In this document: one piece after another, positions 1 through 46,636 of the stretch | Layout: each line of letters opens with the position of its first letter | Position numbering within the stretch: position 1 is the first letter of the stretch | Assembly: GCA_024637215.1 (NCBI GenBank) | Contig: JAGXFM010000041.1 | Location: 1-46,636, forward strand | Reading direction: 5' to 3' | Length of the DNA: 46,636 nucleotides | Source: Sulfuricurvum sp. | GTDB taxonomy: Bacteria > Campylobacterota > Campylobacteria > Campylobacterales > Sulfurimonadaceae | Position numbers and translations under genes: made by a program | The notes under the pieces: model-generated | Seen by the model: the letters and a program-made list of their open reading frames with translations, nothing else | The model's database searches: none | Told to the model about the DNA's origin: nothing

Positions 1-669
1 CCCCTTCCCTTTATCGAGAAGATTTTGAACCATATTGAGGGCAAACGAGGTTTTCCCCATTGCCGGACGGGCGGCGATGATAACCAAATCACCTTTACCG
101 AATCCCGTCGTCATTTTGTTCAACTCCGCATACCCCGTATCGACACCGACAAGGACGGAATCGCCCCGCGCTTTCATCTCTTCGATATACGCTAACGTCT
201 CATCGGCGATTGAGGGAGCATCTTTAAAATCGGTCGCTTGGGAGCTTTGGGTAATCTCATAGAGCTTTTGTTCGACCAAATCGACGACATCGCTTCCGCT
301 GAGTTCTTCTTCCAAAGTTACCCGCTTAATCTCGGTCGTGAGGGTCAAGAGATGACGTTTAATCGCTTTATCTTTGATCTCTTGGACGTACGCTTTAGTA
401 TTAGCGATCGGATTAGCGGTGAGAATTTCAACCATTACCCGCTCATCAAATTTTTGTTTTGCAGTTAACTCTTTACGGATAAATTCTTCATCAATGGGAA
501 GATCACGATGTCCTAGAGCTATCATCGCGCGGTAAATCTCCTGATGCGCCGCGAGATAAAAATCTTCCGGTGTTAAAACCGCATCAAACTCATCAAACTG
601 AGCCGGATCAAAAATAATGGAGCTGAGAACGGAACGCTCAAAAGCTAAATTGTATAATGACTCTTCCAT
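1..669 (-). CDS. dnaB: Replicative DNA helicase DnaB, N-terminal part (truncated at window edge)
   Basis: Reverse-strand reading from ATG at 669 gives MEESLYNLAFERSVLSSII... and Walker A GDLVIIAARPAMGKTSFALNM; open to the window edge. Confidence 0.93.
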   Translation of the reverse strand, partial: MEESLYNLAFERSVLSSIIFDPAQFDEFDAVLTPEDFYLAAHQEIYRAMIALGHRDLPIDEEFIRKELTAKQKFDERVMVEILTANPIANTKAYVQEIKDKAIKRHLLTLTTEIKRVTLEEELSGSDVVDLVEQKLYEITQSSQATDFKDAPSIADETLAYIEEMKARGDSVLVGVDTGYAELNKMTTGFGKGDLVIIAARPAMGKTSFALNMVQNLLDKGKG

Positions 670-1731
670 TTAGTCCTCTTCTTTTGCCATTTTTTCTACC
701 TCTTCGACGAAACGATCAACCAACTTATCTTCTTCAAGGCGTGCAACGACTTCACCGCGCACCATCACTAGCCCCGAGCCCTTACCGTACGCAATAGCAA
801 CATCGGCATGCTTCGCTTCACCGATAGCATTTACAACACACCCCATGACGGAGAGATCAAGCGGCTTTTTAATATGTTTTGTCCGCTCTTCGATCACCGC
901 TACCGCAGAGACTAAATCGGCTTCGATCCGTCCACATGTCGGACAGGAGATAATATTGGGCCCCTCTTTGGCAACACCGCTATCTTTTAAAATCGCCCGA
1001 CCGACTTTAATCTCCTCTTCAAGTTCCCCCGTAATGGAAACGCGCATCGTATCGCCGATACCCTCTAGTAGCAATGTACCCAATCCAATAGCACTTTTGA
1101 TGGTCGCATGAAAAATCGTCCCCGCCTCAGTCACACCCAAATGAAACGGATAATTGTTTTTAGGACGGAGAAGGCGATACGCTTCAACGGTGCGCTGAAC
1201 GTCACTCGCCTTAAGTGAGACTTTGATATCGGTAAATCCCAAATCTTCGAGATATTTGATATTGTACTCAGCCGATGCGACCATCCCCTCGGCACTTTGG
1301 CCGTAACGCTGTTCGAACTCTTTTTCCAAACTTCCGGCATTGACCCCGATACGAATCGGAATATTGCGTTCTTGACACGCTTTGACGATCTCACGAATCC
1401 GTGATTTTTCGCCGATATTTCCGGGATTAAATCGGATACAGTCCACCACTTCTGCCGCAATAAGGGCCAGTTTATAGTTAAAATGGATATCAGCCACAAG
1501 AGGAAGAGAAATTTGCTCTTTGATCGCTTTTAGGGCACGCGCATCTTCCTCATCCGGAACGGCGACACGGACAATATCGCATCCGGCAAAATGGAGACGA
1601 TTGATCTGCTCAACCGTAGCACTTACATCGGCAGTTCGTGAGTAGGTCATTGACTGTACCGAGATCGGGGCATCACCGCCGATAGGAACATTACCGACAA
1701 AAATCTGTTTAGTTGGGGTGCGTGTTATCAT
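670..1731 (-). CDS. ispG: 4-hydroxy-3-methylbut-2-enyl diphosphate synthase (IspG/GcpE)
   Basis: 353 aa; [35 protein letters not shown] and [13 protein letters not shown] ... [16 protein letters not shown] are typical of IspG. Confidence 0.96.
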
Positions 1732-1761
1732 GGGTAGATTGTAGCTTTTTGGATGTTAAAA

Positions 1762-3621
1762 TTACGTAAACTCAATCGGATCCATATCGATCTCGCAAAG
1801 CGGTGATTTGACATGTTTTATAGCACGGATCAAATCGGTACTTTTATCGCTTCTCAATAAAATTTGGAACCGATATTTATCAGCAATTTTTTCGATTGGG
1901 GAAGCCCCGTATCCAAGTATCTGAACCCTTTGCATCTGCTCTATCTCTCTCACCGCCTCTTCCATGACACTTTTTGCTTTTAACCCATTTTTGTGTGCAT
2001 AAAGTAACCGTGCTAACTTTTTGGTCGGAGGATACCTAGTGTGACGAATTCGCATCTCGTCGATCAAAAACTTCTCATAATCATCCAAATAGCCTCGGAA
2101 AAAAGACTCGTTAAAACTTTGTACAATCACGGTTGCATTCTGTTTCCGACCACTCCGTCCCGCAATTTGCACTAAAAGCGATAACGCCTTTTCCCGCGCA
2201 CGATAATCACTTTGAGAGAGAAGATTATCGATTCCCATAACGACAGCAAGGGTAATGTCATGATAATCATGTCCTTTGGAAAGCATCTGTGTTCCGACGA
2301 GTAGATCGATCTCATGTGCGTTAAAGGCTTCAAGTACTTTAATCAGTTTATTTTGAGTTGTGATAATATCACGGTCAAACTGCTGTACCCGCAGATTCTC
2401 ACTCAGTTTGCTAAAATGCTCTACCGCCTCCGCTGTCCCCAATCTGGCCGTACGTAACGCGCCGCTTTGACATTTCGGACATACTTTCGGCAATACTTCG
2501 GTGTAATTACAATAATGGCATTTAAGGGCACGTGAGTTTTTATGCTGAGACATCCCGACACTGCAAAAAGGGCACTCCACATGGTAGCCACACGTATCAC
2601 ATACCGTGTATTTGAAATTGGCACGCGTCGGAATGAAAACAATGCCTTGATGCTCTTTATTAAAATTATCCATTACCGCACTGTCAATACTTGGCGTTAA
2701 CGCTTCAAGAGAGGGCTCAAATACAAAAGTCCGTTCGGATTTAAAATACCCCCCGCGAAGTCGAAAAAACGGATATTTTGCATAACTGCTCAAACTCGGG
2801 GTCGCACTCCCTAATACAACAGGAATTTTAAGTAAATTGCCGATATAGACTGCCATATCCCGTGCATTGTAACGCGGGCGAGAAGAAGATTTATAACTCT
2901 CATCATGCTCTTCATCCACAACAATCAGCCCTAAATTCTGAATCGGTAAAAACAATGCTGAACGGGGTCCTACTATGATATGTGCCGAGCCGTTATGAAT
3001 CTTTTCTAATGTCACCTTTTTTTGCTTCGGTGTCATTTTTGAATGCCACAATACAACCATATCACCGAAATGATTTTTAAACCGTGTCTCCATTTGTGGA
3101 GTAAGAGAAATTTCAGGAAGCAGTAACAGTGCCCTCTTCCCTTCACTTAGGACTTCATCCATTCGTCGCATATAGATTTCGCTTTTCCCGGCCCCCGTAT
3201 CCCCAAATAAAAGTGATATGTTATGAGAGCGGATAAATTCAAGCGCTTGGGATTGAAATTTTGAAAGGGTAATATTGACGGGATTGTATGAGGAGACACA
3301 TGGGGCTTGTTCTATTTCCGGATCATGAAAAGGTACAAAGAGATTCAGTGCTTCCCCCAGTGAACACCCATAATATTCCGACATAAATTGGGCAAATTGC
3401 ATTTGTGTTTGGGAATAAAAACTATCAGAAATTCTCAAGATACTCTGCGTCAGGAAATCAGGCTTTTCACTTTCTTCTATTATAACCCCCTCCATGGAAC
3501 GATTGGAGAGGGCTATTTCTACTTCGGTACCGATAATAACGGGATTTTCGCAATGATAGGTAAGGGGTTCAAGAGGAGAACTGAAAAGAGCTACGCGGTA
3601 AAAATACACAAAATCTCCCAC
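1762..3621 (-). CDS. priA: Primosomal replication protein N' (PriA helicase)
   Basis: Walker A LLFGDTGAGKSEIYMR, DEEH box, paired zinc-binding cysteines CDTCGYHVECPFC...CHYC...CPKC. Confidence 0.94.
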   Translation of the reverse strand: MGDFVYFYRVALFSSPLEPLTYHCENPVIIGTEVEIALSNRSMEGVIIEESEKPDFLTQSILRISDSFYSQTQMQFAQFMSEYYGCSLGEALNLFVPFHDPEIEQAPCVSSYNPVNITLSKFQSQALEFIRSHNISLLFGDTGAGKSEIYMRRMDEVLSEGKRALLLLPEISLTPQMETRFKNHFGDMVVLWHSKMTPKQKKVTLEKIHNGSAHIIVGPRSALFLPIQNLGLIVVDEEHDESYKSSSRPRYNARDMAVYIGNLLKIPVVLGSATPSLSSYAKYPFFRLRGGYFKSERTFVFEPSLEALTPSIDSAVMDNFNKEHQGIVFIPTRANFKYTVCDTCGYHVECPFCSVGMSQHKNSRALKCHYCNYTEVLPKVCPKCQSGALRTARLGTAEAVEHFSKLSENLRVQQFDRDIITTQNKLIKVLEAFNAHEIDLLVGTQMLSKGHDYHDITLAVVMGIDNLLSQSDYRAREKALSLLVQIAGRSGRKQNATVIVQSFNESFFRGYLDDYEKFLIDEMRIRHTRYPPTKKLARLLYAHKNGLKAKSVMEEAVREIEQMQRVQILGYGASPIEKIADKYRFQILLRSDKSTDLIRAIKHVKSPLCEIDMDPIEFT

Positions 3622-3649
3622 CTACTTCTAATGTGGAGATTATAGCAGA

Positions 3650-4126
3650 TTAGTCAATCAAATCTTGACAAAATAGGCCTGCATTGCCTGCGGCGGCTCT
3701 ATCACAGGTGAACCTGCCGCTTGCTTGGGTATAGGTAAAGGTCACAGGTTGCCCCATAATCTGATAAGTATAGATAGCAGCCCCTGTTTTCATCCAATGC
3801 CCATTAGCGTTTGCCGATATAATCCCATATTGCAATAAGGTACCGCCATTCGTGCTATTGGCATCATTATCATCAAAAAGCACTTCCCCGACGGTATTTT
3901 GCGCACCGTCATCCAACTGATTGATAAACGTACCGCTCCCTTGCAGTAATCGTCCCTGCCGTTCACTTACAATCGCTGCGCGAATGGCAGATACATCACT
4001 GCGCCCTTTTGCGATCTGCGCATCATCCCGCGTTGCCGCTAAACGGGGAATTGCTATTGCCGCTAAAATTCCCAGTACAACAATGACAAAGATTAACTCT
4101 ATCATTGTAAAAGCGTTCCGTTTCAT
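3650..4126 (-). CDS. Type II secretion/type IV pilus-like pseudopilin (prepilin)
   Basis: Start trimmed to MKRNAFTMIELIFVIVVLGILAAIAIPRLAATRDDA (class III prepilin signal); C-terminal Cys pair. Confidence 0.88.
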   Translation of the reverse strand: MKRNAFTMIELIFVIVVLGILAAIAIPRLAATRDDAQIAKGRSDVSAIRAAIVSERQGRLLQGSGTFINQLDDGAQNTVGEVLFDDNDANSTNGGTLLQYGIISANANGHWMKTGAAIYTYQIMGQPVTFTYTQASGRFTCDRAAAGNAGLFCQDLID

Positions 4127-4204
4127 TGATAAATCCCTAACTCTATTACACTGAGTTCTACGATTGACACACAATCGGCAAAAATCAATGCAATTCAAAA
4201 GTAA

Positions 4205-4226
4205 TATATCACCCGAAGGTGATATA
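4205..4226 (-). terminator. Hairpin with C(UUCG)G loop on the minus strand, downstream of the 4234-4698 pseudopilin
   Basis: Perfect 9-bp stem TATATCACC/GGTGATATA around a 4-nt loop (TTCG on minus), followed on minus by TTACTTTT. Confidence 0.7.
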
Positions 4227-4233
4227 AACTAAC

Positions 4234-4698
4234 TTATTGAACTATTCCTGTTCCACCAAAGGTATGTGCTCTTACTAGATTTGCAATTCTTGTAGCAACA
4301 TTAGTACAAACAGCCCCTGTATTTCCTGATGCAACCGTCAAAGTATCATATGCGCCACCCACAACGGATTGACTTGCTGTAAATGTAGCACATGTATTTG
4401 TCCCATCTGTTAACAAAATAGGAGTTGTGATAACAGTAGCTGCAGCCGTTGGCGTCCCCGCTGCAGTTTCTGAAGGAGCATTTGTAATTTGTGCCCATGT
4501 TGTTGTAGCATTATAGTCAGCTCTAGCCGTAAAGCCAGCGCCGTAATCACTCACAATTGTTGCAGCATTAGTAGCCATCGTTGCGATGGTTGCATCATCA
4601 CGTGTAGCAGAAAGACGAGGAATAGCAACCGCTGCTAAAATACCTAAAATAACGATCACGAAAATCAATTCGATCATAGTAAAACCTGAACGTTTCAT
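4234..4698 (-). CDS. Pseudopilin (type II/IV prepilin-like)
   Basis: MKRSGFTMIELIFVIVILGILAAVAIPRLSATRDDA; AGGAG SD-like site upstream of the start. Confidence 0.88.
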   Translation of the reverse strand: MKRSGFTMIELIFVIVILGILAAVAIPRLSATRDDATIATMATNAATIVSDYGAGFTARADYNATTTWAQITNAPSETAAGTPTAAATVITTPILLTDGTNTCATFTASQSVVGGAYDTLTVASGNTGAVCTNVATRIANLVRAHTFGGTGIVQ

Positions 4699-4867
4699 AG
4701 TTTACTCCTTGGAAATTTAAAATAGTGATTACCCTTGTAACCCTACTCTCATTATGGAACGGTTTGTCTTATAGTTTTATTAAATTTAACAATAAAATAC
4801 AAAACCATGTTGATACGGGTATTTAACAGAGAATATGGCATAATTTTTACAAAATCAAGGAGATACA

Positions 4868-5260
4868 ATGAAAATCGCTGTACCCGTTATGGATGAAAAT
4901 CTTAAAATGGCCGGAAATGCCGGCCATACCCCTTACTTCGCCGTATTTAACCTCACGGGGGGTATGTTTAAAAGTTTTACGTTAGAAGGGCTTCGTGCCA
5001 ATCCTAAAGTTGAAGGAGAAACTCCTCACGATCACGATGAACACCATACTTGCGATCATGATGAAGGAGATGTAGAACATATCAAAGCACACGATACGAT
5101 GGCGGATACAATCGAAGACTGCGATTATCTTGTGGTTAAAATGGCGTGTAAAAATACAGCCAAAAGTATGAGTAATGTCGGGGTAAAGCTTCAAAAATAC
5201 AATGGAACCGAAGCATTGGCACCTAAAATATTAACGGAATTGGCGGCTCAATTTAAATAA
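4868..5260 (+). CDS. Dinitrogenase iron-molybdenum cofactor biosynthesis (NifX/NifB C-terminal-like) domain protein with His-rich insert
   Basis: MKIAVPVMDENLKMAGNAGHTPYFAVFNLTGG... fold signature; insert HDHDEHHTCDHDEGDVEH. Confidence 0.8.
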   Translation: MKIAVPVMDENLKMAGNAGHTPYFAVFNLTGGMFKSFTLEGLRANPKVEGETPHDHDEHHTCDHDEGDVEHIKAHDTMADTIEDCDYLVVKMACKNTAKSMSNVGVKLQKYNGTEALAPKILTELAAQFK

Positions 5261-5296
5261 TCCTCCACTTTAATTCTCGTTTATAAATTGAAGGCG

Positions 5297-5302
5297 TATA
5301 AT
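5297..5302 (+). promoter_or_regulatory. Putative -10 element upstream of pckA
   Basis: Exact TATAAT about 80 nt upstream of the pckA ATG. Confidence 0.5.
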
Positions 5303-5314
5303 TCGCACCATAAA

Positions 5315-5330
5315 TAAAGCATATGCTTTA
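5315..5330. repeat. Perfect 16-bp palindrome in pckA leader
   Basis: TAAAGCATATGCTTTA equals its own reverse complement. Confidence 0.85.
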
Positions 5331-5338
5331 AATCTTCG

Positions 5339-5357
5339 TCGTTGTACAGTACAACGA
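5339..5357. repeat. 19-bp palindrome in pckA leader
   Basis: TCGTTGTAC-A-GTACAACGA, 9-bp arms with a 1-nt centre. Confidence 0.85.
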
Positions 5358-5383
5358 TGAGCCCTAAAAGGTAAAATAAGACC

Positions 5384-6967
5384 ATGATTTCCGCAGAGAT
5401 TGAGACGTTAGGCATAAAAAACAGTGGAAAGATTTTCCATAACCTCAGCTTTGATCAGCTGATCCAACATGAACTTGATAACGGTGAATGTCGCCTTGCA
5501 AGCAGCGGTGCAACCATGGTCGATACGGGAATTTTTACCGGTCGAAGCCCAAAAGATAAATATTTTGTAAACCAAGATCCTTCCAATCAATACATTGCAT
5601 GGGGTGATGTCAATAAAAAAATTGATAAAGCAATTTTTGATGAGCTCCTCATTGTTGCCCGTGAACAGCTCTCTAACAAAGACCTCTACATTACTGATGT
5701 ATTTTGCGGATCAAGTCCTACAAGTAAACGCTCAGTCCGTTTTGTCTCTGAAATTGCATGGCAATCCCATTTTGTTAAAAACATGTTTATCCGCCCGAAT
5801 GAAGCGGAACTTGAAACTTTCAAACCTTCTTTTACCGTACTCAATGCATGTAAAGCGGTCAATGAAAAATGGGCAAATCATGGACTAAACTCTGAGGTTT
5901 TCGTCCTCTTTAGTGTTGAAGAGAATCTCTGCATTATCGGCGGTACATGGTATGGCGGAGAGATGAAAAAAGGGATTTTCTCTATGATGAATTATTGGCT
6001 TCCTCTAGAGGGGAAACTCCCTATGCACTGTTCTGCCAATGTTGGAGCCGCAGGTGATACCTGCCTATTTTTCGGTCTTAGCGGTACCGGAAAAACAACC
6101 CTTTCAACCGACCCTTTACGTGCGCTTATCGGTGATGATGAACATGGTTGGGATGAACAAGGGGTCTTTAACTTCGAGGGCGGATGTTACGCGAAAGTGA
6201 TCAATCTTGATCCCTCAAGCGAACCTGAGATTCATAATGCCATCCGCCGCAATGCACTACTTGAAAATGTCGTTTACGATGAAGACGGTATCGTCGATTA
6301 TACCGACGGCTCTAAAACGGAAAATACACGTGTCTCTTATCCTATAGAACATATTGAGAACCATCAGCCATCACTTATGGCGGCCCATCCTAAAAATATA
6401 ATTTTTCTCTCAGCCGATGCTTTTGGAGTTCTCCCTCCGGTAAGTCGTCTTACAAAAGAGCAAGCGATGTATTACTTCCTCAGTGGCTATACCGCAAAAG
6501 TTGCAGGAACGGAGCGAGGAATCACGGAGCCGGTCGCAACCTTTAGCTCATGTTTCGGTGAGGCATTTCTTCCGCTTCATCCAACTGTGTATGCGAAACT
6601 TCTCGGTGAAAAAATCGATGAGCACGGTGTAAATGTTTATCTAGTCAATACGGGATGGACGGGTGGCGGATACGGTGTCGGAAAACGTATGAGCATTAAA
6701 GATACCCGCGCATGTATCAATGCTATTTTAGATGGAAGTATCAACAAAAGTGAGTTTGACATTACCAATACGTTTGGTTTCCACATCCCTAAAACACTCG
6801 GTTCTATCGATCCTGTTATCCTCAATCCTCGTAATGCGTGGCAGGATCGTGACGCGTATCTCGTTCAACGCGATAACTTGGCGGCCCTATTCATCAAAAA
6901 CTTCCAAAAGTATACTCATGGGCAAAGTGAATTTGACTACTCTGCTGCAGGACCAAAACTTCCATAA
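5384..6967 (+). CDS. pckA: Phosphoenolpyruvate carboxykinase (ATP)
   Basis: 527 aa; [55 protein letters not shown]. Confidence 0.97.
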
Positions 6968-6976
6968 CTTCTTCAT

Positions 6977-7080
6977 ACTTTTCTGTTTAGTCAGAAAAGT
7001 ACCAAAAGATCATACCGCGATCCAAGAACGCTCGTTCCTCTCGGCACTACTGCCAACGGAGCGGCTCTAGGTATTGGATC
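6977..7080. repeat. Putative dispersed intergenic repeat containing a hairpin (6977-7000)
   Basis: ACTTTTCTG-TTTAGT-CAGAAAAGT inverted repeat followed by ACCAAAAGATC..., with a second inverted pair GATCCAA (7019-7025)/TTGGATC (7074-7080). Confidence 0.5.
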
Positions 7081-7135
7081 ACGGAGATATATAAAAACAA
7101 TCAGAAAATTATTTATGAAAAAAGAAAGAAAAGAT

Positions 7136-7157
7136 GTGCAGGGTTTTCACCCTACAC
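7136..7157 (-). terminator. Rho-independent terminator of glnA
   Basis: Minus strand GTGTAGGGT-GAAA-ACCCTGCAC stem followed by ATCTTTTCTTTCTTTTTT. Confidence 0.8.
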
Positions 7158-7163
7158 AGAAGA

Positions 7164-8594
7164 TTAACAAGAATAAGTAGATTTGAATTCGAATGCAGTC
7201 GGACGAGCTTCGTCAGGCCATACTTGTGTTTCAAATTTGTAGTTTTGGTAAGTATCCAAGAACTCTGGAGTCATAACCGGTTGTAAGAACTCATTATCAC
7301 GGATCAATGATTCCAATGCACCGCGTAATGTGTGTGGCATTTGTGGAATCCCTTTTTCACGGATTTCATTCAAAGAGAGTTCAAACAAATCTTCATCCAT
7401 CGGTCCGACCGGTACCATTTTATTTTTGATACCATCTAAACCTGCAAGCAACATTGCGGTAAACGCAAGGTATGGGCATGAAGTAGAATCCGGGAAACGC
7501 ATTTCGATACGTGTCGCTTTTTCACCCGCACCGTATGGAACACGGCAAGAAGCAGAACGGTTTTGGCTAGAATAAGTCAAAATCGAAGGAGCTTCAAATC
7601 CAGGGATAAGACGTTTGTATGAGTTAGTTGATGGGTTTGTAAATGCTGCAACCGCGCGAGCATGTGCGAAAATACCACCTACATAGTGAAGTGCTGTTTC
7701 AGACAAGTTGCTGTAGCCACCCTCTTTGTAGAATGTATTTTTGCCATCTTTCCAAATTGATTGGTGAACGTGCATACCGTTACCGTTATCTCCGTAAAGT
7801 GGTTTAGGCATAAATGTAACTGTTTTACCGTTAAGGTGCGCAACCATTTTAATAACGTATTTAAGTTTTTGAACATTGTCCGCTGCTTCTACAAGGGTTC
7901 CGAAAACGATACCGATTTCGCCTTGACCTTGTGCAACTTCGTGGTGACCGAGAACTACTTCAAGACCAACTTGCTCCAATGCCAGCATCATCTCAGCACG
8001 AAGATCAACCATAGTATCGATTGGTGCTACCGGGAAGTATCCACCTTTTGTACGTGGGCGATGACCGGTATTGAACCCGTCTTTGAACTCTTTTGCATCA
8101 TTCCATGCACCCTCTTCCGTATCTACTTCATAATATGAGCAGTTTACTTCGTCGCGAATTTTAACATCGTCGAATACAAAGAATTCATTTTCAGGTCCAA
8201 AATAAGCAACATCACCTACACCGGCATTTGCAAGGTGCTCAAGCGCTTTTTTAGCGATTGCGCGTGGACATTTTTCGTATGCTTGTCCTTTGTAGATATC
8301 ATAAACATCACAGAAAACGATAATGGTCGGATCAGCAGTAAACGGGTCCATAAACGCAGATTCAGCATCCGGTTTCAACAACATATCAGAGCGGTTAATC
8401 GGCTGCCAAGCATCGATTGAAGAACCATCAAACGGAAGTCCTCCTTCAAAATGACCTGCATTTACCGCACTCATACGGTAACTAACGTGGTGCCATGTCC
8501 CTTTCATATCGGTGAAACGGAAATCTACGAACTGAACGTCGTTCTCTTTACAAAAACTGAAAAACTCGTTGACACTGTTTACGAATTTACCCAT
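7164..8594 (-). CDS. glnA: Glutamine synthetase type I
   Basis: Start trimmed to [21 protein letters not shown] with AGGAG upstream; [36 protein letters not shown]. Confidence 0.96.
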
Positions 8595-8625
8595 GCAAAA
8601 CTCCTGAAAATAATAAAGTGTAGGC

Positions 8626-8631
8626 AGTATA
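8626..8631 (-). promoter_or_regulatory. Putative -10 element of glnA
   Basis: Minus-strand TATACT about 30 nt upstream of the glnA ATG. Confidence 0.35.
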
Positions 8632-8666
8632 GCAAAAGTTGACAAAAAAGAAGGGTTTTGAGATGA

Positions 8667-9446
8667 TTAAAATTTAATCATTTCCCGATCTCTAGCACGG
8701 TAGAGGGCACATTTATCATAACCGACGGATCGTGCCATAGCCTCTATTTCATCACCGAACAAACCAATTTGATCGCTCCGATGCGCATCCGAACCAAACG
8801 TAATCGGTATCTCCAACTCAGCAATAGTTTCTAGTAGAATAGGGGACGGGTATGGCTCTGCAATAGGCTTTCGGTATCCTGCCATATTGATCTCAATGGT
8901 CATATTTGCTTTTTTAATCGCCTTTAGCGCCTCTTGAGCCAAAAGTCGAATATCTTTAGTCGGTAAGAATTTAAACACTTTTAGCAGATCAAGATGTCCG
9001 ATAATGTCAAACTTTCCACTCTTAGCCATCGCTTCGACCAAAGTAAAATAGCGCCGATAAATCTCATCAATGTCTAAACCCTCATACCGACCGATAAATT
9101 CTGGATTATCAAATCCCCAATCATCGATAAAATGAACGCTCCCGATCAAATAATCGCAAGGTCGGTTCAAAACTGTATCATCCATATAACCGGGGAGATA
9201 ATCGACTTCATACCCTAGTAAAACAGTGATTTGATTCGCGTACTTCTCTCTCGCTTCTTTTACCCACAATTCATACAAATCCATTTGTTCAAAACTCATT
9301 CTGTATTTCGGGTCGTAGTGCATCGGAGCATGATCGGAAAAACCAAAATACTCAATTTTACACGCAATAGCAGCTTCTACATACTCCGCTACCGTTCCCG
9401 TGGCATGGTTGCATAACACCGTATGGTTATGAAGATCGACTTTCAT
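8667..9446 (-). CDS. PHP-domain histidinol-phosphatase (HisJ/HisK family)
   Basis: MKVDLHNHTVLCNHATGTVAEYVEAAIACKIEYFGFSDHAPM; late GSDAHRSDQIG motif. Confidence 0.87.
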   Translation of the reverse strand: MKVDLHNHTVLCNHATGTVAEYVEAAIACKIEYFGFSDHAPMHYDPKYRMSFEQMDLYELWVKEAREKYANQITVLLGYEVDYLPGYMDDTVLNRPCDYLIGSVHFIDDWGFDNPEFIGRYEGLDIDEIYRRYFTLVEAMAKSGKFDIIGHLDLLKVFKFLPTKDIRLLAQEALKAIKKANMTIEINMAGYRKPIAEPYPSPILLETIAELEIPITFGSDAHRSDQIGLFGDEIEAMARSVGYDKCALYRARDREMIKF

Positions 9447-9521
9447 GAATACACCCTAAGTAAAAATAATGGTTTTAATGTTATTATAGTGCAATTTTAA
9501 ATCGTTTGGGGATAAGAGATC

Positions 9522-10235
9522 ATGACGCAAGAAGAGTTAGATGCGCTAATGAATGGTGATATAGATTTAGACGTAGGATACGTTGAAGAGCCGGCAGAAG
9601 GAGCTGAAGCTTCTGTATCTTCAGAAGAGACACCGAATGATCAACCTTATAATGAAACCGACCCTGATAAATATCGTGTTTCCGCTATGCATAGCTGGCC
9701 GCCACCGCCACCTACCGATGATAACAAAATGGTTCATCAGCTCGATGACGTCACCAAAGAGAGTGAAGAAAAAGCAACTGAAATCTTTGATCTTATCGAA
9801 GGGATCAGCAACGACTTAGGTCAAGGGGAAAAAGATGTCAAAGCACTTAAAGTTCTTATCAAAAACAATATCAGCCTTTTTACCACTTTAACTGAAAAAT
9901 TTCCTCATATAGAGACGTTTAAGACTCAATTAGAAGAAAATGAGAAAGCACTCGAACATTTGGAAGGTGTCCTTGAAATGCTTCAAAACGGTGGAGATAC
10001 CATTATGAATATAATGGATATTATGCAATACCAAGATATACACCGTCAAAAAATTGAACGTGTAATCAATGTTATGCGTGCCCTCTCAACCTACATGAAT
10101 CATCTCTTCGCCGGAAAAATCGATGATAGCAAACGGGTCAGTTCTGCGGTCCATTTACCGGGTGACAGTACCACCGAAGATGTCGTAAGCAGTGATGACA
10201 TCGAAGCATTACTTGCTTCTTTTGGGCAAAAATAA
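9522..10235 (+). CDS. CheZ-like chemotaxis phosphatase (HP0170/CheZ-HP type)
   Basis: MTQEELDALMNGDIDL N-terminus, coiled-coil core with IMQYQDIHRQKIERVINVM resembling the CheZ catalytic FQDLTGQ region, C-terminus SSDDIEALLASFGQK. Confidence 0.75.
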   Translation: MTQEELDALMNGDIDLDVGYVEEPAEGAEASVSSEETPNDQPYNETDPDKYRVSAMHSWPPPPPTDDNKMVHQLDDVTKESEEKATEIFDLIEGISNDLGQGEKDVKALKVLIKNNISLFTTLTEKFPHIETFKTQLEENEKALEHLEGVLEMLQNGGDTIMNIMDIMQYQDIHRQKIERVINVMRALSTYMNHLFAGKIDDSKRVSSAVHLPGDSTTEDVVSSDDIEALLASFGQK

Positions 10236-10287
10236 ATAAACAAAACGGTACAATCAGCTTAGTATTTTTGACCACAAGAGAGTCATA

Positions 10288-11580
10288 TTGAAAAAAGTCG
10301 AGCTCCTCTCCCCTGCAGGGAATTTAGAAAAGCTGAAAATTGCTATTGATTACGGCGCTGACGCCGTCTATGGCGGTGTGAGCCATTTTTCGCTCCGTAT
10401 CCGCTCAGGCAAAGAGTTCGATTTGGAAAGCTTCAAAGAGGGGATTGATTATGCCCATGATAAAGGTCGTAAAGTTTATGTTACGATCAACGGTTTTCCG
10501 TTTAATTCTCAGTTAAAGCTCCTTAAAGAACATATCGCCACTATGGCATCCTTAGAACCCGATGCTTTCATCGTGGCCACTCCCGGAGTCCTCAAACTCG
10601 CCCATCAAATTGCCCCTCATATACCGCTACACCTCTCAACCCAAGCTAACGTGATGAATGTCCTGGATGCACAGGTGTACTACGACATGGGGGCGCGCCG
10701 TATTATTGCCGCACGGGAAATATCTCTCAAAGATTTAATGCAAATCAAAGAAGAACTCCCTGATTTGGAGATCGAAGTCTTTGTCCACGGCTCCATGTGT
10801 TTTGCCTACAGCGGCCGCTGTTTGATCTCAACGTTGCAAAGCGGACGGGTTCCTAATCGTGGAAGCTGTGCCAACGATTGCCGATTTCCTTATGAGATGT
10901 ATGCGGCAAATCCTGAAACAGGAACACTTTTTAAACTGGTAGAAGATGAAGGGATCGGCACCTATATCATGAACTCCAAAGATCTCAATCTAGCAAGCCA
11001 TATCAAAGAGATTCTCGATGCGGGATGCATCGACTCACTCAAAATCGAAGGGCGGACAAAAGCACCCTACTATGCCGCTATTACCGCCAAAGTCTACCGC
11101 CGCGCCATCGATGATTATTACGCCGGAAAAAGTGATCCTGATAGCTATCAAAAAGAGCTCAACACCATGCAAAATCGTGGGTTTACCGATGCTTACCTCG
11201 TAAACCGCCCATTTGAAAAACACGACACCCAAAATCTCGATTTTTCAATGATGATGGGAACCCATCAAGTCAGCGGCATCGTGGATGAATCGGGAGAGTA
11301 TTTCGAATGCAAATATAAAACTTTTCCGAACGATACGATGGAACTCGTTTTCCCTGAGGGAAGTGCTCTTGATCCAATCGATAATGAGATCGGAAAAATA
11401 TGGGAAGAGAATGGGGAGTGGCATATCTCATTTAAACAGCTTCTTGCCGAAAACGGCAAGGTTTGGGATCAAGTCCATAGCGGAAATCTCAACCGATTTA
11501 AACTGCCGTGTACCTTGCCTCACTTCACCTTTTTCCGTATCCCCGCGACAGATGAGATGGGGACAGTCACCAAATGTTAA
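10288..11580 (+). CDS. U32 family peptidase/tRNA hydroxylation protein (TrhP/YegQ-like)
   Basis: TTG start; VELLSPAGNLEKLKIAIDYGADAVYGG and FAYSGRCLISTLQSGRVPNRGSCANDCRFPY. Confidence 0.88.
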   Translation: MKKVELLSPAGNLEKLKIAIDYGADAVYGGVSHFSLRIRSGKEFDLESFKEGIDYAHDKGRKVYVTINGFPFNSQLKLLKEHIATMASLEPDAFIVATPGVLKLAHQIAPHIPLHLSTQANVMNVLDAQVYYDMGARRIIAAREISLKDLMQIKEELPDLEIEVFVHGSMCFAYSGRCLISTLQSGRVPNRGSCANDCRFPYEMYAANPETGTLFKLVEDEGIGTYIMNSKDLNLASHIKEILDAGCIDSLKIEGRTKAPYYAAITAKVYRRAIDDYYAGKSDPDSYQKELNTMQNRGFTDAYLVNRPFEKHDTQNLDFSMMMGTHQVSGIVDESGEYFECKYKTFPNDTMELVFPEGSALDPIDNEIGKIWEENGEWHISFKQLLAENGKVWDQVHSGNLNRFKLPCTLPHFTFFRIPATDEMGTVTKC

Positions 11581-11611
11581 TTCAATTAAAAAAATACCTT
11601 AGGAGTCTAAA

Positions 11612-12106
11612 ATGAAATTTGTATCAATTATTATGGGAAGTAAAAGCGATTTTGATGTCATGCAATCGTGCTCGCAAACACTCGAAGAATTCGGCGTACA
11701 ATACGAACTCATTATCTCTTCCGCTCACCGAAGTCCGGAACGTACTAAAGAGTATGTCCTCAAAGCAGAGGCGAAAGGGGCTCAAGTTTTTATCGCGGCA
11801 GCCGGAATGGCAGCCCATTTAGCAGGGGTATTAGCGTCTAAAACCATCAAACCGATCATTGGTGTACCTATGAGCGCATCAGCCCTGAGCGGAATCGATG
11901 CACTTCTCTCGACTGTCCAAATGCCTGCCGGAATGCCGGTAGCTACCGTTGCTATCGGTAAAGCGGGAGCCATCAACTCAGCCTATCTTGCAATGCAGAT
12001 TTTAGCGCTTGAAAATGAAGAATTACGGATGAAACTTCAAGAAGATCGAATTGCAAAAGCTAAGAAAGTAGAGATGGATTCATTGGAAATTGAGACTATC
12101 TTATAA
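11612..12106 (+). CDS. purE: 5-(carboxyamino)imidazole ribonucleotide mutase (PurE)
   Basis: IIMGSKSDFDVM...SAHRSPERT...AAAGMAAHLAGVLAS...GIDALLSTVQMPAGMPVATVAIG. Confidence 0.96.
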   Translation: MKFVSIIMGSKSDFDVMQSCSQTLEEFGVQYELIISSAHRSPERTKEYVLKAEAKGAQVFIAAAGMAAHLAGVLASKTIKPIIGVPMSASALSGIDALLSTVQMPAGMPVATVAIGKAGAINSAYLAMQILALENEELRMKLQEDRIAKAKKVEMDSLEIETIL

Positions 12107-12149
12107 GTTTTGCTATAATCGTTAAATAAAATTCTAGAGGTGGTGGAAA

Positions 12150-12623
12150 ATGCAAGGATGGATGAGTATTGATGACTACGCTCACATGACGAATATGGAT
12201 CGTAGTGCCGTTGAAGCCTTAATTGTCCGTGGCAAACTCACCACACTTATCGAAGACGGAGAAGTGATCATCGATCCAGGTCAGGGGATGGAGGGGCTTG
12301 TTCCCGCAACAATGCAAGAGCTTAGTGCATCGGAAGCGGATATCACCCTCGGAGCCAGTTTTGTCGAAAAAACCATCGGAACCATTATCAACCTGCATGA
12401 AAAAGTCCTTGTAGCCAAAGAAGAAACGATCGAATCAATCAAAAATGAAAATGCATTTCTAAAAGATGCTCTCTCCTCTCTTCAAGAGCTCTATGATGAA
12501 GATCGTCGTACTATCGCAACCCTCACAGAACAACTCAAACTTTCTCAGCAAGAGGTTGAATTTATGCGTCGCAAATATAAACTGATGTGGGGAAAAGTAA
12601 TCGACGATCACGCTTCACAATGA
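12150..12623 (+). CDS. DUF3972-like coiled-coil protein
   Basis: 157 aa; helix-turn-helix-like N-terminus (WMSIDDYAHMTNMDRSAVEALIVRGKL), long C-terminal coiled coil; assigned from recognition. Confidence 0.65.
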   Translation: MQGWMSIDDYAHMTNMDRSAVEALIVRGKLTTLIEDGEVIIDPGQGMEGLVPATMQELSASEADITLGASFVEKTIGTIINLHEKVLVAKEETIESIKNENAFLKDALSSLQELYDEDRRTIATLTEQLKLSQQEVEFMRRKYKLMWGKVIDDHASQ

Positions 12624-13477
12624 CCATACAACATGAATGCATTAGCTGCATAACGGCTCAAAGTCAACGTGTTTGTGACGCTATTCATGCCGATGATACA
12701 CTAAGAAAAAAAATTCTCGATTACGTTGAAGGTGCCCTTAAAAGTGCCAATTTTACCCTTTCTCCACCTCTCCTTGCCGCACCGCTGTATGAACAGATGG
12801 CGATTCTCGCGCAAACCGATGATTTGTACGAAGAACAAAAACAGCACGCCTCAACGCAAGCTAAAAGCTATGTCCCCTTTTTAGAAGAAACGATTCAAAA
12901 CAGTGATGATCCACTGGTTGCTATTCTCAAAACAGCCGTAGTCGGTAATGTGATCGATCTCGCCGCCGAAGTGAGCTTTGATCTGCATGATGCGATTATG
13001 TCCGTCTTTAAGACGCCGTTTACCCATGATGATACTGAAGCACTACGCGTTTCTCTCACATGCGCAAAAACACTTCTCTATATCGGAGACAATGCGGGTG
13101 AACACATCTTCGATGCGTTAGCGATCCGCTTCCTCCAAAAACTCTATCCTCAACTATCGATTACCTATATGGTGCGCGGAAATCCGATTATCAACGATGT
13201 CACGATGAGAGAAGCGCAGGAAGCGGGAATAGAGAAGATATGTTCCGTAATAAATAGCGGAGTTCCGACTCCAGGATTTGTCTATGAACTCGCTTCGATT
13301 GAATCACAAGTACTTTTTGACCGTGCTGATTTGATTATCGCTAAAGGGATGGGAAACTATGAGTGTATGACTCCGCAAAAACGGCACACTATCTGTTTTT
13401 TACTCAAAGTTAAATGTTCGGTAGTTGCTGCCTCTTTGGGAAGAGAAATCGGTGATATTGTCTGCAAACTCTCTTAA
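12620..13477 (+). CDS. DUF89/ARMT1-like protein (putative damage-control phosphatase)
   Basis: ATGA overlap with upstream gene; MTIQHECISCITAQSQRVCDAI, LYIGDNAGEHIFDALAIRFL, MVRGNPIINDVTMREAQEAGI, ADLIIAKGMGNYECM. Confidence 0.85.
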   Translation: MTIQHECISCITAQSQRVCDAIHADDTLRKKILDYVEGALKSANFTLSPPLLAAPLYEQMAILAQTDDLYEEQKQHASTQAKSYVPFLEETIQNSDDPLVAILKTAVVGNVIDLAAEVSFDLHDAIMSVFKTPFTHDDTEALRVSLTCAKTLLYIGDNAGEHIFDALAIRFLQKLYPQLSITYMVRGNPIINDVTMREAQEAGIEKICSVINSGVPTPGFVYELASIESQVLFDRADLIIAKGMGNYECMTPQKRHTICFLLKVKCSVVAASLGREIGDIVCKLS

Positions 13478-15738
13478 GCTGTACAGACCCGATTTCTCCC
13501 CTCTTCTTTCGCTCGGTACAAGGCACTGTCTGCACGCCCCACCACACTTTCAATCCGATCACCCTCATGGCTTTCACTGATCCCGAAACTGCACGTCAAC
13601 GTATGAATATGAGGAAAATCAGCCTCTTCTATGATCGATTTTATTTTTTCTGCCAACTGTTTCGCCCCATCAAGATTGGTTTCAGGACAAATGATCATAA
13701 ACTCTTCGCCTCCCCATCGTCCTGCTATATCGATACTACGGATATTATTCTGGACGATTTGGGAAAGATTGACTAAGGTTTTATCTCCGATAAGATGCCC
13801 ATACGTATCATTGATCCTTTTAAAATGATCCAGATCCATAATCATGACCGAAAAAGTACGTTGCGTCCGCATGTAATATTCATGACATTCAAGCAATTTT
13901 TCATCCAAACGTATACGATTACATAATCCTGTCAAAGAATCCGTCGTTGCCATCCGTAAAAGCTTCTTATGGTATTTTCCCATCTCGAATTGACGATAAA
14001 TGAAAATAGAAATTATTAACAATGCCCCCAGTGCAATCCCATAAATCCATGTATAATCAATCCGATCTTCGTACGTAATCGAAATGTACCGGTTTAAAAT
14101 CCTTTGTCGCTCTGCTACCGTTATTGAGTCAATCGCCTTATCAATAATCGTTTTAAGTTCCGGATAATCATTGCGTATCATCATTCGAACGTCAAAATCA
14201 AATTCGGTTGTCCCCGAAATTTTAAGATCCACATAGTGATCGGCATTTATTAAATAAGCAACAACGGGAAGGATATCAATAACGGCATCTACCCGTCCCC
14301 TGCTCAGTAACTTAAGCGCTTCACGGGTGTCCTCTACTTCGATAATAGTAATGCTCGGGTAGTGGGAGGCCACACTTTCAATCACACTATACCCTTCCCC
14401 AATAGCAACACGTTTTCCCTCCAGTGCTTTAAGCCCTGGAAGAAAGTCAATCATTTTATTGGTTACGATGACATTCGGAAATGAAGCATAAGGTTTTGAA
14501 AAAAGGGCATACGGTTCTTTATCTTTAGAGATCGAAGTCCCCAATGTCACATCTACTGTTTTCGTTTTTATCGCCTCTAATACGCTGGCCCAGGTAAAGG
14601 AAGGGATAAAAGTGGTTTCCATACCGGTTCGATCCACAATAAGTTTCCAAAAATCCGCCGCTATCCCTTGAAGTTTAGTGTGGTTATTCTCTGAATAAAA
14701 ATTAAAAGGTGGCCATGATACGGTAGAGGTATAACGAATTTTATTCATGTGTAAAAATGAGCGTTCATCAACGCTTAATGGAATGGTTTGATATTTGGCA
14801 TCATCATAGATAAATCCCTCTAATCGCTTTTCATTTTGATGAATCCCCATCACCCGATAGATGTCCGAAATACGATGAAATTTATCGGCTGATATCGATC
14901 CTAACGGCTGTTCCCCGCGATATGCTAACGATTTAAGCACTTCCCCTTCGTAAATAAGAGATTCTAACGATTTATTTTGCATGTTGTAGTGTTTACGAAT
15001 AAGTTGTGCCGTTTCAGGAATATGTGCAAACGCATATTCCCACCCTTTTAAGGTAGCATCGACAAATGCACGCACCCGTTTAGGATGATTACGCACTTCA
15101 GATTCAGACGTAAAAAGTATATCGCTGTAAAAATCAAATCCGTACGCTTCAGGGTTGATAGCATTGGTCTCTATCCCTTTTTCCCTCAGCGTAAACGGCT
15201 CATTAGAGATATAGCAGGCCATAACGTCGGTTTTTCCGTTGGCTATATCCATCGGGTTATAACTATGTTCTAAAAATTCAAGTTCCCCCATCCGTATATC
15301 TTGGGAGTTTAGCATAGCCCGAATCGAGATCGTATCTTGGAAATCTTCGGTCATCATAATCCGTTTTCCGATCAAATCGCGCGGGGTTTGAATATCCGAT
15401 GACTTTTGCGAAAGGAGAATGAAAGGTGAAGTTTGAAAAATGGCAGCCAAAACTACCACCTTTTTCCCCGCCATTCGATCAATCAAAAGGGAAGAACGTC
15501 CTATGCCGTATGTGCTGCGCCCGCTCATTACCTCATCGACAGCAAGCTTTTTCGGATCAAATTTTTGGATGGTCACATCCAAGCCGGCATCGCGATAGAA
15601 CCCTTTCTCTTTCGCAATGTAATAACCGGCAAATTGAAACTGATCTGCCCACTGTAATTTAACGGATATTTTTTCAATCGGCGGCTGAGCGTGAAGGGTT
15701 GCAAAGCAGAAAAAAAACAAAAATAAATACTGCTTCAT
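13474..15738 (-). CDS. NMT1/ThiY-like + SBP_bac_3-like periplasmic domains, TM, GGDEF diguanylate cyclase
   Basis: Signal peptide, KLQWADQFQFAGYYIAKEKGFYRDAGLDV (NMT1), second domain IRYTSTVSWPPFNFYSENNHTKLQGIAADFW, TM, GGEEF with upstream RSID. Confidence 0.9.
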   Translation of the reverse strand: MKQYLFLFFFCFATLHAQPPIEKISVKLQWADQFQFAGYYIAKEKGFYRDAGLDVTIQKFDPKKLAVDEVMSGRSTYGIGRSSLLIDRMAGKKVVVLAAIFQTSPFILLSQKSSDIQTPRDLIGKRIMMTEDFQDTISIRAMLNSQDIRMGELEFLEHSYNPMDIANGKTDVMACYISNEPFTLREKGIETNAINPEAYGFDFYSDILFTSESEVRNHPKRVRAFVDATLKGWEYAFAHIPETAQLIRKHYNMQNKSLESLIYEGEVLKSLAYRGEQPLGSISADKFHRISDIYRVMGIHQNEKRLEGFIYDDAKYQTIPLSVDERSFLHMNKIRYTSTVSWPPFNFYSENNHTKLQGIAADFWKLIVDRTGMETTFIPSFTWASVLEAIKTKTVDVTLGTSISKDKEPYALFSKPYASFPNVIVTNKMIDFLPGLKALEGKRVAIGEGYSVIESVASHYPSITIIEVEDTREALKLLSRGRVDAVIDILPVVAYLINADHYVDLKISGTTEFDFDVRMMIRNDYPELKTIIDKAIDSITVAERQRILNRYISITYEDRIDYTWIYGIALGALLIISIFIYRQFEMGKYHKKLLRMATTDSLTGLCNRIRLDEKLLECHEYYMRTQRTFSVMIMDLDHFKRINDTYGHLIGDKTLVNLSQIVQNNIRSIDIAGRWGGEEFMIICPETNLDGAKQLAEKIKSIIEEADFPHIHTLTCSFGISESHEGDRIESVVGRADSALYRAKEEGRNRVCTA

Positions 15739-15783
15739 TATATCCCTCTATTTCTTGTTCTTATAATAGGGTGAATTCCTTTA

Positions 15784-15807
15784 AAAAACCCTTTGAGATG
15801 GGTTTTT
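15784..15807. repeat. Inverted repeat immediately upstream of the glyQ -10 element
   Basis: AAAAACCC-TTTGAGAT-GGGTTTTT. Confidence 0.55.
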
Positions 15808-15809
15808 GG

Positions 15810-15815
15810 TATAAT
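15810..15815 (+). promoter_or_regulatory. Putative -10 element of glyQ
   Basis: Exact TATAAT 27 nt upstream of the glyQ ATG. Confidence 0.55.
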
Positions 15816-15841
15816 GGCGCAATTTAATTAATGGGATTGTT

Positions 15842-16723
15842 ATGATTACATTTGGCGATATGCTTTTAAAACTTCAACAATTTTGGAATGACCAAGGGTG
15901 TGCAATCGTCCAACCTTACGACATTGCAGCAGGTGCAGGGACGTTTCATCCGGCTACCTTTTTACGTTCACTCGATTCAAAACCGTGGTCCGTTGCCTAC
16001 GTTGCCCCAAGCCGCCGTCCCACAGACGGGCGATACGGTGAAAATCCGAACCGCTTGGGAAGCTATTACCAATTTCAAGTACTCATCAAACCAAGTCCTG
16101 AAAATATCCAGGAACTCTATCTTAAAAGTTTAGAGTACCTCGGACTTAACCTCAAAGATCACGATATCCGTTTCGTTGAGGACAACTGGGAATCACCGAC
16201 ACTCGGTGCATGGGGTCTGGGTTGGGAAGTGTGGCTTAATGGTATGGAAGTAACCCAATTCACCTATTTTCAGCAAGTGGGCGGTATAGCTTGTGATCCC
16301 GTTGCCGTTGAGATCACCTACGGGACGGAGCGTCTGGCGATGTATCTACAGGGAGTCGATACGGTATTTGACATCGTGTGGAGCGAAAATAAATTCGGCA
16401 AGACCCTCTACCGTGACATCCACAAAGAGGGTGAAATCGAGTTTAGCAAATACAACTTCGAAATCGCCGATACGGCCATGCTCTTTCATGAGTTTGAAGC
16501 CAAAGCCGCCGAGTGCAAACGGTGTCTTGATGCAAAACTTCCCCTCCCTGCGTATGATCTGTGTATGATGGCTTCTCATACCTTTAACACCCTCGATGCA
16601 CGCAAAGCAATCTCCGTTACTGAACGGGCAAACTACATCCTCAAAATCCGCGAACTAGCCCGTGGATGTGCAGAGCTTTACAAAGCACAAGAGGAAGAAC
16701 GGAATCTCCGCGTAAAAGCCTGA
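15842..16723 (+). CDS. glyQ: Glycine--tRNA ligase alpha subunit
   Basis: [44 protein letters not shown]...[23 protein letters not shown]. Confidence 0.97.
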
Positions 16724-18969
16724 TGCAAACCCTTATCGGTCAAATTGATCGGATTATTTACCAAAACAACGGCTTCTTTATCGCCGCTCTTAAAAGCGGG
16801 GATAAAATCAGCGCCCACTACTATGAAAGCGACGTCGATCATCTCGTAAATGCCGCGATCACCCTCAAGGGAGAGTGGGAAGAGCACCGCCAACACGGGC
16901 GAACCTTTAAAGCCCAGAGCCTCATCGTCAATCAAAACGAACTCTTCTTTTTTCTCAACCGTGTCGTTAAAGGGTTTACCAAAAAACTGACCGCCGAACT
17001 CATTGAAAAATACGGTACGGAGGGGTTGATCGATATTTTAGATAACGATATCGAGCGATTAATGGAAGTAAAGGGGATGAATGAAAAACGGCTCCTCAAA
17101 CTCTCAAGTGGATGGAAGCAATTTCGGTCTATGCGGCTTTTGGGAGAGTTTTTGGCACCCTTTGGTGTTACTCCTGCCCTATTGCGACTGATTGCGGGGG
17201 CAATGAAAGAGGTTAAAAATCCGATCGAAGCGATCAAACACAATCCTTACGGTCTGATGCGAATTAATGGAATCGGATTTAAAAAGGCCGATGAGATTGC
17301 TCTTAATATGGGATTAAAGACGGATGATGAACGACGGATTCAAGCCGCAATGGAATATACACTAAGTGAATATTGCGATTCAGAGGGGAACAGCTGTATC
17401 GACCGAAACGCTCTGTTTGCCAAACTCGATCAACTCTTGGCTCTGGGAGCGCATGATCGATATGTCGAGGCTCTTGAAGATCGTCTAAAAGAGGGGAGTA
17501 TTACCCTCCTCCCCAGCACCAAACTCTCTCCGACCCGTATTTATGAAGCCGAAACACTGCTGATTAGTGAATTCAAACGTCGAGGGAAAAGTACACATGA
17601 ACCTCTCACCGATAATTTGGAAGCTTTTTGTGAGACCCATTCGCTGAAGCTGGGAGAGCAACAGTATGCGGCATTGGAGCTGATTAACAAAGGGTGCGGC
17701 CTTATTTTTCTCGTCGGGTATGCGGGGACAGGGAAAAGTACCACTGCCAAGGCGCTCTTAGACCTTTTGGCTACCCGATACAATCCGAGTCTCATTATAA
17801 CATGTGCTCTCAGCGGTATCGCTTCACAGCGAATACGGGAGCGTAGCGGATACCAAAGCGCCACAATCCAAAGCCTCCTCGTCAAATTTGAATCACACGA
17901 TAAGATGCCCTATCAAGTGCTATTGATCGATGAAGCCTCCATGATAAATTCGACCCTCTTTGCGAGATTAATGGCAAAAGTCGAACGCGATGCCACGGTT
18001 ATTATCGTTGGAGATGATGCCCAACTCCCCCCGATTGGGGCAGGAAGTCCGCTGAGTGATGCGATTGCTCTCAATCTTGCCCCCACAATCATGCTGACCC
18101 AAATCTACCGCCAAAGAGAGGAGCAAGCCATTGCCCTGATCGCTAACGATATTCGCCGAGGGATTATTCCGCAGTATCGTGAAAAGTATGAAGACTTTAC
18201 CTTTGTCAATGTCGATATCCCTAATCGACACGCCCTCAAAAATTCGCTCACTGCTTCAGAGTTTGAAGAGGTGCTAAAAACTCATGCCCATAATACACTG
18301 GCTGCCGTTGCTTCCGTGACACTCGAGTATCTCCCCGAATCTCGTGAAAAGCTTCACGCTAAAGCGATACGTGAATACCTCAGCGCTTTTCAGGTGATCT
18401 CTCCGATGCGTGCCAATGCACTGGGGGTCGATAATCTCAATCTTCTCTTGCAAAATTATTTCAATCCTAATCCAAAAAAAACGGTCAAAACGTTTAAAGG
18501 GGAATTTCGTTTGATGGACAAAGTCGTTCACACCAAAAATGAAAACCTCCCCTCTTATACCCCCGAAGAGTTTAAAGAATCGTGTGATCCGAGTGAGCGA
18601 CGAATTTTTAACGGAATGTGCGGACTCATTTTTCGCCTTGATGAGGAGGATGAACTCTGTTATGTCTATTACCCGAATGAGGAGCTCATTGTCCACTATA
18701 AATACGATCAAATCAGTGACTATCTCAGCCTCTCCTATGCACTGAGCGTCCATAAAGTGCAAGGGATGGAGTACGAGCGGGTTGTAATGATTATGAGTTT
18801 TTCACACCATATAATGCTCAATACCAAACTCCTCTACACCGCTCTCACACGGGCTAAAAAGCATTGTATCGTAGTAGGGGAATCGGGGGCATTTGAATCG
18901 GCGTGCCGGCGGTTGGAACACTCCAGACGTTTCACCGTCATGCAAGAGCTTGAGTTAATTAAAGGATAA
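16723..18969 (+). CDS. recD2: RecD2-like ATP-dependent DNA helicase
   Basis: ATG shares its A with the glyQ stop; helix-hairpin-helix repeats, Walker A FLVGYAGTGKSTTAK, LLIDEASMI, C-terminal LSYALSVHKVQGMEYERVVM and YTALTRAKKHCIVVG. Confidence 0.9.
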   Translation: MQTLIGQIDRIIYQNNGFFIAALKSGDKISAHYYESDVDHLVNAAITLKGEWEEHRQHGRTFKAQSLIVNQNELFFFLNRVVKGFTKKLTAELIEKYGTEGLIDILDNDIERLMEVKGMNEKRLLKLSSGWKQFRSMRLLGEFLAPFGVTPALLRLIAGAMKEVKNPIEAIKHNPYGLMRINGIGFKKADEIALNMGLKTDDERRIQAAMEYTLSEYCDSEGNSCIDRNALFAKLDQLLALGAHDRYVEALEDRLKEGSITLLPSTKLSPTRIYEAETLLISEFKRRGKSTHEPLTDNLEAFCETHSLKLGEQQYAALELINKGCGLIFLVGYAGTGKSTTAKALLDLLATRYNPSLIITCALSGIASQRIRERSGYQSATIQSLLVKFESHDKMPYQVLLIDEASMINSTLFARLMAKVERDATVIIVGDDAQLPPIGAGSPLSDAIALNLAPTIMLTQIYRQREEQAIALIANDIRRGIIPQYREKYEDFTFVNVDIPNRHALKNSLTASEFEEVLKTHAHNTLAAVASVTLEYLPESREKLHAKAIREYLSAFQVISPMRANALGVDNLNLLLQNYFNPNPKKTVKTFKGEFRLMDKVVHTKNENLPSYTPEEFKESCDPSERRIFNGMCGLIFRLDEEDELCYVYYPNEELIVHYKYDQISDYLSLSYALSVHKVQGMEYERVVMIMSFSHHIMLNTKLLYTALTRAKKHCIVVGESGAFESACRRLEHSRRFTVMQELELIKG

Positions 18970-19033
18970 AAATTTTCCTTTACTTTATTGTGCTACAATT
19001 TCCATTCTAATCCATAAACAACAAGGATTCACC

Positions 19034-20053
19034 ATGAAAACATTAATTCTATCCGCAATCGTTGCCACATCGGTAATGGGAGCTTCACTCGCAGATGAGG
19101 CGAAAACAGCCGGTTTAAAACCGATTCCATCTAACGCAAAAGCACTCGAAAAGCTCACTTCCAACCCTAAAAATCCGACCACTGCCGCAAAAGTAGAGTT
19201 AGGAAAAATGCTCTATTTTGAACCGCGTCTCTCTAAAAGCGGTTTAATCAGCTGTAATACCTGTCACAACCTCGCCATCGGCGGAACGGATGGAATGGCA
19301 GCGGCTATCGGACACAAATGGACGGCTAATCCACATCATTTGAGTTCACCGACGGTTTACAATGCCGTATTCTATAGCCAACAATTCTGGGATGGACGCT
19401 CTCCTCACCTCGAAGACCAAGCGCAAGGTCCAATCCAAGCAGGGCCGGAAATGGCAGCACCGAAAGATTTCGTAGAGAGTGTTGTTAACTCTATTCCTGC
19501 CTACGTCAACGCATTTAAAAAAGCATACGGCAAAGATGTGAAAGTAACCTTTGAAAAAGTAGCCGATACCATTGCCGTATTCGAGCGTACCCTCGTTACC
19601 CCATCACGCTATGATGCATTCTTGAACGGGAATAAAAAAGCGCTTACCTCCGCAGAGCAAAAAGGGCTTAAAACTTTTATCGATAAAGGGTGTGCTACGT
19701 GTCATAACGATATCGCACTCGGTGGAACGATGCAGGCATTCGGTGCCGTTGCTCCGTATAAATACATGAATGTGGGTGATTTTAAAGGGGATAAAAATGG
19801 CATGGTACGTGTACCGACCTTGCGTAACGTCACCGAAACGGCTCCGTATTTCCACAACGGCCAAATCGCAACGCTGAGCGAAGCGATCAAAGAGATGGGT
19901 CGTATCCAACTCGGTGTTAATTTGAGTGATACCGAAACAACTGAGATTGAAACCTTCCTCAAAGCATTAGAGGGAAAAAAACCGACAGTTATCTATCCGA
20001 TGCTTCCGGCTTCTACCGCTAAAACACCTAAAGTAGACGTAGTTAATAACTAA
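19034..20053 (+). CDS. Di-heme cytochrome c peroxidase
   Basis: Signal peptide; two heme motifs CNTCH and CATCH; LGKMLYFEPRLSKSGLISCNTCHNL, FHNGQIATLSEAIKEMG. Confidence 0.93.
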   Translation: MKTLILSAIVATSVMGASLADEAKTAGLKPIPSNAKALEKLTSNPKNPTTAAKVELGKMLYFEPRLSKSGLISCNTCHNLAIGGTDGMAAAIGHKWTANPHHLSSPTVYNAVFYSQQFWDGRSPHLEDQAQGPIQAGPEMAAPKDFVESVVNSIPAYVNAFKKAYGKDVKVTFEKVADTIAVFERTLVTPSRYDAFLNGNKKALTSAEQKGLKTFIDKGCATCHNDIALGGTMQAFGAVAPYKYMNVGDFKGDKNGMVRVPTLRNVTETAPYFHNGQIATLSEAIKEMGRIQLGVNLSDTETTEIETFLKALEGKKPTVIYPMLPASTAKTPKVDVVNN

Positions 20054-20059
20054 CACCAT

Positions 20060-20132
20060 CGTCATCCTGAACTAGATTCAGGATCTTAGATTGCGGATCT
20101 ACCCTAAAGGGCACATGTAGTCCTCAATGACG
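20060..20132. repeat. 73-bp intergenic repeat element (CGTCAT...ATGACG termini)
   Basis: Terminal inverted repeats CGTCAT (20060-20065)/ATGACG (20127-20132); inner hairpin ATCCTGAA-CTAGA-TTCAGGAT (20064-20084). Confidence 0.7.
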
Positions 20133-20813
20133 CTACTCACATACAATACCGGGAAATTCTTCTCGGTATTTTCCACATTCACTTTTTAGAATCTGTAGAA
20201 TCTGAGGCTTTTTCACGGGGTCTAACCATCTAAGAAGTTCTACCAGTGGCGCTTCATCCATAGCCGTACATCCCGATGTAGGACGTTTATCACTCTGATT
20301 AAGATGGATAAAGATACATGAACCACGCCCTTTTACTCCCGAATCATTGTACCCTATCACCGCTCCGTAGCGATAGACTCCATCAGCTCTACGCATTACC
20401 TCATAGCTGACGGGGAGAGAGCTTTTTTCATAGATGCGGAGGATTTTATTGTAGCGAGAATCATTGATATCATCAATACAGTAGAGATTTTCATCTGCAT
20501 GCCAATAGGGAAGTTTGATAGTAGTATTCTGATCATATCCGAAAGCCGCCGTGATAGAAAATATTCCGGCTGGAGATCGTCCGTCCCCTTCATTTTTCAG
20601 CGGTGTTTTAAAGGCAGGGTATCCCAGACCGCTTCGCCCTAACGTAACAGGGGTTTTTCCCCCGACTGCACTCCATTGTTCTTGCTTTTCGTACCGCTGC
20701 ATTACCGCTGTAGTAGCATTTAACTCTGAAGAGAGTACGACCATAAGCTGCTCAGATGCAACCAACGATGAGAAGAGCGAAAAGAGTGAAAAAGCTAAAG
20801 TTATTTTCATCAT
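20133..20813 (-). CDS. L,D-transpeptidase (YkuD-like) family protein
   Basis: Start trimmed to MMKITLAFSLFSLFSSLVASEQ signal peptide; FIHLNQSDKRPTSGCTAMDEAPLVELL active-site region. Confidence 0.82.
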   Translation of the reverse strand: MMKITLAFSLFSLFSSLVASEQLMVVLSSELNATTAVMQRYEKQEQWSAVGGKTPVTLGRSGLGYPAFKTPLKNEGDGRSPAGIFSITAAFGYDQNTTIKLPYWHADENLYCIDDINDSRYNKILRIYEKSSLPVSYEVMRRADGVYRYGAVIGYNDSGVKGRGSCIFIHLNQSDKRPTSGCTAMDEAPLVELLRWLDPVKKPQILQILKSECGKYREEFPGIVCE

Positions 20814-20883
20814 GTCATTGTTCTTAGTTTGTTTTAAAGTTAGGTAGTATAGCATATAGAAAATTTGGTTGAGTGAGGCACTG

Positions 20884-21507
20884 ATGGCAATTACGGTTCG
20901 TAAAGCATCCGAGGCAGATATTGACATGATTGCCCAAGCATTATTGGAGAGTTCCCGCGGAGGCAAAAGGATCGGGTTGTTTGATTTGGTATTCAATACC
21001 TCCGAAGATAAAACACTACTTTCCCATCTCAATCGTCTCGCCCTCACTTCCACCAAAAGTTATTGCCACTTTTCAAACTTTTTTGTTGCCGTCTCTGATG
21101 GGACTCCCCTCGGAACCATTTGCGGATACGAGCCTCGTATCGCAACGCATGAAATCTTTTCTAAAGCACTCGAAGAGATCGGATTTGATGAAACCTACCA
21201 CGAACGGATTGCCGCCTACTTGCTCTGTGAAGGTGAAGCCGATAATAAAACATTCGTATTGGATTTTATGCTTGTCAAACCCGAATACAAAAGCATTGAT
21301 GTTTACAAAGAACTTATCGGGAAAAGTATGCTTACCGCACGCCTCAAAGGATACCGAAAAGTTCAAACCTCCGTCGAAATAGGTGCGGTAGAGAATGAAA
21401 TTATTTATAAGAAACTTGGATTTGAAGTCATTGACGAAAAACGGAGCGAATATTACAAAGAGCAGTTTGACCGTCCCGGAATTATGCGCCTGCAAATGAT
21501 ATTGTAA
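20884..21507 (+). CDS. GNAT family N-acetyltransferase
   Basis: MAITVRKASEADIDMIAQAL... with C-terminal NEIIYKKLGFEVIDEKRSEYY. Confidence 0.82.
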   Translation: MAITVRKASEADIDMIAQALLESSRGGKRIGLFDLVFNTSEDKTLLSHLNRLALTSTKSYCHFSNFFVAVSDGTPLGTICGYEPRIATHEIFSKALEEIGFDETYHERIAAYLLCEGEADNKTFVLDFMLVKPEYKSIDVYKELIGKSMLTARLKGYRKVQTSVEIGAVENEIIYKKLGFEVIDEKRSEYYKEQFDRPGIMRLQMIL

Positions 21508-21516
21508 GGACTCACT

Positions 21517-22890
21517 ATAGAATACGGAATTTTAGGGTTACTCCCGCCGCTCATCGCTATTTTCCTCGCTTTTTTCAGCCGTTCTGTTTTTATTGCACTC
21601 GCGATGGCAGTTCTCGTCGGTGAATTTATCATTGCCGATTTTCATCCCCTTAATGCACTTATCCTTACGCTAGAGCGTTTTGAATCACTGCTCAGCGAAG
21701 CGTGGGTGCTCAAAACTCTTGCTTTTGCGATCATGGTGGGTTCGGTTATGACCCTCATTGAGCGTAGCGGTGGAGTCAACAGCTTGGTTCATGAACTGAG
21801 TATTAAACGCTCCATCGTTAAAACCAAACGGGGGGCATTGATACCCAGCTTTATCGCCGGAATCATCGTTTTTATCGAATCCTCTATCACCTCGCTCGTT
21901 GCGGGAGCCATCGGACGCCCTTTTTGTGATCGTTACGGAATCAGTCGCGCTAAACTCGCTTTTGTCTGCGATTCGACCTCAGCTCCCGTATGTTCGCTCA
22001 TTCCGCTAAACGGTTGGGGAGCGCTCTTGTTAGGGCTTATCGGGGGACAAATCACCGCAGGTCTTATTGCGGGGGAAAGTGCCACATGGTTAGTTCAATC
22101 AATCGCCTTTAATTTTTATGCCATGATGGCCCTTGTCGTCACCTTTATCGCTGTATGGTATGAGATCGATATCGGTCCGATGCGCCATGCCACCCTTGGT
22201 GCACCTGAAATCGAATATGACGATGCAAAAGGGGATATCGGGCTTTTTCTATGGCCGATGGTCTGGATGATCGGTGGGGTAATTCTCCTCATGTTTGTCA
22301 CGGGAAATGGAGATATTTTTAAAGGATCAGGTTCTACCTCAATCTTTTATACCCTTCTTATTACGTTAGTGATGATGTGGGGGTATTACCGACTCAAAAA
22401 TGTTCTCACATCCAAAGAGTTTTTCAGTGCGGCTCTTAATGGAGCACGTTCTATGACTCCAATCGCCTTGATTTTGTTATTCGCTTTCGCTATCGGTGGA
22501 GTGAGTTCGGATATGGAGGTGGGGCAATACCTCGCCTCGTTTATCGGAGATTATCTCCCCTCGGCATACCTTGCGGGAGCTATTTTTATATTAGCGGCCA
22601 TTATCGCGTTTGCGACAGGAACCAGTTGGGGAACATTCAGTATTATGATCCCTATTGCCGTTCCGTTAGCCGTAGGGCTTGATGCACCGGTTGCATTGGC
22701 GATGGGAGCGGTCATTTCAGGTGGCGTTTTCGGCGATCACTGCTCCCCTATTTCAGACACAACGATTATATCTGCGATGGCTTCAGGATGCGAAGTAGGT
22801 GAACATACCCGTACCCAGCTCCCGTATGCTCTCATCTCGGCAGGAATCGCCCTCACTTTATTTATCCTATTCGGAATCGCCCTCACATGA
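21517..22890 (+). CDS. nhaC: NhaC family Na+/H+ antiporter (apparent ATA start)
   Basis: Conserved N-terminus EYGILGLLPPLIAIFLAFFSRS is in frame upstream of the first ATG; only ATA at 21517 (after SD TAAGGA) or ATT codons are available. Internal CDSTSAPVCSLIPLNGWG and FGDHCSPISDTTIISAMASGCE. Confidence 0.8.
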   Translation: MEYGILGLLPPLIAIFLAFFSRSVFIALAMAVLVGEFIIADFHPLNALILTLERFESLLSEAWVLKTLAFAIMVGSVMTLIERSGGVNSLVHELSIKRSIVKTKRGALIPSFIAGIIVFIESSITSLVAGAIGRPFCDRYGISRAKLAFVCDSTSAPVCSLIPLNGWGALLLGLIGGQITAGLIAGESATWLVQSIAFNFYAMMALVVTFIAVWYEIDIGPMRHATLGAPEIEYDDAKGDIGLFLWPMVWMIGGVILLMFVTGNGDIFKGSGSTSIFYTLLITLVMMWGYYRLKNVLTSKEFFSAALNGARSMTPIALILLFAFAIGGVSSDMEVGQYLASFIGDYLPSAYLAGAIFILAAIIAFATGTSWGTFSIMIPIAVPLAVGLDAPVALAMGAVISGGVFGDHCSPISDTTIISAMASGCEVGEHTRTQLPYALISAGIALTLFILFGIALT

Positions 22891-23555
22891 GTAAAGCCAA
22901 ACTTCTCTTCCTCGAAGATGATCCGAATCTCTCGGAGAGTGTCAGTGAATATCTTGAAGAGCAAGGGTATAACGTCACCTGTGCTTATGATGCAACCTCA
23001 GCTGAAGACCTCCTCTATGAGCAAAAGTTTGATGTGTTACTGCTCGATGTCAATGTTCCCGCAGGGGATGGCTTCTCTTTGCTCAAAGCAAGTCGTAAAG
23101 CGGGAAATTCAACCCCTGCCATTTTTATCACTTCGCGCAATGCTATGCGCGATATCGAAAAGGGTTTCGAGAGCGGCGGAGATGATTATATTCGCAAACC
23201 CTTTGCCCTCAAAGAACTTTTATTGCGAATTCAAACCATTCTAAAACGAAATTTTTACCATAACCCCACCGATGTACTGACACTCAGCGAGGGGATAAGC
23301 TACGACATCGAAAACCAAATGCTCATCATCAACGGTGAAATACAAACCCTTCAACTCAAAGAGCATAAACTTCTCAAGCTCTTTATACAGCATAAAAATG
23401 AGCTTCTCTCCCATGAAATGATTATGGAGTATCTGTGGGATTATGACGAAACTCCGAGTGACGGCTCATTGCGTACCTACATTAAAACACTTCGTAAACT
23501 CCTCGGAAAGGACTCCATTGTTAGCCACAAGCGCCTCGGGTATCAATTTCGCTAA
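22887..23555 (+). CDS. OmpR/PhoB family response regulator
   Basis: Receiver domain LLFLEDDPNLSESV...VLLLDVNVPAGDG...FITSR, C-terminal winged helix ending SLRTYIKTLRKLLGKDSIVSHKRLGYQF. Confidence 0.93.
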   Translation: MSKAKLLFLEDDPNLSESVSEYLEEQGYNVTCAYDATSAEDLLYEQKFDVLLLDVNVPAGDGFSLLKASRKAGNSTPAIFITSRNAMRDIEKGFESGGDDYIRKPFALKELLLRIQTILKRNFYHNPTDVLTLSEGISYDIENQMLIINGEIQTLQLKEHKLLKLFIQHKNELLSHEMIMEYLWDYDETPSDGSLRTYIKTLRKLLGKDSIVSHKRLGYQFR

Positions 23556-24735
23556 ATACCGTACTCTCAGGGGCTTTCTAGCTCTTTATGGGGTAATGAG
23601 CATCTTAATTTTAGCCCTTATGGCAACTCTCTATTACGAGTCGATGAAAGCCCAAATGCTCTCATCTCACCGACTTGCTATGCAGCTGCAATCTGAAAGT
23701 TACGTTCCTCGTCTGAAAACATGGCTCGAGAGCGGTCATGTTTTGCCCCTCTTCCCTACCGACCTCGCCTATAAAACCGCTCTTTACGGATACGATAAAG
23801 ATCTCTTAGTCGGAAATTTAAACCAAAAACATCACGATTTTAGTGAAAATATTGCACTACACAATGGATACATCCACCTCATCATCGCCCTCTCTCCTTA
23901 TGGATTAGGGGAGTATTATTTGGTATTTGAAACGCGCGATGATGAACTCTGGCGACACCAAGCCCTTACCAATTCATTGATTTTCGGATCTTTTCTCTTT
24001 TTGATCCTCGGACTCATAGGGTTTAGCCTTTCACGAATGTTTTTACGCCCCATGAATGAAGCTATTGCCCTTCTTGATAATTTCATAAAAGATACGACAC
24101 ATGAACTTAATACCCCTGTAAGTGCGATTTTAACCAATATCGAAACGTTGCACGAGTATGAGTTGCCGCCGTTGGTAGAAAAGAAGCTCAAACGGATCGA
24201 AATTGCTTCACGCACCATATCCACCCTTTATGACGATCTGACATATCTTGTTCTCAATCACGATTTAGCCGTCCATAATAGCCCGATCAATCTTACACAC
24301 CTTTTGCAAGAGCGACTAGAGTATTTCCGCCACCGCCTTGAGCAAAAAAAAATCGTTCTGGAACTTACGGTTGAACCTGATATTACTTTTATAATCGACA
24401 CGACGAAAGCAACCCGACTTGTTGACAATCTCCTCTCCAATGCCATCAAATACAATACGATGGAAGGGAGAATTCATATCTCTCTTTTAGAGGGGAGTTT
24501 ATGTATCGAAGACAACGGTATCGGTATCCCCGCTGATATGATTGAACGGGTATTTGAACGCTATACACGTGCCGATAAAAGTGTAGGAGGATTCGGTATC
24601 GGCCTAAATATCGTCGCGATGATTGCCCGTGAATATGATCTCAAAATCACTATTGCGTCCGAAGAGAAAAAAGGGACGAAGATTTGTGTAAACTGGGAAC
24701 ACAAATCCTTACAAGGATGCCAAAACAGCTTGTGA
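23518..24735 (+). CDS. Sensor histidine kinase
   Basis: Likely TTG start at 23518 with GGAAAGGA upstream, overlapping the response regulator; two TM segments, DTTHELNTPVSAILTNIE H-box, LLSNAIKYN, GIGIPADMIERVFERY, GGFGIGLNIV. Confidence 0.9.
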   Translation: MLATSASGINFAKYRTLRGFLALYGVMSILILALMATLYYESMKAQMLSSHRLAMQLQSESYVPRLKTWLESGHVLPLFPTDLAYKTALYGYDKDLLVGNLNQKHHDFSENIALHNGYIHLIIALSPYGLGEYYLVFETRDDELWRHQALTNSLIFGSFLFLILGLIGFSLSRMFLRPMNEAIALLDNFIKDTTHELNTPVSAILTNIETLHEYELPPLVEKKLKRIEIASRTISTLYDDLTYLVLNHDLAVHNSPINLTHLLQERLEYFRHRLEQKKIVLELTVEPDITFIIDTTKATRLVDNLLSNAIKYNTMEGRIHISLLEGSLCIEDNGIGIPADMIERVFERYTRADKSVGGFGIGLNIVAMIAREYDLKITIASEEKKGTKICVNWEHKSLQGCQNSL

Positions 24736-25533
24736 GGAGATAAATACCTGTTCAAAAATCTCTTTTGCGGCTTTCCAACGGTTCTCTTTAGAATTAAGCA
24801 TCACAATCAAGCAGTCTCTCCCCTCTTTTTTGGCACGGGCGATTAAACACGGTCCTGCTTTAGAGGTATATCCTGTTTTGACTCCGACAGCGTATTCATA
24901 CTTGTTGAGAAGCTGATTGTGGGTATTGGCAACAAACTTTCGAGAGCTATTAAGTGCATAGTAGGTATGTTGATTTAAGCGGGTAATGTCGTTAAAAACA
25001 GGATTTTGGATAGCGTACTCCGCTAAAACGAGAAGATCTTGCGGTGTAGAGTGATGGTTGCCGATATCAAATCCGCAAGGATTCGTAAAAGCGCTGTTGA
25101 GCATCCCTATCTTTGCAGCTTTTGCGTTCATCATCTTATTGAAATTTTCGACCGACCCTCCAATGGATATCGCAACCGCCATTGCGGCATCGTTATCCGA
25201 TTTGATCAAAGCCGCTCTAATGAGATCGCCCAATAAAAAGATTTCCCCCTCTTTATAGCCTGCTTTGGTAGGTTCTACCTGAAGCATCTCTTTCGAAATA
25301 ACGACAAGACGGGTTAATTCTCCCTCTTCAATAGCTAAAATGGCCGTCATAATTTTGGTTAAACTCGCCGGTTTAACTTCACGCAACGCCTCTTTTGAAT
25401 AGAGTATCTCATTGTTTTTAAGATTTTTGACCAATAATGCTTCCACATTCAACTTATCAAGTTTTTCAGAATCGATTTCGGCATGAAGTGAGAGGATGGA
25501 GAGAAGAAAAAAGAAAATGAACGATTTGAACAT
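24709..25533 (-). CDS. D-alanyl-D-alanine carboxypeptidase (PBP5/6-like)
   Basis: Start trimmed to MFKSFIFFFLLSILSLHAEID; ASLTKIMTA (SxxK), KSDNDAA (SxN), VGVKTGYTSKAGPC (KTG). Confidence 0.9.
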   Translation of the reverse strand: MFKSFIFFFLLSILSLHAEIDSEKLDKLNVEALLVKNLKNNEILYSKEALREVKPASLTKIMTAILAIEEGELTRLVVISKEMLQVEPTKAGYKEGEIFLLGDLIRAALIKSDNDAAMAVAISIGGSVENFNKMMNAKAAKIGMLNSAFTNPCGFDIGNHHSTPQDLLVLAEYAIQNPVFNDITRLNQHTYYALNSSRKFVANTHNQLLNKYEYAVGVKTGYTSKAGPCLIARAKKEGRDCLIVMLNSKENRWKAAKEIFEQVFISSQAVLASL

Positions 25534-25654
25534 CCCGACCCTTTGTTGTAATAGTTTATTATTGCTAAAAACAGTAAATATAACCACACATTACCCGATA
25601 AATCGGATCATTTTAAGAGGATGGGAACAACTGAAACGTATAAATGGAAAGTAT

Positions 25655-25672
25655 CCTCCGCCTATGCGGAGG
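25655..25672 (-). terminator. Hairpin terminator downstream of the cytochrome c gene
   Basis: CCTCCGC-CTAT-GCGGAGG, minus strand followed by ATACTTT. Confidence 0.6.
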
Positions 25673-25685
25673 AAAGGGAGAAAAA

Positions 25686-25979
25686 TTATTTTAGCCCCGC
25701 AATATGATCCGAAAGGGTTTTCATATCGCTATCGCTGAGCGTTGCCATTTGCCCTTTCATAATGGCACCCATCCCTTTGGTATTACGCGTTCCCGCTTTA
25801 TACCCTTTTAGTGCCTCGAGTGTTTTTGCAGAACTCCATCCTGAAATTACTTCTGATTTACCTAAAGCCGCTTTTTCACCTTTCATACCGTGACAGGCCG
25901 CACATTTTTGATACAAAACACCACCATCCGCGGCACTCAACAGAACACTCAAACCCAATATTGCAAGTAACATTTTCAT
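25686..25979 (-). CDS. Small periplasmic c-type cytochrome (c553-like)
   Basis: Signal peptide; CAACHG heme motif; MGAIMKGQMATLSDSDMKTLSDHIAGL. Confidence 0.9.
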   Translation of the reverse strand: MKMLLAILGLSVLLSAADGGVLYQKCAACHGMKGEKAALGKSEVISGWSSAKTLEALKGYKAGTRNTKGMGAIMKGQMATLSDSDMKTLSDHIAGLK

Positions 25980-26007
25980 AGTAGATCCTTTTATCTTATT
26001 TTATTTT

Positions 26008-26343
26008 TTAACCGCAACTCGGAACATTGCCGCTATCCGAACCGTACTCTTTAGCAAAATCTCCAATATCTTGAAGCTTATCGCCCATCGAAGGATTCGT
26101 TAAAACAGGTACCGCATTCGGGAAACGTTCTCCATACTCTTGGATAAAACCTTTAGCATTATCGGCGAAAAGTTCTTCCCACTCTGCCACCGTATGCTCT
26201 GCGGCAAATTTGGTCCCGTTCATATTGAACTTCGCTTTAAGTGTTTTCAAGTAGACTTTTTGACCTGCTTTAGCATCCGCTGATGCTACCGAGGCACTTA
26301 GGGCTACGACCAATACCAATGAAAGTAACTTATTCATTTTCAA
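26008..26343 (-). CDS. Secreted protein of unknown function, no CxxCH
   Basis: Signal peptide MKMNKLLSLVLVVALSASVASA; AGQKVYLKTLKAKFNMNGTKFAAEHTVAEWEELF; single Cys near C-terminus. Confidence 0.8.
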   Translation of the reverse strand: MKMNKLLSLVLVVALSASVASADAKAGQKVYLKTLKAKFNMNGTKFAAEHTVAEWEELFADNAKGFIQEYGERFPNAVPVLTNPSMGDKLQDIGDFAKEYGSDSGNVPSCG

Positions 26344-26430
26344 CTCCTTCTTAAAAGAGTTTCTCTTACGAGATTCTCTTTGGATGAGAGGAGTATAAAA
26401 CGTTATTGTGAAGCGATTGTGAAAGAGGAT

Positions 26431-26652
26431 TTAGAGGTTTTGAAGGCGATCAATCAAATCGCCGACTTGTTTTTCTTGTTCATACAAAGCAAGACTTTTA
26501 CGGACATACGCTTGGAGAAGAAGTTTAATATCATTGTTTCCCTCAACGTGAAAATCTTGTTTCATTTGAGCCATTAAAAAATGGGCAAAATCTTCCTCTA
26601 CATCAATGTCGTAACGTTTGGCATTGAGGGTGAGGGTTACTTTGGTTTTCAT
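26431..26652 (-). CDS. Small hypothetical protein
   Basis: 73 aa MKTKVTLTLNAKRYDIDVEEDF...; start overlaps the upstream gene's stop (26649-26652). Confidence 0.7.
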   Translation of the reverse strand: MKTKVTLTLNAKRYDIDVEEDFAHFLMAQMKQDFHVEGNNDIKLLLQAYVRKSLALYEQEKQVGDLIDRLQNL

Positions 26653-26921
26653 CCAAGCAAGCTTTCAATTTTAGAAACGATCGTCTCAATCTCGGCATCT
26701 TTGGCGGAGAGTTCATCACTGTACATTTTAATCTCTTCATCTTTCGAAGCGAGGGCACCATGAAGACGCTGAATCTCTGCATCTTTGTCTTGTTCATTAC
26801 CGCGTATTGAAGCGCTTTCACTTCGAAGGGTTTCGATTTCTCCTTTAAGTGCAACTTGTTTTTCAAGTAAATCAGTAACGAGTGTGGTTAGTTTTTCCAA
26901 TGGTGTAGGATTAAATAGCAT
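26649..26921 (-). CDS. Small coiled-coil protein
   Basis: 90 aa with heptad-like LEKQVALKGEIETLRSE...KDAEIQRLHGALASKDEEI; 4-nt overlap with the next gene. Confidence 0.7.
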   Translation of the reverse strand: MLFNPTPLEKLTTLVTDLLEKQVALKGEIETLRSESASIRGNEQDKDAEIQRLHGALASKDEEIKMYSDELSAKDAEIETIVSKIESLLG

Positions 26922-27074
26922 GATTAACCTTGCGTGATAGAGTCTTTATACTAATTTTAACATAAATTCTTAATGGCTTTCCCTTTTACCGCTATTTCCC
27001 TGTATAATCTAGCATTTTATATTTTAGCTTTTTAATGAGTACAGCATATAACAACAAATCCTGGAGAAATGTTC

Positions 27075-29411
27075 ATGAATGATGTGGATTTGAAAAACGC
27101 ATTAGAACGGATAGCTATTCTTGAAATACAGCTTTCTGAGTATCAGCAGATCGAAACAAAGTTGCGTGAAAACGAAGAGAAATTTCGTCTTCTTGTTGAA
27201 TCGACAAGTGACTGGATATGGGAAGTTGACGCTTATGGAAACTATACCTACGTCAGCCCACAAGTCGAAATGCTACTGGGGTACTCTCCTGAGGAAGTCG
27301 TGGGTAAATCGCCGTTTAACTTCATCCCCTCCGAAGAGATTCAGCACATCGGCAGCGAATTTAAAAAATGCATTGAAAATCGTTTACCGATTATTGCCCT
27401 TAGAAATACCAATATCTGCAAGGACGGCACTCTGAAAATTTTGGAGACGAACGGAGTCCCATTTTTCGATAAAAAAGGGGACTTTGCAGGCTACCGAGGG
27501 ATAGACCGCGATATAACCGAACGTATAGTGACAGAAACTATGTTGAAACAAGAACGAGATTTTTCCAATCGACTGGTAGAAACTGCGCCACTTATCATTG
27601 TGATACTGAATCCAGAGGGTAAGATTATCCGCTTTAATAACTACATGGAGAGCGTGTCAGGTTACTCTTTGAAGGAGATAGAAGGGGAAGATTGGTTCAA
27701 TACATTTCTTCCGGAATCTCAGAGAGAAGAAATGAAAAAAATATTTATGACGGCCATCGACGATATCCAAACAAATGGCAATGTAAATCCAATTCTTACA
27801 AAAGACGGCAGTCAAAAACTGATTGAATGGTATGATAGAACATTGAAGGATATAGCAGGCAATACGGTTGGTCTCCTTTCTATAGGGCTGGACGTTACCG
27901 ACCGCAAGGAAGACGAGGAAAAACTAAAACTCTTTCGACTGCTGTTGGATCACTCCAGTGATGCTATCGAAATAATAGAACCCTCTACCATGCGTTTTTT
28001 GGATATCAATGAAACTGAATGTAAAACATTGGGCTACACAAAAGAAGAGCTCCTCTCTATGAGTGTTTTTGACATTGATCCGATGTTAACCTCTGATGCA
28101 ATGGAAGAGATAAACCATCAGCTTCTTCAAAAAGAGAGCTTACAAACCGAACGTATACATCGCCGTAAAGATGGCTCAATATTCCCCGTGGAAGTCAACA
28201 TAACCCTTGTCAAACATGATAAATCCTACATGCTGGGTATCGCACGTGACATTACCGAACGCAAAATGGCAGAACAATCACTGCGTGAGAGTGAGGAAAA
28301 ATTCCACAGTATCACCGCTTCCGCTCAAGATGCTATTATAATGATGGATGATGAGGGGAAGATTACCTATTGGAACGGGGCAGCTGAAAAAATATTCGGT
28401 TATTTAGAAAATGAAGTCATAGGATGGTCGTTACATGATCTGCTTACACCGGAGCGGTTTCTAGCTGCCCACCACATTGGTTTCGAACATTTCAAAAAAA
28501 CCGGAGAAGGTGCGGCTATCGGAAAGACGGTTGAACTGGCCGCTTTGAAAAAAGATGGGACGGAATTTCCTATAGAACTGTCGCTTTCAACCCTCCTCAA
28601 AAACGGTCGATGGAGTGCTATCGGCATACTTCGCGATATCACGGATCGCAAAAAAATGGAAAAAGAGATCAAAGATAAAGATGAAATGATGCTTGCACAA
28701 TCAAAGCAAGCGGCTATGGGGGATATGATCGCAATGATCGCCCACCAATGGCGGCAACCTCTTGCCATAATGGGGATGGATATTAACAACCTTATTATGT
28801 CTATTGGATTCGAGGAGGAGATAACCACCGATTATCTTGTAAAGCTCTCAGAAGCACTTAACAAACAAGTGCAGCAACTCTCTACGACGATTGACAATTT
28901 TAGAAACTTTTTCATGCCGAATCAATCCAAGATACAAATCACGCCGGAAGAGATTTTAAATAATACCCTTAACATCATCGGTTCAAGTTGTGAGAACAAT
29001 AATATTGCCCTAACCATTCAGAATAGTTCCAAAAGCTCTTTATTTATTAACAAAAGTTCCTTGATACAGGTTTTGCTCAATCTTTTGGGGAATGCAAAAG
29101 ATATACTTTTAGCCAACAAAGTTGCAGACGCTGCCATCACAGTAACCGTTACAGAGACAAATGAGGTCATTACAATCTCCATCTGTGACAATGCGGGGGG
29201 AATACCCGAATCCATTATGAACAAAATCGGTCAACCCTATTTTACAACCAAACAGGAGTTCAACGGCACCGGATTAGGTTTATACATCTCTCGAAGCATT
29301 ATCGAAAAACATCTTTTCGGAACGTTGACATGGCACAACGAAGAGAATGGTGCCTGTTTTGTAATTACCCTTAAGATAAAACCAGATAAAGAAGAAGTGA
29401 CGCCGGAATAA
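27075..29411 (+). CDS. Multi-PAS sensor histidine kinase
   Basis: GGAG 8 nt upstream of ATG 27075; repeated PAS/PAC modules (GYRGIDRDITER, LSIGLDVTDRK, LGIARDITERK, IGILRDITDRK), MIAHQWRQPLAIMGM, HATPase GGIPESIMNKIGQPYFTTK...GTGLGLYIS. Confidence 0.93.
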   Translation: MNDVDLKNALERIAILEIQLSEYQQIETKLRENEEKFRLLVESTSDWIWEVDAYGNYTYVSPQVEMLLGYSPEEVVGKSPFNFIPSEEIQHIGSEFKKCIENRLPIIALRNTNICKDGTLKILETNGVPFFDKKGDFAGYRGIDRDITERIVTETMLKQERDFSNRLVETAPLIIVILNPEGKIIRFNNYMESVSGYSLKEIEGEDWFNTFLPESQREEMKKIFMTAIDDIQTNGNVNPILTKDGSQKLIEWYDRTLKDIAGNTVGLLSIGLDVTDRKEDEEKLKLFRLLLDHSSDAIEIIEPSTMRFLDINETECKTLGYTKEELLSMSVFDIDPMLTSDAMEEINHQLLQKESLQTERIHRRKDGSIFPVEVNITLVKHDKSYMLGIARDITERKMAEQSLRESEEKFHSITASAQDAIIMMDDEGKITYWNGAAEKIFGYLENEVIGWSLHDLLTPERFLAAHHIGFEHFKKTGEGAAIGKTVELAALKKDGTEFPIELSLSTLLKNGRWSAIGILRDITDRKKMEKEIKDKDEMMLAQSKQAAMGDMIAMIAHQWRQPLAIMGMDINNLIMSIGFEEEITTDYLVKLSEALNKQVQQLSTTIDNFRNFFMPNQSKIQITPEEILNNTLNIIGSSCENNNIALTIQNSSKSSLFINKSSLIQVLLNLLGNAKDILLANKVADAAITVTVTETNEVITISICDNAGGIPESIMNKIGQPYFTTKQEFNGTGLGLYISRSIIEKHLFGTLTWHNEENGACFVITLKIKPDKEEVTPE

Positions 29412-29441
29412 AAAGGATACACTAGGCAACATAATCCTTTT
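29411..29441 (+). terminator. Possible hairpin terminator of the PAS kinase
   Basis: AAAAGGAT ... ATCCTTTT arms. Confidence 0.4.
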
Positions 29442-29529
29442 AAGTTTGATACGAGATACCCATTCTTTCAAGAAACAAGGTAAAATTCTAAGCGTTCACG
29501 ATACTTTTACATAAAGAATATTACTATTT

Positions 29530-30990
29530 ATGCTTTTTAACTCCTATATTTTTATCTTTGCTTTTTTGCCTATTATGCTGATTGGCTATTTTTTACTTTT
29601 ACGGCAAAGAGTAATTTTTGGTTCAAAGCTCTGGTTAGTAGGGGGAAGCCTTTTCTTCTACGGCTACTGGAGTGTTATTTATATTCCATTGTTGTTGGGA
29701 AGTATCTTCGTCAATTTCTTTGTTGGATCGGCACTTTCGGATAAATATTCATTGAAAATATCCAAAAAAACATTTCTCATCTTTGGGATACTCTTTAACA
29801 TTGCCCTTCTCGGTTTTTTTAAGTACACAGACTTTTTTTTAGAAAACTTTAACGGTATTTTTGCGGCAAACATTCCCCTACCACATATCGTATTACCCCT
29901 CGGGATCAGTTTTTTCACGTTTACCCAAATAGCCTTTTTGGTTGATGCCTATAAAAATGAAGTAAAAGAGTATAACCTCTTGCACTATATGCTTTTCGTC
30001 ACCTACTTCCCGCACCTTTTAGCCGGTCCGATCTTGCATCACAAAGAGATGATGCCGCAATTTGCCAATAAGTGGAATTTCGCGGTTAAATGGCGGAATA
30101 TCATTATCGGTCTTTTTCTTTTTTCAATCGGATTATTCAAAAAAGTGGTAATCGCCGATACGTTTGCACAGTGGGCGAATGCAGGGTTTGATACCTCTGT
30201 AGTTCTCAATTTTTTCGAAGCATGGGCAACCAGCCTGAGCTATACCCTTCAGTTGTATTTTGACTTCAGCGGGTATGTCGATATGGCTATCGGTATGAGT
30301 CTAATGTTTAATATTCGTCTCCCTATCAACTTTAACTCCCCCTACAAAGCAAAAGATATTCAAGATTTTTGGAGACGATGGCATATTACCCTTTCACGCT
30401 TTTTGAGAGACTACATCTATATCCCCTTGGGAGGAAATAAAGTTTCACGAAACAGAAACTATTTAAACCTTTTTAGTGTCTTTTTTATTGGCGGTATATG
30501 GCATGGGGCATCTTGGATGTTTGTCTTATGGGGAGCATTACATGGAATCGCTATCGTTATTCACCGAATATGGAAAGATCTCGGTTTTAAAATGTGGGGA
30601 TGGCTTGGATGGCTTATCACCTTCAATTTTGTCAACATAGCTTGGGTTTTCTTTAGAGCCGAAAGCTGGGAGTCAGCTAAAAAAGTGCTCGTCGGTATGA
30701 TGGGTTTGAACGGGGTGATGCTTCCGAACGCTCTCGCGAACAAACTAGTATTTTTAGAAGCGTACGGCATCCAATTCGGTTCTTGGCTAATGGCTACTAA
30801 TATGACAGGGATCACTGATCCGCTCTTTTTACTCTTTTTCATCAGTTTTGTTGTGTGGTCACAAAACTCTACCTATTTTAGTTCGACGATGAAAACAGAT
30901 AGGATCCATCAAATCATCATCTCATTGATGTTATTTGCAGGGATAATCATGCTTGAACGCCATAGTGAATTTCTATATTTTAGGTTTTAA
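29530..30990 (+). CDS. MBOAT family O-acyltransferase (AlgI-like)
   Basis: LDFSGYVDMAIG-type motif (LYFDFSGYVDMAIGMSLMFN), DFWRRWHITLSRFLRDYIYIPLGGN, GGIWHGASWMFVLWGALHG. Confidence 0.93.
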   Translation: MLFNSYIFIFAFLPIMLIGYFLLLRQRVIFGSKLWLVGGSLFFYGYWSVIYIPLLLGSIFVNFFVGSALSDKYSLKISKKTFLIFGILFNIALLGFFKYTDFFLENFNGIFAANIPLPHIVLPLGISFFTFTQIAFLVDAYKNEVKEYNLLHYMLFVTYFPHLLAGPILHHKEMMPQFANKWNFAVKWRNIIIGLFLFSIGLFKKVVIADTFAQWANAGFDTSVVLNFFEAWATSLSYTLQLYFDFSGYVDMAIGMSLMFNIRLPINFNSPYKAKDIQDFWRRWHITLSRFLRDYIYIPLGGNKVSRNRNYLNLFSVFFIGGIWHGASWMFVLWGALHGIAIVIHRIWKDLGFKMWGWLGWLITFNFVNIAWVFFRAESWESAKKVLVGMMGLNGVMLPNALANKLVFLEAYGIQFGSWLMATNMTGITDPLFLLFFISFVVWSQNSTYFSSTMKTDRIHQIIISLMLFAGIIMLERHSEFLYFRF

Positions 30991-30994
30991 TAAA

Positions 30995-32056
30995 ATGAAA
31001 AAAAAATCCTTTTTATTCTCTGTCTTTTATACGATATCAATATTATTTTCATTGTTGATAGCATTTAACTTTTTCTTCGACAGTTACGGCTTTTTTAAGA
31101 AGAACCATACGATAGATTATGCTGCACAAGCGATTGCAAACCAGAAAATTATAACCGGACTTCAAAATTATGATGATCGAATATTTCAAAAAAAAGTATT
31201 TCAAAACTTCCTACAGAAACCTCAATGTATTGTGCTCAGATCTTCTAGAAGTATGATGATCGAATCAAAAATGGTTCCGCATAACGGAGTTTTTTTCAAT
31301 CACTCCGTCTCAGGTGCAAGCATAGAAGATTATATTGCGATCATAGGTCTTTATGAGCGTAATAATGTATTACCTGCTAAAGTTATCCTAGGCATTGACC
31401 CTTGGATCTTTAATGAGAACAATACTCAAACAAGATGGAAAAGTCTCAATGATGACTATCAATACGGGCTCTCTACATTTTCATATATACAAAATAAAAA
31501 AATAGAAGAAGACAATAAAAATATCTATTTGCAGTTAATCAATTATGAAAATTTAAAAAACAATCTCTTAAATTTTCAAACTACGCTACACAATAAAAAT
31601 ACTCTAACCATTATTAGTGATGAAAATGTGGATGCTATGATTAAAAGAGGCGATGGTTCCATTGCCTTTCCCTTTAAAATAAGATATCAAAATGATGTGG
31701 AAACGAATAAATTAGCAAAAATTTACCTTGCTGCCCCGATATACAGTGTCGAAAATTTCAATAAATTATCCAATACACAATTGTTTGAACAATTAATCAC
31801 TCATTTACAAAAAAACGGGGTTGAAGTTGTCCTCTTTTTACCCCCTTATCATCCTATTGTATACCAGTACTTTTTAAACTATACGAAATACAAATACGTT
31901 CTTGAAGCTGAAAATTATTTACAAACATTGTCGCATAAACAAAATATACAACTCTTCGGATCTTACAATCCGGATTTATATGGCTTTACATCCACAGATT
32001 TTACCGATGGTATGCATGCTAAATCATACATATCTCAAAAAATTCTGCATGAATAA
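30995..32056 (+). CDS. Membrane-anchored SGNH/DltD-like protein, MBOAT partner
   Basis: Start trimmed to MKKKSFLFSVFYT; one N-terminal TM, LRSSRSMMIES serine block and C-terminal TDGMHAKSY (Asp-His). Confidence 0.65.
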   Translation: MKKKSFLFSVFYTISILFSLLIAFNFFFDSYGFFKKNHTIDYAAQAIANQKIITGLQNYDDRIFQKKVFQNFLQKPQCIVLRSSRSMMIESKMVPHNGVFFNHSVSGASIEDYIAIIGLYERNNVLPAKVILGIDPWIFNENNTQTRWKSLNDDYQYGLSTFSYIQNKKIEEDNKNIYLQLINYENLKNNLLNFQTTLHNKNTLTIISDENVDAMIKRGDGSIAFPFKIRYQNDVETNKLAKIYLAAPIYSVENFNKLSNTQLFEQLITHLQKNGVEVVLFLPPYHPIVYQYFLNYTKYKYVLEAENYLQTLSHKQNIQLFGSYNPDLYGFTSTDFTDGMHAKSYISQKILHE

Positions 32057-32157
32057 TCTTTTACTTAATATTTCAGTGCAGAAGCCTCTCTATGTGATTT
32101 TTAAAATTGGATAATCCGCTATAATTCACCCACAAAGAGTTGCTTAGAGGGTGTTTG

Positions 32158-32607
32158 ATGTTACTAAATGATCTTATCGGTACATTGCAATTGGCAATCG
32201 GCCCCGTCATTCTTATTTCGGGTATCGGTTTAATCATTTTAAGTCTGACCAATCGTTTCGGGCGGATAGTCGATAGAACGCGTCAACTCTCAGTTGAATA
32301 CCGTAATACTTCAGAGACAGATCAAAAACGTATTTTATTGGAACTTGAAATACTCACGGTAAGAGCAAAAGTGATCAGAGGCAGCAATTTTTTAGCCGTC
32401 CTTAGCGTTTTATTGGTTTCATTTATTATCATCGGTTTGTTCGGGTCTGCTCTGTACCATTTTACTATGACCTATATCCTCATCATCTTGTTTATTTCCA
32501 GTATCATCAGCTTGATCCTTTCCCTTTTTTTATTCATCTACGATCTTGATCTCTCACTAAAAGCCCTTTGGATCGAACTTCCAAAAGGATTAGACAAATC
32601 CCTCTGA
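32158..32607 (+). CDS. DUF2721 family membrane protein
   Basis: LIGTLQLAIGPVILISGIGLIILSLTNRFGRIVDRTRQL; AGAGGG SD upstream. Confidence 0.8.
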   Translation: MLLNDLIGTLQLAIGPVILISGIGLIILSLTNRFGRIVDRTRQLSVEYRNTSETDQKRILLELEILTVRAKVIRGSNFLAVLSVLLVSFIIIGLFGSALYHFTMTYILIILFISSIISLILSLFLFIYDLDLSLKALWIELPKGLDKSL

Positions 32608-32687
32608 GTTGCCACTGCCTTTTAAGTATAAGTCGTATACTATGTGTGGAAAGTTATACGATTAACACATCTAAAAAAGGGGATATT

Positions 32688-32783
32688 ATGGCAAAAGGTC
32701 AAGATTCAAAAAAAGCGGTTAAAAAAGCACCGACCAAAACGTTAAAAGAAAAACGCACTGACAAAAATTCGAAAAAAAGTTAG
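32688..32783 (+). CDS. 31-aa lysine-rich small protein
   Basis: ATG after AAAAAAGGGGATATT; MAKGQDSKKAVKKAPTKTLKEKRTDKNSKKS. Confidence 0.6.
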   Translation: MAKGQDSKKAVKKAPTKTLKEKRTDKNSKKS

Positions 32784-32862
32784 AGATTAGGAATAATTCA
32801 AAAACTCACCTTAACTCAGGAGCCTATAGGCAGTCGTCCTCTTTAAGAAACAGCATTTGCGC

Positions 32863-32868
32863 TATAAT
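32863..32868 (+). promoter_or_regulatory. Putative -10 element of uvrB
   Basis: TATAAT 28 nt upstream of the TTG start. Confidence 0.5.
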
Positions 32869-32895
32869 TGCGAATATTTATTATAGGGTTACTCA

Positions 32896-34869
32896 TTGCC
32901 GATTTTTAAAGTCCATACCCCCTATCAACCTGCCGGCGATCAGCCCGTTGCTATCGATGCTCTCGCATCGGGCATTAAAAACGGCGAACGCTATGTAGCC
33001 TTAGAAGGTGTCACGGGTAGCGGAAAGACATATACAATGGCGAAGGTGATTGAGAGCGTTCAGCTGCCGACTATCATCATGACCCACAACAAAACATTGG
33101 CGGCACAGCTATACAGTGAGTTTAGAAGTTTCTTCCCAGAAAACCATGTCGAGTATTTTGTCAGTTACTACGATTATTATCAGCCCGAAGCCTACATCCC
33201 CCGCCAAGATTTGTTTATCGAAAAAGACAGTTCGATCAATGATGAGTTGGAGCGGCTTCGCCTCTCTGCCACCGCGAATCTCCTCAGCTATGATGACGTC
33301 ATCGTGGTCGCTTCCGTCTCTGCCAACTACGGGCTCGGTGATCCGGAAGAGTATGAGAAGATGGTGCAAGTTATCGCCATCGGTGATGAGATCAACCAAA
33401 AAAAGCTCCTCCTACGCCTCGTTGAGATGGGGTACGCCCGAAACGACACCTATTTCGAGGGCGGTCACTTTCGGGTGAACGGGGAAGTCGTCGATATCTA
33501 TCCCCCTTACTGGCAGGATCAAGCGGTGCGGATCGAATTTTTTGGGGATGAAGTGGAGCGCTTAACCTTTTTTGAGCCTCTCAGCAACACGATGACCGAA
33601 AAGCAAGAGACGGTCACGATCTACGCTACCAGCCAATTTGCCGTCGGTCAAGAGAAACTCTCCCGCGCGATCAAGCGGATCGAAGATGAACTCGGGGAAC
33701 GGCTGAATGAACTCGATAAACAGGGGAAAATCGTCGAAGCACAGCGGCTCAAACAACGATGTGAATTTGACCTCGAAATGTTACAGGCGACGGGGATGTG
33801 TAAGGGGGTCGAAAACTACTCCCGCCATCTCACCGATAAACTTCCCGGTGAAGCCCCTTATACATTGCTCGATTATTTCACCCTCCATCACGATAAGTTT
33901 CTCATTATCGTCGATGAGAGCCATGTGAGTTTGCCTCAATTTCGGGGGATGTTTGCAGGGGATCGAAGCCGTAAAGAGGTACTCGTCGATTACGGATTCC
34001 GCCTCCCGAGTGCCCTCGATAACCGTCCTCTGATGATCGATGAGTTTTTGAACAAAGCGCCTCACTATATGTTCGTCTCCGCAACACCCTCAGCGCAAGA
34101 GATCGATATCAGTACCACCATCGCCCATCAAATTATCCGTCCTACCGGATTGCTCGATCCGATTATCACGATCAAACCGAGTGAAAATCAGGTCGAAGAT
34201 TTGCACGATGAGATTAAAAAAACCGTCGCTCTTGGGGATCGGGTTCTCGTCACCGTACTCACCAAAAAAATGGCCGAAGCCCTCACGAAATACCTCGCCG
34301 ATTTGGGGATCAAGGTGCAGTATATGCACTCCGAGATCGATGCTATCGAACGCAATCAGATTATCCGTGGTCTACGGGTCGGGGATTTCGACGTCCTTAT
34401 CGGAATCAATCTCCTGCGTGAGGGGCTTGACCTTCCCGAAGTGAGTCTCGTAGCGATTTTAGATGCCGATAAAGAGGGATTTCTCCGCTCTGAAACCGCT
34501 CTCGTTCAAACCATCGGACGCGCCGCGCGGAATGAACACGGACGGGTTATTTTGTATGCGCAAAAGATTACCGGATCGATGGAGCGCGCCATTGCCAAAA
34601 CAACGGCACGACGAGAAACCCAAGAGGCGTATAACACCGAACACGGCATTACCCCAACCACCACTAAACGCTCGCTTGATGAGAATCTCAAACTCGAAGA
34701 TGTCGGCGATTTATACAACCGCTCCAAAAAAGCAAAAACCCTCCCTGCGGCGGAACGTAAAAAACTGATCGAAGAGCTGAATCTCAAAATGAGAGAAGCC
34801 GCTAAAAAACTCGAATTCGAAGAAGCCGCACGACTGCGCGATGAAATAGCAAAAATAAGGAAACTCTAA
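32896..34869 (+). CDS. uvrB: UvrABC system protein B
   Basis: TTG start; [40 protein letters not shown]-terminal UVR motif [21 protein letters not shown]. Confidence 0.97.
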
Positions 34870-34872
34870 TTT

Positions 34873-35436
34873 ATGGATGACATGCTCACTAATTTATCGA
34901 CCTATGGATACATCGTTTTATTCTTCTACTCATTGGGAGCGGGATTCGTCGCCCTTTTGGGTGCAGGGGTACTCAGTTTTATGGGGAAAATGGATATTTC
35001 ACTCTCTATTACGATCGCTATGATTGCCAATTTCATCGGGGATTCGTTGATGTTTTATATGTCTCGATACCATAAGCGTGAAATGATGGAGTACTTTAAA
35101 AAGCACCGTCGAAAACTCGCCTTTTCTCATCTCCTGCTCAAACGAAACGGCTCTTGGATCATCGTCGTTAAAAAGTTTATCTACGGGCTTAAAACCCTTG
35201 TCCCTTTAGCCATCGGATTAACCAAGTACGATTTTTGGAAATTCAGTGCTTATAATGCACTCGGTGCGGCTATCTGGGCCGTCGTCGTCGGCGGGGGAAG
35301 CTATCTCTTCGGCGGAGCACTTCTTAAAGGGTATGATATGGTAGCCGATAAGCCCTATCTTGCTCCCCTCATGCTCGTCGTTATCGGCGGAGCGGTATGG
35401 TTTTATCTCTCATCGGCGACCAAGAAAAAAGGTTAA
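34873..35436 (+). CDS. DedA family membrane protein
   Basis: 187 aa; GDSLMFYMSRYHKREMMEYF, KFIYGLKTLVPLAIGLTKYDFWKFSAYNALGAAIWA. Confidence 0.87.
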   Translation: MDDMLTNLSTYGYIVLFFYSLGAGFVALLGAGVLSFMGKMDISLSITIAMIANFIGDSLMFYMSRYHKREMMEYFKKHRRKLAFSHLLLKRNGSWIIVVKKFIYGLKTLVPLAIGLTKYDFWKFSAYNALGAAIWAVVVGGGSYLFGGALLKGYDMVADKPYLAPLMLVVIGGAVWFYLSSATKKKG

Positions 35437-37436
35437 AATAACAACTTCTCTTCGGTTTTCGGTGCCTCTTCCTGAGTCACATCCGGTGCTAGCGAAGTAT
35501 CGGTAAACGTTTCACTTCCGTTTTGATCATCCATAGGGGCTTGATACACTCCCGCAGGGACATCAAAATAACGTTTGGTATTCGGATAAATACGTAACAT
35601 ATCTTCATAATAATAACGGAAAACTGGCCCTGCAGCACGTCCCCCTGTCTCGCTTCGGCGCATCGGGGTATTGTTATCATGCCCAAACCAGACTACGGTT
35701 TCTACGGTCGGAGAATAGCCGACAAACCATGCATCGACATTTTTATTGGTCGTTCCCGTTTTACCGGCTATCTCTATACCGCCGACACGCGCGGCCGTTC
35801 CGGTACCGTGATTCACGACATCTTTGAGAATCGAGGTCATTAAATAAATTTGCTGCGGTGTATTGACTTGACGGCTTTTGTTTTCATACTGAATCGTCTC
35901 CCCTTTTGGGGTGATCACTTGTCGTACCAGCATCGGATTCGTGAGTGCCCCTCCGCTGGCAAACATCGTATAATATTTTGCTAAATCGATAGGAGAGATG
36001 GAGATTGTCCCCAATGCTATAGAGAGATCGGGAGGAAGGTTTTCAACAATACCGTAACGTCTCAAGCCGTCGGTAATGTTCCCAAATCCCATGTCACTCA
36101 CCATATTGATCGTTGCGAGGTTACGTGAATGGGTGAGTGCATCGCGAATTGTCACCATCCCTTTGTACTCGTTTTTATAGTTTTTCGGCTGCCATGTTTT
36201 CTCTTCACCGTTGTCACCGGAATACGTATACGTACGGGCGATATCGGGTACCATCGAAGAGGGAGACATACCGCTGTCAAGTGCAACCTGATAAATAAAC
36301 GGTTTAAAGGCCGATCCGGGTTGACGTTTTGCCTGTGTCACACGGTTGTAGGGGCTGAGGGCATAATCATACCCCCCCACCATCGCCAAAATTTCTCCCG
36401 TATGAGGGTTCAGACTGATAAGGGCGCCGTTGAGCTGACGCTGCATATTCTCGTCCAAATCACCCGCTTCCTGCGCCCGTTTTAAAATCTCGTTACGACC
36501 TGACTGAAGAGCTTTATATCCTGCTTCCTGAAGACGCATATCGATAGTTGTGTAAACTTTATACCCACCACTGCGAATATCAGGGAATGCGTCGCCGAGT
36601 TGACGCATCACCTCATCGATAATATAGGGACCCGAATTTTTACTAAGGGTGTCATTGTAGACTTTCGGCCGCTCTTGTGTCGATTTTTCATAGGTTGCTT
36701 GATCGATCCATCCCAACTCATACATCCGTCCAATGACACGATTAGCGCGTCCTAAACATAACTCATAGTTTCGAGTGGGAGAATAGAAATTTGGAGCTTT
36801 TGGAAGCCCTACAAGCATCGCGATCTCTTTTAGGGTTAACTCTTTGAGAGGTTTACGGAAATAGCCGTCTGATGCCGTTTTAATCCCGTAATACCCATGC
36901 CCTAAATAAATTTCATTAAAATAGCGCTCTAAAATCTCCTCTTTCGAGAGTTCTTGCTCAATTCGTATGGCGTACAAAACCTCTTTAAATTTACGGGAGA
37001 ATTTTTTCTCACGATTGAGAAGGGTATTTTTAACCAACTGTTGAGTGATGGTACTCGCCCCTTCTTTGAGTTTTCCCGCGCTTACGTCTTTGATGATCGC
37101 CCGCATTATCGCATCGGGATTAACCCCGCCATGCTCAAAAAACATCGTATCTTCAATCGCCAAAAGGGCCTCAATTAACCTTGGGGGGATATTTTCATAC
37201 GAGACATAGTAACGGTGCTCATCACTAAAAAGATTGGCGATTTTATTCCCGTTACGATCATAAACTTCCGTTGTCAAACGGGGCTGATATTTGATCAGTT
37301 TTTGGGTTTCGTATTCAAAAGTGTAGATAAGGTACCCTAAAAACACAACCGGAATCATCACAATGATTCCCAGACCAATGAGCATATATTTTCTCATTCT
37401 TGTCCGTAGCGATACTTCTTCATAGGAGTTGATCAA
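35433..37436 (-). CDS. Penicillin-binding protein 1A (transglycosylase/transpeptidase)
   Basis: EDTMFFEHGGVNPDAIMRA, EGASTITQQLVKN, RQPGSAFKPFIYQVALD, THSRNLATI, IAGKTGTTNKNVDAWFVGY. Confidence 0.95.
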   Translation of the reverse strand: MINSYEEVSLRTRMRKYMLIGLGIIVMIPVVFLGYLIYTFEYETQKLIKYQPRLTTEVYDRNGNKIANLFSDEHRYYVSYENIPPRLIEALLAIEDTMFFEHGGVNPDAIMRAIIKDVSAGKLKEGASTITQQLVKNTLLNREKKFSRKFKEVLYAIRIEQELSKEEILERYFNEIYLGHGYYGIKTASDGYFRKPLKELTLKEIAMLVGLPKAPNFYSPTRNYELCLGRANRVIGRMYELGWIDQATYEKSTQERPKVYNDTLSKNSGPYIIDEVMRQLGDAFPDIRSGGYKVYTTIDMRLQEAGYKALQSGRNEILKRAQEAGDLDENMQRQLNGALISLNPHTGEILAMVGGYDYALSPYNRVTQAKRQPGSAFKPFIYQVALDSGMSPSSMVPDIARTYTYSGDNGEEKTWQPKNYKNEYKGMVTIRDALTHSRNLATINMVSDMGFGNITDGLRRYGIVENLPPDLSIALGTISISPIDLAKYYTMFASGGALTNPMLVRQVITPKGETIQYENKSRQVNTPQQIYLMTSILKDVVNHGTGTAARVGGIEIAGKTGTTNKNVDAWFVGYSPTVETVVWFGHDNNTPMRRSETGGRAAGPVFRYYYEDMLRIYPNTKRYFDVPAGVYQAPMDDQNGSETFTDTSLAPDVTQEEAPKTEEKLLF

Positions 37437-38131
37437 TTTCTAAATCCTCTGGTTTTAAATTCAGCGTTTATGAGCGCTTGGGTATACCCCTCTTTGGGGG
37501 AGGCAATGACATCCGCCATTTTTCCTGCCTCAATCACGAGACCGTTTCGAAGAATACAAATATCTTCGCATAATGCCGATGCAACACTCATATCGTGAGT
37601 CACAAACAGCATCGAAAACTCCATTGATTCTTGTAATGTTTTTAATAATGTAATCATAGCCTCTTTTGAAGAAGGATCCAGTCCGGTTGTCGGCTCATCG
37701 AGTAACAACAGTTTCGGGTTTGAGCCTAAAGCGATTGCGACTACAACCCTCTGAAGCTGTCCCCCTGAGAGCTCGGGGGGAAATCGCTCCAAAAGGATTT
37801 CATCTAAATCCAATAGGGCAAAAAGCTCTCGACTTCTCTCGTGAGAGAGAAACATCTGATCTTTAATTCGCGTAAGCGGTGAAAGTGCCGTAAATGGATT
37901 TTGGGGAACAAGAGAGAGTGTTTGCCCCCTCTTCCACTCAAAATCAGATCGTTTTTCGAATAAAACTTCCAATGTCGGATCCAAAATTCCCAATAGAGCT
38001 TTGAGCGTCAACGATTTGCCGCTCCCGCTTTCTCCCACCAATGCCAACGAACGTCGAATCTCAAATGAAATATCCACTAACCTCGTATCTTTATGGGCAA
38101 TCTTAAGCCGATCAATATGAATACAATTCAT
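37433..38131 (-). CDS. ABC transporter ATP-binding protein (Dpp/Nik type)
   Basis: ALVGESGSGKSLTLKALLG, ELSGGQLQRVVVAIALG, LLLLDEPTTGLD. Confidence 0.9.
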   Translation of the reverse strand: MNCIHIDRLKIAHKDTRLVDISFEIRRSLALVGESGSGKSLTLKALLGILDPTLEVLFEKRSDFEWKRGQTLSLVPQNPFTALSPLTRIKDQMFLSHERSRELFALLDLDEILLERFPPELSGGQLQRVVVAIALGSNPKLLLLDEPTTGLDPSSKEAMITLLKTLQESMEFSMLFVTHDMSVASALCEDICILRNGLVIEAGKMADVIASPKEGYTQALINAEFKTRGFRN

Positions 38132-38135
38132 CTTA

Positions 38136-39242
38136 TTATTTTACCCAAATCTGTGTTAAACGCTCACACACCTGAACTAAAACTGCCTCATCCATATCAA
38201 GTCGTGCAATAAGGCGAAGTATCGCTTTTTTCACCGTCGGTTGACGAATGGCTCCTACGTCTATTCCCAACTCATTTTTTAACCGCTTTTGGAGTTCTAC
38301 CACTTCACGGTTGTCCCCGATTTCAATCGGGACGATCAATCCGGGTACGTCAATCCCGAGTATTTCATGGACAATGCGTTGACGAATCTTTATTTTTTCG
38401 CGCAGAATTTTTGCGTTTGTTTGGATAAATTCGAGTGAATGGTGCGCCAATGCCGTATCATAGAGTGAGGGTGCCGTGGCATAGATCACATTTTTTGCGC
38501 GGTTAATCAAATACTCGCTGATATGAGCGGAAGAGAGGACATAGGCTCCGAAACTTCCGTACGCTTTTCCTAATGTTCCCATTTTGATCATGAGCGGTGT
38601 CGGTGCAATAGTATAGTAATCGAGTATCCCCATCAAATGCTCACCGATCACACCGCTGCTGTGCGCTTCATCCAAAATCAAAATCGCTTCATGTGCAATG
38701 GCGAGCTCAATGATCTCTCGTGAGACACAATCACCCCCCATCGAGTAGATCCCCTCAACTGCCACTACCATCCGTTTCCCATGTGAACGAATCAGTTCTT
38801 TTTCCAATGCACTCACATCGTTATGAGGAAAAAAAACAACTTCTCCCTCACACATACGCGATCCTGCAACCCCGCTGGCGTGATACTCCTCATCCATTAG
38901 GAGAACATCCCCCTTGCGCACAAGCGCTTCGATGAGACCGATATTGGCGTTAAAGCCGCTCCCCATCACGATCCCCGCTTCAAATCCGTTAGCCGTACAT
39001 AATGCACGCTCAAAGGCGGCATGAATCGGATGATAGCCGTTGACTAACATCGAAGCTTTCGGAGCATGATCAGGGTACGCAGAGAGGGTATCACACGCTT
39101 TAAGATGGAGTTCTCTGTTCTCAGCAAGTCCCAAATAATCGTTTGATGCGGCATCAATGAGTGCGCTATCACGAATATGGCGTTCACGATATCTGCCTGA
39201 GCGTTTGAGGGCTTTGAGTTCACTCTCGTATGGATGATTCAT
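38136..39242 (-). CDS. bioF: 8-amino-7-oxononanoate synthase-like enzyme
   Basis: MNHPYESELKALKRSGRYRER; ASNDYLGLAENRELH, ILDEAHSSGVIGE, MGTLGKAYGSFGAYV PLP-lysine region. Confidence 0.85.
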   Translation of the reverse strand: MNHPYESELKALKRSGRYRERHIRDSALIDAASNDYLGLAENRELHLKACDTLSAYPDHAPKASMLVNGYHPIHAAFERALCTANGFEAGIVMGSGFNANIGLIEALVRKGDVLLMDEEYHASGVAGSRMCEGEVVFFPHNDVSALEKELIRSHGKRMVVAVEGIYSMGGDCVSREIIELAIAHEAILILDEAHSSGVIGEHLMGILDYYTIAPTPLMIKMGTLGKAYGSFGAYVLSSAHISEYLINRAKNVIYATAPSLYDTALAHHSLEFIQTNAKILREKIKIRQRIVHEILGIDVPGLIVPIEIGDNREVVELQKRLKNELGIDVGAIRQPTVKKAILRLIARLDMDEAVLVQVCERLTQIWVK

Positions 39243-39787
39243 CATAAAAACGGCTTTAGTACTTCGACACAAAGTCCCATCGCCGTACTCTCGTAACCTC
39301 GTACTTCGCGAATGTAAGGTTTGCAAAACCCCTCTACCATACAGGCTCCTGCTTTTCCTCGCCACTCACCGCTTCGGAGATAGTTCTCAATATCCTGAGG
39401 ATCAAACACATCGAAAAAATAATGTGTTGAGGAAATATCTATCAACTCTAGCGTCGGCATCTTATAAATCATACAGGTAATAATCGCCACTTCCGAACCG
39501 CTTTGAGTCTCCAAAATCATCCGTGCATCCGCTTCGTCTTTTGCTTTCCGTAAAATCTTACCGTGCGTGCTCACCACCGTATCGGCAATCAACAGAGGAT
39601 AGTCACTGCAACCGAATTGTTCTAAATTAACGCGGTATTTTCCGAGGGTCGCTTGGTAAACAAAGTTTTTAGGAGAGGAGGCGAGTATAGAGTCTTCGTC
39701 AAAATCGACTGACTCTTGCAGATAAGGGATACCCGCCGCTCTTAGAAGTTCGGCACGAGTAATAGAGGAGGACGCTAAGCGTATCAT
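39242..39787 (-). CDS. maf: Maf family nucleotide pyrophosphatase
   Basis: IRLASSSITRAELLRAAGIPY, ADTVVSTHGKILRKAKDEADA. Confidence 0.92.
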   Translation of the reverse strand: MIRLASSSITRAELLRAAGIPYLQESVDFDEDSILASSPKNFVYQATLGKYRVNLEQFGCSDYPLLIADTVVSTHGKILRKAKDEADARMILETQSGSEVAIITCMIYKMPTLELIDISSTHYFFDVFDPQDIENYLRSGEWRGKAGACMVEGFCKPYIREVRGYESTAMGLCVEVLKPFL

Positions 39788-39790
39788 GCT

Positions 39791-40327
39791 TTAATAGGCG
39801 TTTCGGAGGACCACACCGATATAAATAGCGGTAACACCCAACACGATATTCAATGGAACCATGGTTTTAGCAATCAATCCCAGCATATTTTTAGCCTCTT
39901 CAAGATTTCCCGTTTTTAACGCTTTTTCCGCTTTTGCTCTGCGCCACATCATAGCGCCCAAATTCAATGCCATAATGAGCCAAATCGCCTCTTTGATGTG
40001 AACGGTGTTGTAAATACTCATCGCATAGTCATCGATAACATTGCCCGATGCATCTACCGCTGCCGCACGAAATCCGAGACCGACCGCCATCAAAACCGCC
40101 GTGATGATAAGGAGAATAACAAACGGCGTTACGATAGTAAAAAGACGTTTCAGCGTATGGGCCGCACGCTCTAAACGGAGTTTTGGATCGCTAATGAGTG
40201 CGAGTGACTGGTGTGTTGCAAATCGGATAGCGATCATCCCCCCGACCCAAATGACGGCACTGATGACGTGTAAAAAAACGATGAGAGTACGATGATGCGC
40301 AAACGTTTCAACCAAAAATTCTTTCAT
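39791..40327 (-). CDS. CopD/DUF2269-like integral membrane protein
   Basis: Multi-TM; FLHVISAVIWVGGMIAIRFATHQS. Confidence 0.7.
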   Translation of the reverse strand: MKEFLVETFAHHRTLIVFLHVISAVIWVGGMIAIRFATHQSLALISDPKLRLERAAHTLKRLFTIVTPFVILLIITAVLMAVGLGFRAAAVDASGNVIDDYAMSIYNTVHIKEAIWLIMALNLGAMMWRRAKAEKALKTGNLEEAKNMLGLIAKTMVPLNIVLGVTAIYIGVVLRNAY

Positions 40328-42885
40328 TACGCCAATTCCTTCGTGACATACGCCAATGCCGCCTCTTTCGCCTCAGTAAGTTTCGAAGCGTCTTTTCCAC
40401 CCGCTTGGGCGAAGTCCGGACGTCCGCCGCCTCCACCGCCGAGGATCGGAGCGATTGCTTTGATCCAATCCCCCGCTTTTACGCCGGTGTTTTTAGCACC
40501 TGCCGCGAGTAGTACTTTGTCCTCTTTGATTTGGAACAAAATCACCGCAACCGAATCGTGCTGATTTTTAAGTTCATCGATACGCTCTTTGATATCGCCC
40601 GCTGTGAGTTCAGCGACCACTACTGCCGTGTTCCCCATCATCGTGATCGAGAGTTCTTCTTTCGCCGAAGAAGCCAATGTGCTCATTTCAGTTTTTAGAG
40701 TTTTCACCTGATCTTTAAGACGTTCAATCCCCGCTAATACATCGCGGTTTTTAACCGATGCTTCCACCTCTTCGAGAAGATGGCGCTGTTGTTTAAAGAG
40801 ATTATAGGCGGCATTTCCGCACACCGCTTCGATACGTCGAACTCCCGCACTGACCCCGCTCTCTTTGACGATGATAAAGGTTCCGATCGTTGCCGTGTTA
40901 TCGACGTGGATACCGCCGCAAAACTCAACCGAAGCCATTCCGAAATTAACAACACGAACCGTATCACCGTATTTCTCACCGAACTGCGCTTTGGCTCCGC
41001 TTTTTTTCGCTTCGTCGATGCTCATTTCACGAGTCATCCCTGCCAATGCATGGAAGATATGGTAGTTCACTCTCTCTTCGACAAGAGCGATCTCTTCATG
41101 GCTCATTGCCTTAGGGTGGGAGAAGTCGAAACGGAGACGGTTATGCTCGACGAGTGAACCCGCTTGGGAAATATGCTCACCCAAAAGTTCATACAATGCC
41201 GCATGGAGCAAGTGAGTTGCCGAGTGGTGTTTCGCGATCTCATTACGCTCAGGATCAACAATCGCTTCGATGGTCTCACCAACGTTCAATGTTGATTTCG
41301 TCTCGATATGGGAGAGGTTCAATCCGTGAAACTTTTTCGTCTCCGTAACGGTTGCTTTATCCCCGAGAGTTCCGGTATCACCCGATTGTCCACCGCTCTC
41401 TGCATAAAACGGTGTCTCTTCGAGAAGGACCCATCCGCGCTGATGGGCATGAAGCTGTTCAACCCGCTCGAAATTTTCACCCAAAAGGGCTTGAATTTTA
41501 ACGGGAGCTTTCGTGTAGCTGTACCCGATAAAGGTATTGACACCGAACGTCTCAAGGAGAGTTTTAAAATCTCCCTCGACATGGGCATCCCCTGAACCTT
41601 TCCACGCCGCTTTCGCCCGTTTGCGTTGCTCTGACATCAATGTTTCAAACGTCTCCACATCGAGAGAAAGATGTTTCTCCCTCAACATATCTTCGGTCAA
41701 ATCGAGAGGAAATCCGAAAGTATCGTAGAGTTTAAACGCCACTTCACCGCTAAATGTCTCTTTGGTATTTTTCAACTCTTCGTTAAAAAGTTCGATCCCC
41801 GAAGCGATCGTTTTAAAGAAACGCTCCTCTTCGAGCATGATTTGCTCTTTGACTACGTTTAGTTTTTCGACGATGTATGGATATTGTTTCCCCATCAATT
41901 CCGCTACGGTTCCCGCTATTTCAAACATAAACGGTTTGGTAAATCCGAGCAAGTACCCGTGACAAACCGCACGGCGAAGAATACGGCGAAGAACATACCC
42001 GCGCCCCTCGTTCGAGAAATTCGTCCCCTGAGAGAGGAGGAACGTCACGGTGCGGATATGATCGGCGATAACACGGTACGACGCACCGCTTGCATAGGTA
42101 TAGGGTTTACCGATAAGAGCTTCAACACGACGGATAATCGGCATAAAGAGGGTCGAATCGTAGTTGCTCAATGCCCCCTCTAGTACGGCAGTCGCACGTT
42201 CTAATCCCATCCCCGTATCGATAGATGGCTTCGGAAGCGGCTTTAACTCTCCCTTAGTATTACGCTCATACTGCATAAATACGAGGTTCCAGATTTCAAG
42301 GAAACGATCTCCGTCTCCCCCCATATAATCCTCTGGGCCGTTAAAATGTTCCGCACCCTGATCGACAAAGATTTCCGAACACGGTCCGCACGGTCCGGTA
42401 TCTCCCATCTGCCAGAAGTTATCTTTATCACCCAGACGCATAATGCGATCTGCGGCAATGTGTTTTTTCCAAATCTCTTCAGCTTCGTCATCGCTCTCAT
42501 GAACCGTTACCCACAATTTATCGACAGGGAGTTTCATCACTTCCGTGACAAATTCCCACGCGTGAGCAATCGCTTCCTCTTTGAAATAATCACCGAAACT
42601 GAAGTTCCCGAGCATCTCGAAAAATGTGTGGTGACGCGCCGTATGACCGACATTCTCTAGGTCATTATGCTTGCCCCCTGCGCGAATACATGTCTGTGCA
42701 CTGGTCGCACGCGGATTGGCAGGGATAGGGATATCGCCTGTAAAGATTGACTTAAACGGAACCATCCCCGCATTGGTGAAAAGGAGGGTTGCATCATCAG
42801 GAACGAGGGGAGAACTCGGAACCCGTGCGTGTTGTTTTGATTCAAAAAAGGCCAAAAAGGCTTCGCGGACATCCATCATAGTCAT
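40327..42885 (-). CDS. alaS: Alanine--tRNA ligase
   Basis: 852 aa; [58 protein letters not shown]. Confidence 0.97.
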
Positions 42886-42911
42886 ACTCTCATATTGGAT
42901 AAAATTGCGCG

Positions 42912-42917
42912 ATTATA
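42912..42917 (-). promoter_or_regulatory. Putative -10 element of alaS
   Basis: Minus-strand TATAAT upstream of the alaS start. Confidence 0.45.
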
Positions 42918-42960
42918 GCGAAGATGGAGTTAAAGAGGAATTAGAGCTTTTTTTACATTC

Positions 42961-42990
42961 GTTCATGGTTCGACAAGCTCACCACGAACC
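42961..42990. repeat. Dispersed intergenic repeat, 'GGTTCGACAAGCTCACCACGAACC' type
   Basis: GTTCATGGTTCGACAAGCTCACCACGAACC with GGTTCG/CGAACC arms; matches a repeat type familiar from many bacterial genomes. Confidence 0.65.
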
Positions 42991-43003
42991 TGAAAGCGAA
43001 AAG

Positions 43004-43477
43004 TCAACTTTTGCTTTTTTTTACAATATCCTCAATACGGAGCTTAATATTCTGTGCATTTTTAACATTAGGAATTGTTACCCAAGCACCATATGCGAAA
43101 ACTCTTATAGTTGCATAATTTCGTAACTTTCCTAACAAAGTTGTCGTCACTTCAATGTTCTCAACCGTTTTTAAACTAAGGCTATCTTCGAAAGTTGTAA
43201 GAATACCTTGTTTGACAGATAACGTTTCATTGTCTAGAAAAACTTCCACAAAGTATGGTTCGAGAATTTTTCCACAACTTTTGAGCACTAAAATAGCTGG
43301 TAAAACAACTAAGCTAAGAAGCATATCTGGACTAAAATCATTACCTATCAAGTTTTTTCCAATTTCATTAAATATGAAATACATTAGAGACAAGCCGATC
43401 AATTGAAGTAAAATATCTGCCACTGCTTCTAATGCAGCTGGATGTGTGGCTACATCTAATTTATCTTTATCTACCAA
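43004..43477 (-). CDS. PH domain-containing (bPH2-like) membrane protein
   Basis: TTG start with AAGGA upstream; TM region then VEVFLDNETLSVKQGILTTFEDSLSLKTVENIEV...LRNYATIRVFAYG. Confidence 0.75.
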   Translation of the reverse strand: MVDKDKLDVATHPAALEAVADILLQLIGLSLMYFIFNEIGKNLIGNDFSPDMLLSLVVLPAILVLKSCGKILEPYFVEVFLDNETLSVKQGILTTFEDSLSLKTVENIEVTTTLLGKLRNYATIRVFAYGAWVTIPNVKNAQNIKLRIEDIVKKSKS

Positions 43478-43573
43478 TTGTGATTCCTTAATAACTACTA
43501 ATTACGTATAAAAGAGGCTAGATTTATCATTGATTCATTTGTGGTAAACTTGTGAAAGCACGAACAAGAATAT

Positions 43574-43593
43574 ATTCCCGCTTTCGCGGGAAT
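43574..43593. repeat. Dispersed 'ATTCCCGC..GCGGGAAT' repeat; likely acts as leuA terminator
   Basis: ATTCCCGC-TTTC-GCGGGAAT followed by GACG, directly downstream of the leuA stop on minus. Confidence 0.7.
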
Positions 43594-43602
43594 GACGGAA
43601 GA

Positions 43603-45270
43603 TTACGAAAACGCCCGATTAAGAGCGCTGAACATCGCTTTGATCGAGGCTACGGTAATATCGTTATCACACCCTACTCCGAAAAATTTATCCAAACTCT
43701 CCGTCTGAATCTCGATATAGGCTACCGCTTCGGCACTGGAAAGCTCTCCGCGTGAATGCTCACTGTACGAGAGGATTTTAAAGCTGTGGGAATACTCCAC
43801 CATCAACGCATTTTTGCACGCATCGATCGGGCCGTTCCCCTGCCCTTCGCTTCGGATCATTTTGCCGTTATGGGTGTATTCCAACACACATTTGGCGGAG
43901 TGCTCTTTTGCACTCTCGGAGATCACCGAGTAATCGACGAACTCAATGTCATGCGGTTCGCCGAAATAGGTTTTCTCGAAAATATCTAAAATCTCTTCGC
44001 TGGAGAGTTCCCGTCCCGCTTCGTCTGTAACGCGCTGAACGATAGTTCCGATTTCAGGGTGCATTTTCTTCGGCAACGAATAGCCGAATTTATCTTCGAG
44101 AACATAGGCTACCCCCCCCTTGCCCGATTGGGAATTGATACGGATAATCCCCTCGTAGTTGCGTCCCACATCGCTCGGATCGATCGGGAGATACGGCACT
44201 TCCCAAAACGCATCTTCTTTGGCACGCTGATATGCCAACCCTTTGTTAATCGCGTCTTGATGAGAGCCTGAAAACGCCGTGTAAACGAGTTCGCCCACAT
44301 ACGGATGACGCTCATGGGTTTTCATATCGGTGCACTCTTCGACGATCCGAACGACACTCTCCAAATCGCTGAAATCGAGTTCTGGATCGACCCCTTGGGT
44401 AAACATATTGAGTGCCAATGTGATGATATCGACGTTTCCGGTACGCTCACCGTTGGAAAGCAATGTCCCCTCGACACGATCGGCACCCGCGAGCAACGCC
44501 AACTCGGTTGCGGCAACGGAGGTTCCACGGTCGTTGTGGGTATGGGTCGAGATCAATACGTGCTCACGGTTAGTGAGATGTCGGCTCATCCACTCGATCT
44601 GATCGGCGTAAATATTCGGTGTTGCCATCTCTACGGTAGCTGGGAGGTTAATCACCACTTTTCGGCTTGCGCTGATTTCCCAACGATCCGTTACGGCGTT
44701 ACAGATACGGGCGGCAAATTCCAACTCCGTCCCCGTAAAACTCTCAGGGGAGTATTCGAGCATGATCTCACCGTCGTGTTTAGCAGCGCGTGCTTTGACC
44801 ATATCGACACCCTCTAATGCCAACGCGATAATCTCGTCTTGCTCTTTGCCGAAGACGATTTTACGCTGTGCAACCGAAGTCGAATTGTACAAATGGACCG
44901 TTGCTTTTTTGACCCCCTCCAATGCTTCGAATGTTTTATCGATCAAATGTTCCCGCGCTTGGACGAGGACTTGCACCGTTACGTCATCGGGGATTAACTT
45001 TTGCTCCACAAGGGTGCGCAAAAAATCGAACTCCACTTTCGACGCGGAGGGGAATCCCACCTCGATATTTTTAAATCCGAGTTTCAGCAAGAGGGTGAAG
45101 AGAGAGAGTTTTTGATCCAAATTCATCGGGGTGATCAACGCTTGGTTACCGTCACGAAGATCGACACTGCACCAAATAGGGGCGTGTGTAATGGTTTTGG
45201 ATGGCCAAATACGATTTGGCAAATCAACTTGAGGATAAGGGCGATATTTGCCCGCGGATGTGTGTTTCAT
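43603..45270 (-). CDS. leuA: 2-isopropylmalate synthase (LEU4/actinobacterial-like long form)
   Basis: YRPYPQVDLPNRIWPSKTITHAPIWCSVDLRDGNQALITPM, HTHNDRGTSVAATELALLAGADRVEGTLLSNGERTGNVD, C-terminal LeuA-dimer-like domain. Confidence 0.94.
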   Translation of the reverse strand: MKHTSAGKYRPYPQVDLPNRIWPSKTITHAPIWCSVDLRDGNQALITPMNLDQKLSLFTLLLKLGFKNIEVGFPSASKVEFDFLRTLVEQKLIPDDVTVQVLVQAREHLIDKTFEALEGVKKATVHLYNSTSVAQRKIVFGKEQDEIIALALEGVDMVKARAAKHDGEIMLEYSPESFTGTELEFAARICNAVTDRWEISASRKVVINLPATVEMATPNIYADQIEWMSRHLTNREHVLISTHTHNDRGTSVAATELALLAGADRVEGTLLSNGERTGNVDIITLALNMFTQGVDPELDFSDLESVVRIVEECTDMKTHERHPYVGELVYTAFSGSHQDAINKGLAYQRAKEDAFWEVPYLPIDPSDVGRNYEGIIRINSQSGKGGVAYVLEDKFGYSLPKKMHPEIGTIVQRVTDEAGRELSSEEILDIFEKTYFGEPHDIEFVDYSVISESAKEHSAKCVLEYTHNGKMIRSEGQGNGPIDACKNALMVEYSHSFKILSYSEHSRGELSSAEAVAYIEIQTESLDKFFGVGCDNDITVASIKAMFSALNRAFS

Positions 45271-45330
45271 AGTGAAACTCCTTTGATAATTCTCTCCTCA
45301 CTGCCCTTGCTGGTGGCAATAAGTGGGCGA

Positions 45331-45336
45331 ATTATA
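45331..45336 (-). promoter_or_regulatory. Putative -10 element of leuA
   Basis: Minus-strand TATAAT about 60 nt upstream of the leuA ATG. Confidence 0.45.
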
Positions 45337-45373
45337 GCAAAAAGGGACTCAAAAAATTATGTAATCAGCAGGT

Positions 45374-46387
45374 TTAACGGTTTTCAATTATTTCTATAAT
45401 ATGCTTCGCACCGTTAGGGGCAATAAGGTGAGAAAGTGCTTCACTTTTTGGTTTAATATCGCTCAAGATCGCTTCTTGAAGCTTATGACTCAACCCCTCA
45501 TTTTGGCGTTCACACCAACCACAATCGTGTTTCAAAATATACTGTGCATTATGAAACTGGTGATCGGCTGCAGCATGAGGAAAAGGGATAAAAAAAGCGG
45601 GTATTTTTGCCGCACAAAGTTCCCAAAGGGTACTGGCACCCGAACGGCTTATGGCAAAATCGCTCTTCTCGCATAGCTCGGCAATCTGCGTCGTAAATCC
45701 GTACACTTCCGCATCAATGCCCAAAGCATGATATGCCTCTCTCACCCGTTCTTCTTCCTTAAACCCGCACTGATGGATAATATGTATCCCTCCGCTTTGG
45801 AGCCATGGAGCGATTTCAAGTGCCAAATCATTGATAAATTTTGCCCCTTGCGATCCCCCCAAAAAGATAACCGTTTTAATCGAATCACGAATACGGGAAT
45901 TCTCAAAATAGCGAGGGTGGACAGGATAGTCACAACGGTTTTGACCCTCTTCATACGAGCTGAAAAAACGTTTGGCAAAAGGTCGCAGTAATCGGTTTAG
46001 TTTTCCGGTAATCGCATTTTGTTCGTGTATGTAGAGCGGCACACCTGTCGTAACCGCCGCCATGGCAGCCGGTGCCGCTGAAAATCCTCCTACACTCACG
46101 ACCGCATCGGCTTTAAAAGCACGGATGATTACACGTGAGTGTAGAAGCGCTTTAAAGACTTTCCACAAAGCAGCGAGTTTTCCAAATCCCGATTTGTTGA
46201 CCACACCCGTCGTATCCAAAAAGTGAACCTCATCAAAAATAGGACTCTCTCCGAACCACTGACGATCTTGTCCCGAAGTCGAGCCGATAAACATCACTTT
46301 ATGCCCTTGTTCACGGGCCTTTTCTGCCAAAGAGAGAGCGATAACTAAATGCCCTCCGGTACCGCCGCCGGTAAAGATGAGATTCAC
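45374..46387 (-). CDS. murG: UDP-N-acetylglucosamine--N-acetylmuramyl-(pentapeptide) transferase MurG
   Basis: GTG start; MNLIFTGGGTGGHLVIALSLAEKAREQGHKV, LYIHEQNAITGKLNRLL, ISRSGASTLWEL. Confidence 0.96.
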   Translation of the reverse strand: MNLIFTGGGTGGHLVIALSLAEKAREQGHKVMFIGSTSGQDRQWFGESPIFDEVHFLDTTGVVNKSGFGKLAALWKVFKALLHSRVIIRAFKADAVVSVGGFSAAPAAMAAVTTGVPLYIHEQNAITGKLNRLLRPFAKRFFSSYEEGQNRCDYPVHPRYFENSRIRDSIKTVIFLGGSQGAKFINDLALEIAPWLQSGGIHIIHQCGFKEEERVREAYHALGIDAEVYGFTTQIAELCEKSDFAISRSGASTLWELCAAKIPAFFIPFPHAAADHQFHNAQYILKHDCGWCERQNEGLSHKLQEAILSDIKPKSEALSHLIAPNGAKHIIEIIENR

Positions 46388-46636
46388 TTTTTATCTCCCG
46401 ATTTGTATTCAATTTTTTTAGAGACCATAATCACCATCCCAATCCCGATTGCCGAAGCCAACATCGCCGAACCTCCGTAGCTCAAAAACGGCACGGAAAT
46501 CCCTTTAATCGGTGTTAATCCGCTGATACCATACGCATTGATCATAAACGCAAACGTAATTAAAAGTCCTACCCCAAGGCTAAACAGATAGGCAGTATCG
46601 TTATGGGAGCGGTTGGCAATTTTAAAAAGCCGATGC
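46384..46636 (-). CDS. ftsW: FtsW/RodA family protein, C-terminal part (truncated)
   Basis: Minus-strand reading gives NDTAYLFSLGVGLLITFAFMINAYGISGLTPIKGISVPFLSYGGSAMLASAIGIGMVIMVSKK; GTGA overlap with murG. Confidence 0.9.
   Translation of the reverse strand, partial: HRLFKIANRSHNDTAYLFSLGVGLLITFAFMINAYGISGLTPIKGISVPFLSYGGSAMLASAIGIGMVIMVSKKIEYKSGDKK

Follow-up and report, generated by a model that had tools for sequence, protein, structure and literature searches.

Near-cognate start codons are an established and rare kind of bacterial start site. In a reconstruction of 61,358 ancestral AUG starts, a single switch from AUG to AUU and two from AUG to CUG were recovered (PMC5622118). The Staphylococcus aureus genes ccpN and infC start with AUA and cvfC1 with AUU, and reporters carrying AUA or AUU gave approximately 10% of the output obtained with AUG, although in rich medium one of the genes reached as much as 30% (PMC13009471). 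The AUU starts of Escherichia coli infC and pcnB are cited in the same paper as limiting expression. The pncA gene (bbe22) of Borrelia burgdorferi also has an AUU start (PMC13398362).

Here we describe near-cognate starts in Sulfuricurvum, taking as reference a window of 46,636 nucleotides, the whole stretch of DNA analyzed, from a MAG (G000) with a completeness of approximately 84%. The nearest named loci belong to Sulfuricurvum. Between positions 20884 and 24735, genes for a GNAT-like acetyltransferase, a transporter, a response regulator and a histidine kinase follow one another head to tail, their ends abutting or overlapping, in an operon-like arrangement (Table 1), and the GNAT-transporter pair is conserved across most of the family. 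From 21508 onward, the transporter frame has no stop until the one at 22888–22890. The sequence bears out the original prediction that no ATG, GTG or TTG lies in frame between the GNAT stop and the ATG at 21604, that an ATA at 21517 is placed 6 nt past an AAGGA, and that a start at the ATG would drop 29 codons. The codons immediately following the ATA are GAA TAC GGA ATT TTA GGG.

Table 1. Features of the transporter locus in the window, and positions of the small-protein gene in the genome of the window (G000) and in a complete Sulfuricurvum chromosome (G003)
Feature	Position	Strand	Remarks
GNAT-like acetyltransferase gene	20884..21507	+	ORF upstream of the transporter gene; stop TAA at 21505–21507
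Shine–Dalgarno sequence AAGGA	21506..21510	+	Overlaps the GNAT stop; 6 nt (CTCACT) before the ATA
Near-cognate start codon ATA, transporter gene	21517..21519	+	Placed by the orthologue codon and the onset of the coding signature
Na+/H+ antiporter-family transporter	21517..22890	+	457 codons plus stop; PF03553
ATG, first in-frame canonical codon	21604..21606	+	Internal; position without conservation in orthologues
Response regulator gene	22887..23555	+	ORF; PF00072 and PF00486; ATG overlaps the transporter stop (ATGA)
Small protein, approximately 113 residues	G000:C47:43678–44030; G003:C2:883052–883401 (minus strand)		ATC/ATT start after AAGGA

The transporter scored 160.2 bits against the PF03553 profile, above the Pfam gathering cutoff of 23, and fell below the cutoffs of the NCBI NhaC equivalog model TIGR00931 (55.6 bits, cutoff 370) and of a Tet(35)-type model (151.5, cutoff 750). 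Because the equivalog cutoff was failed, NhaC and nhaC are used here as family-level labels only. The stretch preceding the ATG at 21604 had been described as a normal NhaC N-terminus; it is real coding sequence and aligns end to end with orthologues, but the name holds only at the level of the family. The GNAT-like product matched Acetyltransf_7 weakly, with a score of 20.2 bits that does not reach the Pfam cutoff of 27.

The transporter protein was matched in 34 of 41 Sulfuricurvum genomes. Each of the 30 Sulfuricurvum loci examined, including the window, contained either ATC (20 loci) or ATA (10 loci) at the codon corresponding to this ATA. Among 84 distinct Campylobacterota orthologues, which are related by descent and so do not form independent samples, 74 had a near-cognate codon at this position (ATA in 49, ATC in 25), and the remaining ten had a canonical one (ATG in six, GTG and TTG in two each). 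Most Sulfurimonas orthologues had ATA, and relatives from other phyla mostly had an ATG start at the same place or a few codons away. On a tree of 89 rows, including five outgroup rows from other phyla that all have ATG, the canonical codons were confined to a few separate lineages, indicating that the weak codon is not indispensable, and approximately ten interchanges between ATA and ATC were required. ATT was found in none of the 84 orthologues, though it accounts for 40% of the Ile codons in G003, and none of the 30 Sulfuricurvum loci had changed from ATA to ATG, although a single transition would suffice. Such swapping of codons at a retained start suggests that a weak start is selected for. 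AAGGA preceded the start codon with a spacing of 5–6 nt in 28 of the 30 Sulfuricurvum orthologues, and the Shine–Dalgarno (SD) sequence was often weaker in Sulfurimonas. Some transporter loci (e.g. L009 and L048) contained an extra in-frame TTG, GTG or ATG farther upstream, at places that were not conserved. The alignment thus upholds the genuine AUA start that had been predicted: the orthologues share this starting point, and every Sulfuricurvum locus examined has ATA or ATC there.

The complete 2.36-Mb chromosome of G003, the sole genome scanned, was searched for genes with a coding signal well upstream of the first canonical codon. The top five hits obtained without an SD requirement were ftsK, an ORF without a clear SD, a 122-codon ORF, trkH and nhaC. 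AAGGA lies 6 nt before the ATT of ftsK, the ATC of the 122-codon ORF, the ATT of trkH and the ATA of nhaC, and an SD-filtered scan, in which the filter by itself favors sites with SDs, set these four apart from the other 15 matches. A candidate at C2:1101678–1102332 of G003 has no clear SD. At C2:1375292–1376450 (minus strand) of the same genome, a fifth candidate has an ATC after AAGGA and then 35 codons free of canonical starts; its strict pattern was matched in G003 only.

At least three more Sulfuricurvum genes, ftsK, trkH and the gene for a small protein, share the near-cognate start arrangement, with AAGGA 6–7 nt upstream of the near-cognate codon in nearly all cases. The ftsK product, a DNA translocase, contains FtsK domains according to a profile search, and its start codon is ATT at 29 of 30 loci and ATA at one (L250–L279). 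A pattern search recovered ATT or ATA starts for ftsK in 38 Sulfuricurvum genomes, and ATT, ATC or ATA starts in the genera g4, g11, g14 and g15, while a control pattern with canonical codons gave no match within Sulfuricurvum and recovered ATG versions in genus g5. The ftsK codons after the start (ATTTTACGYGAY) are almost invariant in Sulfuricurvum, even at synonymous sites.

The start codon of trkH, a potassium-uptake gene (PF02386), varied more widely across 30 Sulfuricurvum loci (L280–L309), with ATA in 14, ACG in 12, CTG in three, ATT in one and a canonical codon in none. The occurrence of ACG (Thr) and CTG (Leu) beside ATA indicates that this position is not merely a conserved Ile. Eleven of the ACG or CTG loci contain an ATG at codon 10; there, codons 1–9 differ by 0.15, 0.00 and 0.34 at the three codon positions (compared with 0.63–0.70 upstream) and evolve as coding sequence, so this ATG is not the start. 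An in-frame TTG, GTG or ATG is present farther upstream at some trkH loci (L285, L294), and its place is not conserved.

The small protein had no Pfam match in a profile search. In nine pattern-matching genomes, ATC or ATT follows AAGGA and coincides in each with the residue at which the protein match begins; its start codon was read in these genomes only, and canonical starts are possible elsewhere. The genome of the window carries all four genes in this form, with ATA for nhaC, ATT for ftsK (L255), ATA for trkH (L295) and ATC for the small protein.

G003 contains two ordinary initiator tRNA genes (CAU anticodon, GGG/CCC stem) and a normal anti-SD sequence, which makes special decoding unnecessary; neither a special initiator tRNA nor an altered anti-SD was seen in this genome. 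Its infC region (C2:97725) reads GAGGT-N6-TTG-ATT, and infC in G003 probably starts at the TTG. An autoregulatory loop like that of infC was considered for the transporter and set aside, as no direct link was found and the G003 infC start is probably TTG.

We consider it very likely that the transporter is initiated at the near-cognate AUA by ordinary fMet-tRNA, anchored by the SD sequence, and that this start is kept by selection for low transporter synthesis. The well-spaced AAGGA would set fMet-tRNA (CAU) on the AUA at 21517, and the first residue would be Met. With the GNAT stop close upstream, terminating ribosomes may assist, and a contribution of reinitiation is likely for nhaC. Selection would retain the near-cognate codon and, in most lineages, avoid AUG, GUG and UUG, most likely with the aim of low synthesis of a polytopic membrane transporter, whose expression the weak start is expected to limit by analogy with the reporter results for other genes (PMC13009471). 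The same device would operate in Sulfuricurvum at least for ftsK (AUU), trkH (AUA, ACG, CUG or AUU) and the small protein (AUC or AUU). Three of the four products with near-cognate starts are multi-helix membrane proteins, and scarcity of these proteins would be a reasonable purpose of the weak starts. IF3 or growth state may control these starts. A broader proposal is tentative: Sulfuricurvum and its relatives may maintain a small set of weak-start genes (the antiporter, trkH, ftsK and the small protein), each with its near-cognate codon (AUA, AUC, AUU, ACG or CUG) adjusted separately, so that initiation fidelity, through IF3 level or growth state, sets several membrane proteins jointly.

Alternatively, the weak codon could be neutral: with translation coupled to the GNAT stop, the identity of the start codon would matter little, and AUA or AUC would have drifted in. 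Reinitiation is thought to tolerate poor start codons, which counts in favor of this account, as does the placement of the preceding same-strand ORF (approximately 200–290 codons), which in most orthologues ends mostly 8–12 nt before the start. We nevertheless regard it as unlikely, given the repeated interchange of ATA and ATC with no drift to ATT or, in Sulfuricurvum, to ATG. Furthermore, the near-cognate starts of ftsK and trkH in G003 lie behind TATAAT-like hexamers located approximately 34 nt upstream, as read from the sequence, and not behind an abutting gene, suggesting that coupling is not a general requirement.

It is highly improbable that translation starts at an internal canonical codon, the ATG at 21604 in the window, with the 29 codons upstream acting as a leader. 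That ATG is present, and many orthologues contain some ATG, GTG or TTG within the first 60 codons, but the first canonical codon occurs anywhere from codon 4 to codon 77, and a Met at the site of this ATG is missing from many orthologues. Orthologues beginning at this position were looked for, and they do not begin there; relatives from other phyla have their ATG at or near the place of the ATA. Protein-type conservation extends back to the ATA or ATC and takes in the first membrane segment. Pairwise differences within Sulfuricurvum at codon positions 1, 2 and 3 are 0.20, 0.05 and 0.54 after the ATA or ATC, compared with 0.40, 0.22 and 0.40 upstream, and the third-position excess characteristic of coding sequence sets in at this codon. 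Little is conserved upstream of it in Sulfuricurvum except the SD sequence.

Readthrough of the GNAT stop, giving a GNAT-transporter fusion with no separate start, has still less to recommend it. The two genes share a frame in the window and at 47 loci, but the GNAT stop lies out of frame at 29 loci, with 13 and 16 in the other two frames, and at L025 and L031 a TAG immediately 5' of the ATC gives two in-frame stops. The SD sequence between the two genes is also retained within Sulfuricurvum. Because the GNAT stop occurs in all three frames and a TAG precedes some ATC codons, readthrough is not a conserved mechanism at this locus. A sequencing or assembly error concealing a true ATG, which had been raised as a possibility and would need only a single-base change in a MAG of this completeness, has a negligible chance of being correct and is refuted by the orthologue codons, because an error cannot recur over dozens of separate assemblies, several of them nearly complete (G001, G003), and alternate between ATA and ATC at 30 of 30 Sulfuricurvum and most Sulfurimonas loci.

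The family-wide AUA/AUC start of the transporter, the presence of several such genes per genome, and the swapping of start codons, including ACG and CUG, are provisionally new. No earlier report on these genes was found in the literature searched, which covered few subscription journals and preprints, and the novelty is provisional for this reason. Near-cognate starts that persist through most of a bacterial family, at several genes per genome, contrast with the rarity of reconstructed switches away from AUG. Gene finders that accept only ATG, GTG and TTG must truncate such genes, and the N-termini of FtsK, TrkH and the transporter are therefore probably mis-annotated in the genomes studied here. 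The pattern provides a natural test of the reasons why bacteria retain weak start codons.

Like infC, pcnB and ccpN, the transporter gene has a start codon one base removed from AUG, conserved in relatives and preceded by a well-placed SD sequence. The near-cognate starts of ccpN, infC and cvfC1 in S. aureus are likewise conserved, with a strong SD and reduced initiation in reporters. S. aureus differs in phylum, in the genes concerned and in its extended SD, whereas the Sulfuricurvum SD is a plain AAGGA; unlike the S. aureus cases, the Sulfuricurvum codons swap among AUA, AUC, AUU, ACG and CUG, and the reporter measurements are those from S. aureus. E. coli infC and pcnB share a near-cognate start with the Sulfuricurvum transporter, but E. 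coli infC is autoregulated by IF3, and no such loop is evident for the transporter. Borrelia pncA offers a further likeness, as a non-canonical start missed by annotation that left a truncated protein in the databases. It concerns one gene in one species and rests on experiment, whereas the Sulfuricurvum starts are family-wide, involve several genes and are supported by comparative evidence.
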